A stretch of DNA of 64,000 nt from Spirochaetia bacterium (GTDB lineage: Bacteria > Spirochaetota > Spirochaetia > Treponematales > Rectinemataceae). The notes beneath the pieces are model-generated. The model was not told the DNA's origin. It did no database searches and saw nothing but the letters and a program-made list of their open reading frames with translations. This document shows, one piece after another, positions 1 to 64,000 of the stretch. A program made the translations under genes and the position numbers. Each line of letters starts with the position of its first letter. The first letter of the stretch is position 1. The DNA lies in assembly GCA_029975555.1 (NCBI GenBank), contig JARKOY010000021.1:1-64000 (forward strand). The letters run 5' to 3'.

Positions 1-238
1 ACCGCTTCTTCTCTGCCCGCGCCTTCCTCTCCCGCTCCCCCTTGACCCCTCCTATGCTCAAAACCTGGAAAAAGCTTTGGCACACCCCAGGAGGGCACAA
101 GCCTGCCTACCTCCCCGCCCTGGCTCTCGATTGAGGCGCTCGCCTATGGAATATCCACCTATGCCCTTCTTAATCCCTAGCCTATACCCAAGGTTGAGAA
201 CACTAATCATGCGTTCTGACAGTAACCCGCATATTCTG
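1..238. other. Left-edge stretch with no confident gene
   Basis: No convincing gene is visible between the window edge and the stop of the ATPase gene at 239. The plus strand is very C-rich up to about 50. On the minus strand an AGGAGG at about 50-55 is followed by an open, Arg/Lys/Glu-rich frame running off the edge, but no ATG, GTG or TTG sits at a proper distance from it, so I do not call a gene. One copy of a dispersed repeat lies at 185-203. Confidence 0.4.
185..203 (-). repeat. Dispersed 19-bp repeat, copy 1
   Basis: Read on the minus strand this is GTGTTCTCAACCTTGGGTA. Near-identical 19-mers occur at 22191-22209 (one difference) and 38137-38155 (one difference), and a partial inverted copy is at 38160-38169. 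All copies lie outside or at the very ends of genes. Function unknown; a REP-like intergenic element is the simplest reading. Confidence 0.55.
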
Positions 239-1534
239 TCAAAAGCGCAAGCCTCCCAGAGCATAGAGGGGGATATTGGTGAGCCAGCGCTCCTCTCGGT
301 AGGAGGATAGAGAAGTCCTGTAGCAGCGAGGCGGCGAAAATTTGTCTCTGTACACGCGAAGGCTCTTGGCTTGGAGGTTCTCTGCGGCCTTTACCTCCAG
401 CGGGTACACAGACTCTCCACACTGAATGAGAAAATCGACTTCCGCCCGCGAGGTCTCGCTCGACCAGTAGAAAACATCGACATCGTGGCGCAGCCGAAGT
501 TCCTGAGCCACATACTGCTCGGTCAGGGCTCCTTTGGCTTCCTCAAAGAGATCGGAACCTCGCAGCATGGCGCTCAGGGGTATATGGGCATGCGCGGCCA
601 GTAAGCCGGTATCCACCATGAAGAGCTTGAAGGCGTTATCTTCCTGATATGCTCGGAGGGGAATTCCCGGTTTTGACACTCGGTATACCTTATGAAGCAG
701 GCCAGCATCGCAGAGCCACTGAATGGCGAGCTCATATTCCCGCGCTCGCGCGCCTTCACGTACAAGGCCGTAAGTGAACTTTCTCTGTTCTCTGGCAAGT
801 TGTGAGGGAATGGAATTCCAGACGGCACGAATGCGAGGAACCATTGCAGGCTCAGCATACTTCGAAAAGTCCTGTTCATAGGCATCCAGCAGTCGCAGCT
901 GTATTTCACGAACCCTGTTCAAATCCCTGTTACTCACAAAGGTGCTGACACATTCAGGCATGCCTCCCACACAATAGTAGTACTTCAAATAATCGATGAG
1001 TTTCTCTCTGAATGGTTCCAGCAGTTGCCAGTCGAGCCGACGAATCGCCTCTGACAACTCCGATTCCCCCAGCGCCCAAAGGAATTCCTCGAACGAAAGC
1101 GGATAGAGATCAAGAAATTCCACTTTCCCAACAGGGAAGGATATCCCCGCATGCATCGCAATGCCCAATAGTGAGCCTGCCGCCGCGATGTGATAGGCAG
1201 GAGCGTTCTCAGCAAAATACTTGAGCGACGTGAGCGCCCGTGGATTCGCTTGCACTTCGTCAAATATGAGGAGGGTCGAATCAGGCTCTATGGGGCAGCC
1301 TGCTTCGATCCGCAGTCCAGTCAGAAGGCGTTCGATATCCAAATTCGATGAAAAGAGTACGGCCATGCGTTCATTTGCTTCGAAATTGATGTAGGCGACG
1401 TTCTTGTAAAAGCGCCTGCCGAACTCCTTGAGGAGCCAGGTCTTCCCGACCTGACGAGCGCCGTGCAGAATGAGGGGTTTTCTCTCAGGCTTTTTCTGCC
1501 ATTCTTGAAGATGAAGGATGCTTTTTCGTTCCAT
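239..1534 (-). CDS. AAA+ ATPase with C-terminal DUF4143 domain
   Basis: The 431-residue protein starts MERKSILHLQEW and carries a Walker A (GARQVGKTWL) near residue 25 and a Walker B (LLIFDEVQ) near residue 90. These are followed by the conserved DUF4143 half, including a YCVGGMPE segment and, near the C-terminus, an E-V-D-F..EVK nuclease-like motif (residues roughly 370-390). Members of this widespread family are predicted DNA-associated ATPases of unsettled role; some are genomic-island passengers. The open frame extends 78 codons further upstream, but I chose the ATG at 1534 because a TTGACT/TATATT promoter ends 7 nt before it and the upstream translation does not look coding. The gene stands alone, divergent from the MFS gene. 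Family assignment is confident; biological role is not known. Confidence 0.88.
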   Translation of the reverse strand: MERKSILHLQEWQKKPERKPLILHGARQVGKTWLLKEFGRRFYKNVAYINFEANERMAVLFSSNLDIERLLTGLRIEAGCPIEPDSTLLIFDEVQANPRALTSLKYFAENAPAYHIAAAGSLLGIAMHAGISFPVGKVEFLDLYPLSFEEFLWALGESELSEAIRRLDWQLLEPFREKLIDYLKYYYCVGGMPECVSTFVSNRDLNRVREIQLRLLDAYEQDFSKYAEPAMVPRIRAVWNSIPSQLAREQRKFTYGLVREGARAREYELAIQWLCDAGLLHKVYRVSKPGIPLRAYQEDNAFKLFMVDTGLLAAHAHIPLSAMLRGSDLFEEAKGALTEQYVAQELRLRHDVDVFYWSSETSRAEVDFLIQCGESVYPLEVKAAENLQAKSLRVYRDKFSPPRCYRTSLSSYREERWLTNIPLYALGGLRF

Positions 1535-1541
1535 AAAACCG

Positions 1542-1570
1542 AATATAGCAGGAAGCCACACAAAAGTCAA
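1542..1570 (-). promoter_or_regulatory. Sigma-70-type promoter of the ATPase gene (leaderless)
   Basis: On the minus strand TTGACT (1570-1565) is separated by 17 nt from TATATT (1547-1542). The start codon of the ATPase gene follows after 7 nt, so transcription would begin at or next to the ATG. No Shine-Dalgarno sequence fits. Confidence 0.6.
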
Positions 1571-1583
1571 ATCACTTTTGTGT
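1558..1583. promoter_or_regulatory. Perfect 10-bp inverted repeat over the -35 box (operator candidate)
   Basis: ACACAAAAGT at 1558-1567 and ACTTTTGTGT at 1574-1583 are perfect inverted repeats with a 6-nt spacer. They overlap the -35 hexamer of the ATPase promoter and lie between two divergent genes. The position suggests a repressor site; the binding protein is unknown. Confidence 0.5.
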
Positions 1584-1748
1584 AAAATTATCACATTTAT
1601 TGTATGAGTTTTGCACAGTTCAGCATTGAAGATGAAGTCTATCTTACGGCAAGATTCATAGCAACACAGTAACAACACTGCATCTCTCATCATGCCCCGA
1701 CCTCCGATTGACCATCGCGCCCCTTCGCCATATGCTTCGGCGCATGCT

Positions 1749-2933
1749 ATGGACGACGCCCTCGACAATCATAGAATTTCGCTGAGGTTCGGCCTCAATT
1801 ACCTCGCGTTTTTTGCGATATACGGCATCTCGTCGCCGTATCTGCAGCTCATGGTGCGGCGTTTGGGCTACAGTCCCGCGGCGGTGGGCCTATTTCTGGG
1901 GTTCTTCGAGCTCATCGGCATAACAGGTCCGATTTACCTTGGGCAGATCGCGGACCGTTTCGGAAGGCTCAGGCCTTTTCTCTTTGCCTCGACGGCGATG
2001 ATCCTCGTCGGCCTTGGGTTGCTCGTGCCTTTCCGTGTTCCTCTCATCACGCTGCTGAGCCTGGCGCTGCTCTCGCTGGGGCTCAAGACGCCGGTGCCGG
2101 TCCTGGACACGGCGCTGCTGCGGGCCATCGAGTTCTCATCCAAAGAAGGACAAAAGGTGCCCAATTACGGGCTTCTGAGGGCGATCGGCTCGGTGGGATT
2201 CGTAGTGGTGACCATTGTGACCCAGAGCATCCCGGGCTTCGACTCGAGCCCGACGAGCGCGATGGCGCTCGCGATGGGTATTCTGGCATGCCTTTTCTTT
2301 GCCAGCCTCTTTGCGCTGCCGGAAATAGGGACGACGCACGCGCGCAGCGAGAGAATCGTCTTCTCTTTCAAGTGGCTCGACTCGACCTATCTGCTCGGCC
2401 TCGGCGTCATCGCACTCGGCAGGTTCGCCATGGCGCCGATCGGCTCGTTCTTCTCGATGTACCTCACCGAGGAGCTGCAGTGGCACGCCGTCGGCGCGAT
2501 GTCGGCCCTGGCCGCAATCTGTGAAATTCCCTTCATCATCCTTTCGTGGAAATTCATCCAGAGAAAGAGCCCCATGCTCGCCGTCGCCATCGCCTCCTGC
2601 GCCATTGTGGTCAGGCTTTTCATCTACGCGCTCTTTCCCTCTCCTGGGGGAGCGGTGGCCGGGCAGATGCTGCACTCGCTGTGCTACGGACTGTTTCAGC
2701 CCGCGGCCCTCGCCTTCGTCAACCTGAAGACCCCTCCTGCAGACCGCACCACGGGAATGGCGCTCTACATGGGGCTGGGCATGGGGCTGCCGACGTTTCT
2801 TGGCAGCGCCCTCGGGGGCGTGGTCGTCGAGACCTTCGGGTATCGCTGGCTCTTTGGGAGCTATACTTTCTTCGCCCTCGCGAGCCTCGTTGTATTTTGG
2901 AAGTTCCGGGCACGGCTGACCGCCGTGAGATGA
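1749..2933 (+). CDS. Major facilitator superfamily transporter
   Basis: About 394 residues with twelve hydrophobic segments. The loop after the second segment has the MFS signature (GQIADRFGRLRP, near residue 70). The overall pattern resembles the LacY/HcaT-like MFS_1_like group, in which substrates are sugars or small aromatic acids; the substrate here cannot be told. Two starts are possible, ATG 1692 and ATG 1749. I prefer 1749 because it puts a short charged leader (MDDALDNHR) in front of the first membrane helix, but neither has a clear ribosome-binding site. It diverges from the ATPase gene and is followed after a gap by an oxidoreductase that may or may not share its transcript. Confidence 0.8.
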   Translation: MDDALDNHRISLRFGLNYLAFFAIYGISSPYLQLMVRRLGYSPAAVGLFLGFFELIGITGPIYLGQIADRFGRLRPFLFASTAMILVGLGLLVPFRVPLITLLSLALLSLGLKTPVPVLDTALLRAIEFSSKEGQKVPNYGLLRAIGSVGFVVVTIVTQSIPGFDSSPTSAMALAMGILACLFFASLFALPEIGTTHARSERIVFSFKWLDSTYLLGLGVIALGRFAMAPIGSFFSMYLTEELQWHAVGAMSALAAICEIPFIILSWKFIQRKSPMLAVAIASCAIVVRLFIYALFPSPGGAVAGQMLHSLCYGLFQPAALAFVNLKTPPADRTTGMALYMGLGMGLPTFLGSALGGVVVETFGYRWLFGSYTFFALASLVVFWKFRARLTAVR

Positions 2934-3089
2934 GAAATTTTTCTATAATAAATGCCCGGACTAAATGCCCCGACGGCCTTCGAATCGAAATCCATAATAT
3001 TGAACGATCGGCCACGACAGCTTCCGCGGGCGAACGAGATGGCTGACATCCGGCTGTTCACCGCGCTATCCTTGTAGCCGGAGGTTCTT

Positions 3090-4076
3090 ATGGATTCAGT
3101 TCGCTGGGGAATTTTGTCGGTATCTAATCATTATAGGCTGCGGGTGCACCATCAGCTGCTCGGTTCCGACGTGACGAGGATCGTCGGCATTGCGTCGCGC
3201 GACGCCGAAAAAGCGCAGCAGGCAGCCCGCGAGCTCGGGCTCGCCCGGTCCTACGGCTCGTACGAGGCGCTCTTGGCCGACCACGAGATCGACGCGGTCT
3301 ACATACCCCTTCCCAACCATCTGCACGCCGAGTGGGTAAAAAAGGCCGCGGACGCAGGCAAGCACGTACTCTGCGAAAAGCCCTTCGCGCTGGATGCCGC
3401 GCAGGCGGCCGACGCCATCCACTACGCCGAATCCAAGGGCGTCAAGGTCATGGAGGCCTTCATGTACCGCTTCCATCCGCAGTGGGTGCATGCCAGGCAC
3501 GTCGTGGAGGCAGGCGAAATCGGCAAGGTGCAGTTCATTCACACGCAGTTTACGTTCAACAACAGAGACCCGCGCAATATCCGGAACATCCTGGAGGCGG
3601 GCGGGGGCGCGATCTACGACATCGGCTGCTATGCGTGTTCTTCTGCTAGATTCATCGTGGGAAAGGAGCCGGAACGGGTGATCTCCGTGGTGCGCCGCGA
3701 TTCCGATTTCGGCACCGACGTCCTCTCCTCGGGGATGCTCGAGTTCGGCGATGCGCGGGCGCTCTTCACCGTCTCGACGCAGGCATTCCCGGTCCAGCAG
3801 GTCGACATCGTCGGCACTGCAGGAAGCATCACGATCTTCATTCCGTTCAATATGTACGGCGATGTGCCGGCAGAGATGCGCATCGTCACGGGCATCGGGC
3901 CGCGCACGGTCAGGCTGGGGCCCGCCGGGCAGTACCGGCTCATGTTCGACGCGTTCTCGAAGAGCGTCATCGAAGGAAAGCCGGTGCCCACGCCGCCTGA
4001 GGACGCCATCGCGAACATGAGGGCGATCGATGCGCTCTTCAGGTCCGAGAAGTCGGGGCTCTGGGAGAAGGTGTAA
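3090..4076 (+). CDS. Gfo/Idh/MocA-family NAD(P)-dependent oxidoreductase
   Basis: A 328-residue cytosolic dehydrogenase. The N-terminal Rossmann fold is followed by the family signature CEKPFAL near residue 95, with the catalytic lysine of the EKP motif. The C-terminal beta-sheet domain includes GGGAIYDIGCY near residue 170, where the Asp and the Cys (usually His) line the active site. Family members oxidise or reduce sugars, inositols and related polyols; the exact substrate is not readable. GGAGG lies 7 nt before the ATG. A TATAAT-like box at 2944-2949 upstream could be its promoter, which would leave a 130-nt leader. It ends 32 nt before the convergent ribA. Confidence 0.88.
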   Translation: MDSVRWGILSVSNHYRLRVHHQLLGSDVTRIVGIASRDAEKAQQAARELGLARSYGSYEALLADHEIDAVYIPLPNHLHAEWVKKAADAGKHVLCEKPFALDAAQAADAIHYAESKGVKVMEAFMYRFHPQWVHARHVVEAGEIGKVQFIHTQFTFNNRDPRNIRNILEAGGGAIYDIGCYACSSARFIVGKEPERVISVVRRDSDFGTDVLSSGMLEFGDARALFTVSTQAFPVQQVDIVGTAGSITIFIPFNMYGDVPAEMRIVTGIGPRTVRLGPAGQYRLMFDAFSKSVIEGKPVPTPPEDAIANMRAIDALFRSEKSGLWEKV

Positions 4077-4108
4077 TCCGGCGCCGGGGTGGTGAGACGG
4101 CCACAGGC

Positions 4109-4810
4109 TCAGCCCCGGCCATGGTCGAGTTCGAGCATGTGTCCGAAACGTTCTTTCTTCGTCTTGAGGTATTCGCGGTCGTGGGTATGGGGCGGCAGTT
4201 CGTGGGGGACGCGCTCGGTGACTCTTATGCCGTACCGCTCGAGCTCGACCACTTTTTCGGGATTGTTGGTTAAAAGCCGAACGCTCTTTACGCCGACTTT
4301 TTTGAGCATCGCGGCGGGAACCTCGTAGTCGCGGGCGTCCGGCGGGAAGCCGAGTACCACATTGGCGTCGTAGGTGTCATAGCCGGCATCCTGGAGGGCA
4401 TAGGCGCGCAGTTTGTTGACGAGGCCGATGCCGCGCCCCTCCGCCTGATGGTACAGCACAATGCCCCGCCCTTCTCCTTCGATGCGCTCAAGGGCGCGGT
4501 GGAGCTGGGGCCCGCAGTCGCAGCGTAGACTGCCGAGCGCGTCGCCGGTGAGGCACGCCGAATGAATGCGCAGCAGCAGCTCCTCGCCGTCGCCGATATC
4601 TCCTTTTATAACCATAATATGATCTTTGTTGTCCTTATTGTTCACAAAGCCTACGATGGTGAAATGCCCATAGGCGGTCGGAAAATCGGCGACCGACGCC
4701 ACCATCACGCAAATAGATTCCTCGCAGGCGACACAATTGTCCTTGTTCGGGCAGTGGCGCAAAAATTCAATGTCTTCTCTTATAATCTGCTCAACGCTCG
4801 GAATGTCCAC
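4109..4810 (-). CDS. ribA: GTP cyclohydrolase II with Cys-rich N-terminal extension
   Basis: The 233-residue protein catalyses the first riboflavin step, GTP to 2,5-diamino-6-ribosylamino-pyrimidinone phosphate. The zinc site C86-x10-C97-x-C99 and the downstream HQAEGRGIGL segment are intact. I chose the GTG start at 4810 because AAGGAG sits 5 nt upstream; the longer frame reads into non-coding sequence. Compared with the usual 195-200 residues there is an N-terminal extension of about 35 residues holding four cysteines (C20-x5-C26-x2-C29-x4-C34), a possible extra metal site. No RibB domain is fused. It lies 52 nt downstream of the Nudix gene on the same strand, probably in one operon. No FMN riboswitch was seen. 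Confidence 0.93.
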   Translation of the reverse strand: MDIPSVEQIIREDIEFLRHCPNKDNCVACEESICVMVASVADFPTAYGHFTIVGFVNNKDNKDHIMVIKGDIGDGEELLLRIHSACLTGDALGSLRCDCGPQLHRALERIEGEGRGIVLYHQAEGRGIGLVNKLRAYALQDAGYDTYDANVVLGFPPDARDYEVPAAMLKKVGVKSVRLLTNNPEKVVELERYGIRVTERVPHELPPHTHDREYLKTKKERFGHMLELDHGRG

Positions 4811-4862
4811 AGGAACTCCTTCTCTGGAATAACACAATTCATGCCGGCCGCCACAGGTGGTC

Positions 4863-5600
4863 TCACTCAATCGCATCGAAGTCGGGCATGCGCGGCGGGA
4901 TACCGATGCTCTCGTGCAATAGAAAATAGCGGAGCGCGCGCACGGTCGACTCGAAGGCGATTTCCGCCCAGGGGATAGCCGCAGCGTGCACAAACTGCAG
5001 AGCATCGCTCTCCTCAGGGTCGAGGTGGAAGTCCCCGACGTCGACGATGTTGCCGCGCGAGAAGAAGTACACGTCGCAGGTGGCATAGGGGATGCCCTGA
5101 TACTGGTAGACGTTCGGAAAGGTTGCCAGAAAATTGACGTGCGAGGGTGACCAGCCGATCTCCTCGTAGCACTCTCGTACGGCGGCGTCTTCCGCGCGCT
5201 CTCCTGGTTCGACGAAACCTCCAGGGAGCGCGAATTTGCCCTTCATGGGGTCTTTGTGCCGTCTCAGCATGAGGAGAGCGCCCCTCGACTCGATGATGAT
5301 GCCCGCCGCCGTCGCGACATTGTGAAAATATTCAAAGCCGCAGGTGGGGCATTTCCACATGCGGCTGCGGACGCTGTAGAGCTTGGGGCTTCCGCAGGAC
5401 GGGCAGAAGTGAAACGCGGACGCGGCGGCCCCTATGCCGCCGAGGCGCTCCAGGGCGTGCGCGGTCTTTTCTTCGAGCGAGCGGATGTAGGTGTCGGGAC
5501 AGGCCCGCTGACCGGCCGTAGGCGCGGGCGCGTCCGCAGGCGTTCTTGCCGATAGCCCGACTTCAGGCGCGTTCTCCGCCCACTCCTTTGTTTTTTTCAT
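4863..5600 (-). CDS. Nudix hydrolase with zinc ribbon, NudC-like
   Basis: A 245-residue protein with a four-cysteine zinc ribbon (C66-x2-C69 ... C84-x2-C87) directly before a Nudix domain. The Nudix box is complete at residues 128-150 (G-x5-E-x7-RE-x2-EE-x-G). This arrangement is that of NADH pyrophosphatase NudC and its relatives, which cut pyrophosphate-linked nucleotides such as NADH or NAD-capped RNA. However, the NudC-type SQPWPFP specificity motif is not present, so the substrate is open. The first 60 residues are poorly conserved and Ala/Pro-rich. It is divergent from uvrC with overlapping -10 boxes and likely co-transcribed with ribA downstream. Confidence 0.85.
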   Translation of the reverse strand: MKKTKEWAENAPEVGLSARTPADAPAPTAGQRACPDTYIRSLEEKTAHALERLGGIGAAASAFHFCPSCGSPKLYSVRSRMWKCPTCGFEYFHNVATAAGIIIESRGALLMLRRHKDPMKGKFALPGGFVEPGERAEDAAVRECYEEIGWSPSHVNFLATFPNVYQYQGIPYATCDVYFFSRGNIVDVGDFHLDPEESDALQFVHAAAIPWAEIAFESTVRALRYFLLHESIGIPPRMPDFDAIE

Positions 5601-5616
5601 GGAACTGCCTTATTTT

Positions 5617-5623
5617 TATTATA
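5617..5623. promoter_or_regulatory. Overlapping divergent -10 boxes for uvrC and the Nudix gene
   Basis: TATTAT at 5617-5622 on the plus strand and TATAAT at 5623-5618 on the minus strand share five base pairs. The plus box ends 5 nt before the uvrC ATG, giving a leaderless uvrC mRNA. The minus box leaves a short leader with AAGG for the Nudix gene. The two polymerases should exclude each other. Confidence 0.55.
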
Positions 5624-5627
5624 TACC

Positions 5628-7478
5628 ATGAACCCGACGAAACGCGAGGGGCCCGAGAGCGACGCCGAGCGCCGTGCGCGCCTCAAGGCCCTCATCAAGC
5701 AAGCGCCCCAGAGCCCCGGCGTCTACCTCATGCGCGACGAAAAGGGGGAAATCATCTATGTGGGCAAAGCGAAGAGCCTCAGAAACAGGTTGTCCTCGTA
5801 TTTCAGCGGGAAAAAGGACATCAAGACCCGCCACCTCGTCTCGCGCATCCACACCATCGAATGGGTCCTCGCCGCGCACGAGTACGAGGCTCTCCTCCTC
5901 GAGAACAACTTCATAAAGGAACATTCTCCGCGCTACAACATCAACCTCAAGGACGGCAAGACCTACCCCTCTGTCCGCATCACGAACGAGGAATATCCGC
6001 GCGTGTTCCGCACGCGGCGCATCGTCAACGACGGCAGCGAATACTTCGGCCCCTTTCCGAGCGCAGAGACGATCGACACCTACCTCGACCTCATCAAGCG
6101 CATGTTTCCGCTGCGCCGCTGCGTCAAAATGAAAAAGCGCGCGAGCCCCTGCATGTACTACCACATTGGACGCTGTCCCGGCCCCTGCGCGGGCAGAATC
6201 AGCCGTGATGACTACCTCAGGCGCGTGGGCGAGGTGCGCAAGCTGCTCTCGGGCGACACGGAGACGCTCCTCAAGGACCTGGAGCGCGACATGAAGGCTG
6301 CGGCGGCCGAGCTTCGGTTCGAGGAGGCGGCGCGCCTGCGCGAGGCGATAAAAGCGATACAATCCTTCGTGGGACACTCGAACGTGGTCGACTATGGCAG
6401 CCTGGATGCGCGCGATTACATCGCATGGGAAGCCGACGGCGAGCTGGTGAGCTACGTGGTCTTCCAAATGCGCGACGGCAAGCTCAAAAACCGCGACAGC
6501 TTTATGGAGCACATCGTCGACGAGATCGAGGCGCTCGACAGTTTTCTTGCCCGCTATTACGACGGCGGAAGGGTGCCTCCCCCCAGCGTCTTCGTGCGCA
6601 AGGCCGAAAACACGACGTCCATCGCGCGCTGTCTGTCCGACCGCGCAGGGACGCAGGTCGAGGTGAAGGTTCCGGACAGCGAGCGGCACTGGGCGGTGAT
6701 GAACCTCGCGGTGCAGAACGCAAAGGAGGAGCTCGCGAAGCGGCGCCGAATGCACGGCGACATCGCGGCGCTCGTCGAGTTGAAGGAAAAGCTTGGGCTC
6801 GGAGCCGTGCCCATGCGCATCGAGGGCTTCGACATCGCGCAGCTCGGCGGCAAACACACGGTCGCGTCGCTGGTGAGTTTTAAAAACGGCGTGGCGGACA
6901 AGAAGAACTACCGCTACTTCAAAATCCGCTCGCTGGAGGGGCAGATCGACGACTTCGCGGCGATGCGCGAGGCGGTGGCGCGGCGCTACACGCGGCTCAT
7001 CAACGAAGAAGCCGAACTGCCCGACCTCATCCTCGTCGATGGGGGAGCCGGGCAAGTATCTGCGGCGAAAGAGATACTCGACGATCTCGGCCTCGATGTC
7101 GACCTGGCGGGTCTTGCAAAGCGGAATGAAGAGGTCTGGCTGCCAGGCAAACGCGAACCTATCGTGCTGGCCAAGGATTCGCCGGCGCTGCGCGTGCTCG
7201 TGGCGGTGCGAGATGAGACGCACCGCTTTGCGACGGGGCTGTCGCGCAAGCTGCGGATGACGGACGCGACATTCCGCGTGCTCCAGGAGGTGCCGGGCAT
7301 CGGCGAGGCCCGCGCAAAGTCGATTATGAGCAAGCTGGGGTCGCTGGAGGCGGTGGCGCAGGCCGAGCCTGGCTACATCAGCAGCATCGCACGCGTGAAC
7401 GAGGAGACGGCCCGAAAGGTGATCGGCGCGGCCCGCCGCAGTGTCGCCCCCGAGGATGAGCGCGAAGGCGAAGATTGA
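5628..7478 (+). CDS. uvrC: Excinuclease ABC subunit C
   Basis: A 616-residue UvrC, normal length, which makes both incisions in nucleotide excision repair with UvrB and UvrA. Domain order is complete. The GIY-YIG nuclease comes first (GVYLMRD at residue 31, IIYVGKAKSLRNR at 42-54). Next are the UvrB-binding UVR motif near residue 220 (LRFEEAARLR), the RNase H-like second nuclease (RIEGFDIAQLGG, LILVDGGAGQV), and C-terminal helix-hairpin-helix motifs (VPGIGEARAKSI). The ATG at 5628 has no ribosome-binding site; a -10 box ends 5 nt upstream, so it appears leaderless. It is divergent from the Nudix gene and followed by tkt after 164 nt. Confidence 0.96.
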   Translation: MNPTKREGPESDAERRARLKALIKQAPQSPGVYLMRDEKGEIIYVGKAKSLRNRLSSYFSGKKDIKTRHLVSRIHTIEWVLAAHEYEALLLENNFIKEHSPRYNINLKDGKTYPSVRITNEEYPRVFRTRRIVNDGSEYFGPFPSAETIDTYLDLIKRMFPLRRCVKMKKRASPCMYYHIGRCPGPCAGRISRDDYLRRVGEVRKLLSGDTETLLKDLERDMKAAAAELRFEEAARLREAIKAIQSFVGHSNVVDYGSLDARDYIAWEADGELVSYVVFQMRDGKLKNRDSFMEHIVDEIEALDSFLARYYDGGRVPPPSVFVRKAENTTSIARCLSDRAGTQVEVKVPDSERHWAVMNLAVQNAKEELAKRRRMHGDIAALVELKEKLGLGAVPMRIEGFDIAQLGGKHTVASLVSFKNGVADKKNYRYFKIRSLEGQIDDFAAMREAVARRYTRLINEEAELPDLILVDGGAGQVSAAKEILDDLGLDVDLAGLAKRNEEVWLPGKREPIVLAKDSPALRVLVAVRDETHRFATGLSRKLRMTDATFRVLQEVPGIGEARAKSIMSKLGSLEAVAQAEPGYISSIARVNEETARKVIGAARRSVAPEDEREGED

Positions 7479-7642
7479 CAAGAGCCTGCACCTGGCGAAG
7501 CACGGCGCGCGGGAGCACTGGCGCCTTTGGCTTTAGCTGCTCCCGACATTGCCAGACACAGCCATTTCGCATACTATAGAGGTAATTTTCGCGCAAGCCT
7601 TACCGGAGGTTCAGACAAAATTCATTCACAAGGAGTGGGTTC

Positions 7643-9646
7643 ATGAATATTCCTGCATTGCAGTCCATTGCGCTGTCCGTGCGGAGTCTCACCATCGATG
7701 CGGTTCAGAAGGCGAATTCGGGTCATCCGGGCATGCCGATGGGCGCCGCCGAGCTCGGCGCCTTCTTGTACGGCGTCGAACTCAAGTACAACCCGAAGGA
7801 CCCAAGGTGGCTCAACCGAGACCGCTTCGTGCTCTCGGCAGGCCACGGTTCGATGTTCCTCTATGCGCTTCTCCACATGGCGGGCTTCGACCTCTCGCTC
7901 GACGACATAAAGGCGTTCCGTCAGGTCGGTTCGAAGTGCCCCGGGCACCCCGAATACGGCGTCACCCCCGGTGTGGAGACGACCACAGGACCGCTCGGAC
8001 AGGGAATTGCCACCGCAGTCGGGATGGCGATCGCCGAGCGCAAGATGGCGGCGCACTTCAACAGGCCAGGCCAGAGCATCATCGACCACCGTATCTTTGT
8101 GCTTGCAGGCGACGGATGCTTTATGGAAGGCGTCGCCAGCGAGGCGTGCTCGCTGGCAGGCCACCTGGGACTCGGAAATCTCATCGTGTATTACGACTCA
8201 AACCACATCAGCATCGACGGTTCGACTGACATCGCCTTTACCGAAGACGTGGGCAAGCGCTTCGAAGCCTACGGCTGGCAGGTGCTCCGCGGCTCGATGT
8301 ACAATTTTGAGGAACTCGCGGCGCTCACCGCCGAGGCCAAGGCCGACACGACAAGGCCTTCGCTCATCATCCTCGAGAGCGTGATCGGCAAGGGTTCGCC
8401 CTCGAAGCAGGGCACGAGCGGCATCCACGGCTCTCCGCTGGGCGAAGAAGAAGCGCGCAAGGCGAAGGAAGCGCTCGGCATTCCGCTCGATGAACCTTTC
8501 TGGGTCTCCCCGGAGGCCTGCGCCTACTTCGAGGCGCACCGAAAGACGCTCGAACAGGAGTATGTGGCGTGGCAGGAGCGCTTTGAGGCTTGGAAGAAGG
8601 CGAACCCAGAGCTTGCCGGCGAACTTTCCGTGTGGCTCAGCGGCAAGGCGTCGCATGCGCTTGCCCTGCCGACATTCAAGGCAGGCGACAAAATAGCGAC
8701 GCGCAACGCATCCGGCAAGTGCCTTGCCGCGGTCGCGAGCGCCTGGCCGAACTTGATCGGCGGCTCGGCAGACCTGACGAGCCCCAATGTCAGCCAGCTT
8801 CCTCCCAACGCCGACGGCACTCCTCTCGTCTTCACGAAGGAAAATCTTGCCGGCCGCTACATTCACTTCGGCGTGCGCGAGCACGGCATGGCGGCCGTAG
8901 CCAACGGCATCGCGCTGTACGGCGGGCTCCGCGCCTTTGTGGCGACCTTCCTGGTCTTTGCGGATTATCTGCGCCCTGCCCTGCGGCTCTCCGCGCTCAT
9001 GAAGGTGCCGGTGGTCTACGTGTTCACCCACGACTCGATCTATGTGGGCGAAGATGGGCCGACGCACCAGCCGGTCGAGGCGCTCGCCGCGCTGCGCGCG
9101 ATACCGGGGCTGCACGTCATCCGCCCCGCCGATGCGGAGGAGACCGCCGTCGCGTGGCGCATCGCGATGGAGAGGCTGGATGGACCGACCGCGCTCGTGT
9201 TCTCGCGGCAGAACCTGCCCGTGCTGGAAAAGGCCGATCCGGACTGGCCCTCCACGATGGCGCTCGGCGCATACGTCGTGCAGAATCCCGACCGCGCGCC
9301 CGACGTGACGCTCGTGGCCTCTGGGTCTGAAGTCTCGCTGGCGATCGCCGCGGCGGACATCGTGCGGGCGCAGCGCCCGAACACGGCCGTGCGCGTGGTG
9401 TCGGTCCCCGATAGGCAGGCCTTCTACGCGGCGCCCGCGCCGGTGCGCGAGACAATGCTCTCACCAGGCTCGCTGGTCTTTGTGGCCGAAGCCGGCGTCG
9501 CCGAAGGCTGGGAGCGCATCGCTCCACCAGAACACATCCTCTCGATCGAACGCTTTGGGGAATCGGGCCCCGGCGACAAAGTGGCGGAACACCTTGGCTT
9601 TACGGCCCAGGCACTTGCCCAGAAGGTGCTCGCAACACTCAAGTGA
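7643..9646 (+). CDS. tkt: Transketolase
   Basis: A 667-residue thiamine-diphosphate enzyme moving two-carbon units between sugar phosphates in the pentose phosphate pathway. The N-terminal part has the substrate His motif (SGHPGMPMGAAEL, residues 26-38), the GPLGQG segment and the ThDP/metal motif (GDGCFMEG ... YYDSNHISIDG). The pyrimidine domain has REHGM near residue 413, with the conserved Glu, and the C-terminal domain is complete. AAGGAG precedes the ATG by about 7 nt. The gene appears to be its own transcription unit, since a strong hairpin follows 6 nt after the stop and uvrC ends 164 nt upstream. Confidence 0.97.
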   Translation: MNIPALQSIALSVRSLTIDAVQKANSGHPGMPMGAAELGAFLYGVELKYNPKDPRWLNRDRFVLSAGHGSMFLYALLHMAGFDLSLDDIKAFRQVGSKCPGHPEYGVTPGVETTTGPLGQGIATAVGMAIAERKMAAHFNRPGQSIIDHRIFVLAGDGCFMEGVASEACSLAGHLGLGNLIVYYDSNHISIDGSTDIAFTEDVGKRFEAYGWQVLRGSMYNFEELAALTAEAKADTTRPSLIILESVIGKGSPSKQGTSGIHGSPLGEEEARKAKEALGIPLDEPFWVSPEACAYFEAHRKTLEQEYVAWQERFEAWKKANPELAGELSVWLSGKASHALALPTFKAGDKIATRNASGKCLAAVASAWPNLIGGSADLTSPNVSQLPPNADGTPLVFTKENLAGRYIHFGVREHGMAAVANGIALYGGLRAFVATFLVFADYLRPALRLSALMKVPVVYVFTHDSIYVGEDGPTHQPVEALAALRAIPGLHVIRPADAEETAVAWRIAMERLDGPTALVFSRQNLPVLEKADPDWPSTMALGAYVVQNPDRAPDVTLVASGSEVSLAIAAADIVRAQRPNTAVRVVSVPDRQAFYAAPAPVRETMLSPGSLVFVAEAGVAEGWERIAPPEHILSIERFGESGPGDKVAEHLGFTAQALAQKVLATLK

Positions 9647-9652
9647 ACCATG

Positions 9653-9683
9653 ACCGACGCGCACCATTCAGGTGCACGTCGGT
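9653..9683 (+). terminator. Stem-loop directly after tkt
   Basis: ACCGACGCGCACC and GGTGCACGTCGGT form a 13-bp stem with one mismatch and a 5-nt loop, beginning 6 nt after the tkt stop. There is no T-tract, so it may be an RNA 3'-end stabiliser or a weak terminator rather than a classic intrinsic one. Confidence 0.45.
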
Positions 9684-9705
9684 GCATCATCGGCGTGTCG
9701 GCATT

Positions 9706-9733
9706 ATGTAACGCATGTAACGCATTATATAAT
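9706..9733 (+). promoter_or_regulatory. Tandem 9-bp repeat abutting a TATAAT box
   Basis: ATGTAACGC is repeated exactly at 9706-9714 and 9715-9723, directly upstream of TATAAT at 9728-9733. A second -10-like box (TATAAA) lies at 9781-9786. This is the promoter region of the sensor kinase gene; the repeats occupy the -15 to -35 zone of the first promoter and could be an activator or repressor site. Confidence 0.4.
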
Positions 9734-9845
9734 AGTGTAAATATTTAAGTCTCTGGAACTCGTGTTCTCCTTCGTGGTACTATAAACCGTTCCTTCTAAT
9801 TCTGCTAAAGGTATACAGGAGGTTTTGGCCAAGGAGCATCTCACC

Positions 9846-11924
9846 ATGCACGAGACAGATACCCGGCACCGCAGCGTTTTCGCCGATATTCGACAGCTGA
9901 AGGCTGCCGAACGGATAGGTTTCACCGTTCTCTTTGTCGTCCTCATGGGCTTCGCCACTGTCAGCGCATATTTTCAGTGGCAGGGCATTCTCCGCGACAA
10001 AAAATCGTATATAGAACTCATCGGCATGTCAAAAATCGGGCAGTTCAAATCTTGGTACGACACGCAGATGGCGGAAGCGAAGGAACTGTCCGAATCATCG
10101 GTATTCATAGATATCGTCGCCGATGCGGCAAAAGACCCATCGGACAAGAACCTTGGCCGCATCGACAGCTTTTTGCGGCCCATCCTCCGCTCCTACAACT
10201 ACGCGGACAGCGCCGTGCTCACCTCGGATCTTCGCCTTCTCGTCTCGCTGACCCAACTGGCCAAAGCCGACTGTTCTGAGGTGCGCAAAGAAATTTCTAG
10301 AAAAAAGTCGCTCGTGTCTTTCTTTACGACGCTCCACCTCACGAGTCCCTACGGAAAGCCCGGATTTCACCTCATAATCCCTCTCTTTAAAGACGAACAA
10401 AAACAACCTTTCGCCTACCTGGTCCAGACCTTTTTTGCCGACGATTACCTGTATCCTATGCTGGCCCAGTGGTCCGGCGGCGCAAAAACAGGAGAGACGC
10501 TCCTCCTCGAGCGCCGCGGCGATACGGTCCAGGCGCTGAACCCCTCCACTCTCGTCAAGATTTCTGCATTTTCGCTGCTGGTCTCCGTCAATGACGGGCA
10601 TACCGTCGAGGCCCGTGCCGGCCTTGGCCAGAGGGGTGTGCTGACAGGAAAGGATTACAGGGGCAAGCACGTGCTCGCCGCGGTGAACTACGTGCCGGAG
10701 CTCGGCTGGATCGTTCTCTGCAAAATGGATTATTCCGAAGCGTTCTCCTCGTGGATTCCGACGCTCGTGATCCTTGTTGTCTTTTTTCTCGTCACCTTGG
10801 CGGCCAGCCTTGCGGGTTCCTACGTGCTCATCTCCACACGAACCCTCTCCGCATTCCGCTCGCGACTCGAACTTCTTAAGCGCAGTGAACGCAGCGAAGC
10901 GCTGCTCAGCGCAATCCTCGAGCGCGTCGACGCCCCTGTCGTCATCGTGGACGAGGCGTCGACGATCCAATTCTCGAACCAATCGTTCAAAGAACGCTTC
11001 GGGGACAGTTTGCCCAAGGAGCTCCTCTATGTTCCGTCAGCCCTCGAGGAGGGCGCACGTTCCTACAGGCTCGCGCTTCAGGACACGAAAGGGAATGCCC
11101 TGCACCTCTATGTGATGCCGATCCATATTCTCCTCAGGGGTCAAGAGACACTTTCCGGCTACGTGATGCGGGACGTCACCGAGCTCGAAGCTGCGCTCGA
11201 ACAGGTTCAGGAACTCAACCAGGGGCTTTCCAGGCAAGTAGAGACGCAGACAAAGCGTATCCTCGAAGCCAAGGAAGAACTGCGCACCATCGCCTCCGCC
11301 ATCTCCCACAATTTGGCCGCTCCGCTGCGCACCATCGAGTCGTTCAGCGAACTGCTCGCGACAAGAGCTCTCGACCAGCTCGACGCGGAGACAGCGGATT
11401 ATGTGATGCGCATCCGGAGAGCCTCTGCAAACATGGCAAACCTCACCGACGATCTGATGACCTTTCTGTCGCTCGATTCTGTGGTGCTCGCCCGCGAGGA
11501 ATTCGACTTCAGCATTGCGGCACAAGAGATTACATCGGACATCATTAAGCGGAGTCCCAAGCGGTGCTACCGGATCACCATCATGCCGGGCCTCAAAGTG
11601 CAGGGAGACCGGGCGCTTCTGAAGACCGCCTTTCGCAATGTCCTGGAAAATGCGTTCCAATATTGCTCTGACAACACAGTCTCCTCCATCGAGATAGGGA
11701 GGTACGGCGAGCGCGGCATCTTCGTCAAGGACAACGGCATCGGCATGACGCCCGAAGAGATCGAGTCGATCGTAAATCCGTCTCCCACGACGGAACCCGA
11801 CCATTATATCCCTGGCCTAAGCGTGGGACTCACGATCAGCAAAAAAATCGTGGAGCTGCACGGCGGCAGTCTCGAAATCGAGAGCGAAGCGGGCGGGGGT
11901 ACGACAGTCCGCTTCAAATTTTGA
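9846..11924 (+). CDS. Membrane-bound sensor histidine kinase (orphan)
   Basis: About 692 residues. One membrane helix near residues 25-48 and a second near 305-330 enclose a large extracytoplasmic sensing region of Cache-like size. A PAS-like cytoplasmic segment follows, then a coiled coil (residues roughly 445-475) and the kinase core. The phospho-acceptor is His488 in SAISHNLAAPLRTIESF. The ATPase has an N box (NVLENAFQYC), a G1 box (VKDNGIGM) and a G2 box (GLSVGLTISKKI), so it should be active. I use ATG 9846, 9 nt after AAGGAG; a TTG at 9825 is also in frame but sits too close to AGGAGG. No response regulator is adjacent, so the partner and signal are unknown. It converges on the MarC gene. 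Confidence 0.9.
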   Translation: MHETDTRHRSVFADIRQLKAAERIGFTVLFVVLMGFATVSAYFQWQGILRDKKSYIELIGMSKIGQFKSWYDTQMAEAKELSESSVFIDIVADAAKDPSDKNLGRIDSFLRPILRSYNYADSAVLTSDLRLLVSLTQLAKADCSEVRKEISRKKSLVSFFTTLHLTSPYGKPGFHLIIPLFKDEQKQPFAYLVQTFFADDYLYPMLAQWSGGAKTGETLLLERRGDTVQALNPSTLVKISAFSLLVSVNDGHTVEARAGLGQRGVLTGKDYRGKHVLAAVNYVPELGWIVLCKMDYSEAFSSWIPTLVILVVFFLVTLAASLAGSYVLISTRTLSAFRSRLELLKRSERSEALLSAILERVDAPVVIVDEASTIQFSNQSFKERFGDSLPKELLYVPSALEEGARSYRLALQDTKGNALHLYVMPIHILLRGQETLSGYVMRDVTELEAALEQVQELNQGLSRQVETQTKRILEAKEELRTIASAISHNLAAPLRTIESFSELLATRALDQLDAETADYVMRIRRASANMANLTDDLMTFLSLDSVVLAREEFDFSIAAQEITSDIIKRSPKRCYRITIMPGLKVQGDRALLKTAFRNVLENAFQYCSDNTVSSIEIGRYGERGIFVKDNGIGMTPEEIESIVNPSPTTEPDHYIPGLSVGLTISKKIVELHGGSLEIESEAGGGTTVRFKF

Positions 11925-11971
11925 GCATTTTGCGGAGCACAGGTTCGCGGAGCGCGGGCTCCGTCGCCTCA

Positions 11972-12568
11972 CTACCGTGCCAGATACTGGGAGAGCCCCT
12001 CCAGCAGCATCTCGATCGAGATCGCGGACAGCACGAGGCCCATGAGGCGCTCCATGGCAGAAAGAGCCCTCGGCCCAAGCCACTGCTCCAGCTTCGTCGA
12101 CGTGAAAAACGCCACCATCGTCACCAGCATGGCGACAAAAATCGCCCCCACCCACTCGAGGCCGCGCGAGGGGTCCGACTTCATGAGGAGCATCACGTAG
12201 GTGATGGCGCTCGGCCCCGCGATCAGCGGAATGGCGACCGGCACGATGAAGGGCTCCCCCTCGATCTCATCCTCGACGAGTTTGCCCCCTGTGCCTGGGA
12301 AAATCATGTTCAGCGCGATCAAAAAAAGAATCACTCCCCCCGATATGCGCAGGATGTCGTCGGAGAGCCCCAGCGCACTCAAAAACACGTTGCCAAAGAA
12401 GAGAAATCCTACGAGCACCAGAAAGGCGATCAGACACTCGCGGAGTATCACCAAAGGTCGCCTCGCCTGCGGCACATTCTTGAGCGAAGAGATGAACAGA
12501 GGGATATTGCCGAGCGGGTCCGTAATCAAGACGAGCAGAATGGTCACCGACAGAAAACTTCGATTCAT
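11972..12568 (-). CDS. MarC-family integral membrane protein (UPF0056)
   Basis: A 198-residue protein with about six membrane helices. The family's recognisable LITDPLGNIPLF motif is at residues 14-25, and IPLIAGPSAIT is near residue 113. The family was named from the E. coli mar locus, but no direct role in antibiotic resistance has been shown, and the transported compound is unknown. GAGGAGG precedes the ATG by 7 nt. It lies 94 nt downstream of ettA on the same strand and ends 47 nt from the convergent kinase gene. Confidence 0.88.
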   Translation of the reverse strand: MNRSFLSVTILLVLITDPLGNIPLFISSLKNVPQARRPLVILRECLIAFLVLVGFLFFGNVFLSALGLSDDILRISGGVILFLIALNMIFPGTGGKLVEDEIEGEPFIVPVAIPLIAGPSAITYVMLLMKSDPSRGLEWVGAIFVAMLVTMVAFFTSTKLEQWLGPRALSAMERLMGLVLSAISIEMLLEGLSQYLAR

Positions 12569-12662
12569 GAAGTCGCCTCCTCAATGCCAAACTCGATTCA
12601 ACACTCGCACCCCGCGCGAAACACTGAAAAACCACAGTGGCCACCTGGGCACGCCTCAGGCC

Positions 12663-14345
12663 CTACCGTTCGAGCTTGCGGTACACGATGCGGTGCGGAC
12701 GGTCCGCCTCGATGCCGAGGCGCTGGCGACGCCACTCGGCGAATTCGGACCAGTTACCGTCGTACCAGATCACTTCCGAATCACCTTCGAAGGCCAGAAT
12801 GTGGGTGCAGACCCTGTCGAGGAACCAGCGGTCGTGGCTCACCACCATCGCCGAGCCTGCGAAGTCGTCGAGCGCCTCTTCGAGCGCGCGTAAGGTGTTC
12901 ACGTCGAGATCGTTCGTCGGTTCGTCGAGGAGGAGCACATTCGCGCCTTCTTTTATCATGAGCGCGAGGTTGAGACGGTTGCGCTCGCCCCCGGAGAGGG
13001 TGCCGACTTTCTTCTGCTGGTCGGCCCCCGTAAAGTTGAACCACGCGCAGTAGGCGCGGCTGTTCACCTCGGTGCGTCCGCCGAGAGAAATGACGTCGTG
13101 GCCGTCGGAGAGCGTCTCCCACACGGTCTTGTCCGGATCGAGGCGGGCGCGCATCTGGTCGGCGTAGGCGAGCCTGACCGTATCGCCGAGGCGGAGGCTG
13201 CCCGCGTCGGGCTTCTCTTTGCCGGCGATCATGTTGAGGAGGGTAGTCTTGCCCGCCCCGTTGGGCCCCACAATGCCGACGATCGCGCCCGGCGGCACAG
13301 AAAAGCTGAGGTTTTCGAAGAGTTCGGTGTCGCCGAAGGCCTTGGAAATGCCTTTAGCCTCGATGACGACGTCGCCGAGGCGCGGGCCGGGCGGAATGAC
13401 GAGGCGCACCTCGCGAAGTTTCTCTTTCGTGTCTTCAGCCAAAAGGCGCTCGTAACGCTCGATGCGCGCTTTACTTTTCGCGTGGCGGCCCTTGGGGCTC
13501 ATGCCGATCCACTCGAGTTCGCGGGCTAAGGTCCGCGCGCGAATGGACTCGCCCTTCTCTTCCTGTTCGAGGCGTTGGCGTTTCTGTTCGAGCCAGGAAG
13601 AGTAGTTGCCTTTCCAAGGGATTCCTTCTCCGCGGTCGAGCTCGAGGATCCAGCCCGCCACGTTTTCGAGGAAGTAGCGGTCGTGCGTGACGGCGATCAC
13701 CGTGCCAGGATACGAGCGCAGGTACTGTTCGAGCCAGGCTATGGTCTCCGCGTCCAGGTGGTTGGTCGGTTCGTCGAGGAGCAGGATGTCGGGCTTTTGG
13801 AGGAGGAGTCGACACAGGGCGACGCGGCGGCGCTCACCGCCGGAGAGGGTGTCGACAGGCTGTTCTCCCGGGGGACAGCGCAGCACATCCATGGAGAATT
13901 CGAGCTTGGCCTCGATGTCCCAGGCGTCGAGGGCGTCGATCTTCTCTTGAATTTCGGCCTGCTTCGCGGCGAGCGCGTCGAAGTCGGCGTCGGGCTCTCC
14001 GAACGCCTCGTTGATGCGCTCGAACTCCGCGTGGAGGTCCATGATGTCCTTCACGCCTTCCGAGACCACCTCGCGCACGGTCTTGCCGGGCTCGAGGTGC
14101 GGCTCCTGCGGCAGATAGCCGATCTTATACCCCGGCGCGCAGGCCACCTCACCCGAAAACTCCGTATCGAGCCCGGCCATGATCCTCAAGAGCGTCGATT
14201 TTCCTGAGCCGTTGAGGCCGATGACGCCTATCTTCGCGCCGTAAAAATACGAAAGGCTGATATCCTTGAGCACCTGCTTCGTGCCGTAGCGCTTCGAGAG
14301 CCGGTACATCGAATAAATAATTTTCTTGTCGTCCGTTGTGGGCAT
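12663..14345 (-). CDS. ettA: ABC-F translation factor EttA
   Basis: A 560-residue soluble tandem-ATPase. Two complete ABC domains carry Walker A motifs (GLNGSGKST near residue 43, GPNGAGKTT near 355), two LSGGERRR/LSGGERNR signatures and DEPTNHLD/DEPTNDLD Walker B boxes. They are joined by the charged P-site tRNA-interacting linker. Length and lack of membrane segments match EttA, which binds the ribosomal E site and gates entry into elongation according to ATP/ADP ratio. I chose ATG 14345 rather than GTG 14351; a TATAGT box ends 6 nt upstream, so the message is probably leaderless. It likely reads through into the MarC-type gene. Confidence 0.95.
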   Translation of the reverse strand: MPTTDDKKIIYSMYRLSKRYGTKQVLKDISLSYFYGAKIGVIGLNGSGKSTLLRIMAGLDTEFSGEVACAPGYKIGYLPQEPHLEPGKTVREVVSEGVKDIMDLHAEFERINEAFGEPDADFDALAAKQAEIQEKIDALDAWDIEAKLEFSMDVLRCPPGEQPVDTLSGGERRRVALCRLLLQKPDILLLDEPTNHLDAETIAWLEQYLRSYPGTVIAVTHDRYFLENVAGWILELDRGEGIPWKGNYSSWLEQKRQRLEQEEKGESIRARTLARELEWIGMSPKGRHAKSKARIERYERLLAEDTKEKLREVRLVIPPGPRLGDVVIEAKGISKAFGDTELFENLSFSVPPGAIVGIVGPNGAGKTTLLNMIAGKEKPDAGSLRLGDTVRLAYADQMRARLDPDKTVWETLSDGHDVISLGGRTEVNSRAYCAWFNFTGADQQKKVGTLSGGERNRLNLALMIKEGANVLLLDEPTNDLDVNTLRALEEALDDFAGSAMVVSHDRWFLDRVCTHILAFEGDSEVIWYDGNWSEFAEWRRQRLGIEADRPHRIVYRKLER

Positions 14346-14351
14346 GGACAC

Positions 14352-14380
14352 ACTATAGCGGAAAAAGGCGCCTCAGTGCA
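14352..14380 (-). promoter_or_regulatory. Promoter of ettA (leaderless)
   Basis: On the minus strand TATAGT (14357-14352) lies 6 nt before the ATG, and a weak -35 box TGCACT is 17 nt further upstream. The -10 match and spacing are good; the -35 match is poor. Confidence 0.45.
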
Positions 14381-14526
14381 GGGGGCCGCGGGTAAGGGGG
14401 CTGCGAAGAAACGAGGTGCAGACGTTTACGCGCCTGGCGCGCATCAAGGGGCGCGCGGATCGCGGGCAAGGGCGCATGAGGCACACATGGGCGCCCAATC
14501 CAGATCCAAAGGCCGCGCGTGCGTGC

Positions 14527-14532
14527 TATACT
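14527..14532 (+). promoter_or_regulatory. -10 box of the ATL gene (leaderless)
   Basis: TATACT ends 6 nt before the ATG at 14539, and no ribosome-binding site is present. The -35 region is poor, so the promoter may need an activator or an extended -10 (TGCTATACT). Confidence 0.45.
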
Positions 14533-14538
14533 GACACC

Positions 14539-14859
14539 ATGCCACGTGAACAGACCCGGCGGATCCTCGATGCGCTCCGGGCCGTGCCGCGCGGTCGGGT
14601 GGCCTCGTACGGGCAGATCGCAATGCTCGCCGGGCACCCCCGCGGCGCGGGTGGGGCGCGCGATGTGGTGAGCATCCTCGTCTCGATGTCGGAGAAAGAG
14701 AACCTTCCGTGGTGGAGAATCGTCCGTAAAGATGGAGCCATCGCGCTCTCTCCGGGGAGCGGAGCTGAGCTCCAGCGCTCGCTCCTCCTTCGGGAGGGCG
14801 TCGCATTCGACGCCTCGGGGAAGGTGGCGCAGGCCTATTTCTGGACCATGGACGAATAG
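14539..14859 (+). CDS. Alkyltransferase-like protein (ATL), MGMT fold without active-site Cys
   Basis: A 106-residue protein corresponding to the DNA-binding domain of O6-alkylguanine-DNA alkyltransferase. The helix with the arginine finger (GRVASYGQIA, residues 19-28) and the following GHPRGAG segment are present. The active-site PCHR motif is PWWR at residues 57-60, so the acceptor cysteine is Trp58. Proteins with Trp in this position (E. coli YbaZ/Atl1, S. pombe Atl1) bind bulky O6-alkylguanines and hand them to nucleotide excision repair instead of demethylating them. uvrC lies only 7 kb away. The start at 14539 follows a -10 box by 6 nt; the open frame continues upstream but is non-coding in appearance. 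Confidence 0.9.
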   Translation: MPREQTRRILDALRAVPRGRVASYGQIAMLAGHPRGAGGARDVVSILVSMSEKENLPWWRIVRKDGAIALSPGSGAELQRSLLLREGVAFDASGKVAQAYFWTMDE

Positions 14860-14894
14860 GGTCTCGGCTAGCGGCCTGGCGCGCGACTACAGGC

Positions 14895-15692
14895 TCAAGC
14901 CCAATTTTTCAGATTGGGCGCCTCGATTTCCTTGAAGTAGCGCACCGTACCCACGCGCAGCTCGTCGGTGGCGTCATCGTCGCAGACCAAAATCGCCTTT
15001 GGGTGCAACTGGAGGCAGCTGATCGTCCACATGTGGTTGAGGCCCATTTCGACCGCGTGCCGGAGCGCCCTCGCCTTCTCGATGCCCGACACCATGATGA
15101 GCACTTCTCGGGCCTCCATGATCGTGCCTACCCCGACGGTGAGCGCGTGGGATGGCACTTTCTCTGGGTCTCCGGCGAAGAACCGTGCATTCGCGAGTTT
15201 CGTGTCGCGCGTCAGCGTCTTGATGCGCGTCCGAGAAGACAGCGAGGAGCCGGGCTCATTGAAGGCGATGTGACCGTCTGCACCGACGCCTCCGACGAAG
15301 AGGTCGATGCCACCCGCCTCTTCTATCGCCTCCTCGTAGCGCCTGCACTCCTCGTCCAAATCCGGCGCCATGCCGTCGAGGATGTGGACATTCTCTTTTT
15401 TTATATCGATATGAGAAAAGAAATTATCCCACATAAAACGGTGGTAGCTCCGCTCGTCATCGGCAGGGAGCCCGACGTATTCGTCCATATTGAAGGTGAC
15501 GACATTCCTGAAGCTGACCTTGCCGGCCTTATTGAGGCGGATCAGTTCTCTGTACATACCGAGCGGGGTGGAACCTGTGGGGAGGCCCAGCACGAAAGGC
15601 GCATCTGCCGGATGTTCGTTGATGCGCTGCATGACATGGTGTGCGGCCCACCGCGACACACCATCGTAGTTGTTCTGGATGATGACCCTCAT
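14895..15692 (-). CDS. nagB: Glucosamine-6-phosphate deaminase
   Basis: A 265-residue enzyme converting glucosamine-6-phosphate to fructose-6-phosphate and ammonia. The family motifs are present in order: phosphate-binding [16 protein letters not shown] near residue 36, FNMDEYVGL near 68 with the catalytic Asp, and [13 protein letters not shown] near 136 with the catalytic His. Length is normal. It follows nagA by 19 nt on the same strand, so the pair degrades N-acetylglucosamine-6-phosphate to glycolysis. It ends close to the convergent ATL gene. No PTS or GlcNAc kinase gene is nearby, so the source of GlcNAc-6-P is not shown in this window. Confidence 0.96.
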
Positions 15693-15711
15693 CGTCTTCC
15701 TCTCATTGTGC

Positions 15712-16893
15712 TCATTGTGCGCTGCGTCGATACACTATCTCGCCGCCGATAATCGTCATCTGCGCCTCAAAGTTGTCGTTCGCGAGCAGAAGGTCAGCCC
15801 GAAAACCGGGGCTGATCATCCCCTTCCTGTGGAGGCCGAAAATTCTGGCGGGGTTGGCGCTCGCCATTTTCACCGCGCTTTCGAGGGGCACGCCAAAGCT
15901 TATGAGGTTGCGCACGCCCTCGATCATGGTGAGAGAGCTGCCGGCGATGACGCCATCGCTCGCCCGATAGAAAAGATTGCGCTCCAGGTACACCTCCTCC
16001 TCGTTGGCGAACATCGGCCCCTCGGTCGCCTGCTTCGTCGGTTTCAGAGAGTCCGTGACGAGCACGATGTTGCCCTCCGGCTTATCCCTGAAGAGTAGGC
16101 GGATGAGGTCAGGGTGCACGTGGAGGCCGTCGGCGATGATCTCGCAGGACAGATCGGGCTGAATCAACACCGCGCCGACCGCATTGGGGTTTCGGTGGTG
16201 GAGTCTGCTCATGGCGTTGAACATGTGCGTCGAATGACGAATACCGGCCTGCATGCCTTCGATCATGTTCTCGTAGCTCGCGTCGGTGTGGCCCGCCTGC
16301 AGCACGATGCCGAGCCTGTTGCAGAAGAGCGCAAGTTCGCGCATGCCCTTGAGTTCGGGGGCGACCGTCATGCTGACGAGGTGCCCCTCTGAGGCTTCCC
16401 AGAGGCGCTGCATGAGGCCCAGGTCAACCGGGCGGACAAACTCGACCCTCTGCACGCCGAGTTGGGCCGGCGAAATGAAGGGACCCTCCATGTGGACCCC
16501 GACGATCTCGGCGCCCTCCTCGCGCCCCATCGCGGAGACAACCGCGCGGATGGCGCGCACCATGTCCTCTTCTGGCATGGGGTAAATCGTGGGGACAAAC
16601 GAAGTCACTCCCCATGCGGGGAGGATTTTGCTCATTTCGAGGATGGAATCGGCGGAGAGGTCTTCCGTACCGTATCCGCCGATCCCGTGAATGTGCGTGT
16701 CGATAAAGCCTGGAGTAAGGTAGGCGCCGTCCGCGTCGATGAGCTCGACATCCGGCGCAAATGTCTTCTGGGCGAAGCGCCGCTCGGAAAAGACATCCGC
16801 AATCGAATCGCCTTCCACGAGCACCGCACTGCGGTCCATGCGCGCATAGCCCGCAATGACGGTGGCATTGTGGATGCAAAACGCTGATCTCAT
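15712..16893 (-). CDS. nagA: N-acetylglucosamine-6-phosphate deacetylase
   Basis: A 393-residue amidohydrolase that removes acetate from GlcNAc-6-phosphate. The sequence has the barrel-entry metal motif [16 protein letters not shown] (residues 63-78), [14 protein letters not shown] with the catalytic-site Glu, the two metal-binding histidines in LQAGHTDAS and [16 protein letters not shown], and the catalytic Asp in LVTDS. It lies 23 nt downstream of the TPR gene and 19 nt upstream of nagB, giving a likely TPR-nagA-nagB operon. The start ATG follows a purine-rich stretch (AGGAAGG, 14 nt away; GAGGGC, adjacent), so the ribosome-binding site is not ideal. Confidence 0.95.
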
Positions 16894-16916
16894 GCCCTCA
16901 GTTGTCCTTCCTATCT

Positions 16917-18380
16917 TTATTCGGTCGCACCCGAAGTCGCGTCAGTGGTGGAGTCTTGGCCGGCGCTCTGATCTGTGGCGTTCTGATCTGTGGCACCCTG
17001 GCCCGCGGGAGCCAGCTGGTCCTGAGAAGGACCGGTGGTCTGCGATGCATCCGGGGCCGCTGCAGGCTGCTGCGGCTGATCGCTCGGCGCCGCCCCGGAT
17101 TCGGTTCCGGGCTGTGCGAGCGCCTGTGTCCACTCGTCCTTGAGCTGGCCGATGGTCAGGAATATCTGATTGTCCTTGTCGTACACGGAGCCAAAGCGCC
17201 GTTCGGCCTCTTCGATGTCGGCGATGGCGAGTTTGAGGTCCTCCGCCGACTGGGCGGTTTCGGCATACATCAGCGCGCGGTAGAAGTGCAGGGTACCCGC
17301 GGCCTTGTCGTCGCCCGCATATTTTGCGATCGATCGGTCGAGATAATCGAAGCCGGCCTGGGGGTCCTGCGCATTGAGCCAGGTGGAAAGCAAGGAGCGT
17401 ACGACGTTCGGATCGACAGAGAATTTCTCGGTCACCGCGTCGGCGACCGCATTCGCCTTTTCGGGAGTCCCCATCCGCACTTCGATGAGGTGTTGAATCA
17501 GGATAGGCACATACTCGTCCGGAAAGCGCGCGATCATCGCTTCCACATAGGCGTTCGTCTTTCCGGCATCGCCGGCATTGAGACCTGCCTTGATCCCCTC
17601 CACAAAGGCGTTGTAGGTGGCGTCCGAGGTTTCGGGCTTCGCCAGCACGTCGTCCACGATCGGGTAGGCCTCATCAAATTTCCCCTGATCGTTGAGGACG
17701 CCTGCGAGGTCCACAGAGAAATTGAGGTTTTCGGGATAGACGGCGATCGCCTTTCTCAACACTGTCTCCGCAGCGTCGTATTTCTGGAAGTTGACCAACA
17801 GCGCGGCGTGGTGGGAAAGGCTTGCTTCGCTGTACGTGTTGTAGGCAAGGGCCCGGTCGTAATTCTCGATCGCCTTTTGCTGGACAGTCCTGCCGTCCTG
17901 AATCCAATTTTCGCCGTATTCCTGATTGACCGTATACAGATAGTTCCCAAGCTCGTAGGAGAGTACCGGAGGCACGGCTTCCCCGGATTTTTCGAGCGCC
18001 TCCACGAGGTCGAGCGGGTTGAAGTCGGCCATTGTCTGCTTTTCGGGGGGATTGGCCCTCAGCTCATCGAGGCTTTGCCCCTCGGCCAAATCCACGAATC
18101 CAAAACTGATGAGCATGCCGTTCGCCACATTCCCCGCAAGCGCAAGGCGAATTTTCTCGGCAAGCACATATCCGTCCTTATTGTCCGGATCGAAGGCAGC
18201 GAGCAGATTCCAGGCCTTGGACCATTGACCCTTTGCCTGCAAGAGGCGAGATGCGTCGAGCGCCTCCTTGGTCTGCTGCCCTGCATCGGCATAGAATGTC
18301 GCAGGTGTCGGTGCCTCCTGCGCACCCAAAAACGCAATCGCGGCGACGAACGCCCACGCGAAGACTGCAAAACGTTTCAT
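16917..18380 (-). CDS. Secreted TPR-repeat protein
   Basis: A 487-residue protein with a clear signal peptide (MKRFAVFAWAF ... GAQE, cleavage near residue 21), so it is periplasmic. The middle contains several tetratricopeptide-like helical repeats (for example around YDRALAYN, AETVLRKAIAVYPENLNF and AVADAVTEKF). The last 60 residues are a low-complexity Gln/Ala/Asp/Thr tail; part of it is encoded by a tandem 15-bp DNA repeat near 16967-16996. AAGGAG lies 6 nt before the ATG at 18380, which rules out the longer frame. It is the first gene of a probable operon with nagA and nagB, which hints at a cell-wall or chitin-sugar connection, but no function can be assigned. Confidence 0.82.
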   Translation of the reverse strand: MKRFAVFAWAFVAAIAFLGAQEAPTPATFYADAGQQTKEALDASRLLQAKGQWSKAWNLLAAFDPDNKDGYVLAEKIRLALAGNVANGMLISFGFVDLAEGQSLDELRANPPEKQTMADFNPLDLVEALEKSGEAVPPVLSYELGNYLYTVNQEYGENWIQDGRTVQQKAIENYDRALAYNTYSEASLSHHAALLVNFQKYDAAETVLRKAIAVYPENLNFSVDLAGVLNDQGKFDEAYPIVDDVLAKPETSDATYNAFVEGIKAGLNAGDAGKTNAYVEAMIARFPDEYVPILIQHLIEVRMGTPEKANAVADAVTEKFSVDPNVVRSLLSTWLNAQDPQAGFDYLDRSIAKYAGDDKAAGTLHFYRALMYAETAQSAEDLKLAIADIEEAERRFGSVYDKDNQIFLTIGQLKDEWTQALAQPGTESGAAPSDQPQQPAAAPDASQTTGPSQDQLAPAGQGATDQNATDQSAGQDSTTDATSGATE

Positions 18381-18558
18381 GAACAACTCCTTAGCGGTGA
18401 AGAAAAGATAGCCATACACTACATGAGAGAATACTTATGTTTTCCCTAAAAAGCAACGGCGTACGCCCTGCGTTTTCGGGCAAACGAAGCTCTGAATATT
18501 GAACAAATGTGGCGAAGACAGGTATCATGCCGCGCGGCTGATTTTTCGGGAGCACATC

Positions 18559-19230
18559 ATGTGGCACGGGCAACACGGACGAGCGTTTTGGGATACTGCG
18601 GCAGGTCGGCAAATTCTTACGTTAGATTTAATCTTTCGTAAGATTTCGGAGGCGCAACAATCCTTTATCAACACCGCAGCCCAGCGAGGCATCCACCTCG
18701 CCTGCCCTCCCGGCTGCGGCTCTTGCTGTCACGGTTTTATGCCGGACGTCCTTCCCGTAGAGGCGGACTACATCGCCTACTTCCTTTTGAGCCACGAGGC
18801 ACACACCACAGGAGAGCCAGTTCTGGCTTACGACGCGTTCTCTGTCCGTGCCGAGGACAATCCTTCCCCCTGCCCTTTCCACGATCCCGAACGCCCAGGC
18901 CACAACTGCCGCATTTACGAGGCGCGCCCCCTTGTCTGTAGGCTCTTCGGTTTTTCATCCACCCAGACCAAAACCGGCAGGACCGTCTATCGCCTGTGCC
19001 GGCACATGCCGACGCCTCCTGGACTCAGAGAGCGCATCCTCAGTGAGGAAGCCTTGCTGCAGCGCATCGGGGCCACACCCCCGCTCATGGGGAGCTTCGC
19101 CATGGAACTGCTGGCCATCGATCCGTCGAGGGCCTCGGAGCGAAGGCCCCTCTCCGAGAGCCTCCCCTCGGCACTGGCCCGAATTGCGGGGACATTGCAC
19201 TACTGCCCGGACGAACCCAATGCAGCATGA
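18559..19230 (+). CDS. YkgJ-family cysteine-cluster protein
   Basis: About 223 residues, cytosolic. It has the family signature C49-x3-C53-x2-CC (residues 49-57), then CPFHDPE, a central C-x5-ARPLVCRLFGF segment and a final CRHMPTP. Together these are a set of cysteines predicted to bind a zinc or iron ion. The family (UPF0153/CxxCxxCC) is widespread and its activity is unknown. I use ATG 18559, 6 nt after GGGAG, rather than the in-frame TTG at 18499. It is followed after 55 nt by the deoxynucleoside kinase gene and probably shares its transcript. Confidence 0.8.
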   Translation: MWHGQHGRAFWDTAAGRQILTLDLIFRKISEAQQSFINTAAQRGIHLACPPGCGSCCHGFMPDVLPVEADYIAYFLLSHEAHTTGEPVLAYDAFSVRAEDNPSPCPFHDPERPGHNCRIYEARPLVCRLFGFSSTQTKTGRTVYRLCRHMPTPPGLRERILSEEALLQRIGATPPLMGSFAMELLAIDPSRASERRPLSESLPSALARIAGTLHYCPDEPNAA

Positions 19231-19285
19231 CGCCCCGCCTCAACGCTTGCACATTCCTCGATGGACGAGTAGTCTTTCGTAAGCA

Positions 19286-19933
19286 ATGAGTCGCAAATAC
19301 GTGGTGGTCGCCGGAAATATCGGCGCAGGAAAATCGACGCTCGTCCAACTTTTGGCGAACCATCTTGGCTTCATCGCCTATCTGGAACCTGTGTTGGAGA
19401 ATCCCTTTCTCAAGGACTTCTACGGGGACATGCGGCGTTGGGCCCTTCAGAGTCAACTTTTCTTCCTGGCGCATCGCGCCACCACGCACCGGCAGTTGTG
19501 CGCGGATCCCCACTCTGTGGTCCAGGATCGATCGATCTACGAAGACGCGGAGGTGTTTGCAAAAAATCTCTACATACAAGGAAATATGGAAGAACGGGAG
19601 TGGCTCATCTACCAAGACCTCTACCGGACCCTCGCCGAGACGCTGCCGCACCCGAGCCTCGTGATCTACATCCGCGCGTCCGTGCCCACGCTCAAGGCAC
19701 GAATTGCACAGCGGGGCCGCGACTTCGAATCGGCAATTCCCGATGCATATCTCGAGAGTCTCAACGAACTCTATGAAGAGTGGATTTCGTCCTTCACCTT
19801 GGCACCCATCCTGACTATTCCAGGCGACAGCCTCGATTTCGTCGCGGAATCGCGCGACCTGCGGGCCATCCTGAGGACTGTCACCAAGCGATTAGAGGAT
19901 AATCATCCGTATTTGTTTCCTTACGAAATGTGA
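19286..19933 (+). CDS. Deoxynucleoside kinase
   Basis: A 215-residue kinase of the dNK/dGK/dCK family, which salvages deoxynucleosides by 5'-phosphorylation. The P-loop GNIGAGKST is at residues 10-18, the base-contact region follows, and the diagnostic DRS motif (VVQDRSIYED) with its ERS/DRS arginine is near residue 81. The LID region RIAQRGRDFE is near residue 145. Base preference cannot be read with confidence. No ribosome-binding site is obvious. It follows the YkgJ-type gene in the same direction. Confidence 0.88.
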   Translation: MSRKYVVVAGNIGAGKSTLVQLLANHLGFIAYLEPVLENPFLKDFYGDMRRWALQSQLFFLAHRATTHRQLCADPHSVVQDRSIYEDAEVFAKNLYIQGNMEEREWLIYQDLYRTLAETLPHPSLVIYIRASVPTLKARIAQRGRDFESAIPDAYLESLNELYEEWISSFTLAPILTIPGDSLDFVAESRDLRAILRTVTKRLEDNHPYLFPYEM

Positions 19934-19970
19934 ATCGCTTTTATACTGTGTGTTGACTAGCAGCCGTTGA

Positions 19971-20174
19971 AATGCGCGGTACATCATCAACTTCGCCTTG
20001 GAGGCTCAAATCGGCTGGTATTGCCCAAATCTTATTTCATTCGTGAAGACCGTTCAAAGCCTCGCAAAATCGAAGGCGATAGTAGGTGAATATACATCGC
20101 GAATTAGGGCGCTGAATTTTCTGCCATGCACAGAGGTGCTTGCAAAGGTGATCGTGGAGATTGCCAAGGGATAA
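19971..20174 (+). pseudogene. Possible gene remnant between convergent genes
   Basis: An open frame of 67 codons, bounded by TGA at 19968 and TAA at 20172, with a balanced residue composition (for example VKTVQSLAKSKAIVGEY and TEVLAKVIVEIAKG) in an otherwise gene-less gap. No ATG start or ribosome-binding site exists; TTG 19998 and GTG 20043 are the only alternative starts. I do not recognise the family. It may be the 3' remnant of a lost gene or a chance frame. Confidence 0.25.
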
Positions 20175-20178
20175 TGCG

Positions 20179-21345
20179 CTACCGCGCCCAGCGCTCCAGG
20201 ATCGAGCGGTAGCGCCCAGCCACCTCCGTGGCGACATCCTCCCAGGTGCGGCACAGCGTCTTTTGCGCATGCGCTGCGACTTGTGCGAGCGTTCCAGGAT
20301 CGGAAAGCACCTTCACGATGGTCTGAGCGAAGTCGTCGGTGTGCTCCGAGCAGAGAAAACCATTCTTCTTGTCTTCGATCACCTCTGCCGCCGTTGAACC
20401 ACGGATGAGCACGGCGGGCGTTTTCATCGCCGCAGCCTCCCGCAGCACGAGAGGAGCATTGTCGTACAGCGATGGGAACAGAAAGATGTCTCCGCGGGCA
20501 TAAATGGCCTTCAGCAACTCTCTGTCATACACGACGTCGTGGAATATGACCTTATCCGAAATCCCTAACTGTCGTACAAGATCGATGAGCGTCCCCTTGG
20601 CATAGCCCTTGCCGACAAAAACCATACGGAAATTCGGAAGTGCGTCCATGACCGAAGGCAAGGATCGGACCAAAAACTCAAGGTTCTTTTCCAAGATGTG
20701 CTGGCCCACGTAGAGGCCCACACAGTACTCCTCGGGTAGCCCGAGGTGTTCGGCGCCCCGTGCGCGGTACGGAGCGATGTCGTCCGGGGGCTCGAAGTCG
20801 ATACCGTTTTCCACCACATCGTAGGGGCCCTTGTACCCATACTCCCGGAGCGTCCGGGCGACGGATTCCTGAGGAACCCAGACATGATCAACCTGATAGT
20901 AGAGCTCTACAATCCGTTTGATCTGATCCTCTACGATGGCCTTTATCGAAATCGCCCGGCTGAGATCATCTCTATACTTCGAATGAAAGGTGGCGATGAC
21001 GGGAATATGCTTCTCTCGGGCGACGCGCAGCGCGAGTTTGCCTGCGGCGAAAGGCGAGTGGGCGTGGACAATATCGAAATCTCTGTTTTTGAGAATAAAC
21101 TGGAGCCGAAAATCGAAATCAGGAAAGCCTATGCGGTAGGGTGGCCGCACAATCGTAGGCAGCGACAGAAAACGGATCACCGGGAATGGATCGGTGTCTC
21201 TGTAATTGGGAACGAAGGGCGTGATGACGTAGGTCGGACCGAGCTTTTTCTTAAGCCAATACGCATAGTTGCGAACGGTGACCGTGACCCCGTCGATGAT
21301 AGGAACATAGCCGTCATTGAAAAGGCCGGTAGTAATTGTGTCCAT
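20179..21345 (-). CDS. GT4-family glycosyltransferase, paralogue A
   Basis: A 388-residue GT-B glycosyltransferase. The N-terminal acceptor domain begins with GLFNDGYVPIIDGV and contains HAHSPFAAG near residue 98. The C-terminal nucleotide-sugar domain has YVGQHILEKNLE, LFPSLYDNAPLVLREAAAM and AVLIRGSTAAEVI. It clearly resembles the protein encoded at 24099-25310. The pattern fits enzymes that glycosylate diacylglycerol or phospholipid-linked acceptors, but the substrate is inferred only from family and neighbours (glf, galU). I use ATG 21345, directly after a promoter with no leader. It is divergent from the UlaG-like gene. Confidence 0.86.
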   Translation of the reverse strand: MDTITTGLFNDGYVPIIDGVTVTVRNYAYWLKKKLGPTYVITPFVPNYRDTDPFPVIRFLSLPTIVRPPYRIGFPDFDFRLQFILKNRDFDIVHAHSPFAAGKLALRVAREKHIPVIATFHSKYRDDLSRAISIKAIVEDQIKRIVELYYQVDHVWVPQESVARTLREYGYKGPYDVVENGIDFEPPDDIAPYRARGAEHLGLPEEYCVGLYVGQHILEKNLEFLVRSLPSVMDALPNFRMVFVGKGYAKGTLIDLVRQLGISDKVIFHDVVYDRELLKAIYARGDIFLFPSLYDNAPLVLREAAAMKTPAVLIRGSTAAEVIEDKKNGFLCSEHTDDFAQTIVKVLSDPGTLAQVAAHAQKTLCRTWEDVATEVAGRYRSILERWAR

Positions 21346-21352
21346 CCAGGCT

Positions 21353-21381
21353 AAAATATAAGTAGACCTCACAAAAGTCAA
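21353..21381 (-). promoter_or_regulatory. Promoter of GT4 paralogue A (leaderless)
   Basis: On the minus strand TTGACT (21381-21376) and TATTTT (21358-21353) are spaced by 17 nt and the ATG follows after 7 nt. The 12 nt TTGACTTTTGTG at the -35 box are identical to those of the ATPase promoter at 1570. Confidence 0.5.
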
Positions 21382-21450
21382 CAAACGAGGAATTTCATTG
21401 ACTTCTGCGCCTTCCTGCCATTACTCTAAACTATAGAAGAGAGGTGCACT

Positions 21451-22191
21451 ATGCCAAAAGTAGCATGTTCCGTCGCGCTCGCATTTGCGCTTTCGGCGGT
21501 ACCGGGATTCTGTCATAGCTGGCCAGGAGGCAAAGCATCCGACCGGTTCGATACGGGAAAGGGTGAACTGGAAATTGTCTTCTTAGGTCATGCATCTCTT
21601 GTCTTCGTCTATGGAGGCAGTTACCTCTACATAGACCCGGTGAGCCAATACGGCGATTTTTCCAAATATCCGAAGGCCGATCTCATCCTGATCACCCACG
21701 AGCACGGAGACCACCTTGATCCCAAGGCCATCGCCGCGCTGAGCAAAAGTGGCACGCGCATGCTTCTGCCCGAGGCTGCGCGCAGAGTACTGGGCAAGGG
21801 CGAAGCGCTCGATCATGGAACGCCGCTCGACGTCGCAGGATTCAAGGTGCTGGCGGTGCCCGCGTACAACACTACCCCGGGCCGGACGAACTACCATCCC
21901 AAGGATCGCCACGACAACGGGTATGTGATCACGGCGGGCGCACTGCGCGTCTATGTCGCAGGCGACACCGAGCTCATACCGGAGATGGCGAATGTAGGCC
22001 CCGTTGACATCGCATTTTTGCCCATGAATCAACCCTACACCATGACCCCGGAGCAGACCGCCGCTGCGGCGAGGCTCATAAAGCCGAAGATTCTCTATCC
22101 CTACCACTTCGGCTCCACGGACACGGCCGCCTTGCTCAAGCTCCTCGCGGACGACAAAGCCATCGAGGTCAGAATTCGGAATCTTCAATAG
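21451..22191 (+). CDS. Secreted metallo-beta-lactamase-fold hydrolase, UlaG-like
   Basis: A 246-residue protein with an N-terminal signal peptide (about 22 residues) and a compact metallo-beta-lactamase fold. The metal site is THEHGDHLD at residues 82-90 (H83, H85, D87, H88). Further ligands are in AGDTE near residue 171 and YPYHFGS near residue 212. The closest recognisable group is the UlaG/YtkL-like lactonase-type MBL hydrolases. Secretion to the periplasm is unusual for that group and the substrate is unknown. AGAGGTG lies just before the ATG. It is divergent from GT4 paralogue A. Confidence 0.85.
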   Translation: MPKVACSVALAFALSAVPGFCHSWPGGKASDRFDTGKGELEIVFLGHASLVFVYGGSYLYIDPVSQYGDFSKYPKADLILITHEHGDHLDPKAIAALSKSGTRMLLPEAARRVLGKGEALDHGTPLDVAGFKVLAVPAYNTTPGRTNYHPKDRHDNGYVITAGALRVYVAGDTELIPEMANVGPVDIAFLPMNQPYTMTPEQTAAAARLIKPKILYPYHFGSTDTAALLKLLADDKAIEVRIRNLQ

Positions 22192-22209
22192 TGCTCTCAA
22201 CCTTGGGTA
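22191..22209 (+). repeat. Dispersed 19-bp repeat, copy 2
   Basis: GTGCTCTCAACCTTGGGTA, one base different from the copy at 185-203. It begins at the last base of the UlaG-like gene stop codon. The rest of the 22192-22450 gap holds only AT-rich sequence leading to tpx. Confidence 0.55.
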
Positions 22210-22450
22210 AAGATTTAAAGCGAATACAGTCCAGGGTATACGGCAGCCCTGGTGTCTCTCTTACCAGGCATAACGATAAACTCTATCATCTCTGCTGGCC
22301 AGCGGTATCAGTGCAAACTTCCTGCAGTATGTCGAAAAACGCTTTTTTAATAGCATATCTTTTACCCAATCTTAAGAGCACGAACCAGCGCTTGCCGCAT
22401 TTCAATATATTTAATATTTTATATATAGTTGATATCCATAGGAGGCTACA

Positions 22451-22960
22451 ATGGCAACCATCACATTTAAAGGCAATCCAGTCCAGACGATAGGCTCTCT
22501 TCCAGCCAAAGGAACAAAGGCCCCTGACTTCAGACTCACGACAGGCGACCTCATCGACGTCAGCCTGGCCACCTATGCGGGCAAAGTCAAGATTCTGAAT
22601 ATCGTGCCGAGCCTCGACACAGGCGTCTGCGCCGCGAGCGCACGCGCCTTCAACAAGGCCGCCGCATCTCTGGGCGACATCGTCATCCTCACCATCAGCA
22701 GGGACCTGCCCTTCGCGCAGAAGCGCTTCTGCGAGGCCGAGGGCATCGACAAGGTCGTCACGCTGTCCGAACTACGCGATAGAGAATTCGGCAAAGCCTA
22801 CGGCGTCGAAATGATCTCTGGCCCTCTCGCAGGATTGCTTTCGCGCGCCATCGTCGTGCTCGACCGCGACAATAGAGTAGTATATACTGAGCAGGTTCCA
22901 GAGATCACGCAGGAACCGAATTATGCCGCGTCGCTGGATGCTGCAAAACAAGTAGTTTGA
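22451..22960 (+). CDS. tpx: Thiol peroxidase (Tpx)
   Basis: A 169-residue atypical 2-Cys peroxiredoxin that reduces lipid and hydrogen peroxides with thioredoxin. The peroxidatic cysteine is C60 in PSLDTGVC and the resolving cysteine is C94 in KRFCEAEG, the same positions as in E. coli Tpx (C61/C95). Length is normal. AGGAGG lies 7 nt before the ATG, after an AT-rich promoter region around 22400-22440. The glf gene follows within 40 nt on the same strand, so some read-through is likely. Confidence 0.96.
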   Translation: MATITFKGNPVQTIGSLPAKGTKAPDFRLTTGDLIDVSLATYAGKVKILNIVPSLDTGVCAASARAFNKAAASLGDIVILTISRDLPFAQKRFCEAEGIDKVVTLSELRDREFGKAYGVEMISGPLAGLLSRAIVVLDRDNRVVYTEQVPEITQEPNYAASLDAAKQVV

Positions 22961-22998
22961 TTGGCGAACGTTATTCTGCCGCAGGAATTAGAAAGTAT

Positions 22999-24102
22999 AT
23001 GCATTATTTTGATACTGTTGTCGTTGGTGCTGGGTTAGCCGGAGCTACTGCTGCGCGCGTCGCAGCGGAAAAAGGCAAAAAAACCCTCGTGGTAGAGCAG
23101 CACCGCCACATTGCAGGACACTGTCATGATGCGAAGAATGAGGTCGGTATAACAATCCACACCTACGGCCCTCATATTTTTCACACAAACAACAAGGAAG
23201 TGTGGAATTTTGTACGACGTTTTTCAGATTTCAATTATTATCAACACCGAGTATTGTCCTATACCGAGGGATGTTTTATTCCCTTCCCCATCCATACAGA
23301 GACGATTAATGAACTTTTCGGAATTCAGATCGCTGCGTCAGAAGTCCCTAATTTTCTGGCGGAACAGGTGCGCACCTCATCCTTTGATACTCCTCCGAAG
23401 ACCTTCCGCGACGCGATCGTCTCCCAGGTAGGTGAAAAACTCTACACGACATTCTTTGAGAATTATACGCGGAAACAGTGGGGCAGAGATCCTTCCTTGC
23501 TCTCGCCCGAGGTTGCAGCCCGCATTCCCGTGAAGGCAAATCGAGACGGTCGATATTTTTCCGATACCTATCAAGGCATTCCTAGCCAGGGATACACCGC
23601 GATGGTACATGCGATGCTGGACCATCCGAACATCAGCGTCATGCTGGGTGCCGACTGGTTCGCATTGAAGGACGAACTCGAGGCCTCCACGACGGTTTTT
23701 ACCGGAGAACTCGATCGATTCTTTGATTTCAAATATGGAAAACTCGAGTACCGTTCTCTCGACCTCGTGTTCAAAACTTTCGACAAAGAGCGATATCAAC
23801 CAGCATCCGTAGTCAACTACCCAAACGACTACGACTGGACCCGCATCACTGAATACAAGTACTTCCTTGACGAGAAGTCGCCCTCCACCACCGTATGCTT
23901 CGAGTATCCGAAGTCCGAGGGCGAGCCTTTCTACATCGTCATGACCAAAGAGAACATGGAACGACGCGAACACTATATGCGCGAGGTCGCGGCATTGGAA
24001 AAGACGGGCCGGTGGCTTTTCGTCGGCAGGCTGGCCGAATACAAATACTATAACATGGACCAGGTCATCGCTGCGGCATTGCACAAAACAGGGACAATAT
24101 GA
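22999..24102 (+). CDS. glf: UDP-galactopyranose mutase
   Basis: A 367-residue flavoenzyme interconverting UDP-galactopyranose and UDP-galactofuranose. The FAD-binding Rossmann motif is VVVGAGLAGATAAR near residue 6. It is followed by the family motifs YGPHIFHTNN, FENYTRKQWG and the C-terminal VGRLAEYKYYNMDQ, which contacts flavin. Length matches bacterial Glf. A TTG at 22957 is in frame, but I prefer ATG 22999, which starts right before the Rossmann strand. Its stop overlaps the next gene's start (ATGA at 24099-24102), so Glf and that glycosyltransferase are translationally coupled. Local GC is lower than in the flanking core genes. Confidence 0.95.
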   Translation: MHYFDTVVVGAGLAGATAARVAAEKGKKTLVVEQHRHIAGHCHDAKNEVGITIHTYGPHIFHTNNKEVWNFVRRFSDFNYYQHRVLSYTEGCFIPFPIHTETINELFGIQIAASEVPNFLAEQVRTSSFDTPPKTFRDAIVSQVGEKLYTTFFENYTRKQWGRDPSLLSPEVAARIPVKANRDGRYFSDTYQGIPSQGYTAMVHAMLDHPNISVMLGADWFALKDELEASTTVFTGELDRFFDFKYGKLEYRSLDLVFKTFDKERYQPASVVNYPNDYDWTRITEYKYFLDEKSPSTTVCFEYPKSEGEPFYIVMTKENMERREHYMREVAALEKTGRWLFVGRLAEYKYYNMDQVIAAALHKTGTI

Positions 24103-25310
24103 ACGACAACATCGTCACGGGGATATTCAACGATTCCTATGCTCCCATCACAGATGGCGTCGCCATGGTGACACGCCAGTATGCGCTGTGGCTCAATAGA
24201 AAAACAGGGCCTTCGTGCGTCGTGACCACCGATTCGCCGGACTATTTCGATAATGAAGAGTTTCCGGTGTACCGCTTCCCTTCGCTTCCCATCACCACAC
24301 GTCCACCGTATCGTCTTGGCGTGGCATTCTCAGGCGAGGTCAAAGAGCGGCGCCAGCGCGGAGGTGTCGTCAAAGAGACATTGTCCACAAATATCTTTAG
24401 AATTCCCTTCGACCTCGTGCACTCACACAGTCCCTTTGTATCAGGCACGCTGGCGCGGATCATCGCGAACAAGCGGAACATTCCCCTCGTGACAACCTTC
24501 CACACAAAATATAAACCGGAATTCGAACGTGCACTGAAGATGAATGCGCTTGTGTCGGTCGCAATGCAGCTCATAAAGGACTACTACAACAAGGCGGACT
24601 TCGTCTGGACACCAAACACCGAGAGCATCGCTGTACTTCGAGAATACGGGTATGCAGGCGAGGTGGAGGTCATGCCCAATGGAACCGATCTGCACATCTC
24701 AGAGTCAGACCTGCCCGCCCTGCGACAGGAAGGCTCAGCAGTCCTCGGCGTGGACGAAAAAAGCTTTGTTTTTCTGTACATCGGCCAGCTTATCATAGAA
24801 AAGAACCTCGACCTCATCATTGCATCATTGGCTCATCTCAGGCTGAACAAGCCCTTTACGATGATATTCATCGGCGACGGCAAGCACCGCACCGCGATGG
24901 AAGAGCGCATACAGACCCTCGGTCTGTCGGATAGGGTCAAGTTTTTGGGCATTGTGCGCGAAAGAGAGGTCATTAAGCGAGCGTACGCAAGGGCCGATCT
25001 GTTGCTCTTTCCTTCGTTGTACGACACGTCGAGTCTCACGGTGAAGGAATCCGCCGCGATGCGTCTACCCGCGGTGCTCATACGTGGATCCTCGACGGCC
25101 GAGAGTATCGTCGACTGCGAAAACGGATTTCTGAGCGAGAACGATCCGGTATCCTACGCGCAGACCATCCAGCGCGCCATGGATACCCCTGCCGTCCGGC
25201 GAGCCGCAGGCGAAGGAGCCTTCCGCACCCTCTACACTTCCTGGGAATCCGTGCTCGAGAAGGTTGATCTCAGATACCGGCAGATTCTTTCGCAGTGGAA
25301 GGGGCGCTGA
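24099..25310 (+). CDS. GT4-family glycosyltransferase, paralogue B
   Basis: A 403-residue GT-B glycosyltransferase similar throughout to the product of 20179-21345. It starts NIVTGIFNDSYAPITDGV, has HSHSPFVSG near residue 109, and in the nucleotide-sugar domain LYIGQLIIEKNLD, LLFPSLYDTSSLTVKES and AVLIRGSSTAES. The four-base overlap with glf suggests that it may transfer galactofuranose or act in the same glycolipid or polysaccharide pathway; this is inference from context. A 25-residue insertion (about residues 72-97, Arg-rich) is absent in paralogue A. Its 3' end overlaps the convergent thioesterase gene by 41 bp. Confidence 0.87.
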   Translation: MNDNIVTGIFNDSYAPITDGVAMVTRQYALWLNRKTGPSCVVTTDSPDYFDNEEFPVYRFPSLPITTRPPYRLGVAFSGEVKERRQRGGVVKETLSTNIFRIPFDLVHSHSPFVSGTLARIIANKRNIPLVTTFHTKYKPEFERALKMNALVSVAMQLIKDYYNKADFVWTPNTESIAVLREYGYAGEVEVMPNGTDLHISESDLPALRQEGSAVLGVDEKSFVFLYIGQLIIEKNLDLIIASLAHLRLNKPFTMIFIGDGKHRTAMEERIQTLGLSDRVKFLGIVREREVIKRAYARADLLLFPSLYDTSSLTVKESAAMRLPAVLIRGSSTAESIVDCENGFLSENDPVSYAQTIQRAMDTPAVRRAAGEGAFRTLYTSWESVLEKVDLRYRQILSQWKGR

Positions 25311-26163
25311 CTACTATCATTCCTCGTGCGGCGAGCCCACGATCCACCGTGAGCGCCGTATACCACACTGTTTCGATGAGGCGGCTCTCCGTCGGCCCGG
25401 CCGAGGCCCCGAAAGGCTTCTGGTCTGATATGGTTTGTCTGGCCCAGGCATGCACTGTCTCGCCTTGTAAGATTTCGTGCACGAAGTCAACCTTGATGCG
25501 ACGAAACCGCCGTCCTTTCTGAAGGGGCACCGCGTCGCAGAGCCAGTTGATGAAGTGTGCGTTGTTGACGTGCCCGTTCTGATCGATGTGACGAGTTCGC
25601 GCCTCGATGGCGAAGGACGGACGGAAGCCGCCTGTTGCGGAACTGCCGGCATCGGCAGGCGAATTTTCCGCAGTCCCTTCCCCACTCGCGACATACCTGC
25701 TCAAGGCCTCGAAGGACGGATCATCGATGCCAGGGGCGAGGTCCTCGAAGGGCCAGGGGTAGTCGGTCGAAAGATCCACTGGCAGCGTACGCTCGGGGCG
25801 CATCAGTCGGCGCGTTTTCATGTCCACCACGATGTACTCGTACATTGCGCCGGCGTATTTTTTGCCCGAGGGATCGACAAGCTCGAGGCAGCGCTGCGCA
25901 AAGAGCTTCCTCGTGCCCGAAGGCCAGGTTCTGGCGATTACGGTCTGCCCCGCCTGCGGCATCGACTCAATGCGGATGTCGATCCGCGAGAGCATCCACG
26001 TGAGTCCTTTCGACCACATATCTTCCATGCCGATCCCAATCTGCGAAGCCTGCGCGCCTGCGGCCTCCTGAAAGAAATTCGCAAGAGCGAAGGGCGTAAG
26101 CGGCCCCCCGTAGCCGCAATCATATCCTCTCACTTCATACAGAATTTCGAGCGGTGGTACCAT
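25270..26163 (-). CDS. Acyl-ACP thioesterase (FatA/FatB-like)
   Basis: A 297-residue double hot-dog protein. The N-terminal half has the FFQEAAGAQ helix and WMLSRIDIRIE strand. The C-terminal half has RHIDQNGHVNNAHFINWL, containing the Asn/His catalytic pair of plant-type acyl-ACP thioesterases. These enzymes release free fatty acids from acyl carrier protein; chain length cannot be inferred. An extra linker near residues 160-175 (Gly/Ser/Ala-rich) separates the two halves. AAAGGA lies about 7 nt before the ATG. The final 41 bp overlap the convergent glycosyltransferase gene, so the two cannot share a terminator between them. Confidence 0.88.
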   Translation of the reverse strand: MVPPLEILYEVRGYDCGYGGPLTPFALANFFQEAAGAQASQIGIGMEDMWSKGLTWMLSRIDIRIESMPQAGQTVIARTWPSGTRKLFAQRCLELVDPSGKKYAGAMYEYIVVDMKTRRLMRPERTLPVDLSTDYPWPFEDLAPGIDDPSFEALSRYVASGEGTAENSPADAGSSATGGFRPSFAIEARTRHIDQNGHVNNAHFINWLCDAVPLQKGRRFRRIKVDFVHEILQGETVHAWARQTISDQKPFGASAGPTESRLIETVWYTALTVDRGLAARGMIVVSAPSTAKESAGI

Positions 26164-26290
26164 TATTCAATCCTTTCTGAAATACGCTGAACGCAATCCT
26201 ATTGTACCTCTTTCTCGCCGCATGAAAAAGTCGCGCCTGCGCGGCAGCAGCGGTCCGAAGGGTACTGCTTTCAAGTCTTAAAACCCGTGC

Positions 26291-26296
26291 TATAAT
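26291..26296 (+). promoter_or_regulatory. -10 box of glmS (leaderless)
   Basis: Perfect TATAAT ending 7 nt before the ATG at 26304, with TTTCAA 16 nt upstream as a weak -35. An upstream in-frame ATG at 26295 lies inside the hexamer and so cannot be the start from this promoter. Confidence 0.55.
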
Positions 26297-26303
26297 GAAC
26301 AAC

Positions 26304-28721
26304 ATGTGTGGTATTGTCTCGCTCGCCTACAAGGACGAAAATCCATCGATGGGCAAAGAGGCTGAGGCGCTCTTAAAGCGCCTCGAGTATCGGGGCTACG
26401 ATTCGACGGGAGCTTCCTTCATCGGCGACGACAGACGCGTCACGCTGCGCAAGCAGGTCGGTGCTCCTTCGAAGGTGTGCCCGCTTCTGCACATCGACCA
26501 GTGCACAGGCCAACGATTCATAGGCCAGGTGCGGTGGGCGACCTACGGTTCGGTCACCGACGTCAACAGCCAGCCCCACCACGTGCGCTGCAAAATCGAG
26601 CTGGTGGGGGCCCACAACGGCAACATTTCGAACACCGACACGCTGAAGGCATGGCTCACCGCGCGAGGCCACGCGGTCGTATCCGACAACGACGGCGAGA
26701 TCATCGTGCACCTCATCGAAGAGCATTATGCGGCTGCCCAATCCCTCGCGAGCTCCGAGCTCGCCTACCTCCGCAGAGCCTATGCGAATGCGGGCCTCGC
26801 GGAAGGGGTGCCCGACGGTGTGCTCCGCATGATCGAGGCGATCCGTAAGGCGGAGTCCCTGACGGAGGGCTCGTACGCCGCGGCCATCGCCGACCCGCAA
26901 CTTCCGGGCGTGTTCGCGATAAAATCAGGCTCTTCGCTCTACGCGGGCATGGGCAGCGATTCCCACGGGGACTTTATCGTGCTCTCCTCCGACCTCACGA
27001 GTGTACTCTCGAAAACGCGTGCGCTCATCCCTCTCTCCGAGGGTGAAGGCATCTGGTTCACCGAAAAGCAGTACCTCGTGTTCAGCCTTCAGGGCCAGCC
27101 ATTTTTCTCTCACCCACGTCTCAAACGGTCGAAACTCTCCGTCAAGGATACCCAGCTTTCGCCCGAGTACCAGCACTACATGGAACAGGAAATCTCCTCC
27201 AGTTCGAACAACATCTCGCGGGTGCTGCGCTATTATTTCCGCGACCCTGCAGTCGAACCGCTCTCCGAGCTGTTCGAGGAGCGCAAGGACGAGTGCAAGG
27301 AGACCTCGGACATCATCGCCTCTCTCTCCGAGCGCTTCGGCAACGACGCACTCCTTGCCGGCATGCACGAGGTGTTCAATTCTCCTGCATGGAATGAAAT
27401 AGAAGCGCGGGTACAGAATGCCGGCGCGGCGCACTTCGTCGGTCAGAACTTCATCTCCGACGAGGCGGAGCTCCTCAAGGAGCTCGCAGCTCTCGACCCG
27501 CAGGCGCGGGGCAAGCTCCTGCTCGTAGACAAAGTGATGGTCTGGCGCAAACGCCGGGCCGTGTTGCGCTACACGGGCGAGCTGAAAAACGCCATCCACG
27601 AGGCAGCGCGGTCAGGAGGGAGGATTTACCTCGTCGCATCTGGCACGTCCTACCACGCGGCGCTGACGGCGGCCTACTTTTTTAACCAAATGGCGCATAT
27701 TCCTGTCTATCCTTGCAATCCAGGCATTTTCCGCTCGATGTACTTCAACTGCCTCGGCGCGAATGACCTCATCATAGGCATCTCGCAGTCTGGCGAGACA
27801 AAGGACCTCGTCGACATCTTCCAAGACGTAAAAAAAGCAAACGCAGCGGTTCGGCTTGTGAGCATCGTCAACAACGAGAACAGCCGTATCCCGCAGGAGC
27901 TGTCGGATTTCTACCTGCCGCTTCTGTGCGGGCCGGAGATCGCGGTCGCCGCGACAAAATCCTTCACGAGCCAGATCGCGATCCTCTACCTCATCGCGGC
28001 GAGCTTCTCCATGCCCGAACAAAAAATACGCGACAATCTGCTCAGAGCCAAGGACCTCATGACCGAGACCATTGAGACGCGGATGGGCGACATCGAGACT
28101 GTGGCAGCCCACCTCTACGCGGCACCTTCGCTCCACATTCTGGGCACAGGACTCATCGGGCTCGCCCGCGAAGGAGCGCTCAAAATTCGTGAAGTCGTGC
28201 TCAACCACACCGAAGGCTACGACGCCGCGGAGTTCAAGCACGGGCCGAATACCATCCTGGGCCGCAACACGATCCTCTCGCTCGCAGACATCGAAAAACT
28301 CACCGGCAAGGGGCCTGTGCCTGCAATTACGAATGAGCTCTTCGAAAAACTGACCAACAATTATCCGCTGGTGTTCATCTGCCCGCCCGAAGAGCGCGAC
28401 AGGCGCATCACGATCAGCCAGATCCACACGCACAAGATCCGGGGCGCAGACATCGTGCTCATCGCGGAGCCGCAGCAAGAGCTTGCGCTCGCGGTGGAGG
28501 GCAAGCCGATGGGCATGGAAAAGTACTGGTCTAAATACATTCCGCTCCCACAGTCCGGAGACCCTTGTCTGTTTGTATTTCCCGCGACGATTGTGCTGCA
28601 GTACCTGGCGTACCGGATGTCGGTGCGCAAGATGGAGTGGCTCGATTCGCTCGGCATCGAGAATCACGGCGTGCACCCCGACGCGCCGAAGAACGTCTCG
28701 AAGTCGATCACGGTGGACTGA
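26304..28721 (+). CDS. glmS: Glutamine-fructose-6-phosphate aminotransferase, long form
   Basis: An 805-residue enzyme making glucosamine-6-phosphate from fructose-6-phosphate and glutamine for peptidoglycan and lipid A. Starting at ATG 26304 places the catalytic cysteine second (MCGIVS), as maturation requires. Glutaminase motifs RWATYG, HNGNIS and SDNDGE are present. Two SIS domains carry SGTSYHAAL, ISQSGETKDLVD, ATKSFTSQ and EGYDAAEFKHGP, and the C-terminus ends KSITVD. The usual length is about 610 residues. The extra 195 or so lie mainly in the glutaminase (around residues 140-180), in the interdomain region (around 290-400) and in the last SIS domain. A -10 box sits 7 nt before the ATG with no ribosome-binding site. 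It works opposite to nagA/nagB. Confidence 0.93.
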   Translation: MCGIVSLAYKDENPSMGKEAEALLKRLEYRGYDSTGASFIGDDRRVTLRKQVGAPSKVCPLLHIDQCTGQRFIGQVRWATYGSVTDVNSQPHHVRCKIELVGAHNGNISNTDTLKAWLTARGHAVVSDNDGEIIVHLIEEHYAAAQSLASSELAYLRRAYANAGLAEGVPDGVLRMIEAIRKAESLTEGSYAAAIADPQLPGVFAIKSGSSLYAGMGSDSHGDFIVLSSDLTSVLSKTRALIPLSEGEGIWFTEKQYLVFSLQGQPFFSHPRLKRSKLSVKDTQLSPEYQHYMEQEISSSSNNISRVLRYYFRDPAVEPLSELFEERKDECKETSDIIASLSERFGNDALLAGMHEVFNSPAWNEIEARVQNAGAAHFVGQNFISDEAELLKELAALDPQARGKLLLVDKVMVWRKRRAVLRYTGELKNAIHEAARSGGRIYLVASGTSYHAALTAAYFFNQMAHIPVYPCNPGIFRSMYFNCLGANDLIIGISQSGETKDLVDIFQDVKKANAAVRLVSIVNNENSRIPQELSDFYLPLLCGPEIAVAATKSFTSQIAILYLIAASFSMPEQKIRDNLLRAKDLMTETIETRMGDIETVAAHLYAAPSLHILGTGLIGLAREGALKIREVVLNHTEGYDAAEFKHGPNTILGRNTILSLADIEKLTGKGPVPAITNELFEKLTNNYPLVFICPPEERDRRITISQIHTHKIRGADIVLIAEPQQELALAVEGKPMGMEKYWSKYIPLPQSGDPCLFVFPATIVLQYLAYRMSVRKMEWLDSLGIENHGVHPDAPKNVSKSITVD

Positions 28722-28791
28722 AAGGGCGCGAGCACCATCGAGGCGCACGGCAGTGCCGCGCCGCAATACATCAGCAAGGAAGGCAATAAGC

Positions 28792-29427
28792 ATGAAAACC
28801 ATTCTCTGTTACGGCGATTCCAACACCTGGGGTTTTAACCCCGAAACTCGAGAACGATATCCGAGCGACATACGATGGCCCGGCGTGCTGCGCGCGGAAC
28901 TCGGGCAGGAATACACCGTCGTGGAAGAAGGACTCAACGGACGGACGACGGTCTGGGATGACCCCATCGAAGGCCACATGAGCGGGGCACGTTATCTTCT
29001 CCCCTGCCTTCAGACGCACAAGCCCATCGATCTTGTGATCATCATGCTCGGCACGAATGACCTGAAGTGTCGGTTCCACGTGAGCGCCTTCGATATCGCA
29101 GAGTCTGTGAGCCATCTTGCCGACATCGTCCGAGTGTCTGGAACAGGGCCTTCGGGATCCGCCCCCAAAGTGTTGATCGCATGTCCGGCTCCCATCAGCG
29201 AAACGGGGCCTTTTGCCCCGATGTTCCGGGGAGGAGCCGAGACCTCGCGAGGGCTTCACGCTGAATTCGAACGCATGGGACGCGAGCGCGGCCTGCCAGT
29301 ATTTTTTGTGGACGAAGTGGCCGCATCGAGTCCTGTCGACGGCATCCATCTGTCGCAGGCCGCCCATGCGACGATAGGCCGCGCCATGGCCAGAGAAGTC
29401 AGGTCGATCCTTGCGGGCTCGTCGTAG
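28792..29427 (+). CDS. SGNH/GDSL-family hydrolase
   Basis: A 211-residue cytosolic esterase-type protein. Block I is CYGDSNTWG with the nucleophile Ser10, block III is LGTNDLK near residue 88, and block V is DGIHLSQAAH near residue 188 with the catalytic Asp and His. The WG after the Ser and the RWPGVL segment resemble arylesterase and acyl-CoA thioesterase-like SGNH proteins; the substrate is not known. AAGGAAGG lies 8 nt before the ATG at 28792. It follows glmS by 70 nt on the same strand. Confidence 0.88.
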   Translation: MKTILCYGDSNTWGFNPETRERYPSDIRWPGVLRAELGQEYTVVEEGLNGRTTVWDDPIEGHMSGARYLLPCLQTHKPIDLVIIMLGTNDLKCRFHVSAFDIAESVSHLADIVRVSGTGPSGSAPKVLIACPAPISETGPFAPMFRGGAETSRGLHAEFERMGRERGLPVFFVDEVAASSPVDGIHLSQAAHATIGRAMAREVRSILAGSS

Positions 29428-29489
29428 AAACACGATGTCCCGAGAGACTGCCAGCACACCTGGGGTGCCGAGGCAAATAGACGAGAGAA

Positions 29490-29963
29490 TTATTCTGGCA
29501 CTAACGGCACGAGGAGGTCTACTATCTTCTGCAAAGGTGCCACATCGTCTTCATCGAACATGGCAGGTCTATCCGAATCGATATCCAAGACAGCCACGAC
29601 GCGGCCTCCTTTTTTCAATGGAACGACGATTTCGCTCTGAGATCGGGAGTCGCAGGCGATGTGGCCAGGAAAAAGGTGCACATCGGGGACCACCACCGCT
29701 TCGCCCTTGGTGACGCACGCTAGGCAGACACCGCGGCCCTTGAGGACCTGGCACGCCACTGAGCCCTGATAGGGCCCCACGTGGAGCTCGTCGGGGCCGG
29801 CGACAAAATAAAAGCCTGTCCAGAAATGGTGGGAAAGCTTGGCGTGCAGGAGGGCCACCACGGTGGCCATGCCGGCAATAAGGTTGGGACTTTTTCCGAG
29901 TATCAAACCTTCAAGCTGTGTGTACAACCGTTCGTATTGGCCAGGTCGTCGGGGATCTATCAC
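29490..29963 (-). CDS. msrC: Free methionine-(R)-sulfoxide reductase (GAF domain)
   Basis: A 157-residue single GAF-domain enzyme reducing free methionine-R-sulfoxide with thioredoxin. The three functional cysteines are in conserved surroundings: C71 (SVAC), C80 (GRGVC) and C104 (GHIACDS). The flanking PDVHLFPG and SEIVVPL motifs match E. coli fRMsr (YebR). An extra C83 is present. The start is GTG 29963, 8 nt after AGGAGG. It lies downstream of galU on the same strand with a 128-nt gap containing a hairpin. Confidence 0.92.
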   Translation of the reverse strand: MIDPRRPGQYERLYTQLEGLILGKSPNLIAGMATVVALLHAKLSHHFWTGFYFVAGPDELHVGPYQGSVACQVLKGRGVCLACVTKGEAVVVPDVHLFPGHIACDSRSQSEIVVPLKKGGRVVAVLDIDSDRPAMFDEDDVAPLQKIVDLLVPLVPE

Positions 29964-30031
29964 GATACGCTCCTCCTATTCGACTGTATTAGTTGAAATT
30001 ATAAAAAGGAAATAGGTGCAACAAGGGGGCT

Positions 30032-30051
30032 CCCGGCAAGCCAATGCCGGG
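30032..30051 (-). terminator. GC-rich hairpin between galU and the sulfoxide reductase gene
   Basis: CCCGGCA and TGCCGGG form a perfect 7-bp stem with a 6-nt loop, about 40 nt past the galU stop. No T-tract follows on the minus strand, so termination may be partial or factor-dependent. Confidence 0.3.
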
Positions 30052-30091
30052 GCCTCGAAGCATGTGCGCTCCAGCGAGGTATTCCGCATGC

Positions 30092-30940
30092 CTAACTCAA
30101 TTCAGCTCCATGTTCGGCCACGAATCGGGCGAGAACCTTGGTAAGCGCAGGGACCTCCAGCGCATACAGAAGCTGGGCCTCGAAGTAACCCGCCGGCTCG
30201 CCGGTATCGAGCCGCCTGCCCTCGACCCTGGCAAAGGCCACCTTCCCAGCCTCGATCATCTTGTCGAGCGCATAGGTGTGGTAATATTCTCCCGAACCGT
30301 GACGGCGCCAGCCCTCCTCAAGCCATGTAAAGAATTCCGGCGTATAAAGGTATCTGCCGATCGAAACTTCATGGCTGGGTTCGGAGCCAGCCGCAGGTTT
30401 CTCCACAAAGCCGCGCACGCCTACGCCGTCCTCCGCGGGGTCCACGACGCCGTAGCGCGACACGTCGCCAGGCTCGAAGATCGTCGCCAGCACGCACTTG
30501 CCTGTGCGCTCGTAGACGTCGATGAGCTGGCGGGCGAGCGGTTTCGGCCCGAACACGATGTCGTCGGGATAAGCGACCACGCAGGGTTCGCCTCCGAGCA
30601 AGTGGGCGACCTGCAAAAGGGCGTGGCCTGTGCCACGCATCTCGGCCTGACGCACGAACGAAACGCGAGCAGGCAAGGGCCTTATCTTTTCGAGCCTGTC
30701 GTCCCGCCCTTCGCGCCTGAAAAGCTCCTCGAGTTCGATTTCGCGGTCGAAATAATCCTCAAGGGCTTTCTTGCGCCTGCTCGTGATGACGATGATGTCC
30801 TCAATGCCGGAGTCGACGAATTCCTGAGCGATGTACGCGATGCTCGGGGTGACGCCGATGGGCAGAAGTTCCTTAGGGACGGTCTTCGTCACCGGCAAAA
30901 AGCGGGTGCCGTAGCCGGCCGCGACGATGATGCCTTTCAT
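30092..30940 (-). CDS. galU: UTP-glucose-1-phosphate uridylyltransferase
   Basis: A 282-residue nucleotidyltransferase making UDP-glucose. The N-terminal MKGIIVAAGYGTRFLPVT with the nucleotide-binding Gly/Arg motif, KELLPIG, the QAEMRGTGHAL segment, YPDDI and FVEKPA are all present and in the usual order. UDP-glucose is the precursor for UDP-galactose and so feeds the UDP-galactofuranose made by Glf. The ATG at 30940 follows a TACAAT box by 7 nt with no ribosome-binding site; the upstream open frame is non-coding. Divergent from an MFS gene. Confidence 0.95.
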   Translation of the reverse strand: MKGIIVAAGYGTRFLPVTKTVPKELLPIGVTPSIAYIAQEFVDSGIEDIIVITSRRKKALEDYFDREIELEELFRREGRDDRLEKIRPLPARVSFVRQAEMRGTGHALLQVAHLLGGEPCVVAYPDDIVFGPKPLARQLIDVYERTGKCVLATIFEPGDVSRYGVVDPAEDGVGVRGFVEKPAAGSEPSHEVSIGRYLYTPEFFTWLEEGWRRHGSGEYYHTYALDKMIEAGKVAFARVEGRRLDTGEPAGYFEAQLLYALEVPALTKVLARFVAEHGAELS

Positions 30941-30947
30941 GCCGCAC

Positions 30948-30976
30948 ATTGTAATTGGAGGACGGCTTTCGCGCAA
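30948..30976 (-). promoter_or_regulatory. Promoter of galU (leaderless)
   Basis: On the minus strand TTGCGC (30976-30971), a 17-nt spacer and TACAAT (30953-30948) are followed by 7 nt and the ATG. Confidence 0.5.
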
Positions 30977-31022
30977 TTCGGTCAGCGTCGATTCCGGAGT
31001 AACGCTCTTCGAGCGCGTGCCC

Positions 31023-31050
31023 TTGACCTAAACCCCGAACACCATATACC
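31023..31050 (+). promoter_or_regulatory. Promoter of the MFS gene at 31063
   Basis: TTGACC at 31023-31028 and TATACC at 31045-31050 are spaced by 16 nt. Transcription would start about 6 nt before the ATG at 31063, a near-leaderless arrangement. Confidence 0.4.
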
Positions 31051-31062
31051 GTGGAATTCCTT

Positions 31063-32316
31063 ATGCGCCCCCTACAAAAATATTTCAATGCGTATCGCGG
31101 CCTTCCTTCATCCCTCTATGTGCTTTTCGGCGCAACAGTCATAAATTCCGTAGGGATGTTCGTTTTTCCTTTTTTGACGCTGTATCTCACGGGGCGGCTC
31201 GGCATGAGCCAGAAAGATGCAGGCCTTTTTATCATGATCGTCAACTTTGCCTACATCCCTGCAAACTTTATCGGCGGAAAAATCGCGGATACCTTTGGGC
31301 GCAAGAAGCTCATGGTGACCGCGCAGGTGCTGTCTGGCCTCTGCTATATTCCTTGCGGCTTCCAGGGGATAGGCGGGAATATCCGGTGGTTTTTGCTGGC
31401 GAGCGTATTCTTCGACGGGCTGACCGACCCAGCGCGCTCCGCCATGATGACCGACTTAACCACCCCGGAAACTAGGCGTCCAGGATTTTCACTGACCTAC
31501 CTCGGTCATAATCTGGGCTTTGCGGTCGGCATGATCGTCGCGGGCTTCCTGTTTGAACACGCGACGCAGTGGCTCTTTTGGGGCAATGCGATTGCGATCT
31601 TCGCCGCCACAAGCCTCGTCGCACTCAAGGTCCCTGAAACCAAGCCAACCTCCGAACAAGTTGAAGCGAGTTTCGGTTCCGGACGGGAAGACGAAGGGCA
31701 CCGGGGGAATATCGTCCAGGCACTGCTCTCGAGGCCATATCTGATTATCTTTACGCTGTTGACGGGGCTGTACGGCTTTGTGTACGCACAGCACCGCTTT
31801 ATCTTGCCCCTTCAGACAAAAGCGTTTTTCGGCGTGCAGGGCTCGGTGATCTATGGCACCTTAATGACACTGAACGCGACGATGGTCATTGTGCTCTCTA
31901 CGCCGATCATGACGCTCACCCAGCGCTGGAGGCCTATCGACGCCGTAGCACTTGCGGGAATCTTGTTTGGGTTGGGCTTTGGGCTCATCGGACTCGCGCC
32001 ATCCATTCCGCTCATGTACATCACGACGGCGCTCTGGACGCTCGGCGAAATCGTCAATGCCACGAATGAAGGAACGTATGTCGCAAACCACACGCCCATA
32101 TCGCACCGGGCCAGGTTCCAGGCCATCCTCCCCTTGCTCGGTGGATTGGGCTGGAGTATAAGCCCGCCTATCGTCGGCGCATTCACCGACCACTTCGGGC
32201 TGAGGAAAGCCTGGCCACTGCTCGGGGTGATCGCGGCCACCGCAAGTCTCGCCATTTGGTATTTGGGTGTCCTCGAAAGACGATCGCGGAGGAACTCCGA
32301 GGCGACAAAAGGCTGA
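31063..32316 (+). CDS. Major facilitator superfamily transporter
   Basis: About 417 residues with twelve membrane helices. The loop signature GGKIADTFGRKKLM lies near residue 70, and an Arg residue in helix 4 (DPARSAMMTDL) is typical of drug-efflux-type MFS proteins such as the MdtH/YfcJ group. Substrate unknown. The upstream GTG at 31051 is also in frame but touches the -10 box, so I use ATG 31063. It is divergent from galU and followed by a tRNA gene on the opposite strand. Confidence 0.85.
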   Translation: MRPLQKYFNAYRGLPSSLYVLFGATVINSVGMFVFPFLTLYLTGRLGMSQKDAGLFIMIVNFAYIPANFIGGKIADTFGRKKLMVTAQVLSGLCYIPCGFQGIGGNIRWFLLASVFFDGLTDPARSAMMTDLTTPETRRPGFSLTYLGHNLGFAVGMIVAGFLFEHATQWLFWGNAIAIFAATSLVALKVPETKPTSEQVEASFGSGREDEGHRGNIVQALLSRPYLIIFTLLTGLYGFVYAQHRFILPLQTKAFFGVQGSVIYGTLMTLNATMVIVLSTPIMTLTQRWRPIDAVALAGILFGLGFGLIGLAPSIPLMYITTALWTLGEIVNATNEGTYVANHTPISHRARFQAILPLLGGLGWSISPPIVGAFTDHFGLRKAWPLLGVIAATASLAIWYLGVLERRSRRNSEATKG

Positions 32317-32473
32317 AACCCGTGCTATCTCCATTCAGGCGCGGCTCAATACACATCCGTTCATTGAATTTTGGGAAAAAGTGGCATATCTTTGTACAGT
32401 AGCTCCATAGTCGTCGATGCACTGGGGCATCCGTGCTGCCGACGAATACAGACGAATAAAAAAGAGCGCTGGA

Positions 32474-32545
32474 TGGGCGATATTGGATTTGAACCAATGA
32501 CTTCCACCGTGTGAAGGTGACACTCTCCCACTGAGTTAATCGCCC
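32474..32545 (-). tRNA. tRNA-Val (CAC)
   Basis: On the minus strand a full 72-nt cloverleaf is present. The acceptor stem is GGGCGAT/ATCGCCC, the D stem ACTC/GAGT, the anticodon stem TCACC/GGTGG with loop TTCACAC (anticodon CAC, reading GUG), and the T arm is ATTGG-TTCAAAT-CCAAT. The discriminator is A. CCA is not encoded. A run of six T residues follows about 10 nt downstream. The flanking 32317-32473 stretch holds no other gene. Confidence 0.95.
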
Positions 32546-32565
32546 GCTCAGCACTCTTGATTAGC

Positions 32566-32595
32566 ATCCTAGCAAACGAGGCAGCCGTATGTCAA
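32566..32595 (-). promoter_or_regulatory. Promoter of tRNA-Val
   Basis: On the minus strand TTGACA (32595-32590) and TAGGAT (32571-32566) are spaced by 18 nt, placing the transcript start about 14 nt before the mature tRNA. Confidence 0.45.
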
Positions 32596-32668
32596 GGATA
32601 GCGAAACGAGGCCGAATGTGAGGATCGATCATATAGTGCCCAGAACAGAAACAGAAGGAGGTACGCCC

Positions 32669-33271
32669 TTGCCACAGCGCACATTCTTCCGTTCTCCGGC
32701 CGAGGAATTGCGCATCGAGCTGACACGAAAATCCCTGCACGTACTGATACTTTTCTGCATTCCCCTGCTCGACATTGCGCCCGCGCTGCCGATCATCGGC
32801 CTTGTAGCGGGCATGGTCGTCTACTCTGTCAGCGAGTTGCTCAGACACCGCGGCATCATGGTGCCGGTGATCGCGTCCATCACGGAGAAGGCCGCGCGTC
32901 GCAGGGACGGCAACCGCTTTGTGCTGGGGCCCGTGACCCTGGCCCTCGGCGCACTCTTGTCTCTGCTCATCTTCGATCCGCTTCAGGCAAAAGTCGCCAT
33001 CCTCGCCCTGGGTGTGGGGGACAGTTTTTCAAGCCTTATCGGCAAATCCTTCGGCCGCATCCCCATGCCGCTGTCCGGAGGAAAATCCGTGGAAGGCTCC
33101 ATCTTCTGTCTTGTGACCGTGCTGGTGGCCGTATTCTTACTCACGGGCAAATTTGTTCCCGCATGCTTCGTCGCCCTGACGACCTCCCTCGTGGAATTCT
33201 GGCCGACCAAGGACTGGGACAATGTCCTCATACCGCTCGCTGCGGGCATCGCCGCTTCGCTCGTGTTCTAG
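32669..33271 (+). CDS. CTP-dependent lipid/polyprenol kinase-like membrane protein
   Basis: About 200 residues with six or seven membrane helices. The conserved core LGVGDSFSSLIGKSFG near residue 110, followed by PLSGGKSVEGSI, is characteristic of the DGK1/SEC59/phytol-kinase family related to CdsA, which transfers phosphate from CTP to lipid alcohols (diacylglycerol, dolichol, phytol). The substrate here is not known. I choose TTG 32669 because AGAAGGAGGT lies 6 nt upstream, a far better site than for the GTG at 32618. It may share the lipid pathway of the nearby glycosyltransferases, but that is speculative. Confidence 0.75.
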   Translation: MPQRTFFRSPAEELRIELTRKSLHVLILFCIPLLDIAPALPIIGLVAGMVVYSVSELLRHRGIMVPVIASITEKAARRRDGNRFVLGPVTLALGALLSLLIFDPLQAKVAILALGVGDSFSSLIGKSFGRIPMPLSGGKSVEGSIFCLVTVLVAVFLLTGKFVPACFVALTTSLVEFWPTKDWDNVLIPLAAGIAASLVF

Positions 33272-33281
33272 TCCTTCCTGG

Positions 33282-34115
33282 TCATTTCCAAATATAGATT
33301 GCATGGAGCCTCTTGATGGCCAGAAGCACACAGAGCACAAAAAAAAGAACCGCACCAAGCCCCCACCCCAAAGGCCGCGTATCCCAAAGCCATATCCACG
33401 CAGCGGCCGCAGCCGTCAGCCCCATGCCCACGTACGCATAAGAGGGGTCTTCTCTCAGTCTCGCCGCGACAAGATAATCCACACCGTTGATCGCCACGAG
33501 CGCCGTCGTCACGATCATCGTGATGTCCCTATAGCCCGCCTGCAGCGTGAACGAGGCCTGAAAGCGATCGATGCTGATGGGTATGAGCATCGCCAGTACC
33601 GCACCGAAGAGTAGCGCGAGGAGATAGGCTGTCTGAGGCCGCTCCTGCCCAAGACCCACCGCATACAGGCCAGAGATGAACAGTGCGACGATCCCCGTAA
33701 ACCTTGCACCGTACACAACGCGCGTCAATGAGACGAGAGCCCCGATCGAGGTGCTGCGCTGCGCAATTATGAGCATAAGGAGGCGCAGCGTTTCGATATC
33801 TGCCAGGAAGAGCCACAGCACGAGGAGGTATACTTCCGCAGAGACTGTCTTCTGAAAGGTAAAGAGCACCACGCTCAAAAGGACAGTGATTCCCAACGTA
33901 AAACCACATATCTCCAGGGCCGCGGCCAGCTGAATGCCCACCGGCGCTCCCAGGAAGAAATATTCGGTGTAGAGGCGAGAATCTGCAAGGAAAAAGGGAA
34001 GGCGCCTGTCGGTTCCGATCCGTATGGCGAGCAGTATCGCTCCGAGGAGCATCACGAAGCTCAAGCTTGCGAAGAGCCAATACGTAAAGCGAAAATTGCG
34101 CGTCGTCACGCACAT
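33282..34115 (-). CDS. Integral membrane protein of unknown function
   Basis: A 277-residue protein with about eight hydrophobic helices spread over its whole length and short charged loops (for example RIGTDRRLP after the first helix). I recognise no family. It has no signal peptide beyond the first helix and no metal or nucleotide motif. A purine-rich site (GGAGTAGG) precedes the ATG. It is convergent with the lipid-kinase-like gene (10 nt between the stops) and divergent from proS. Confidence 0.65.
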   Translation of the reverse strand: MCVTTRNFRFTYWLFASLSFVMLLGAILLAIRIGTDRRLPFFLADSRLYTEYFFLGAPVGIQLAAALEICGFTLGITVLLSVVLFTFQKTVSAEVYLLVLWLFLADIETLRLLMLIIAQRSTSIGALVSLTRVVYGARFTGIVALFISGLYAVGLGQERPQTAYLLALLFGAVLAMLIPISIDRFQASFTLQAGYRDITMIVTTALVAINGVDYLVAARLREDPSYAYVGMGLTAAAAAWIWLWDTRPLGWGLGAVLFFVLCVLLAIKRLHAIYIWK

Positions 34116-34135
34116 ATCCTACTCCATTACGGCGA

Positions 34136-34164
34136 TTGATTGAAGCATCGCTTTTTACTATAGT
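34136..34164 (+). promoter_or_regulatory. Promoter of proS
   Basis: TTGATT at 34136-34141 and TATAGT at 34159-34164 with a 17-nt spacer. The ATG at 34165 touches the -10 box, so the true start must be further down, at 34198. Confidence 0.55.
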
Positions 34165-34197
34165 ATGGCGAATTCCCGAGACCAGAGGTGCGTAGAG

Positions 34198-35655
34198 ATG
34201 GCAGAAAAAATCACGGCGCGCGGCGTCGACTATTCGCAATGGTATATCGACATCGTTCTGAATGCGAAATTGGCGGATTATTCGCCGGTGAAAGGCAGCA
34301 TGGTGATACGACCGCGCGGCTACGCGATCTGGGAAAAGATCCGCGACGAGTTCGACCGACGATTCAAGGAAACCGGCCATGAAAATGCCTATTTCCCCCT
34401 CCTCATTCCGATGAGCTTTCTCGAAAAAGAGGCTGAACACGTCGAAGGTTTCGCGCCCGAACTCGCCGTGGTGACGCACGGCGGCGGCGAAAAACTGGAA
34501 GAGCCCTACTGCATCCGCCCCACGAGCGAGACCATCATCTGGTCCATGTACCGCAACTGGATCCAGTCGTGGCGAGACCTGCCGCTCCTCATCAACCAGT
34601 GGGCAAACGTGGTGCGCTGGGAAAAGCGCACGCGCCTGTTTTTGCGCACCTCGGAATTCCTCTGGCAGGAGGGGCACACGGCCCACGAAACCGAAAAAGA
34701 GGCCCGGGAAGAGACCATGCGCATGCTCGAAGTCTACCGCGATGTGGTCGAGCGTCACCTTGCGGTGCCCGTCGTTCCGGGCATGAAGAGCGAGAGCGAA
34801 AAATTCGCCGGCGCAGTGGAAACCTACAGCATCGAGGCGATGATGCAGGACAAAAAGGCGCTGCAGGCCGGCACGAGCCACTTCCTCGGCCAGAACTTCG
34901 CGCGGGCCTTCGACGTGCAGTTCCAGAACCGACAGGGAGAACTCGAGTATGTCTGGGCGACGAGCTGGGGCGTTTCAACCCGGCTTATCGGGGCACTCAT
35001 CATGACACATTCGGACGATAAGGGGCTTATACTGCCGCCCACGCTCTCGCCCGAAGACGCGGTGATCATCCCCATCTATCGCAACGACACAAAGGCGGCG
35101 GTGACCGCATATGCCGAAAAACTGCAGGCCGGGCTCAAGGCCGCGGGATTCAAGGTCGTCCTCGATGCCGACGATGCCTCGAGTCCCGGCTGGAAATTCG
35201 CCGAATGGGAGATGCGCGGCACGCCGGTGCGCATCGAAATCGGCCCCCGCGACATGCAGTCGAATCAGGTCGTCATGGTCCGGAGAGATACGGGAGAAAA
35301 ACTCTTCGTTCCCGTGGGAGAGGTCCCCACAAGGCTCAAGGAACTGCAGTCGCTCATCCAGAGCTCGCTCTTCGCCCGGGCAAAGGCCTTCCGCGACGAA
35401 AACACCGTGCCGATAACGGACCTTGGAGGTCTCATCGAATTCTTCGGTGTGGAGACCGCAGGCACGAGTGGTGCGAAAGGCGGTTTCGCGGAGGCGCTCT
35501 GGTGCGGCTCCGCCGAATGCGAAGCTTCGCTTAAAGAGAAGACCAAGGCCACGCTGCGCTGTTTGCCGCTCGGCAGGCAGGAGCACGTCGAAGGCAAATG
35601 CGCAATCTGCGGTGCACCGGCCAGGCACCTCGCCATCTTCGCACGCAATTATTGA
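34198..35655 (+). CDS. proS: Prolyl-tRNA synthetase, archaeal/eukaryotic type
   Basis: A 485-residue class II synthetase charging tRNA-Pro. Motif 2 ([19 protein letters not shown]) and motif 3 ([12 protein letters not shown]) are present. The C-terminal zinc-binding knuckle (CGSAECE ... CAICGAPA) and final aromatic Tyr (FARNY) mark the ProS type 3 (archaeal/eukaryotic) form without the bacterial editing insertion. I chose ATG 34198 because AGAGGTG precedes it and the promoter overlaps the upstream in-frame ATG at 34165. A strong intrinsic terminator follows directly. Divergent from the membrane-protein gene. Confidence 0.96.
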
Positions 35656-35663
35656 CAAAGCAC

Positions 35664-35696
35664 GCGCGGCCTGGCAATTCGCTGGCCGCGCTTTTT
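35664..35696 (+). terminator. Intrinsic terminator of proS
   Basis: GCGCGGCC and GGCCGCGC form a perfect 8-bp stem with a 12-nt loop followed by TTTTT. It begins 9 nt after the proS stop. Confidence 0.85.
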
Positions 35697-36089
35697 CTAC
35701 CAGCCGACCCTGGAAGAGCTCTCCCAGAGGTCCTGCACGAAGAGATTCACCGCCGTATTTCTCGTCGAGGCGAGCACGAGCCGGTCCTGCTGCCCACCCG
35801 ATGTGCCGACGCTCACTGCCGTCGGCGCAGATAAGGTGCTCGACGACCACGAATCGATGAGCACGACATCGCGCGAGGGTCGACCGTTCCAATAAACGCC
35901 CACCAAAAAGCTCGCGACGGCGGCAACCGTCACGATGCTCGCCGACAGGACAAGGCGGCGCACCTTCCGCGGTCGCTGTTCGGCTTTCCGGTACACCTGC
36001 GCAAAATCGGGGAACAAAGGAGCAGACGCCATAGCGCCGTCTCTCAACGCAACCTTGAGATCGATCTTTTTCTTTTCAGTCGAGCTCAT
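35697..36089 (-). CDS. Putative membrane anti-sigma factor
   Basis: A 130-residue protein with a polar, charged N-terminal 45 residues, one membrane helix near residues 46-67 (LSASIVTVAAVASFLVGVYW region) and a Ser/Thr-rich extracytoplasmic C-terminus. No zinc-binding HxxxCxxC motif is present. Its start overlaps the 3' end of the ECF sigma gene by 14 bp, the usual arrangement for a translationally coupled anti-sigma factor. The topology fits that job, but no domain is recognisable, so the call rests on context. Confidence 0.65.
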   Translation of the reverse strand: MSSTEKKKIDLKVALRDGAMASAPLFPDFAQVYRKAEQRPRKVRRLVLSASIVTVAAVASFLVGVYWNGRPSRDVVLIDSWSSSTLSAPTAVSVGTSGGQQDRLVLASTRNTAVNLFVQDLWESSSRVGW

Positions 36090-36753
36090 AGCCCATCTCC
36101 CTGAGCAGTGTGCCCAATTTCTCCCTCGCGCGGAACAGCCTCGATTTTACGGTGCCGAGGGGCAGATTGTACATCGCTCCCAGTTCTGCAAGCCCTTTGC
36201 CCTCCACCTCGTGCAGATAGAGCATCGCTCGGTCCTCTGGATCGAGCTTTTGCATGGCGGCGGCGAGCATCCGACTCGCCTCTTCTTTCAGCACATGCGC
36301 CTCGCCTGTCGTGTGTGGGCTCTCAAGTGAAAGCGACTCGAACGCTTCGACCTGGATGCTGTGCGCATGGTGGCGAGCCAGCCTGCGCACGACGTCGACG
36401 CTCGCCATCCGGCAAATGCCGTACAGATAGGCGCCGAGAGAGCCATCCCTTCGCCACCGAGGCAGGGCCTTGTATATCCTGATGAGCGATTCTTGGGCTG
36501 CCTCTTCGGCGAGATCAGGGTCGAAGGCCACAAAGGCGGCGCAGTAGCCGCGGATGCGGTCCCACCAGCGCCACATGAGCCGCTCGAAGGCTCCTTTGTC
36601 GCCTCTGGAGGCCTCGGCGGCGAGCTCGAGGTCGAAGAGGTCGTCGCCAGCGGCGCCCGAGGCCGACGCTTCTTGGGAGGAGGCCGACGGGAGGCGGCCC
36701 GATTCCTTTTTGCCTGTGCTCATGGCCCGCACCAGTATTTCATCACTGATCAT
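36076..36753 (-). CDS. ECF-family RNA polymerase sigma factor
   Basis: About 225 residues. After an unusual 55-residue Ser/Ala/Gly-rich N-terminus come sigma region 2 (AFERLMWRWWDRIRGY ... EEAAQESLIRIYKALPRW) and region 4 (YNLPLGTVKSRLFRAREKL), the -35-binding helix-turn-helix. There is no sigma 1.1 or region 3, as expected for the extracytoplasmic-function class. The start could be 36753 or 36723; a -10-like TATATT just upstream of 36753 favours 36723, but spacing to the upstream gene fits either. It sits between a Spy/CpxP-like periplasmic gene and the anti-sigma gene. Confidence 0.9.
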   Translation of the reverse strand: MISDEILVRAMSTGKKESGRLPSASSQEASASGAAGDDLFDLELAAEASRGDKGAFERLMWRWWDRIRGYCAAFVAFDPDLAEEAAQESLIRIYKALPRWRRDGSLGAYLYGICRMASVDVVRRLARHHAHSIQVEAFESLSLESPHTTGEAHVLKEEASRMLAAAMQKLDPEDRAMLYLHEVEGKGLAELGAMYNLPLGTVKSRLFRAREKLGTLLREMGYELD

Positions 36754-36782
36754 AAATATACTACTTCTTTGCCTTTGGGGCC

Positions 36783-37331
36783 TCACATGATCTGCCGCAA
36801 TATGGTCAGGAGCCTGCTGTACATGGCCACTTCTTGAGGCCTTAACCCCTTTGCGCTGAAAGAATTCGCAAATTGGCCCATTTTCTCCGACATCCGGGCC
36901 TCGCGCACCAGAAAGAGAATCGTCTGCCAGCGATCCTCTCCCAAAATTTTGCGAATCGCCACCTGCCGCTCAAACTGAATCATCCTCACGGTCTTCTCGT
37001 AGGCAAGGCTCTTCGATATCGCATCCTCGATCGACTTCATGTCAGGGTCGGGATCGAGGAGCATATTCGTCACCTGCGTCTGATAAATTTTGATCTCGTT
37101 CTGGGCCCTGGACAGTTCGAGTTCTCTCGAGTCGAGAACTTTCTCAAGCCTGTCCAAATCGTCTTCGCTGAGGTTCAGTCGGCGGAACCATTCGCGCACC
37201 GCTCCGGAGCCCATCACGCCTTGGTTTCTCATGCCCATGCCTGACCCAGCCTGTGCGTTCGCATAAGGGACATGCACCAATGCGGCGCTGGCCAAAACGA
37301 GCACGAAGACCAAGGCACCTCTCCATCTCAT
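36783..37331 (-). CDS. Periplasmic Spy/CpxP/CnrX-like protein A
   Basis: A 182-residue secreted protein with signal peptide (residues 1-27, ending NAQA). The mature part is almost all helical and charged: a hairpin of long helices (LSEDDLDRLEKVLDSRELEL ... AIRKILGEDRW) with the spacing of the LTxxQ (Spy/CpxP/ZraP/CnrX) family. Those proteins act as periplasmic chaperones or metal sensors that control envelope-stress regulators. Methionine is frequent after the signal peptide. GGAGG lies 8 nt before the ATG at 37331. It heads the operon with the ECF sigma gene 30 nt downstream. Confidence 0.72.
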   Translation of the reverse strand: MRWRGALVFVLVLASAALVHVPYANAQAGSGMGMRNQGVMGSGAVREWFRRLNLSEDDLDRLEKVLDSRELELSRAQNEIKIYQTQVTNMLLDPDPDMKSIEDAISKSLAYEKTVRMIQFERQVAIRKILGEDRWQTILFLVREARMSEKMGQFANSFSAKGLRPQEVAMYSRLLTILRQIM

Positions 37332-37420
37332 CTGTCGTTCCTCCACATTCTTCTATATATTGTGTCGCTGCTCCATGCGTTTCGGTTGCACAATTACAAT
37401 TATCGCACAACATAGAACTG

Positions 37421-37455
37421 AAAAAAGCCGCTCGGCACGGACGGCCGGCGGCTTT
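37421..37455 (-). terminator. Intrinsic terminator of the second Spy-like gene
   Basis: On the minus strand AAAGCCGC and GCGGCTTT form a stem followed by a T run, about 28 nt past the stop at 37483. It separates the two Spy-like genes into different transcripts. Confidence 0.8.
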
Positions 37456-37482
37456 GGCCAAAATTCCAAAAAAGCGCGGGCC

Positions 37483-38022
37483 TTATGCGCCCTTACTTGT
37501 GTCGCTGCTGTTGGTGCTGCGACTCGTGCTGCTGTTGCTGGTGTTCCCTTCAAAAATCTTGTTGATCTCGAGGATGCTGTCCGCACGGATTTGCTGGATC
37601 TGCTTCTGCAGGTCGGCAATCTTGTTGATAGACTCGTCGATCTTGGCTTTGTCGGGGTTGGCGCTCCAGAGCAGCGTATTGAGCGTGAGCCTTTCTGCCC
37701 GGACCTCATTCTGCAGCGGCAGAATCTTGGCCTGGGTGTCCTGCAAGATCTTCACTACTTTATCCTTGTCCGCGGCGGAGAGCGCTTCGAACTTGTAATA
37801 ATACGGGCAGGCGCGTAGGCCATAGGCCTTCATCATTCCTCCGTAGGCCATTGGAGGAACTGCAGGCCCTTTGCCGGGCAAGGCGGGAGGCGCGGGAATC
37901 CGATACCCTCGCGAACCCCAACTCCGCATTCCACCAAACCCCTGGGCAAACGCGCCGGCGGTAGCGGCAATGAGCATCGCACCCACCATCAGAAGCATAA
38001 TCGTCTTTCTCGATATTCTCAT
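37483..38022 (-). CDS. Periplasmic Spy/CpxP-like protein B
   Basis: A 179-residue secreted protein with signal peptide (residues 1-27, ending FAQG). It has a Gly/Pro/Met-rich linker, then a long helical region (LSAADKDKVVKILQDTQ ... EVRAERLTL ... IADLQKQIQQIRADS) and a Ser/Thr-rich tail. The helical spacing resembles protein A encoded at 36783-37331. One cysteine in RACPYYY is the only Cys in the mature protein. GGGAGGAAGG precedes the ATG. It is separated from the sigma operon by a terminator, so it may be a target of that sigma factor rather than a member of the operon; this is inference. Confidence 0.68.
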   Translation of the reverse strand: MRISRKTIMLLMVGAMLIAATAGAFAQGFGGMRSWGSRGYRIPAPPALPGKGPAVPPMAYGGMMKAYGLRACPYYYKFEALSAADKDKVVKILQDTQAKILPLQNEVRAERLTLNTLLWSANPDKAKIDESINKIADLQKQIQQIRADSILEINKIFEGNTSNSSTSRSTNSSDTSKGA

Positions 38023-38136
38023 GTCCTTCCTCCCTTGAAGGTTTGTTGTTCGTTAAAAAGTCGCACGAAGAGAATGCAGGGTTTCATGCAAAGGCCAAAA
38101 GTTATATTTTTTCATGTTCGTCGGGGCCCTTTATTC

Positions 38137-38169
38137 GTGTTCTCAAGCTTGGGTAAAGGTTGAGAACAC
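38137..38169. repeat. Dispersed repeat, copy 3, as an inverted pair
   Basis: GTGTTCTCAA at 38137-38146 and TTGAGAACAC at 38160-38169 are perfect inverted arms. The left arm continues as GCTTGGGTA, matching the copies at 185-203 and 22191-22209. The 311-nt gap 38023-38333 between divergent genes otherwise contains only a plausible promoter (TTGCAC 38225, TATTTA 38248) for the peptidase gene. Confidence 0.55.
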
Positions 38170-38333
38170 TGATGGAGCCCCTCACCCGTTGTTCTTCGAC
38201 GGCCTTGGTGCTTGTGATCTTTCCTTGCACGCCCCGAATCATTACTCTATTTAAAAAAAGAGAGTCAGAAGAAAAGCCTGGCACAGACCGGATTCTCTTT
38301 CTCTCTGCTATTGTCGCAAAACAGGAGTTTCGC

Positions 38334-41300
38334 ATGTCGTTCGTTCTGCAGAAAGAAGCATCTGTCCCCGAACTAGACTCGATCGTCAGACTGTACCGCC
38401 ACGAGCCGACGGGCGCCCGGCTCCTCTCCGTCATCAACAAGGATGAGAACAAGGTTTTCGGCATCACGTTCCGCACGCCCCCACGGCGCAGCGACGGCGT
38501 CGCCCACATCATCGAGCATTCGGTGCTCTGCGGCTCCCGTAAGTATCCGGTCAAAGAGCCTTTCGTAGAGCTCATGAAAGGCTCGCTCAATACCTTTCTC
38601 AATGCGATGACTTATCCCGATAAGACCTGTTATCCCGTGGCCAGCACGAATCTCAAAGACTTCTACAATCTCATCGATGTCTACCTCGATGCAGTCTTCT
38701 ATCCGAATCTCACCGAGCACACCTTCATGCAGGAAGGTTGGCACTACGAGGTGGACCCGGCCACCAAAGCCCTCAGCTACAAGGGTGTCGTCTTCAACGA
38801 GATGAAGGGCGCCTACTCCGATCCTGACGACATGCACGACGATCTCTGCCGGAGAAGCCTTTTTCCCGACACGCCCTACGGGTTCGATTCCGGCGGAGAC
38901 CCGTTGGAAATTCCTTCGCTCACCTACGAGGAATTCGTGGACTTCCACACAACATATTATCATCCGTCGAATTCCTTCATTTTCTTCTACGGCGACGACG
39001 ACCCCGACACGCGCCTTGCCATGATGGAAGACTGGCTCGCTCCCTTCGGACAAGCCACGATCGAATCCTTGCCGGCCGCACAGTCAGGCTTTTCCGCACC
39101 GCGCCACCTCGAGTACAGCTACCAGGCGACCGACGGGGAGAGCGCTAAGGCTTACGCTGCCGTCAACTGGGCCCTCTACGAACACGGGGAGCCCGAGCTT
39201 TCGATGAAGGCCTCGGTTCTGTTCCATATTTTGACCGGGACGCCCGCTTCGCCGCTGCGCAAAGCGCTGATCGACTCGGGGCTCGGCGAGGACCTCGCCG
39301 GCTTCGGCTTCTCCGAAGAGCTGCGCCAGACGGCATTCTCGATCGGGCTTAAGGGTGTGGATCCTCCCAGCGTCGCCGACGTCGAAGCGCTCATCTTGTC
39401 GACGCTTGGGCAGCTCGCGCGGAACGGCATCGATGCCGATACCGTCGCAGCCTCGATCAACACCCTGGAATTCGCCCTCCGCGAGAAGAATACCGGGCGC
39501 TTTCCGCGCGGGTTGGCCATCATGCTCGACGCGCTCAACGACTGGCTCTACGACCACGATCCCGTCGCGGCCATCTCCTTTGCGGAGCCGCTTGCAAGGG
39601 TCAAAAAGGCTGCCGCCGAAAACCCGAGGCTCTTCAGCGACCTCATCGATGCGCTCCTCCTGCGCAACACCCACCGCACCACGGTCGTGCTCCTGCCTTC
39701 GGCCGACGCCGCCAAGGCGCGGGAAGAAAAGGAAAAGGCCATGCTCGCCCGGGCGCAGGCTGGGCTCGACGCACAGGCGCTCCAAGAGATAGAGAAGACC
39801 GCGACGACGCTCAAAACCTTGCAGGACACGCCCGACAGTCCGGAAGCGCTGGCCACAATTCCGGTCCTCTCTCTCGACGACATTCCGAAACAGGCGCCCG
39901 TGCTTCCTTCCGAGCCGCTGGAACTGGGGATCGGCGCAAAGGCACTTCCACGCATGGCTTCAGAGGGCGCCACCGAGGTTGGACTCCGCGCGTACTACCA
40001 CGAGCTTGCGACGAGCGGCATTTTATACCTGGATCTAGGCTTCGACTTCGGCGCGCTCGAGTCGAAACTGTTGCCCTACGTGAGCCTCTTGGGACGCTTC
40101 TTGCTCGAGATGGGCACCGATAAAGAAAATTTCGTGCAGCTTATCCAACGTATCGGCATGCACACCGGCGGCATACGGGGCGCCTCGGTGTCCGCGACAT
40201 CCTGGGAGACCAAAAAGCCTGTGCCATGGTTCTTCTTGCGGGCCAAGGCCCTGCCCGAAAAGGCCTCGGTGCTGGCGGACATCCTGGAGGACGTTTTGGT
40301 GCGCTCCCGGTTCGACGACCGCGAGCGCGTGCGGCAAATCGTGCTCGAAGAAAAGGCCCAGACAGAGGCGATGCTCGTGCCGGCCTCGGCACGTATCGTC
40401 GGCCTCAGGCTGCGCTCGCGCTACAATGCCGCCGACTGGGCTTCCGAGCGCCTCTACGGGATTGAGCACCTGTTCTTCCTGCGCGACCTGGCGCGGCGCA
40501 TCGAGGAGGATTGGCCTTCAGTGCTGGCCGACATGGAAGAGCTCCGCGGCGCGCTCATCAGCCGCGACAATCTCCTTGTGAACGTGACCGCGGACAGAGC
40601 GACGCTCGAGGCTTCCAAGGACGCCATCGCGCGCATAGCCAGCGCGCTTCCTTCGCGCCGCGCATCCTCCACGTCGGAAGCAAGCGCGCCCGCTTTTGGC
40701 ACATCCTGGATCGACGATGCGCTCGCAGCCAGCGAGGCTTCCGCGCTCCGCCCAGGCCTCGAAACGCTCGAACTGCCGACCCAAGTGAACAGCGTCGGCA
40801 TGATTCTGCCACTTCGGAATCTCCACGAGGCGGCCGGCGGTGCCTATGTCGTCACCAAATATCTCGATGCCGTCTACCTGTGGGGACAGGTGCGCGTCAT
40901 GGGCGGGGCCTACGGCGGCTACTCCAGCATCGACCTGGCCTCCGGCCTCCTCATGCTGCTCTCGTACCGCGATCCCAACCTCGAGCGCACCATCGAGGTA
41001 TACCGCAAGGTCTCGGACTACCTGCAATCGACCGAAGTTTCAAATGACGAAATACACAAGGCCATCATTGGAACCATCGGAGAGCTCGACGCGTACCAGC
41101 TTCCGGACGCCAAAGGCTTCAACGCGCTCATGAACGAGCTCACCGGCTATACACAAGAAGCGCGCCAGGCCATCCGCGACCAAATATTGGCCGCAGACGC
41201 CGGCGATTTCCGCCGCCTCGGCGCAATGATCGAAGAGGCGCTGGAGCGCTCGATGACGGTGGCGCTGGCCGCGCCGGAACGCGTAGAAAAGGCCTTGCCG

Positions 41301-41339
41301 GCGCTGCCAAAGCCAGTCGAGCGCCTCTCAGTGTATTGA
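38334..41339 (+). CDS. M16C zinc metallopeptidase, PreP/presequence-protease type
   Basis: A 1001-residue single-chain peptidase with no signal peptide, so probably cytosolic. The inverted zinc motif HxxEH is HIIEH at residues 58-62, with the distal ligand Glu in the VVFNEMKGAYSD segment near residue 158. Like PreP and its bacterial relatives it contains four homologous domains joined by a charged linker near residues 460-490. The family degrades peptides in an enclosed chamber. AGGAG lies 6 nt before the ATG at 38334; the longer frame upstream overlaps the repeat and is non-coding. It is convergent with, and overlaps by 12 bp, a second M16 gene. Confidence 0.93.
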   Translation: MSFVLQKEASVPELDSIVRLYRHEPTGARLLSVINKDENKVFGITFRTPPRRSDGVAHIIEHSVLCGSRKYPVKEPFVELMKGSLNTFLNAMTYPDKTCYPVASTNLKDFYNLIDVYLDAVFYPNLTEHTFMQEGWHYEVDPATKALSYKGVVFNEMKGAYSDPDDMHDDLCRRSLFPDTPYGFDSGGDPLEIPSLTYEEFVDFHTTYYHPSNSFIFFYGDDDPDTRLAMMEDWLAPFGQATIESLPAAQSGFSAPRHLEYSYQATDGESAKAYAAVNWALYEHGEPELSMKASVLFHILTGTPASPLRKALIDSGLGEDLAGFGFSEELRQTAFSIGLKGVDPPSVADVEALILSTLGQLARNGIDADTVAASINTLEFALREKNTGRFPRGLAIMLDALNDWLYDHDPVAAISFAEPLARVKKAAAENPRLFSDLIDALLLRNTHRTTVVLLPSADAAKAREEKEKAMLARAQAGLDAQALQEIEKTATTLKTLQDTPDSPEALATIPVLSLDDIPKQAPVLPSEPLELGIGAKALPRMASEGATEVGLRAYYHELATSGILYLDLGFDFGALESKLLPYVSLLGRFLLEMGTDKENFVQLIQRIGMHTGGIRGASVSATSWETKKPVPWFFLRAKALPEKASVLADILEDVLVRSRFDDRERVRQIVLEEKAQTEAMLVPASARIVGLRLRSRYNAADWASERLYGIEHLFFLRDLARRIEEDWPSVLADMEELRGALISRDNLLVNVTADRATLEASKDAIARIASALPSRRASSTSEASAPAFGTSWIDDALAASEASALRPGLETLELPTQVNSVGMILPLRNLHEAAGGAYVVTKYLDAVYLWGQVRVMGGAYGGYSSIDLASGLLMLLSYRDPNLERTIEVYRKVSDYLQSTEVSNDEIHKAIIGTIGELDAYQLPDAKGFNALMNELTGYTQEARQAIRDQILAADAGDFRRLGAMIEEALERSMTVALAAPERVEKALPALPKPVERLSVY

Positions 41340-42788
41340 CTCGAAGGCTGCAGGATCGAGCTTGTCGAGCAGCGCCTGATCCCCAACCGCGGCCCACAGG
41401 AAAGCGCCGTTCATGAAGTACGTATCGAAGGCCTTCTGGACAGCCGGCGCGTCGAGCATTTCGATGCGCGCTTGATCCTTGAGCCAGTCTGCGGGGTCCC
41501 CAGTCAGCCGCACCGAACGGATCATCAGCGAGGCGATGCCAGCATTGTTGCGCACCGCCTCGAAATAGTCGTTCATATAGAGCTGTTTGTACGTGTCGAT
41601 TGCCTCGGCGATCGGCATATAGCCGTCGCCCTCGGTCTTCGCCGGGTCTACGGAAACCACCCGTCCTCTCGCCATCAGCTGCGCCGCCTCGTCGATGTAG
41701 GCCTTAATTTTGTCCGGCGCGTTCGTCTTGTACATCATGACGGAACCATAATTGGCCGAGAATCCCCGAATCGTCGCCGAAGGCGTGTAGACTGCGCCGT
41801 ACTTGTCGCGCACCACCGAGAAGAGCAGGTCCGAAAAAATGCGCGCGGCGAGCGCCGTCGCGAAATAATCATCCCTTCCGGGGGCGGGCGCCGCAAAGTC
41901 GCCCCTCAGGTAGATCGTCCCCTTCGACTGATCGTGCGCCTTGGTGATGAGCGTCCCCGACGGCCCCATCGGGAAGGCCGCCGGCTTCGGTACCGCGCCG
42001 AGCCGCAGGTCCGGGATGTTCCCCAACAGCCCATCCAGCTTGCGCGCCAGCTCCGCAGGATCGAAGTCCCCCACGGCCACCACGAAGATCCTATCCGCCG
42101 AGAAATGCTCCCTGTACCATTGGCGGGCATCGCCGGCCGTCATGGACTCGATGCTCTCTTCGGCACCTTCAGGATTCACCCCGTAAGGATGCCCTTTAAA
42201 ATAGACCTCATTGATGATCTTCTGCGTCGTCGACCAGGGATTCTGATCCATCGCCTGGAGCGCGAGCGACGCATCCTCTTTGCTCTTGTCGAAGTCTGCC
42301 TGGTCGAACGAGGGGGCGGTGAGCATATCGCCCCACAAGTCGAGGAGTTCATCGCGATATTTGTCGAGCGTGGTCAGGCTGAAAGTCGAGTACTCAAACT
42401 GCACCGCCGCGGCGATGTTCGAAGACCTGCGATCTAGGATCGCGGCGGCCCTTTCGTACGGGTAGTGCTGCGAGCTCCGGGCCATGGTGGTGAGCGCGAT
42501 CTTTTCCCAGCCGGCGCGCTCAGGAGGCGTCACCAGCGAGCCTCCATTCAGCACGAGCGAAATATAGAACACCCGATTTGCGTTCTGCACCTTCATGTAG
42601 ACGGGTATGCCGTTGGAAAGGACCGCCTTCGTGAAGGTCGGGGCGTTTTCGCGCACGAAGGCGGTCTGGGCGCCCGCGCCCGCCGCAACGATCGACAAGA
42701 ACACCAGCACCGCGATCCATTGCAGAAGGCGCACAAGCCTCAACGATCCCACAACGCCCCGTCTCTGGAATTTCGTCGCATATTTCAT
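41328..42788 (-). CDS. M16-family protein lacking the zinc site (non-catalytic partner)
   Basis: A 486-residue secreted protein (membrane-type signal segment at residues 18-41). It has the M16 two-domain fold, but the position of the HxxEH motif reads KIALT at residues 96-100, so it cannot bind zinc. The C-terminal half retains the family's substrate-contact pattern (VVRDKYGAVYTPSATIRGF). Bacterial periplasmic M16B proteins are often encoded as a catalytic/non-catalytic pair forming a heterodimer, and the active partner lies 10 nt upstream. GGAGG precedes the ATG by 5 nt. Confidence 0.88.
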   Translation of the reverse strand: MKYATKFQRRGVVGSLRLVRLLQWIAVLVFLSIVAAGAGAQTAFVRENAPTFTKAVLSNGIPVYMKVQNANRVFYISLVLNGGSLVTPPERAGWEKIALTTMARSSQHYPYERAAAILDRRSSNIAAAVQFEYSTFSLTTLDKYRDELLDLWGDMLTAPSFDQADFDKSKEDASLALQAMDQNPWSTTQKIINEVYFKGHPYGVNPEGAEESIESMTAGDARQWYREHFSADRIFVVAVGDFDPAELARKLDGLLGNIPDLRLGAVPKPAAFPMGPSGTLITKAHDQSKGTIYLRGDFAAPAPGRDDYFATALAARIFSDLLFSVVRDKYGAVYTPSATIRGFSANYGSVMMYKTNAPDKIKAYIDEAAQLMARGRVVSVDPAKTEGDGYMPIAEAIDTYKQLYMNDYFEAVRNNAGIASLMIRSVRLTGDPADWLKDQARIEMLDAPAVQKAFDTYFMNGAFLWAAVGDQALLDKLDPAAFESIH

Positions 42789-42798
42789 GTCAGCCTCC

Positions 42799-44274
42799 TC
42801 AACGCTGCTGCCACCAGAAGGCATTCTGTGCGGTGACCCGAGTGTAGCCGAGCTCCTTGATATTCGCGTCCATGCGAGGGTCGGCATCGAACGTGCTCGT
42901 GCGCAGCCGCACCAAGGTCGCCGCAGGCCCCGTCAAATATTTCTTTATGAGCGCAGAAATATCCTCCCAGGTGACCTTTCTGCAGTTCGCCTCGTAGTTG
43001 AAAAAATACTCCGTGCCGGCCGTGGACCACCAGAATGTGAGCGTATCCGTCACAAAGGAGCCTGCGGATTCGAGCGCATAGATGTTCTGATCGACCAGCT
43101 TCGTCTTGGCCTCCTCGAGCGCGCCATCCCCAAAATAGGCCTGGGGGTCGGCCGCAATCCGTGCAAACTCGTCCAGCACGGTCTTTCGAAGGTTCTCCAC
43201 GCGCTGGAGCACAGGCTCCTCGGTCGCGGGCTTCTGCACGAGCATATAGGTCGAAAAAATGTAATTTCCTCCATCCCGCGCCGTCGGATACGTAAAATCG
43301 ATGTACTCCGCATCGTACAGGCCGAACACCTTCCTCATTATCTCGGACTTGAAGGGCCCCGAGGGCGACGACAGCAAAAAAAGCAGAACGTCGGACACAT
43401 AGGTGTCGAAGGTCTGGCGCGTCACGTCGGGCCCCCTCCAGCGGAACTGAACCTGCGCGATTCCCCTATAGAACTGATCTTCGGCGGTCACGAGCCGGAT
43501 GCCCTCAGGGATCGGCCCCTGGGCAGGCTCGGCGAGCTCCGGCTGGGGCGCCATGGCCCATGTTCCGAACGACGCCTCCGCAAGCGCCTTCACCTCCTCC
43601 AGCGTCGTGTCCCCGCCGACGAGCAGGGCCGTGTTGCTGGGCACATAATAGGTCCTCTGCATGTCGCGCAGCTCGGCGACCGTGGCATGCTCGATATTCG
43701 ACTCAGGGCCGTCGATATTCTTGCGCCATGGGAATGTGCTGAACATCCGCGATTCAAGGGCATTCGACGCGATCTGTCCAGGGTCGCTGTGATACCCGCG
43801 GATTTCGTTGAGCACGACCTGCTTCTCATTCTCGAGCACCGTTTGGTCGAGGGTGGGGCTCATGACGGCGTGGGCCCAAAAATCGACCGCATCGGCGAGT
43901 TTCTCCGAAGGCACCGTGATGTAGTAATTGATGTACTCCCTGCCGGTCGCGCCGTTCCAGCTCGTCGTGCCCATGCGGTTGAGCGCCGCGGTGAAGGCTT
44001 CCTTCGTCGGGTATTTGTCGTTGCCGTTGAACATCATGTGCTCGTACAAATGGAATAATCCCGCCGTCTCGGGCGTCTGCGCGAGGGCTCCCGCCCTGAA
44101 AGCCACGCACACGGTGACGAGCGGCACCGCATGATTTTCCACCACGAAGACCTCAAGCCCGTTGTCGAGCGTCGCATTCCGCACCGCATTTTCCTGAGCC
44201 AGAACGAGGCTCGGGAACAGCAGTGCCGCCACCAGCACGAACACGAAACCCAACCTCATCTTGTTTCGTCTCAT
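42799..44274 (-). CDS. M16B zinc metallopeptidase (catalytic partner)
   Basis: A 491-residue secreted peptidase with signal peptide (residues 1-27, ending LAQ). The inverted zinc motif is HLYEH at residues 75-79, and the distal Glu ligand is in ENEKQVVLNEI near residue 150. The C-terminal domain is normal. AAGGAGGT lies 10 nt before the ATG at 44274. Together with the zinc-less partner 10 nt downstream it should form an active periplasmic heterodimer that degrades peptides. Both M16B genes point toward the unrelated PreP-like gene. Confidence 0.93.
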   Translation of the reverse strand: MRRNKMRLGFVFVLVAALLFPSLVLAQENAVRNATLDNGLEVFVVENHAVPLVTVCVAFRAGALAQTPETAGLFHLYEHMMFNGNDKYPTKEAFTAALNRMGTTSWNGATGREYINYYITVPSEKLADAVDFWAHAVMSPTLDQTVLENEKQVVLNEIRGYHSDPGQIASNALESRMFSTFPWRKNIDGPESNIEHATVAELRDMQRTYYVPSNTALLVGGDTTLEEVKALAEASFGTWAMAPQPELAEPAQGPIPEGIRLVTAEDQFYRGIAQVQFRWRGPDVTRQTFDTYVSDVLLFLLSSPSGPFKSEIMRKVFGLYDAEYIDFTYPTARDGGNYIFSTYMLVQKPATEEPVLQRVENLRKTVLDEFARIAADPQAYFGDGALEEAKTKLVDQNIYALESAGSFVTDTLTFWWSTAGTEYFFNYEANCRKVTWEDISALIKKYLTGPAATLVRLRTSTFDADPRMDANIKELGYTRVTAQNAFWWQQR

Positions 44275-44358
44275 ACAACGTCTAACCTCCTTCCGCCTGC
44301 CGCGTACGGCGCGAAGCAGCTCTCTACTCATCATCCTCTCGCCCGCCCGCCTTCGGCC

Positions 44359-44889
44359 TCATATCCCAGCACCATGTGCCAAGGCCGCATTCCTGTCCTG
44401 CGCATCGATATCCAGGGCGTCCCAGGGATACACGATCCAGACGTCGCCGAGCGTCTCTCCCACAAAAACCTTCGAAACGCCCGGAGGAAACTTTCCTCTT
44501 TTTTCCTTGCGCTTATCGTGGAGCACCGCGACTGCCAAGGCCTCGGGGTGATACGCGAGCAGTTCGTTCGTGCAATATTCGAGCGTCACCCGCGAATCGT
44601 CGACCTCGTCCACCAGCAAAATGCGCTTGCCCGCCAACTTCTTCTCGGCCTCTTCGATCCACTGCACCTTGCGGGGATAGTCCATCGGTTTATCGTTCAG
44701 ATCGTAATAGGCGATGCCCACCGCCAGAATCGGCTTGCCGAGGTAGGTCCGCAGGATGCGCGCCGGAATGAAGCCGCCCGAGCCGATCGCCACGATGACG
44801 TCGGGATTGAACCCGCTTTCCTTGATCTGGCCGGCAATCGACTGCCCAAGCTTATGAATCATCTGATAGGTGTAATAGAGTTTTTTCAT
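44359..44889 (-). CDS. Purine-type phosphoribosyltransferase
   Basis: A 176-residue type I phosphoribosyltransferase. The PRPP-binding motif ILLVDEVDDSRVTLE is at residues 90-104, and VAIGSGGFIPARIL near residue 33 is the pyrophosphate loop. The family includes xanthine-guanine and hypoxanthine enzymes; the order of motifs is closest to the short xanthine/hypoxanthine type (Gpt/HPT1-like). The base is not certain. It is divergent from fur. Confidence 0.85.
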   Translation of the reverse strand: MKKLYYTYQMIHKLGQSIAGQIKESGFNPDVIVAIGSGGFIPARILRTYLGKPILAVGIAYYDLNDKPMDYPRKVQWIEEAEKKLAGKRILLVDEVDDSRVTLEYCTNELLAYHPEALAVAVLHDKRKEKRGKFPPGVSKVFVGETLGDVWIVYPWDALDIDAQDRNAALAHGAGI

Positions 44890-44962
44890 ACTCTGATTTT
44901 ACGTGAACTTGTGGTTTCGGGCAAGAGAACGCATTGCCTCATTAAAAGTTAAGCAAAATGGG

Positions 44963-44991
44963 TTGACAAGCATTGCTGATAACGATTATCA
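44963..44991 (+). promoter_or_regulatory. fur-feoAB promoter with Fur box
   Basis: TTGACA at 44963-44968 with TTATCA/TATCAT 17-18 nt downstream. TGATAACGATTATCA at 44977-44991 is a 7-1-7 Fur box with six of seven palindromic pairs and overlaps the -10 region. Further AT-rich half-sites (ATCATTTTCATTA) follow. This predicts iron repression of the operon and autoregulation by Fur. Confidence 0.8.
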
Positions 44992-45060
44992 TTTTCATTA
45001 AAGCAACCTTGAAGAATATCCCATATACTATTCTCTCACGGCGGCAAGAGGCCCTACGAA

Positions 45061-45504
45061 ATGAACGAGTTGGTGAAGTTCGAAAATTACCTCCGCGCCC
45101 ATGGTCAGAAGATGACCAGGCCGCGCAGAGTCATCCTCGAGGCATTCTTGGGCACCGAAGGGCACCTGACGATCGACGACATTCTGCGCGAGGCGAAGAA
45201 GATCGACGCAGGCATAGGACAGGCCACGGTGTTCAGGACGATCCGGCTGATCGCCTCCGCAGGCCTTGCGCGCGAGGCCCTGCAAGAGGACGGCGCGCGC
45301 ACGTTCGAACACCTGGCCGATCACCCCCACCACGACCACCTGCTCTGCGTCGGCTGCGGCAAGGTAATCGAATTTCTGAACCCGAGTATCGAAAAAGAAC
45401 AGCAGAACATCTTTGCCCAGTATGGGTTCGAGCCGCGCGGGCATATGATGGAACTATTGGGCTTGTGTCCGGAATGTCAGGCAAAAGAGCGAGGGGAACA
45501 CTAA
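45061..45504 (+). CDS. fur: Ferric uptake regulator, Fur family
   Basis: A 147-residue metal-dependent repressor. The N-terminal winged helix ends in QATVFRTIRLIASAG near residues 58-72. The metal sites are in the C-terminal half: HHDHLLCVGCGKVIEF near residue 90, including a C-x2-C pair, with a second pair CPEC near the end (structural zinc). The Fur box in its own promoter and the downstream feoA-feoB genes argue for iron rather than zinc or manganese. It ends 1 nt before feoA starts. Confidence 0.93.
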   Translation: MNELVKFENYLRAHGQKMTRPRRVILEAFLGTEGHLTIDDILREAKKIDAGIGQATVFRTIRLIASAGLAREALQEDGARTFEHLADHPHHDHLLCVGCGKVIEFLNPSIEKEQQNIFAQYGFEPRGHMMELLGLCPECQAKERGEH

Positions 45505-45505
45505 C

Positions 45506-45874
45506 ATGCTGCTTGCGGAACTTGGTCCAGGCCAGAGGTTCGTCGTGCGCCGCATTGCATTCGGCGGAGAAATAGGTAAAAGGCTTGCGGACCTTGGGTT
45601 CGTGTCGGGCATAGAAGGAGAAGTCGTGCGCGCCGCGCCCTTCCGCGGGCCCATGCAGATCCGCCTTGGAGATTACGACCTCATCATGCGCCGCCACGAG
45701 GCGAAGCTCGTCGAGGTGGAGCCGCTTCCGCAGACCGCCACAGAGCAGGCCGCATCTGAAGCCCGTAGGCCCATCGACTTGCGGCTGCATCTCCGGCCGC
45801 ACTTCGGCCGCAGGGAGGCCGACATCCGGCACTACCACCGGGCATTCGGCAAAAAATCGCGGGGTTGTCACTGA
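45506..45874 (+). CDS. feoA: FeoA-domain protein with basic His-rich tail
   Basis: A 122-residue protein. The first 75 residues form the SH3-like FeoA domain (GGEIGKRLADLGFVSG, near residues 20-35), which binds FeoB and is needed for ferrous iron uptake. The last 40 residues are an extension with many His and Arg (for example HLRPHFGRREAD and IRHYHRAF) ending in GCH. Ordinary FeoA is about 75-80 residues, so the tail is unusual and could bind metal. GAGGGG lies upstream of the ATG. The middle gene of fur-feoA-feoB. Confidence 0.9.
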   Translation: MLLAELGPGQRFVVRRIAFGGEIGKRLADLGFVSGIEGEVVRAAPFRGPMQIRLGDYDLIMRRHEAKLVEVEPLPQTATEQAASEARRPIDLRLHLRPHFGRREADIRHYHRAFGKKSRGCH

Positions 45875-45901
45875 TTCTATGCGTTCTCACAGGAGTAATC
45901 C

Positions 45902-48037
45902 ATGCAGGATACAAAGGTGCTCACCATTGCGCTGGCGGGTAATCCCAATGCCGGAAAAACGAGCATTTTCAATGCGCTGACCGGTGCACACCACAAGGTG
46001 GGCAATTATCCCGGCGTCACCGTGGAAAAGCGCGAAGGCAGCATCGAGTTCCAGGGGCGGAATATCCACATTGTAGACTTGCCAGGCACGTACAGCCTCA
46101 CTGCGTACGCGCTCGACGAAGTCGTGGCACGGGACTTCGTGCTCAACGAAAAACCCGACATCATCGTCGACGTGCTCGACTCCACCAACCTCGAGCGCAA
46201 TCTGTATCTTCTGCTCCAGCTCATCGAGCTGGGACTGCCGGTGGTCGCCGCCCTCAACATGGCCGATGAGGCCGCGGAAAAAGGCATTATTATCAATCAC
46301 ACACTGCTTTCCAAAACGCTCGGCGTGCCGATGGTTCCCACGGTGGGCTCCCGCGGCGAAGGCGTCCGCGAACTGTTGGAAACGACGATCGCGACGTTCG
46401 ACGGACACACCCTGCCCCGCATGCCCAACTATGGTGCAGACATCGAGGCGCACATAAAGACACTCGAGGACCTCCTCAAGGAGGACCAGGCGTTCGCCAC
46501 AGCTTATTCTCCCCGTTGGATGGCCATAAAACTCATCGAAAAAGACCCCGACGCACACAGGCGCATCGAAGGGCTCGGGAATGCGGCAGACATTCAAACA
46601 GCCACGGAGGCGGCCTGGCACTGGATCACGCTCCACTACGGCAAGGATCCGGAAATCATCATGTCGGAACAGCGCTACGGCTACATCCACGGCGCGGTTT
46701 CGGAAGCGATTCACCGCAAACGTCTGCGCGGCATTTCGCTGACCGAGCGAATCGACCGCTTCGTGATGCACCCCTTCGTCGGGACGCCGCTCTTCTTCTT
46801 CATCATCTGGGCGATCTTCAAACTGACCTTCGCCCTCGGGGAATACCCGGTCGCGTGGCTCGAGCAGCGGTTCGGAAACCTCGAAGCCGTGGTCCAGCGC
46901 TCGACGCTTCCTGCCGTGATCCAGGACCTGCTCATCAACGGGATCATTCACGGTGTGGGCGGGGTGCTCTCCTTCGTGCCGCTCATCGTGATCCTCTTTT
47001 TCTGCATTTCTTTTCTCGAAGATACCGGGTACATCGCGCGCGCCGCATTTTTGACCGACCGCTTCCTGCACGCGATCGGGCTGCACGGGCAGTCCTTCAT
47101 GCCGCTCATGCTCGGTTTCGGGTGCTCCGTCCCCGCCATCATGGCGACGCGCACCCTCAAGAGCCCGAAAGAGCGCATCGCGACGATTCTTGCCATTCCG
47201 TTCATTTCCTGCGGCGGCAAGCTGCCGATCTACGTGCTGCTCGCGGGCACTTTTTTCCCGAGTAACGCTTCCACCGTGGTGATGCTGATGTACGCTTCCG
47301 GGCTCGTCCTGAGCGTTCTGTCCACATTTTTTCTGAGGCGGACCGTGCTCAAGGGAGCGTCGATGCCCTTCGTCATGGAGCTGCCGCCATACCGCATGCC
47401 CACTTTGAAAGGCGTGCTCTGGCACGTGTGGGAAAAGACCTGGAGCTACATGCGCAAGGCCGGGACGATCATTCTGGCGGTGTCGGTGCTCATGTGGCTC
47501 ATCACGTCGTATCCAAAGGCCGCGGGAATCGATGCGTTCACAGCCAGCGCCCGCTCGTCGGTGACGGCGGCGCAGCCCGGGCTCAGCGATGCGGCCGTTT
47601 CCGCGAAGGTCGAAGGGCTCGTACGCCAGTACCAGCTCGAACAGAGCATCGCGGGCCGGATCGGCAAGATCATCGAGCCTGTTCTCGCGCCCATCGGCTT
47701 CACATGGAAGATCGGCGTAGCGCTGCTTCCCGGCCTCACCGCGAAGGAACTCGTCGTTTCGACGCTGGGAGTGCTGTACGGTGCGCCCCTCGACGGCGAC
47801 AGCGAAGGACCTTCCTTGCGGCAATCCCTGCGCGAGGCGCCGGACTGGTCCCCCCGCATAGCCCTGGCGCTGATGGTCTTCATCCTCGTCATGCCGCCAT
47901 GCTTCGCCTCGCTGGCCACGATCCGGGCCGAGGCGGGGGACAAGTGGCTTGCCTTCCAGGTCGCCTATTCGCTGGCGCTGGCGTGGGTCCTCTCTTTTCT
48001 AGTGTCGGTGCTGGGGGGTGCGCTGGGTATGGTGTGA
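45902..48037 (+). CDS. feoB: Ferrous iron transporter FeoB
   Basis: A 711-residue inner-membrane Fe(II) transporter. The N-terminal G domain is complete: G1 GNPNAGKTS at residues 14-22, G3 DLPGTYSL near 60, G4 NMAD near 119. It is followed by the helical GDI spacer (around 170-260) and the membrane core with the two Gate motifs (FGCSVPAIMATRTLKSPKER, PPCFASLATIRAE). The C-terminal FeoC-like part is absent and no feoC follows. It is 27 nt downstream of feoA and controlled by the Fur box upstream of fur. Confidence 0.96.
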   Translation: MQDTKVLTIALAGNPNAGKTSIFNALTGAHHKVGNYPGVTVEKREGSIEFQGRNIHIVDLPGTYSLTAYALDEVVARDFVLNEKPDIIVDVLDSTNLERNLYLLLQLIELGLPVVAALNMADEAAEKGIIINHTLLSKTLGVPMVPTVGSRGEGVRELLETTIATFDGHTLPRMPNYGADIEAHIKTLEDLLKEDQAFATAYSPRWMAIKLIEKDPDAHRRIEGLGNAADIQTATEAAWHWITLHYGKDPEIIMSEQRYGYIHGAVSEAIHRKRLRGISLTERIDRFVMHPFVGTPLFFFIIWAIFKLTFALGEYPVAWLEQRFGNLEAVVQRSTLPAVIQDLLINGIIHGVGGVLSFVPLIVILFFCISFLEDTGYIARAAFLTDRFLHAIGLHGQSFMPLMLGFGCSVPAIMATRTLKSPKERIATILAIPFISCGGKLPIYVLLAGTFFPSNASTVVMLMYASGLVLSVLSTFFLRRTVLKGASMPFVMELPPYRMPTLKGVLWHVWEKTWSYMRKAGTIILAVSVLMWLITSYPKAAGIDAFTASARSSVTAAQPGLSDAAVSAKVEGLVRQYQLEQSIAGRIGKIIEPVLAPIGFTWKIGVALLPGLTAKELVVSTLGVLYGAPLDGDSEGPSLRQSLREAPDWSPRIALALMVFILVMPPCFASLATIRAEAGDKWLAFQVAYSLALAWVLSFLVSVLGGALGMV

Positions 48038-48047
48038 CGGCCCCCTA

Positions 48048-48374
48048 CTACTTTGACTTTTTGTCTTCCAGTAACCCTGTCTTGATGTATTTTTTCATTA
48101 ATTCATAAATATCTTTTTTGTCGCCACTTTTTCGAATCCCTACTGCCACAATAATAACGATGATTTCTTCTTCGATGACGTTATAAATAATCCTATACCG
48201 TTGCCCCGCAGCACGAATCGAACGATAGCCTTTTAACGGTCCTTGTAATGGCTTTCCTAACAAAAGCGGTTCTTGTTTTAAAGCCTCAATTTTATTGATA
48301 ACCTGTCTCTGTACCTTCGAATCGAGCTTCTGTATGGTTTCTGCCGCGACGAGGGTGAGTTTAATGGTGTACAT
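48048..48374 (-). CDS. RelE/ParE-family toxin
   Basis: A 108-residue basic protein of the RelE superfamily of mRNA interferases. The recognisable segment is PLQGPLKGYRSIRAAGQRYRI, followed by a strand of Ile/Val residues and KSGDKKDIYELMKKYI. Its start (ATG 48374) lies inside the antitoxin gene with a 14-bp overlap, so the two are translationally coupled. Codon use and base composition are markedly AT-richer than feoB next to it, a sign of transfer. Whether it cleaves mRNA or acts on gyrase (ParE) cannot be told. Confidence 0.88.
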   Translation of the reverse strand: MYTIKLTLVAAETIQKLDSKVQRQVINKIEALKQEPLLLGKPLQGPLKGYRSIRAAGQRYRIIYNVIEEEIIVIIVAVGIRKSGDKKDIYELMKKYIKTGLLEDKKSK

Positions 48375-48633
48375 TGAGTTCGTTCTTGAAGGTGTCGAAA
48401 TCAACGAGCTCATTATGCTCGAGCTGAGAAATACCCTTTTTCAACGCACCGAAGAGTTCCTCATCAGAGATGATGTCGAGTGTCTCAGCGATACTTTCGT
48501 ACGTATCCCATCTGAGTAAGGCATAGACTTCTTTTCCATGATTTGTGATCGAGATGGTGTCATCATAGGCAAGATCTTTGGCGAGCGATGTGATTTTTTT
48601 CCTCGCTTCGGAGATAGACATCTGCTTAATCAT
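48361..48633 (-). CDS. Phd/YefM-family antitoxin
   Basis: A 90-residue antitoxin. The N-terminal DNA-binding part is MSISEARKKITSLAKDL, then NHGKEVYALLRWDTYESI, the classic Phd/YefM fold. The C-terminal part, which binds and neutralises the toxin, is acidic (DEELFGAL ... ELVDFD). AGGAGG lies just upstream of ATG 48633. A TGTACA-N6-TGTACA operator covers the promoter, so the antitoxin or complex likely autorepresses. The gene precedes the toxin. Confidence 0.9.
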   Translation of the reverse strand: MIKQMSISEARKKITSLAKDLAYDDTISITNHGKEVYALLRWDTYESIAETLDIISDEELFGALKKGISQLEHNELVDFDTFKNELNVHH

Positions 48634-48650
48634 AAAACCTCCTGAACAAA

Positions 48651-48668
48651 TGTACAATATAATGTACA
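48651..48668. promoter_or_regulatory. Toxin-antitoxin operator, TGTACA-N6-TGTACA
   Basis: Two palindromic TGTACA hexamers at 48651-48656 and 48663-48668, 12 bp apart. They flank a TATATT-type -10 box on the minus strand, 18 nt before the antitoxin start. A related GGTACA lies near 48686. YefM operators contain TGTACA, which supports the assignment. Confidence 0.7.
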
Positions 48669-48796
48669 CAATATCAAGAACAAAAGGTACACCAAGTAGT
48701 TAGCGTATATCCATAAAAATGATGTCACCCGCAGGAGCGCTTGGCTGACATGGCCTCATACGATGAAGAGTCGAACGAACTGAACCTAAGCATGCC

Positions 48797-50107
48797 CTAC
48801 AGCTTGAAGCTGATCCCTGCGCCGATGGTCAGCCCGCCGTATTCTCTGAAGTGGATGCGATCGAGCGGCATCCAATAGTCAGCCCCCACATCGACATACA
48901 GACGTATGTCTCTGCTGACGAGGTACCCTATTCTTCCTCCTGCCTGCGCCCCCAGGTGCGTAAGGCTGTCGGATTCATACCCGATCGGCGGCACGGCAAT
49001 ATGCACGTATGTCAAACCTACTCCCGCATAAGGGGCTATGTGGAGCCTTCCTATCGGAATCATGTACTCCGCGCCAAATATTGCATTGACGGGGACGATA
49101 TCCACGACTGTCGTGACAATTGCATTCCCCAGCGGTATCTGTATACCCACAAAAGGCCGCAGAGGATAAAAGCCCCTCGATGCAGTCATCCTGAAGCCTG
49201 GGAGCATCTGGCCTCCGCTTGAATGGAAATACAGATCGAAATCGACGCCTTGCCGCGCTATCTCCTTGAGCTGGGTGTCGGCGTTGAGCCCTGCGGAGGC
49301 ATAGAGCACGCGTCCGGTCGAGACTTGCTGGCTCACGTCGGTGATCACGATGAGCCCCGCTTCACGGGTGTCTTCGATGATGCCGAAGGTCCGTTTCTCT
49401 ACGATTGCATACTCGTCGCCCTTTTTCAGGCCCATGTTGGCGCCGAGCTGAATCTTGACCGTCGGCCCTTGGACCTCAAGAATGCGCGTATTGATCTGGA
49501 ACTGAGGGATGGACCGGATTTTGTATTCGAGCTGAGGTGGAATGGCGTTGATGGCATACATGACCGCACTGTTCATGCTCGTCTTGTCGCTGCCCGATGT
49601 GTCGATAGACTCAACCGCAACAACCGTTGCATCGTGCGCGACGTCGATGAAGGTGAACCCCGTGGTGATGCTGCAGTGCCACGTCGCGGCCTTGGCATCC
49701 CAATACACCGCAAAATTCGTCACGACCGGCACCACGACGATGAACGCGCCGGTGAGGCGCTCAAATTCCGCCTTGGTGAGGAAGGCCTCCCCAAACTGAT
49801 ACTGCTCCGGCACGACAACATTGCCCTGCTTCGTCCGGCGCAGCGCATCGATGAACTGCTGTAAACCATGGGAAGACAAGCGCTGTGCCGTGCCGAACAC
49901 CCTAAAGCGGCCGATATCGGAAAACACCTCTTGAATCTTCAGGTCAATCGTGCCAAGAGCCTGAAAGGGGATGAACCACCCGTAATAGCCGAGGGAGAAA
50001 ACCGCGATGTCCTGTTTGGTGCTCACGACAGGCTGCGCGCCTGCACCCAAAAGACTTGCCAATATAAACACAAGCACCACGCCCACGGCGAGCCGACGGG
50101 ATTTCAT
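48797..50107 (-). CDS. Outer-membrane beta-barrel-type protein of unknown function
   Basis: A 436-residue protein with signal peptide (residues 1-24, ending GAGAQ). The N-terminal 180 residues are a mixed domain with a search-like pattern (for example LQQFIDALRRTK) reminiscent of CsgG/TolB-N-type periplasmic folds. A middle domain contains ANMGLKKGDEYAIV. The last 150 residues are alternating hydrophobic/polar strands with aromatic girdles (RPFVGIQIPLGN, APYAGVGLTYVHIAV, RLYVDVGADYWM) ending in GAGISFKL, a typical beta-barrel terminus. GAGGGGG precedes the ATG. I do not recognise the family; surface location is inferred. Confidence 0.7.
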   Translation of the reverse strand: MKSRRLAVGVVLVFILASLLGAGAQPVVSTKQDIAVFSLGYYGWFIPFQALGTIDLKIQEVFSDIGRFRVFGTAQRLSSHGLQQFIDALRRTKQGNVVVPEQYQFGEAFLTKAEFERLTGAFIVVVPVVTNFAVYWDAKAATWHCSITTGFTFIDVAHDATVVAVESIDTSGSDKTSMNSAVMYAINAIPPQLEYKIRSIPQFQINTRILEVQGPTVKIQLGANMGLKKGDEYAIVEKRTFGIIEDTREAGLIVITDVSQQVSTGRVLYASAGLNADTQLKEIARQGVDFDLYFHSSGGQMLPGFRMTASRGFYPLRPFVGIQIPLGNAIVTTVVDIVPVNAIFGAEYMIPIGRLHIAPYAGVGLTYVHIAVPPIGYESDSLTHLGAQAGGRIGYLVSRDIRLYVDVGADYWMPLDRIHFREYGGLTIGAGISFKL

Positions 50108-50327
50108 GCGGCACCCCCTCTTTTAGCTTCAAATGATTTCTGACTCGAAAACAGCTGTATTATACGAGGGCATCCGCAAACAAATCAATTCGAAGAACGG
50201 CACCTTTTAAGCTTAGCGCGGATTTGAGGCCATTTTCTCACTTCTTTTGCCGTGCCCACCAGTCAACACACAAGCGCCGCCGTGGCACGTTTGCCTCACC
50301 ACCAATGAGCCTTACACGGCTCGATTC

Positions 50328-50885
50328 TTAAACTCTGACAGTTTTGAGTGCACCAGCCCAGCGCACGAGCTGATCGAGCATGGTCTTCAGCGTATCCGCC
50401 TGGACCGGAGTCGGTTTGAACACGCTGAAATTCTCAAAATCGCTGAAGAGCGAAAGGTGGACGGCGGTTCGCACATCGGCCATCTGGAGCTCTCCTGCCA
50501 CAAGGCGGAGGCTCTCCACGGCGCGGGCGCCGCCCATGGAGCCATAGCCCACAAAGCCGACTGCCTTGTTGTTCCACTCGGCGTAGAGAAAATCCAAGGC
50601 GTTCTTGAGGGCTGCCGATGTGCCGTGGTTGTACTCCGGAGTGACAATGACAAAGCCGTCGAACTGGCTGATTTTCTGGGCCCATTTTTTGGTATGATCC
50701 TTCGAGTACTGGTGCAGTGAGGGCGGCACAGGCTCATCCAAGAGCGGCAGGTTATAATCTTTGATGTCGACGATCTCGAATTCGGCATCGCTGCGTCCCT
50801 TTGCCTGAGAAAGTACCCATTGGGCGACCGCCTCGTTGTTGCGTCCGGGGCGCGTGCTTCCTGTAAGAATAGCGATCTTTACCAT
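50328..50885 (-). CDS. NADPH-dependent FMN reductase
   Basis: A 185-residue flavodoxin-like reductase. The FMN phosphate loop is GSTRPGRNN at residues 9-17, and the isoalloxazine-binding motif is TPEYNHGTSAALKNALDFL near residue 82. The GYGSMGGARA segment follows. The family reduces FMN, quinones, azo dyes or chromate; the natural substrate is not known. AAGGAG lies 8 nt before the ATG. The divergent promoter region 50886-51099 is AT-rich and contains a short palindrome (GTTCG-N7-CGAAC) near 50905. Confidence 0.9.
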   Translation of the reverse strand: MVKIAILTGSTRPGRNNEAVAQWVLSQAKGRSDAEFEIVDIKDYNLPLLDEPVPPSLHQYSKDHTKKWAQKISQFDGFVIVTPEYNHGTSAALKNALDFLYAEWNNKAVGFVGYGSMGGARAVESLRLVAGELQMADVRTAVHLSLFSDFENFSVFKPTPVQADTLKTMLDQLVRWAGALKTVRV

Positions 50886-51099
50886 ATCGGTATCTCCTTT
50901 GATGGTTCGTGTAGATCGAACATACAGGAGAAATATAATAAAATTTTAATATTATCGTCTATAAATATTTATACATATACAGATATACTAAAAACCCTTA
51001 GCCCCGATGCGTTGCCCGCCGCATGCAAAAATCGTGTTGCGCGGCAGGACAAAGCGGCGTATCATTATCATGCTCGAGTTTTTTCCATAAGGAGGTCGT

Positions 51100-52941
51100 A
51101 TGAAAAGGTTTTTTGTCATACTCTGCGCACTTCTCGCGATGACCATGTCGCTTGCAGCGCAGAGCAAATCCGTGGACCTGACGTTCATCGAAACGTCGGA
51201 TATCCACGGCTCAATCTATCCATACAATTTCATCACCGCAAAGCCGGCCGCCACATCGCTCGCTCAGGTGGCCAGTCTCATCAAAGAAGAGCGCTCCGAT
51301 CCGGAAGCAAATGTGGTCGTTCTCGAGAACGGGGATTCTCTGCAGGGCCAGCCCACGGTGTACTACTACAACTTCGAGAAGACCGATGGCCCGCACATCT
51401 GGTCGCAGGCAGTCAATTTCCTTGGGTACGATGCGGTCGGCGTAGGCAACCACGACATCGAGGCAGGCCACGCAGTGTACGATAAGCTCTACGAAGAGAT
51501 GCAGGCGCCTGTGCTGTGCGCGAACGCGGTGAAGCCCGATGGAACGCCTTATTTTCAGCCCTACACCGTGATCGAAAAAGCTGGGATAAAGATCGCAATT
51601 CTCGGCATGATCACGCCGAAGATCCCTGATTGGCTGCCGCCTCAGTTCTGGACCGGCATGCAGTTCGAAGACATGGTGCAAACTGCCAAGAAGTGGGTGC
51701 CCATCATTCAGGAGAAAGAGCACCCTGACCTGCTCATCGGCCTCTTCCATGCGGGCGTCGACTACACCTACGGCAACGTCACCCGCGACACGCCGAACAA
51801 CGAGAACGCCGCGCAGCTCGTGGCCGAAATGGTGCCTGGCTTCGACCTCATATTCGTCGGCCACGACCACGCAGGATGGGCCGGCCAGGGATGGGACCCC
51901 GTCAACAAGAAAAAGATCGACGTCAAGGACCCGAACGGAAAAGTCGTCCCCATCTACGGACCGCTCAACGCCGCCCGCAACGTGGCCGTGGTGAAGATGA
52001 ACCTCACCTGGAACGACCAAACCCAAAGCTGGGACAAGATCGTGCGCGGCGGCCTCATCGACATGACAAAATACCAGCCAGACCCCGAGTTTATGGCCAA
52101 ATTCCAGCCAATGTTCGACGAAATCAAAACATGGGTGGACCGCCCGATCGGCAAAATGGAAGGCAGCATTTCCACGCGCGAATCGATGTTCGGCGACTCG
52201 GCCTTCGTGGACCTCATCCACAGGATCCAGCTCGATCTCTCCAAAGACCCGAGCCTGGGCCTTATGCCGGCCGACATCTCCTTCGCCGCGCCGCTCTCGG
52301 CCGACGCCAAGCTCCCGTCGAGCGCGGACGGCACGCTCTATGTGCGCGACATGTTCAACCTCTACGTCTACGAGAACTTCCTGTACACCATGACGCTCAC
52401 CGGACAGCAGGTCAAGGACTTCCTCGAGTATTCGTATCAGTACTGGTTCGACACCATGCCGAACGAAGGGAACCACCTCATCGCGTTCCAGAGGGACAAA
52501 GAAGGCAAACTGATATTCGACAACCGCACCAACATGCCGATGACCGCCACACGCTACTACAATTACGATTCAGCGGCCGGCATCAACTATGTGGTCGACG
52601 TGACTCAGCCTCCGGGACAGCGAGTCTCCATCTCCAGCATGTCCGACGGCCGCGCCTTCAATCCTGACGCCACCTACACCGTGGCCATCAACTCCTACCG
52701 CGGCTCAGGCGGCGGCGGACACCTCGAGAAAGGCGCCGGCCTCGACAAGGACACCATTCTTTCGATGAAACTCGTGAACGGCGCCACCACCAAGGACCTG
52801 CGCTACTTCCTGCTCAAATGGTTCGAGAAGCAGGAGGGACCGATCACCGTGACGCCGCTCGGCAACTGGACGGTGGAGCCAAGCGATCTCGCGGCTCTCG
52901 GTGAGAAGACCGATTTCCCGCTCCTGTATCCTTCGAAGTAA
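51100..52941 (+). CDS. Periplasmic 5'-nucleotidase/2',3'-cyclic phosphodiesterase family (UshA-like)
   Basis: A 613-residue secreted enzyme with signal peptide (residues 1-21, ending LAAQ). The N-terminal calcineurin-like domain holds the dimetal ligands: SDIHGS (D34, H36), ENGDSLQG, GNHDIE, LFHAGVD and GHDHAGW. The C-terminal 5'-nucleotidase domain has the NSYRGSGGGG substrate loop near residue 530. Family members release phosphate from extracellular nucleotides. Cleaved nucleosides could feed the deoxynucleoside kinase and phosphoribosyltransferase in this window. AAGGAGG precedes the ATG. A terminator follows about 90 nt downstream. Confidence 0.93.
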   Translation: MKRFFVILCALLAMTMSLAAQSKSVDLTFIETSDIHGSIYPYNFITAKPAATSLAQVASLIKEERSDPEANVVVLENGDSLQGQPTVYYYNFEKTDGPHIWSQAVNFLGYDAVGVGNHDIEAGHAVYDKLYEEMQAPVLCANAVKPDGTPYFQPYTVIEKAGIKIAILGMITPKIPDWLPPQFWTGMQFEDMVQTAKKWVPIIQEKEHPDLLIGLFHAGVDYTYGNVTRDTPNNENAAQLVAEMVPGFDLIFVGHDHAGWAGQGWDPVNKKKIDVKDPNGKVVPIYGPLNAARNVAVVKMNLTWNDQTQSWDKIVRGGLIDMTKYQPDPEFMAKFQPMFDEIKTWVDRPIGKMEGSISTRESMFGDSAFVDLIHRIQLDLSKDPSLGLMPADISFAAPLSADAKLPSSADGTLYVRDMFNLYVYENFLYTMTLTGQQVKDFLEYSYQYWFDTMPNEGNHLIAFQRDKEGKLIFDNRTNMPMTATRYYNYDSAAGINYVVDVTQPPGQRVSISSMSDGRAFNPDATYTVAINSYRGSGGGGHLEKGAGLDKDTILSMKLVNGATTKDLRYFLLKWFEKQEGPITVTPLGNWTVEPSDLAALGEKTDFPLLYPSK

Positions 52942-52967
52942 AAAACCAAAGTAAAAATGCCGAAGGC

Positions 52968-52998
52968 CTGGCGCGCTGAAGGAAGTCCAGCGCGCCAG
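52968..52998 (+). terminator. GC hairpin after the 5'-nucleotidase gene
   Basis: CTGGCGCGCT and AGCGCGCCAG are perfect 10-bp arms around an 11-nt loop, 27 nt past the stop. No T-tract follows; it may protect the 3' end. Confidence 0.4.
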
Positions 52999-53033
52999 CC
53001 AGTAGTGTTGCGGCGTACATTTCGCACACGAAG

Positions 53034-53063
53034 GGCCGCCCTCGTACGGAGGCGGCCTTTTTT
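53034..53063 (+). terminator. Intrinsic terminator of the 5'-nucleotidase transcript
   Basis: GGCCGCC and GGCGGCC form a perfect 7-bp stem followed by TTTTTT. It separates the nucleotidase from the hsp20 promoter. Confidence 0.8.
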
Positions 53064-53159
53064 CATCGAAGAAACGAAGGCCCCACAGACGCCATGTAAT
53101 GCCCACCGTGCAAGGGGATACCTTCTCTGTTAACACACCAAAATATTTCATGCTTTTTC

Positions 53160-53188
53160 TTGATTTTCTCAGCAGATATCCCTATATT
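53160..53188 (+). promoter_or_regulatory. Sigma-70-type promoter of the Hsp20 gene
   Basis: TTGATT at 53160-53165 and TATATT at 53183-53188 with an ideal 17-nt spacer. It gives a leader of about 85 nt that is rich in short GC stems, just before the GAGGAGG site. No CIRCE element was seen. Confidence 0.6.
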
Positions 53189-53280
53189 TGAATGAGTAAG
53201 AATGCTCGCCCGCACGGGGAGCGACGATGAGCCGACGGGCTATGGCCGCGGCTGCGGGGTGTTCCCCCGAGGAGGAAAGT

Positions 53281-53859
53281 ATGAACAAAAGACCGTATGT
53301 GGACATAGGGTCCATATTCGACGAGATCTTCGAAGCGGCGAAGGACTTCGGAGAGCGCATGAAGAATTTCGCACCAGGCTTTGGTGGTCCGGAAGGCGAA
53401 GATGAATACGAAGGGGACCATGATCGACATGGCTGTCACGGCATAGGTGGCGGCGCATGGTTCGAGGCGCATCACGGGGACGACAATGTCGACTACTATC
53501 CGAACTATTCCTATCCACCCCTCAATGTGTACATGCTCGCCGACAAGAGCCTCGTGTTCGAATTTGCTTTGGCCGGTTTCGACGAAAAGAACATGAGCCT
53601 CTCGTTCCAGGGCGACTACATGGTGTTCTCTGCACGCATCGGTGTCGAGCAACCAGAAGAAGGCGTGCGGTACTTCAAGCGGCGGCTCAAACTGAAGGAT
53701 ATCGACAAACAGAAGTATTACGTGCCTGCAGACAAGTTCGACCAGGAAAAGGTCAAGGCCGTCTTCCGCAACGGCATCCTCAAGGTGACGGTGCCGCCCA
53801 AAGAAGTGATGGACACTCCCGAGGGCATCAAGATCGAAATCGTTAAAGAAGGAGAATAA
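53281..53859 (+). CDS. Small heat-shock protein, Hsp20/alpha-crystallin family
   Basis: A 192-residue ATP-independent chaperone. A long N-terminal region (residues 1-80) begins NKRPYVDIGSIFDEIFEAA and contains a Gly/Asp/His-rich stretch. The alpha-crystallin domain spans about residues 80-180 (for example LVFEFALAGFDEKNMSLSF and VKAVFRNGILKVTVPPKE, with the conserved GILKVTVP). GAGGAGG lies 5 nt before ATG 53281; the in-frame start at 53227 has no such site. A single-gene transcript with its own promoter and terminator. Confidence 0.92.
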   Translation: MNKRPYVDIGSIFDEIFEAAKDFGERMKNFAPGFGGPEGEDEYEGDHDRHGCHGIGGGAWFEAHHGDDNVDYYPNYSYPPLNVYMLADKSLVFEFALAGFDEKNMSLSFQGDYMVFSARIGVEQPEEGVRYFKRRLKLKDIDKQKYYVPADKFDQEKVKAVFRNGILKVTVPPKEVMDTPEGIKIEIVKEGE

Positions 53860-53893
53860 GGCGAGAATCTCCGCCTGCATGGAAGCATACAAG

Positions 53894-53929
53894 AAGGGCG
53901 CGGTTCCACACGGGGCCGCGCCCTTTCTT
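53894..53929. terminator. Bidirectional terminator between Hsp20 and the DUF1667 gene
   Basis: AAGGGCGCGG and CCGCGCCCTT are perfect 10-bp arms with a 12-nt loop. On the plus strand TTTCTT follows; on the minus strand TTCTT follows, 26 nt after the DUF1667 stop. It can end both convergent transcripts. Confidence 0.7.
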
Positions 53930-53954
53930 ATGTACGACTTTTGGCGACACCGGT

Positions 53955-54344
53955 CTATTTTAAAGCCACGCTGCGCGAAATGGCCACGTCCACCTCAGTG
54001 CCGAGCGCCTTGGGCAGCACCACCGTGCCCCGGACAGTGGGTAGGCGCACAGTCATACTTCTCAGGACCTCGAGAAGCTCTGGAATTTTCTCTTTGGGAA
54101 AGGCGCTCGTCGTGCGCACGGGGACGCGGCGAGGCAGGCTTGAGTCAGGCCCTGGCGCGCGCCCATCAGGAAGCACGGCCGCGCAGGTGAAGGTCACCAC
54201 GCGCTTCGGGTTGAACATCTCCTCGCGCGCGTACTGCTCGCCGCGCACACAGCGGTTGCCGGTCACTCGCATTTCGCCAGCCTCGTCAGTATCTACGGCG
54301 AGGTGGCAGCCCATGGGGCAGGTAATACAGATCAGTTCTCGCAT
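53955..54344 (-). CDS. DUF1667 protein of the GlpA-type dehydrogenase locus
   Basis: A 129-residue protein with an N-terminal cysteine cluster (ICITCPMGCHL ... GNRCVRGEQYA; C-x2-C-x3-C and a fourth Cys near residue 29). The spacing is like an iron-sulfur binding motif of molybdopterin oxidoreductases. The rest is the DUF1667 domain (NPKRVVTFTCAA ... VRTTSAFPKEKI). Genes of this family occur beside GlpA-like and NAD(FAD)-dependent dehydrogenases and are thought to replace GlpC in some anaerobes. It lies 10 nt downstream of the FAD oxidoreductase gene. GAGGGG precedes the ATG at 54344. Confidence 0.85.
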   Translation of the reverse strand: MRELICITCPMGCHLAVDTDEAGEMRVTGNRCVRGEQYAREEMFNPKRVVTFTCAAVLPDGRAPGPDSSLPRRVPVRTTSAFPKEKIPELLEVLRSMTVRLPTVRGTVVLPKALGTEVDVAISRSVALK

Positions 54345-54354
54345 AGAATTCCCC

Positions 54355-55605
54355 TCACACCAGTGCGATTTCGATTGTCGAATCGCGGCCGGCCGCCGAC
54401 AGCTCCTCGGGTGCAAGGGTCAGACTCAGCATCTCCGAGGGCTGAACATGCGCGAGCCTGCGCGACTTCACCACTGCTCCGTCGAGGCGCACTTCGAGCC
54501 GCGCGTCGTTCTTCACGACGAGGCTGCGCATGTAGAGTCTGTTTTCGCGCTCAGGATTGATGCGCATGGGCAACACGTAACGGATGTTTTGGCCGGTCTT
54601 GACGCGGAGTTCGCGCGCAGGCCTGTAGCCCGAAAGCCATGCCGCCGCGTTCGCGCCCGCGCGCCGCGCCTCCTCCACCACATAGTCGACGAGATCGTGC
54701 ACATGCAGCACATTGCCGCAGGCGAACACCCCCGGCATCGTGGTCATGAGCATGCTGTCCACCCATGGCCCATTCGTTGTGGGCTGAATTTCGATCCCCG
54801 CGTTGCGAGAAAGCTCGTTTTCCGGGACAAGCCCCACCGACAAAAGCACGGTGTCGCAGGCGATTTTAAAGGCCTTCTCGTGCATGAGCGCGCCCGACTC
54901 GATCGGCGTCACCTCGATGCCTTCGACCCTGTCATTGCCGTAGATGTCGGTTACAAGGTGCGACAGATAGAGGGGAATGCCGAAGTCGTTGAGGCACTGC
55001 ACGATGTTGCGCGTAAGCCCGCTCGGATAGGGCAAAATTTCGATCACCGCGTGGACTTTACAGCCCGACCAGCTCATGCGGCGCGCCATGATGAGCCCGA
55101 TGTCGCCAGAACCGATGATCACGACGTCTTTGCCGGGGATATAGCCTTCGATGTTCACGAGGCGCTGGGCGAGCCCCGCCGTGTAGATGCCTGCGGGCCT
55201 CGTGCCGGGGATACGGATGTTGCCGCGGTTGCGCTCGCGGCACCCCATCGCCAAAACGATCGTGCGTGCCTGGACGCGCATCATGCCCTGTTCCGGCGAC
55301 ACGCAGTAGATGGCCTTCGCCCCCTCTTCCTCGCGGATGTCGAGCACGGTGGTGCGGAGCGAGACCTGGATGTTGCGCGCCACGACCTTTTCTTCAAAGC
55401 GCTGCGCGAACTCGGGGCCGGTGAGTTCTTCGTTGAATTCGATGAGGCCGAACCCGTTGTGGATGCACTGCATGAGGATGCCGCCGAGCGCATCTTCCCG
55501 CTCCAGAATGAGCACCGAATGGCCGCGCGCATCGAGCTCGAGCGCAGCGGCCATGCCCGCAGCGCCTCCGCCTATGACCACCGCGTCGAACGTAAGCTGC
55601 TTCAT
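54355..55605 (-). CDS. FAD-dependent pyridine nucleotide-disulfide-type oxidoreductase
   Basis: A 416-residue flavoprotein. The FAD-binding motif VVIGGGAAGMAAALEL is at residues 9-24, a second dinucleotide motif VVIIGSGDIGLIMARR is near residue 182, and the FAD-ribityl motif GVFACGNVLHVHDL is near residue 295. A CIHNGFG segment near residue 47 replaces a redox disulfide. In this locus type the protein takes the place of GlpB and may pass electrons between GlpA and the DUF1667 protein or NAD(P). Its start overlaps the GlpA stop (ATGA), so the two are translationally coupled. Confidence 0.9.
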   Translation of the reverse strand: MKQLTFDAVVIGGGAAGMAAALELDARGHSVLILEREDALGGILMQCIHNGFGLIEFNEELTGPEFAQRFEEKVVARNIQVSLRTTVLDIREEEGAKAIYCVSPEQGMMRVQARTIVLAMGCRERNRGNIRIPGTRPAGIYTAGLAQRLVNIEGYIPGKDVVIIGSGDIGLIMARRMSWSGCKVHAVIEILPYPSGLTRNIVQCLNDFGIPLYLSHLVTDIYGNDRVEGIEVTPIESGALMHEKAFKIACDTVLLSVGLVPENELSRNAGIEIQPTTNGPWVDSMLMTTMPGVFACGNVLHVHDLVDYVVEEARRAGANAAAWLSGYRPARELRVKTGQNIRYVLPMRINPERENRLYMRSLVVKNDARLEVRLDGAVVKSRRLAHVQPSEMLSLTLAPEELSAAGRDSTIEIALV

Positions 55606-57032
55606 AGGCTCCCCTTCAAGACAAACGAATCGCCGCCGCGCTTCGTGATCTGATCGAAGCGCATGCCCGTCTCGCGCATGAGGATGCGGATGATCTTGTA
55701 GGTGCAGAAACCGCCCTGACAGCGGCCCATCTGCGCGCGCGTGTAGTATTTGATGCCGTCGAGCGTCGTGTGTCCTGCGCGGATCGCCGCGACGATCTCC
55801 GCCTCGCTGACGCGCTCGCAGCGGCAGACGATGTCGCCGTACGCGGGATCTTGAGCGACGAGCGCATCCAGGGCAAAGGGATCGGCGTCGCGCGCACGCG
55901 GCACCTTGCGGACACAGGGGTCCCAGTCGGGCTTCTCGACGAGGCGCAAGCCCGCCTTTTTGAGCAGGTCCTTGACGTACTCGCCTATGGCCGGACTCGC
56001 CGTCAGGCCCGGCGACTGGATGCCTGCGACATGGACGAGCGCAGGAACCTTCTCTGACAGCGCGATGTAAAAGTCGCTGCCGTACGCGGCGCGAAGTCCG
56101 GCAAAGCTCGTGATGACGTCGTTCTCAGAGATGGCAGGGACCATCATGCGGGCAGCGTGCAGCACGTGTTCGAGCTGCTCGCGCGTGGTCGCGAAGTCTT
56201 CCTTGCTCTGGGCGGGCGAGGCCGTAGGACCGATGAGCACCGTGCCCTCGACGGTGGGAATGACCAATATACCTTTGGAGACTTCGGTGGGAACCGGAAA
56301 GATGACGCGCGAAGGCTTTGCCTTGGTGGTGCGGTCGAGGAGGTAGTACTCGCCCTTGCGCGGCATGATGGTGAAGCGCTCGGCGCCGAAGGCGGCTGAG
56401 ACGGAGTCCGCATGCAATCCCGCCGAGTTCACCACGTAGCGCGCGCGGATCTCCTGCCCGCCTTTGGCACGAATGTGCCAGCAGTCGCCCCGCCGTTCGG
56501 CCGCCTCCACTTCGAACTCGGTCTTCACCTGGACGCCGTTGTTCCGCGCAGACTCCACGAGCGAGAACACAAAGCGGTACGGCTCGAGAATGCCTCCCGA
56601 CGGCGCGTACAGGCCGCCCACGACGTCGGGGTTGAGCTTGGGTTCGAGCTCGAGCATGCGCTCGCGCGAGCACATCTCGATGCCGATGACGCCATTTTCC
56701 ACGCCCTGGAGGTAGAGCTGCTCGATGGCCTTCATCTCGTCCTCGTGCAGCGCTGCGACGAGTATCCCGCAGCGCTCGAAGGGAAAGTCGAGCTCTTCGT
56801 GGAGGCGGTCGAACATGAGCGCTCCCTGCAGCTCGAGGCGCGCCTTCAATGTGCTTATGTGATCGTGAAATCCGCCGTGGACGATCCCCGAATTCGCCTT
56901 GGAGGTACCGAGCGATACATCGATCTCTTTTTCGAGCAAGACGACATCGAGTTCATACTGCGAGAGCTTGCGCGCGACGTTCGCGCCGCAGACACCCGCC
57001 CCGATGATAGCGACATCGTATATCTCTTTCAT
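55602..57032 (-). CDS. glpA: GlpA-like glycerol-3-phosphate dehydrogenase (FAD)
   Basis: A 476-residue flavoprotein oxidising glycerol-3-phosphate to dihydroxyacetone phosphate. The N-terminal FAD motif is VAIIGAGVCGANVARKL at residues 7-23, followed by the DAO fold (TSKANSGIVHGGFHDH, GYLI-like core, SFAGLRAAYG). The C-terminal BFD-like [2Fe-2S] domain has the four cysteines in CRCERVSEAE and GRCQGGFC. That domain is characteristic of GlpA rather than GlpD. I use ATG 57032; the upstream open frame is AT-rich and non-coding. First gene of a three-gene operon. It lies 176 nt downstream of the GDPD gene, with a possible separate promoter. Confidence 0.9.
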   Translation of the reverse strand: MKEIYDVAIIGAGVCGANVARKLSQYELDVVLLEKEIDVSLGTSKANSGIVHGGFHDHISTLKARLELQGALMFDRLHEELDFPFERCGILVAALHEDEMKAIEQLYLQGVENGVIGIEMCSRERMLELEPKLNPDVVGGLYAPSGGILEPYRFVFSLVESARNNGVQVKTEFEVEAAERRGDCWHIRAKGGQEIRARYVVNSAGLHADSVSAAFGAERFTIMPRKGEYYLLDRTTKAKPSRVIFPVPTEVSKGILVIPTVEGTVLIGPTASPAQSKEDFATTREQLEHVLHAARMMVPAISENDVITSFAGLRAAYGSDFYIALSEKVPALVHVAGIQSPGLTASPAIGEYVKDLLKKAGLRLVEKPDWDPCVRKVPRARDADPFALDALVAQDPAYGDIVCRCERVSEAEIVAAIRAGHTTLDGIKYYTRAQMGRCQGGFCTYKIIRILMRETGMRFDQITKRGGDSFVLKGSL

Positions 57033-57208
57033 CTCTTGTGACCTTTTCCAATCGCTGATCATACTCGAGCAGCTCCGAAAAAAACAAGCAGGATTTTTCT
57101 GACAGACGATCATTTCGACACTAACAGAAGCATTTTTGCGGAAGAGCTGTTCATTCTCTATATTTTACATCAAGACAATCTTGCTTCCCAATGAATCTAT
57201 TTGGAAAT

Positions 57209-58099
57209 TTAGGCCCAATTCTTCTTAGAAAGCCACCGTCTTACCGTCGTTGAGAACCTTTCAGGCTCGTCGGTGGCAAACCAGCGCACCCCCAAATCGA
57301 GGAGCGCAAAAAGGTCGCCCTCATCGAACTTCCAGGGGAAGAGTTCAAGATCGATGTTGGCCTCGCTGCATAGAGCGAGGGCTGAGCTGATAAACTCCGG
57401 TCCTATAGTATAGCGCCACGTGGTAGCATTCCTGACTCTCTTCTCTGCAGTGGCGTCTGTGGCGTTCTCAGGTTCTATTTTGTCATTGAGGTGCAACTGG
57501 ATCTGAGACAGGCCGGCAAAACCTTCTGATGCCGAAGCCAAAAACTTAGACTCGATTTCATAACCGGACTTGCCCCCTATCCACTGCATAGTCCCTACCG
57601 CGGGGAAAAGGCGTCTCATTGCGGCGAGATACGGACGTTCAGGGCCCGCAATCCATACTCTTTCCTCAAGGCCATACTCCGCGATGAGGTTCGCCAGTCG
57701 CTCAAGATCGATATTCTTCAGATCAAGATATACCCTTGCCTCTGGCAGGGCAGGCATCTCAGCGAAGATGTCTTTCAGCAAGGGGACCCTCGCCCCCGCA
57801 AACGCCGGAGAAAATTTTGCCCCTGCATCAACATGAACGAACGATGCATACGGAAGCGATTCGACAGGAATATCAGCTATTGTCTCAGGGGCATCCGTGG
57901 TGCGACGCAGTGTCGGATCATGAAGACAAATTATCTGTCCATCGGCAGTCGTACGAATGTCCAGTTCCGCTGCACCCCCCAGGTCCCACGCATAGTGTGC
58001 AGATACGAGCGTATTATCCGGACGCTCAAACCCTCCGCCGCCTCTGTGAGCCTGCCAAAAGACAACTCCCCCGATTCCCCACGCCGTGTTATGTTTCAT
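57209..58099 (-). CDS. Glycerophosphodiester phosphodiesterase
   Basis: A 296-residue TIM-barrel enzyme splitting glycerophosphodiesters into an alcohol and glycerol phosphate. Active-site residues are seen in AHRGGGGFERPDNT (His18, Arg19) and ELDIRTTADGQIICLHDPTL (Glu, Asp, His). There is no signal peptide, so it acts inside the cell on imported glycerophosphodiesters, like cytosolic UgpQ. It is the fourth gene behind the ABC importer and follows the second permease gene by 32 nt, so import and cleavage are coupled. Confidence 0.92.
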   Translation of the reverse strand: MKHNTAWGIGGVVFWQAHRGGGGFERPDNTLVSAHYAWDLGGAAELDIRTTADGQIICLHDPTLRRTTDAPETIADIPVESLPYASFVHVDAGAKFSPAFAGARVPLLKDIFAEMPALPEARVYLDLKNIDLERLANLIAEYGLEERVWIAGPERPYLAAMRRLFPAVGTMQWIGGKSGYEIESKFLASASEGFAGLSQIQLHLNDKIEPENATDATAEKRVRNATTWRYTIGPEFISSALALCSEANIDLELFPWKFDEGDLFALLDLGVRWFATDEPERFSTTVRRWLSKKNWA

Positions 58100-58131
58100 A
58101 TGATTCTCCCGTATTCATGACTGTACAATCA

Positions 58132-58986
58132 TCAACCTTTGATGCCTGATGTAGCCACCCCTTCGATGAACTTCTTCTGGACGAACAGAAAGAGCACCAA
58201 GACAGGGAGTGTGACGAAACAGCAGCCTGCCATAAGCTGATTCCATGTCGTGCCTCGGTCGTCGGAGAAGGCCTTGAGGGCTATCTGCACCATGCGCATC
58301 TTCTCGTTGTTGATGACGATAAGAGGCCACAGCGTGCTGTTCCACTCATCGATAAAGGAGAGCAACCCCACGGTGAGCGCCGTCGATTTCGAGAGCGGAA
58401 GGCCAACTGTCAGCATATAGCGAAAATGGCTGCAGCCGTCGACCGCTGCAGCGTCCACCAGTTCTTTCGGCATCGTCAGGAAAAATTGACGGAACATAAA
58501 TACGGAAAACGCACCAACCATGCCAGGCACGATCAGCGCCCAATACGTGTTCACCCAACCAAGCTTACTGACCACGAGATACTTGGCCACGAGCGTTGTC
58601 TCCTCAGGAATCATCATCGTGCCGAGTATGGCCAGAAAGATAAACTTCGATCCCCTGAATTTAAAGGTGAGTGCGTAGCCTGCGAAGGCGGACAGCATAA
58701 TCTTGAGGAGAGGAATCGCAGTCGCCACGAAGAGAGTATTGGCGAGATACCTGGGCCACGGCGTGGCATTCCATGCCTGAATGAAATTCTTGAACGAAAA
58801 AACCGAAGGCAACAGGGTGGGCGGATATTTATACACCTCGGTGCTGTCCTTGAAACCCGTAAGTATCATCCAGAAAATGGGCACGTTGTAGATGATGACG
58901 AACGCAAAGAGAAGACCATAGCCGAGAATGCTGAGTGGCTGTCTTGATTTCGCAGCGCGGCGCACAGTCATATTGGTCATTTTCAT
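58132..58986 (-). CDS. ABC importer permease 2 (CUT1/UgpE-like)
   Basis: A 284-residue inner-membrane permease with six helices. The EAA loop that contacts the ATPase is ELVDAAAVDGCSHFRYMLTV near residue 193. The family imports sugars, glycerol phosphates and oligosaccharides; UgpE is the closest context match because of the glycerophosphodiesterase next to it. Its start overlaps the stop of permease 1 (ATGA). Confidence 0.9.
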   Translation of the reverse strand: MKMTNMTVRRAAKSRQPLSILGYGLLFAFVIIYNVPIFWMILTGFKDSTEVYKYPPTLLPSVFSFKNFIQAWNATPWPRYLANTLFVATAIPLLKIMLSAFAGYALTFKFRGSKFIFLAILGTMMIPEETTLVAKYLVVSKLGWVNTYWALIVPGMVGAFSVFMFRQFFLTMPKELVDAAAVDGCSHFRYMLTVGLPLSKSTALTVGLLSFIDEWNSTLWPLIVINNEKMRMVQIALKAFSDDRGTTWNQLMAGCCFVTLPVLVLFLFVQKKFIEGVATSGIKG

Positions 58987-59888
58987 TGATAGTGAACCTT
59001 CTTCTCGCCGAATATCGACTGAAGTACCGTGAACAGCAGTATGAAGAGAAACACGAAGACAGCCACAGCCGAAGCATACCCCATGCGGAAATTCTCGAAC
59101 GCCTCTTTATAGATATAGAGCACGAGGGTCTCCGTGCTCCTGACAGGACCGCCATTTGTCAACACAAGTGGAGAGACCGACACTTTTAGGGCGGATATTA
59201 TCTGAATAATCATGACAAAAAAGGTGGTCGGCGACAGGAGTGGAAGCGTGATGTAGCGGAACTTCATGAACTTCGATGCTCCTTCCACCGTGGCTGCCTC
59301 GTAATATTCGTTCGGAATGTTGAGGAGCCCGGACAGAAAGATGACGCCGTTGTAGCCGATCCTCTTCCATATCCCGACGATGAGCAATGCTGCCATGGAA
59401 CCTCCGCCGGGATCTCGAATCCACTGCATCCAGTGTGGGGGCGCGGCTCGATCCGCCAGCCCAAGTCCATAAATGACGTAATTCAGTATCCCCTGGGCAG
59501 GATCGAAAATCCAGCGCCAGATAAGGGACGCCACGACCATCGAGATGACTACGGGCAGAAAGAACATGAGGCGGAAAAAAGATCTGCCAATAGAAGCACT
59601 TTTAAGGATAAGTCCCACCAAAAGCCCGAGGAAGATGCAGAGGGGGACGCTCCAGAGTGCATACACTACGGTCACCTTAAGGGAATTCCAGAACTCTGGG
59701 CTCGTGAGCATCTGAAGATAGTTCCTCAGCCCTATCCAACGAGGGGTTCCCAGCATATTCCATTTTAGGAAAGAGACGCCGAGGCAGTAAAAGAGAGCGA
59801 AATAGCTGAACACGAACATAATGAGCACAGTAGGAGCGAGCGAGAGGATCAGAAAAAACGTCTTGCCTCTCTTGTCAGAAACGCTCAT
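58983..59888 (-). CDS. ABC importer permease 1 (CUT1/UgpA-like)
   Basis: A 301-residue permease with six helices. The EAA loop is EYYEAATVEGASKFMKFRYI near residue 203. I chose ATG 59888 (GGAG 7 nt upstream); the longer frame reads into the gap after the binding-protein gene. It is the second gene of the importer operon, 85 nt downstream of the binding-protein gene. No ATPase gene is encoded anywhere in the block, so a shared ATPase of the MsmK/UgpC type must be supplied from elsewhere. Confidence 0.9.
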   Translation of the reverse strand: MSVSDKRGKTFFLILSLAPTVLIMFVFSYFALFYCLGVSFLKWNMLGTPRWIGLRNYLQMLTSPEFWNSLKVTVVYALWSVPLCIFLGLLVGLILKSASIGRSFFRLMFFLPVVISMVVASLIWRWIFDPAQGILNYVIYGLGLADRAAPPHWMQWIRDPGGGSMAALLIVGIWKRIGYNGVIFLSGLLNIPNEYYEAATVEGASKFMKFRYITLPLLSPTTFFVMIIQIISALKVSVSPLVLTNGGPVRSTETLVLYIYKEAFENFRMGYASAVAVFVFLFILLFTVLQSIFGEKKVHYQ

Positions 59889-59973
59889 ACATTTTCTCCA
59901 AAATAAACTGTAATCGTGGAGTGCATGTTTGGCCGGGCACATACTGCCCGGCCACAACGGAGATAATTCCCGC

Positions 59974-61215
59974 TCACATATTGTCTTTTATGACCTCGTT
60001 GGCCTTCTGGGTTGCTTCATCCATAGTAGCCTGAACGTCGGCTCCCTGCATCATAATCTTATCCCACGCGTTGTTGTAAATGGTGCGAAGATTGAGGAAA
60101 TATGGATAGAAGGACTCATTCTCTGGATGTATATAGGGCATCTGAAGATATGCGGTATTGTAGCGCTTGTCTTTCTTGATGAGGAACCCCTCCTGCTCGA
60201 GAGCCTCCTTGGCATCTTTGCGGACAACGAGATACCCCGTAGCCGCAGCCCAGTCCATCTGGACATCCTTGCTCGTCATAAATTTAATGAAGTCCCAGGC
60301 CCCATCTTTCAGAGCCTGTGAGTTGCGCCTAAAAATATACAGACTCCCTCCGCCGAGCGGAACCGCTTTGCGAGTACCGGCAGGAAACTCGGCTGTTCCC
60401 AGATCGAATGTAGCCATGCTTTTTAACCGCGTGAGGGACGCGGTAGATTCAACAAATATACCCGCTTTCCCACTAAAGAAATCAGGCTCACCACCTTTAT
60501 AAAGTGCAACCTTTTCATCGACCATTTTTTTAAAAAACTTTATCGCTTCGATATGCTCTTTCTGATTCCAAAGAACCTTTGAATTGTCCTTAGCCATCCA
60601 TTCGGCGCCGAACTGCCAGATCAAACCTTCCAATATCCAGCCCGAGCCATAACTCAGAATATACCCATATGTGTCTTTCCCAAGGGCAGAAATCTTTTTT
60701 GCTGAGCTATACAATTCCGCCCAGGTGGTAGGGAATTTTTCCGGATCAAGCCCTGCCTTGCGAAACAAATCTTTGTTGTAGTACATAATGGGCGTAGAGC
60801 AGTTGAAAGGGAGTCCCCACGTCTTGCCGTTGAAAACGTTGGACTGAAACAGAGGCTCGATAAACTTGTCTCGCTCGAAGGATTTGTCCTTTGCGATATA
60901 AGAATCGAGCGGTTCCAAGGCATTCGCGTCAACCAACTGCGGCGTATAGACATGCGCCTGTTGGATGAGCACAGGGGCGCTCCCTGTCGCAATGGCGGAT
61001 ATTATCTTCTGAAGAGACTCTTCATAGTTCCCCGCGAATACGCCCTCGATCTGATACTTTGACTGTGACGCGTTGTATTTCTTTATACACATCTCCACCG
61101 CGTCCCTCACGTTTCCGCCGACCGAATACCAGAATGAGACTTTCAGCGGGCTCTGGGCGAACACCACGACGCCCGTCAGCATAAGCAATGCGCATGTGAT
61201 TGTGAGTCTTTTCAT
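59974..61215 (-). CDS. ABC importer extracellular solute-binding protein (CUT1/UgpB-like)
   Basis: A 413-residue periplasmic binding protein of the SBP_bac_1 family with a signal peptide (residues 1-20, ending VFAQ). The fold is indicated by VSFWYSVGGNVRDAV at the start, GLPFNCSTPIMYYNKDLF near residue 130 (typical of UgpB-like proteins, which have this SxPxxYYNK segment) and the late SKDVQMDWAAATGYLV. Ligand is probably glycerol-3-phosphate or a glycerophosphodiester, judged from neighbours. AGGAGG lies 7 nt before the ATG. It is first in the operon and its promoter carries a palindromic operator. Confidence 0.9.
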   Translation of the reverse strand: MKRLTITCALLMLTGVVVFAQSPLKVSFWYSVGGNVRDAVEMCIKKYNASQSKYQIEGVFAGNYEESLQKIISAIATGSAPVLIQQAHVYTPQLVDANALEPLDSYIAKDKSFERDKFIEPLFQSNVFNGKTWGLPFNCSTPIMYYNKDLFRKAGLDPEKFPTTWAELYSSAKKISALGKDTYGYILSYGSGWILEGLIWQFGAEWMAKDNSKVLWNQKEHIEAIKFFKKMVDEKVALYKGGEPDFFSGKAGIFVESTASLTRLKSMATFDLGTAEFPAGTRKAVPLGGGSLYIFRRNSQALKDGAWDFIKFMTSKDVQMDWAAATGYLVVRKDAKEALEQEGFLIKKDKRYNTAYLQMPYIHPENESFYPYFLNLRTIYNNAWDKIMMQGADVQATMDEATQKANEVIKDNM

Positions 61216-61252
61216 AGACCAGCCTCCTAATATGACGAAAATTTCTAACATT

Positions 61253-61280
61253 ATTATAGCACCTATTCGCAATATGTCAA
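61253..61280 (-). promoter_or_regulatory. Consensus promoter of the importer operon
   Basis: On the minus strand TTGACA (61280-61275) and TATAAT (61258-61253) are perfect consensus hexamers with a 16-nt spacer. A strong promoter of this kind would need repression when substrate is absent. Confidence 0.75.
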
Positions 61281-61291
61281 ACATTTTTGAC
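61276..61291. promoter_or_regulatory. Palindromic operator GTCAAA-N4-TTTGAC
   Basis: A perfect 6-4-6 palindrome at 61276-61291 overlapping the -35 hexamer of the importer promoter and 32 bp upstream of the egsA promoter. The DeoR-type regulator encoded at 62757 is the natural candidate to bind it. Confidence 0.6.
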
Positions 61292-61322
61292 GATATTTTT
61301 GTTACTTTTATGTTAATTTATA

Positions 61323-61352
61323 TTGACTTTACACACAAAATTCCTGTATACT
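61323..61352 (+). promoter_or_regulatory. Promoter of egsA (leaderless)
   Basis: TTGACT at 61323-61328 and TATACT at 61347-61352, spacer 18 nt; the ATG follows after 6 nt with no ribosome-binding site. Confidence 0.6.
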
Positions 61353-61358
61353 CCGGGC

Positions 61359-62720
61359 ATGAACAACAATTTCGAACATGGCGATCCGCATGAGGGTTCG
61401 GGAGACACAAAGCTCAACATGTACGGCCGGGGTGTGCTTTCCCATCTGGATGAGATACTCGAGCCCCTCTTCGGTGATGGCCCTTTCCTCATCATAAGTG
61501 ATGAAACCATATGGAAGGTCGCGGCTTCCTATTTTTCGTCTTTTCTCGACAGGAGGCCCAAAACGACGCTCTGCATTCTTCCCGGCGATCCTGCCCCTTA
61601 CGCCTCGGATACGCAAGTCGCGGAGATCAGCAGGGAACTAAAAAAAGCCAACGCCATACCAATAGCCGTGGGAGCAGGCACCATCAATGACATTGTGAAG
61701 CGCGCCGCCTTTGAAAACGGCATTCGATATGCATGTATCCCCACAGCCCCTTCCGTCGATGGCTTCACCTCTTTCGGTGCAGCGATCACAGTGTCGGGGT
61801 TCAAAACCACCTTGGCATGCCCTCCGCCTCTTTGTGTGGTCGCGGAAGAGGACATCATTGTTCAGGCCCCACCCGAGCTCATCGCTTCAGGATATGGAGA
61901 CATCATCGCCAAATTCACCGGCGGAGCTGACTGGATCATCGCGGACCTCATGGGAATCGAGAAAATCGATCCTCTCTCCTGGAACCTCGCACAGTCGGCG
62001 GCCGTCGACATTTTTCCCCGGAGCGATGCGCTACGGCGCGGTGACAGACAGTCCATAAACATGCTTTACAAAGGGCTTATATCGAGTGGCCTCGCCATGC
62101 AGCACTATAACGATTCTCGTCCTGCGTCCGGGACCGAACACTTTCTATCGCACACGTGGGAGATGTTTCATCTTCAAAAAGACGGCCACGATATCTCGCA
62201 TGGCTTCAAGGTTGCCCTAGGGACACTCGTCGCCGCCGCCCTTTTGGAGGAATTGTTTGGCGACGACGGATCTGTCGGAGCATTGATAGAACGCAATGGG
62301 TTTCGCCCCTGTCCGGACCTCCTCGAATATAGAATGCAGCTCGCCAGCAGTCTCATCCCACCTGACCATCCTATGAAACCAAGCGTCATACACACTATTC
62401 TGAGAAAAACACCCTCCAAAGAGGAACTTGCAGAGAGGGCAAACCTGGCCTTGCGCAGATGGGGCGAAATTTCAGAGCGAATTCTGGGACAGGTACCACC
62501 GTTTGCTCTCCTCAAAAAAAGATTGCAGGAAGCATCCTGCCCTGTAGAACCAAACCACATAGGCCTCTCCCGCAAAAACTGCATTGATAGTCTGCGACTT
62601 GCGTCGCTTATTCGGAGGCGGTATACTGTGCTTGACCTGGTATCAGAGCTAGGAGCCTTCGACATGGCGGCAGAGACCGTATTCTCCCCACGTTATTTTG
62701 GCGAATATGCTACAGAATAA
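61359..62720 (+). CDS. egsA: Glycerol-1-phosphate dehydrogenase (AraM/EgsA family)
   Basis: A 453-residue NAD(P)-dependent dehydrogenase interconverting dihydroxyacetone phosphate and sn-glycerol-1-phosphate. The nucleotide-binding GAGTINDIVKRAAF is near residue 107. The family hallmark IPTAPSVDGFTSFGAAI is near residue 127, and the metal ligands lie in SGYGDIIAKF (Asp), GTEHFLSH (His) and ISHGFKVALG (His). The pattern matches Bacillus AraM closely; AraM is about 395 residues, so the C-terminus here is 50-60 residues longer. Most bacteria lack this enzyme. Its place opposite a glycerophosphodiester importer suggests a catabolic role. The start is immediately after a promoter, without leader. 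Confidence 0.9.
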   Translation: MNNNFEHGDPHEGSGDTKLNMYGRGVLSHLDEILEPLFGDGPFLIISDETIWKVAASYFSSFLDRRPKTTLCILPGDPAPYASDTQVAEISRELKKANAIPIAVGAGTINDIVKRAAFENGIRYACIPTAPSVDGFTSFGAAITVSGFKTTLACPPPLCVVAEEDIIVQAPPELIASGYGDIIAKFTGGADWIIADLMGIEKIDPLSWNLAQSAAVDIFPRSDALRRGDRQSINMLYKGLISSGLAMQHYNDSRPASGTEHFLSHTWEMFHLQKDGHDISHGFKVALGTLVAAALLEELFGDDGSVGALIERNGFRPCPDLLEYRMQLASSLIPPDHPMKPSVIHTILRKTPSKEELAERANLALRRWGEISERILGQVPPFALLKKRLQEASCPVEPNHIGLSRKNCIDSLRLASLIRRRYTVLDLVSELGAFDMAAETVFSPRYFGEYATE

Positions 62721-62756
62721 AGACAGAATTCATAAGCAATTTTGGGGGACGATCGC

Positions 62757-63578
62757 ATGACCAATAACGACGGGGCGACCAACCAAGGTCCTCAGCAGAG
62801 ACAGGCAACTATATATTCTCTTGCTCGGCAAAAAGGGGTCATACGGGTTGCGGAGCTGTCCGAACTGTTGGGTGTGACAGAGATGACCATCCGCCGCGAT
62901 TTGGAATTGCTCGAGAAAAAAGGCCTCATCGAGCGGACGCACGGCGGCGCCATTTACAATGACAAGATAGGGCTCGAGCCTCAATTCGCGCAGAAAAGCG
63001 CTCTCAGACAAGCGGAAAAACGAGCAATAGGACAGCTTGCAGCCAGCCTCATCGAAGAGGGCGACACCATTTTCGTGAATTCAGGATCGACGACCATAGA
63101 GTTCCTCAAACAGCTCAATACTCCTCGCGTCAAGGTCATTACCAACAATCCTCTTGCGCCGATCCACATCAATTCGGAGACGCTCAGCGTGACCTTGACG
63201 GGCGGAGAGATGAGAAGAGAATCTTTCACCCTCGTGGGCGAGCTTGCGATAAAGGCCGTCAAGAGCGTGTACGCGAACAAGGCCATCATTGGGATCGATG
63301 GTTTCAGTATTAAGTACGGAATAACGAATTCGACTCAGGCTGAATCTTGGATTAACAGACTCATGATCATGAACACGCATGGTGCGGTCATCCTTGTTGC
63401 CGATTCCAGTAAGCTGGGACGGGTTGCCAATTTCAAGACAGCGCCCATGTCTGCCGTATCCATTCTTGTGACTGATTCTGGAATGGACACGGCCAATGTT
63501 GCTGAATTCGAAAGGCTCGGCATTAAGGTGATGATCGCGCCTCAGGGTATCGGTGCTCCCTCGGAAGTCTCACTCTAA
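62757..63578 (+). CDS. DeoR/GlpR-family transcriptional regulator
   Basis: A 273-residue repressor-type regulator. The N-terminal winged helix-turn-helix is VAELSELLGVTEMTIRRDLE near residue 36-55. The C-terminal sugar-phosphate-binding domain has the NSGSTTIEFL motif near residue 107 and TGGEMRRESFTLVG near 145. DeoR-type regulators respond to phosphorylated sugars; in GlpR the ligand is glycerol-3-phosphate. It lies 36 nt after egsA in the same direction and would control the divergent importer operon through the palindrome at 61276. ATG 62757 has GGGGG upstream. Confidence 0.92.
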   Translation: MTNNDGATNQGPQQRQATIYSLARQKGVIRVAELSELLGVTEMTIRRDLELLEKKGLIERTHGGAIYNDKIGLEPQFAQKSALRQAEKRAIGQLAASLIEEGDTIFVNSGSTTIEFLKQLNTPRVKVITNNPLAPIHINSETLSVTLTGGEMRRESFTLVGELAIKAVKSVYANKAIIGIDGFSIKYGITNSTQAESWINRLMIMNTHGAVILVADSSKLGRVANFKTAPMSAVSILVTDSGMDTANVAEFERLGIKVMIAPQGIGAPSEVSL

Positions 63579-63604
63579 CATCTTCATAAATGGGCGCGGT
63601 CCCC

Positions 63605-64000
63605 TCACTGCGCCCAGCGAACCAGACCTGGGACAAAACGCCCGTCGAGCGCCGGATGAGAGGGCAGGATGCGCACCGAGTGTCCGACCTGGCCGGTCAT
63701 TTCTCCGTGCATCACGTACTGGTACCGATAATGAGGGCCTTCTTGACCCACGAGGGTCATGGGCGCGCGCATGCCGTCGAGGATTTCTCCCTTGTTCGAC
63801 AGTCTGCCTGAATAGCATTCGACGACGACGTCGTCTGGAGAAAGGCCGGCGAGATCAACCAAGGCATGCACGGTGATTGTGGTTCCCCTCGGTACGACGG
63901 GCGCCCCGTCGTCGGAGAACTCGACGATCTGCACGCCCTGCCACGCGCGCTGCATTTTTTCGAGATAGCGGGCCAGCGAAATGCTGGCCTTGTAGTTGTC
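63605..64000 (-). CDS. glgP: Alpha-glucan phosphorylase, C-terminal part (runs off window)
   Basis: The last 131 codons of a gene entering from the right edge. The translation shows the C-terminal extension of actinobacterial/thermophilic-type alpha-glucan phosphorylases (family GT35, DUF3417-containing): ISLARYLEKMQRAW, an immunoglobulin-like segment LVDLAGLSPDDVVVECY and the ending HPALDGRFVPGLVRWAQ. The catalytic part lies beyond 64000. The protein degrades glycogen or maltodextrins to glucose-1-phosphate, which GalU could use. It is convergent with the DeoR-type gene; an inverted repeat (TGGGCGC/GCGCCCA) at 63591-63616 overlaps its stop. Confidence 0.82.
   Translation of the reverse strand, partial: DNYKASISLARYLEKMQRAWQGVQIVEFSDDGAPVVPRGTTITVHALVDLAGLSPDDVVVECYSGRLSNKGEILDGMRAPMTLVGQEGPHYRYQYVMHGEMTGQVGHSVRILPSHPALDGRFVPGLVRWAQ

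Follow-up and report, generated by a model that had tools for sequence, protein, structure and literature searches.

A spirochaete operon encoding a Spy-type protein, an ECF sigma factor and a candidate anti-sigma factor, and its possible part in an envelope-stress response

Only for a few ECF sigma systems is it known how conditions in the periplasm are perceived. Among those that stand closest to the locus described here, and as far as the parts of the sources considered here describe them, the CirY/CirZ-Spy system of Phocaeicola vulgatus is an operon of sigma, anti-sigma and Spy-like genes, whose sigma factor activates its own operon together with spy (PMC13114119). CnrYXH of Cupriavidus metallidurans combines a Spy-fold periplasmic protein with a short single-pass anti-sigma factor and an ECF sigma factor under autoregulation (PMC4598750, PMC7406223, PMC9045368), and SigAb-AabA-AabB of Acinetobacter is associated with copper stress and has a membrane anti-sigma factor of 107 aa (PMC12153292). 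An operon of Azospirillum is known by annotation as RpoE8, a hypothetical protein and a periplasmic heavy metal sensor (PMC12826043). No account of such a module appears among the open-licence papers listed for spirochaetes on ECF factors together with Spy or other chaperones of the periplasm.

Gene layout, component proteins and the question of metal sensing

The window, which is the whole stretch of 64,000 nucleotides that was analysed, comes from a genome close to Rectinema; among the relatives carrying the sigma gene, Rectinema subterraneum has a sigma factor 73% identical to the one found here. The minus strand carries four genes in tandem: spyD, spyC, the gene of the ECF sigma factor and one that encodes a small membrane protein. 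The gene spyD (37,483–38,022) encodes a secreted Spy/ZraP-type periplasmic protein of 179 aa and forms a separate transcription unit. The operon proper begins with spyC (36,783–37,331), coding for a Spy-like periplasmic protein of 182 aa that is proposed here as the sensor, and continues with the sigma gene (36,076–36,753; 225 aa from the ATG common to relatives) and the gene of the anti-sigma candidate (35,697–36,089), the last two overlapping by 14 bases. The operon of Spy-like, ECF sigma and anti-sigma genes that the first-pass annotation described is thereby confirmed, with all its genes on the minus strand. As for the starts, the ATG of spyC at 37,331 matches relatives, and a GTG at 37,346 is likewise open; the sigma gene has an alternative open GTG at 36,786.

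Between the two Spy genes, an intrinsic-terminator-like hairpin followed by a U-run occupies positions 37,421–37,452 of the minus strand, and similar hairpins occur in relatives. The folding z of the hairpin is only −1.75 in the window, against −4.89 in a relative (L042), and the consensus terminator scan does not list it.

The surroundings of the module recur as well. In the window and in relatives it has as neighbours what we presume to be genes for a prolyl-tRNA synthetase-like protein and for M16-like peptidases; two convergent, related genes of the latter kind (38,160–42,887) adjoin the module in the window and are near it in many relatives. A GC-rich hairpin at 35,664–35,691, with a T-run on the plus strand only, separates the anti-sigma gene from the convergent synthetase-like gene, and a tRNA gene lies on the minus strand at 32,474–32,545. 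Some relatives have an insert between spyD and the M16-like peptidase gene (L042:11,851–13,964, and the same place in L044 and L046) that is not present in the window. It comprises a second ECF sigma gene and the genes of two further proteins, one containing CBM48 and weakly matching zf-HC2, the other secreted-looking and 269 aa long.

SpyD matches the Pfam family PF13801 (Metal_resist) above its cut-off, at 3.5e-9, and its profile matches ZraP (3lay) at 7.6e-6. SpyC scores below the PF13801 cut-off (1.1e-5; 26.0 vs 29.2 bits), and its profile search of the PDB returned nothing significant; SpyC and SpyD are nonetheless homologous proteins of the Spy/ZraP type, whose profiles align with one another in hhalign (96.8%, 3e-10). 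Both proteins start with an apparent signal peptide, as judged by eye from the sequence. One point of the first-pass annotation needs correction: the LTxxQ motif of Spy/CpxP/ZraP proteins, in its literal form, occurs in neither of the window translations. The SpyC model has a pLDDT of 80.5, with residues 41–182 mostly above 85 and the first 36 residues below 50. It superposes on ZraP at 1.3 Å over 76 columns, and it reaches Z 8.0 with CnrX (99 residues), 7.4 with CpxP (104 residues) and 7.2 with Spy (95 residues), values of 7–8 that are not decisive for helical bundles, many unrelated helical proteins attaining the same range; a Foldseek search of the PDB gave weak matches, the best being a ZraP chain at E = 0.19. 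The likeness of the modelled SpyC to ZraP, CnrX, CpxP and Spy is consistent with one fold family, of which such scores by themselves are no proof.

Pfam recognises sigma-70 regions 2 and 4 in the sigma protein (6.3e-8 and 2.9e-12), which also matches the NCBIfam model TIGR02937 sigma70-ECF over the cut-off (5.8e-20); having these two regions without region 3, it belongs to the ECF type. The nearest solved structures are AlgU (6in7, 114.4 bits) and RpoE (1or7, 96.9 bits), and its score with CnrH is 54.5 bits (4cxf).

These comparisons bear on whether the module senses metal in the manner of Cnr, metal-bound SpyC releasing the sigma factor as CnrX does with Ni and Co. The first-pass annotation had drawn the parallel with CnrYXH, and what stands of it is the general layout: gene content and topology are alike, the fold of CnrX resembles the SpyC model, and PF13801 is itself named Heavy-metal resistance. 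A closer likeness is not supported. When CnrY, CnrX and CnrH were read from pMOL28 and compared by hhalign, neither SpyC with CnrX (0.9%) nor the anti-sigma candidate with CnrY (0.1%) gave a match, and the homology of the sigma factor to CnrH (98.3%) is an ordinary ECF match, for a protein that is nearer AlgU and RpoE. The metal ligands of CnrX include histidines, and no column of His or Cys reaches 50% in 21 SpyC or 8 SpyD sequences. In the Cupriavidus metallidurans locus, cnrCBAT follows cnrYXH; no efflux genes adjoin the module in the window or in relatives. Ligand conservation and the comparison with the real Cnr proteins thus leave metal sensing unsupported, and we regard a Cnr-type switch as improbable. 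Within the genus, a Met-rich stretch follows the signal peptide, which may allow for weak sensing of Cu(I) or of an oxidant. The module seems to be a small envelope-stress circuit, not a metal sensor, and where labels such as "heavy-metal resistance" or "periplasmic heavy metal sensor" stand beside sigma genes, they warrant no inference of metal sensing unless ligand residues are present.

Linkage across the phylum and predicted promoters

Around relatives of the sigma gene, 20 stretches were retrieved, and every one has a spyC-type gene next to that of the sigma factor. As those stretches had been picked through the sigma gene, the reverse search was run with the SpyC profile against 296 Spirochaetota genomes, and gave 28 loci in 27 of them. 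An ECF sigma gene is present within the 1.5-kb flanks of every one of them (28/28), and in 26 it lies directly downstream of spy on the same strand, L123 and L130 being the exceptions. Genomes outside the building of the profile account for 25 of the loci, with the sigma gene directly downstream in 23, and genomes used for the profile account for the other three. The first-pass annotation had named unlinked Spy and sigma genes in relatives as what would speak against its reading; the linkage is kept throughout the SpyC-profile loci. A blanket association of PF13801 proteins with sigma genes, on the other hand, was weakened by the family-wide control, an ECF sigma gene standing alongside in 14 of the 30 PF13801 loci that were given, which are fewer than all matches in the phylum. 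The sigma linkage accordingly belongs to the SpyC subfamily and to some others.

The two transcription units in the window are preceded, on the minus strand, by closely similar predicted promoters that would depend on the sigma factor: TGCAACC-N16-CGAC at 37,364–37,390 for spyC, sigma and anti-sigma genes, and TGAAACC-N16-CGAC at 38,060–38,086 for spyD. The regions upstream of 37,331 and 38,022 have a motif in common, TGNAACC-N16-CGAC. Its shorter form AAC-N17-CGAC, sought within 150 bases upstream of the gene, occurs before spyC in 18 of 21 loci (shuffled rate 0.0067 per upstream region) and before spyD in 8 of 8 (shuffled rate 0.011). The three loci lacking it before spyC (L048, L049 and L050) are of the same genus, and all three have it before spyD. 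In L048 and L049 there is a hairpin between spyD and spyC, but the T-run behind it is broken, and for this reason read-through from spyD into spyC is possible in these two.

The more distant loci (L107–L129) were covered by an unguided search for spaced words. In 11 of 21 loci it detected GAACC-N16-GGT(C) ahead of spy, the maximum among shuffles being 5; the shuffles were simple letter shuffles and related genomes are included, so that 11/21 overstates independence. This word pair keeps the −35 part and the spacing and differs from CGAC in the −10 part, a form reminiscent of the SigW/SigX type of ECF promoter in Bacillus.

That Spy and sigma genes are neighbours by chance, and that the motif is a coincidence, could be argued from the genome of the window, where 9 of the 11 strict matches to TGNAACC-N16-CGAC (5 for the reversed control pattern) are in places where a promoter is unexpected: eight inside long ORFs and one, in L066, at convergent gene ends. 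The counts for promoters, linkage and distant loci given above contradict this explanation, which we consider vanishingly improbable. The remaining two strict matches are those of spyC and spyD, the only ones placed as promoters, so the predicted target set consists of the operon itself and spyD. Since the same promoter precedes both units and is so placed only there, the spyC-sigma-anti-sigma operon is likely to be autoregulated and spyD is likely to be a member of the regulon, a membership that the earlier annotation had already thought likely and that the common promoter supports.

Searches for further members of the regulon used the strict motif in the genome and the genus, and a family form of it, GGAACC-N16-CGACTA, in 30 genomes; they counted exact matches alone and may miss weaker targets. 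The latter pattern gave 16 matches, four of them before spyC-type genes (L181, L187, L188 and L192). Of the 12 that remain, one (L193) is outside long ORFs, with only a weak ORF 130 bases onward, and 11 fall within a long ORF of one strand or the other. Three of these 11 (L186, L194 and L195) recur at a single place, shortly ahead of a conserved gene that looks like one for a ribosomal protein, and are probably coding sequence.

The candidate anti-sigma factor and a proposed circuit

The protein encoded after the sigma factor has a cytoplasmic part of about 44 residues, one hydrophobic, membrane-spanning segment near residues 47–65, and a periplasmic tail ending FVQDLWESS. No significant family match was found for it in Pfam or NCBIfam, its profile search of the PDB gave nothing significant, and its model is poor (pLDDT 48). 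It has in common with RseA that it is a single-pass membrane protein encoded together with the sigma factor, and an ORF with a single membrane segment follows the sigma gene directly in 41 of 47 loci, a tally in which G032 and G035 are counted twice and in which some of the six loci without such an ORF are truncated by the end of a contig or stretch. When the window protein is aligned with 17 relatives, most members share an FPDF-type segment on the cytoplasmic side and an LW segment at the C-terminus; a second alignment, covering 15 distant loci, has tails that end D..ID..L..R. In both, the conserved tail segment is the extreme periplasmic C-terminus, behind a variable linker, and this position suggests a periplasmic partner.

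In two loci (L110 and L111), a longer membrane protein, of 166 and 169 aa, follows the sigma gene beside the same Spy-sigma pair; it contains a stretch HLKNCPAC or HLKNCKKC, which is HxxxCxxC-like and resembles a zinc-binding anti-sigma domain. Taken with the two sets of tails, this form suggests that Spy and sigma are a fixed pair, and that the head of the inhibitor can vary. An RseP-type (site-2) protease gene is present in the genome of the window (Peptidase_M50, 8e-56). The same genome encodes a protease with PDZ-like repeats (L066:2,209–3,027), presumably HtrA/DegP-like from its translation, which is a possible site-1 protease for the anti-sigma factor.

What the DNA shows directly are the component genes and how they are linked, the promoter motifs, the conservation of the tails and the presence of the RseP-type gene; from these we infer the interactions, the signal and the cleavage of the model that we consider best, an autoregulated envelope-stress operon in which SpyC guards the tail of the anti-sigma factor, and to which we give about an even chance. 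The single-pass membrane protein would be the anti-sigma factor and would hold the sigma factor through its cytoplasmic part of about 44 residues, and periplasmic SpyC would bind and protect its conserved C-terminal segment. Unfolded or misfolded envelope proteins would compete for SpyC and titrate it off the anti-sigma factor, which, once unguarded, could be cleaved, a protease gene of the RseP type being present, and so release the sigma factor. Free sigma factor would then lead to more SpyC, SpyD, sigma factor and inhibitor, with SpyC resetting the switch and SpyD serving as an extra chaperone.

The main alternative makes SpyC a mere output: the sigma and anti-sigma factors would sense stress by themselves and bring about the production of two Spy chaperones. 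Such an arrangement has a parallel in Phocaeicola, where CirY is described as driving mainly itself, spy and two neighbours (PMC13114119), and it would suit SpyD, which has the same promoter and is nearly confined to the genus, being encoded in 10 of 10 genomes there with just a weak match outside (G024). It accounts less well for SpyC, which accompanies the sigma factor at all 28 loci of the phylum whatever the type of inhibitor, and which, in each of the 7 genomes compared, shows stronger conservation than SpyD; the C-terminal segment kept behind a variable linker, with the periplasmic partner that it suggests, also argues against it. We hold the output-only explanation to be possible, though somewhat doubtful.

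If SpyC does guard the anti-sigma factor, a sigma factor would have a Spy chaperone as its direct sensor of stress, and the conserved tail segments and matched promoters make this idea testable in E. coli with four small genes. We tentatively extend it to the phylum, with some doubt, as a set of minimal chaperone thermostats, in which a Spy-fold protein would be the stress sensor, the anti-sigma factor would be very short and have its conserved C-terminal segment caged by that protein, the promoters of the sigma factor would be confined to roughly its own operon and one Spy copy, and the inhibitor would be swappable with the Spy-sigma pair constant. Sensor, effector and feedback would then be one protein.

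Comparison with known systems

RseB, of the RpoE-RseA-RseB system of E. coli, is not known to have the Spy fold. The likeness to that system consists in the kind of sigma factor, which is the nearest, and in a periplasmic guard of the anti-sigma factor, as proposed here; in the parts of the sources considered, RseA of E. coli is longer (217 aa), and the target set predicted here is far smaller than that of RpoE (PMC12153292, PMC8103513). The features of CnrYXH listed at the outset have their counterparts, predicted ones as regards the fold and the autoregulation, in the spirochaete module, which differs in its gene order and in having neither efflux pump genes nor conserved His/Cys.

With SigAb-AabA-AabB the module shares a sigma factor, a membrane anti-sigma factor and a periplasmic third partner, as well as overlapping genes and autoregulation, which is predicted here; in that system the periplasmic gene comes last, with no homology to Spy stated in the part of the account considered, whereas here a Spy-type gene comes first (PMC12153292). 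By analogy, it may be taken as a precedent for a short anti-sigma factor being joined by a third component in the periplasm. The RpoE8 operon of Azospirillum follows, by its annotation, the same three-gene logic; it is alphaproteobacterial, and its Spy-like gene is last (PMC12826043).

CirYZ-Spy likewise brings together an ECF sigma factor, an anti-sigma factor and a Spy-like chaperone, and has a second Spy paralogue. Unlike the spirochaete module, it belongs to another phylum and has Spy after the sigma/anti-sigma pair, not first, and the second Spy of Phocaeicola has a sigma/anti-sigma pair of its own, whereas spyD stands alone, under the same promoter as the operon (PMC13114119). Operons of sigma, anti-sigma and Spy genes have thus already been published, and the spirochaete module is a variant of them in which SpyC comes first.
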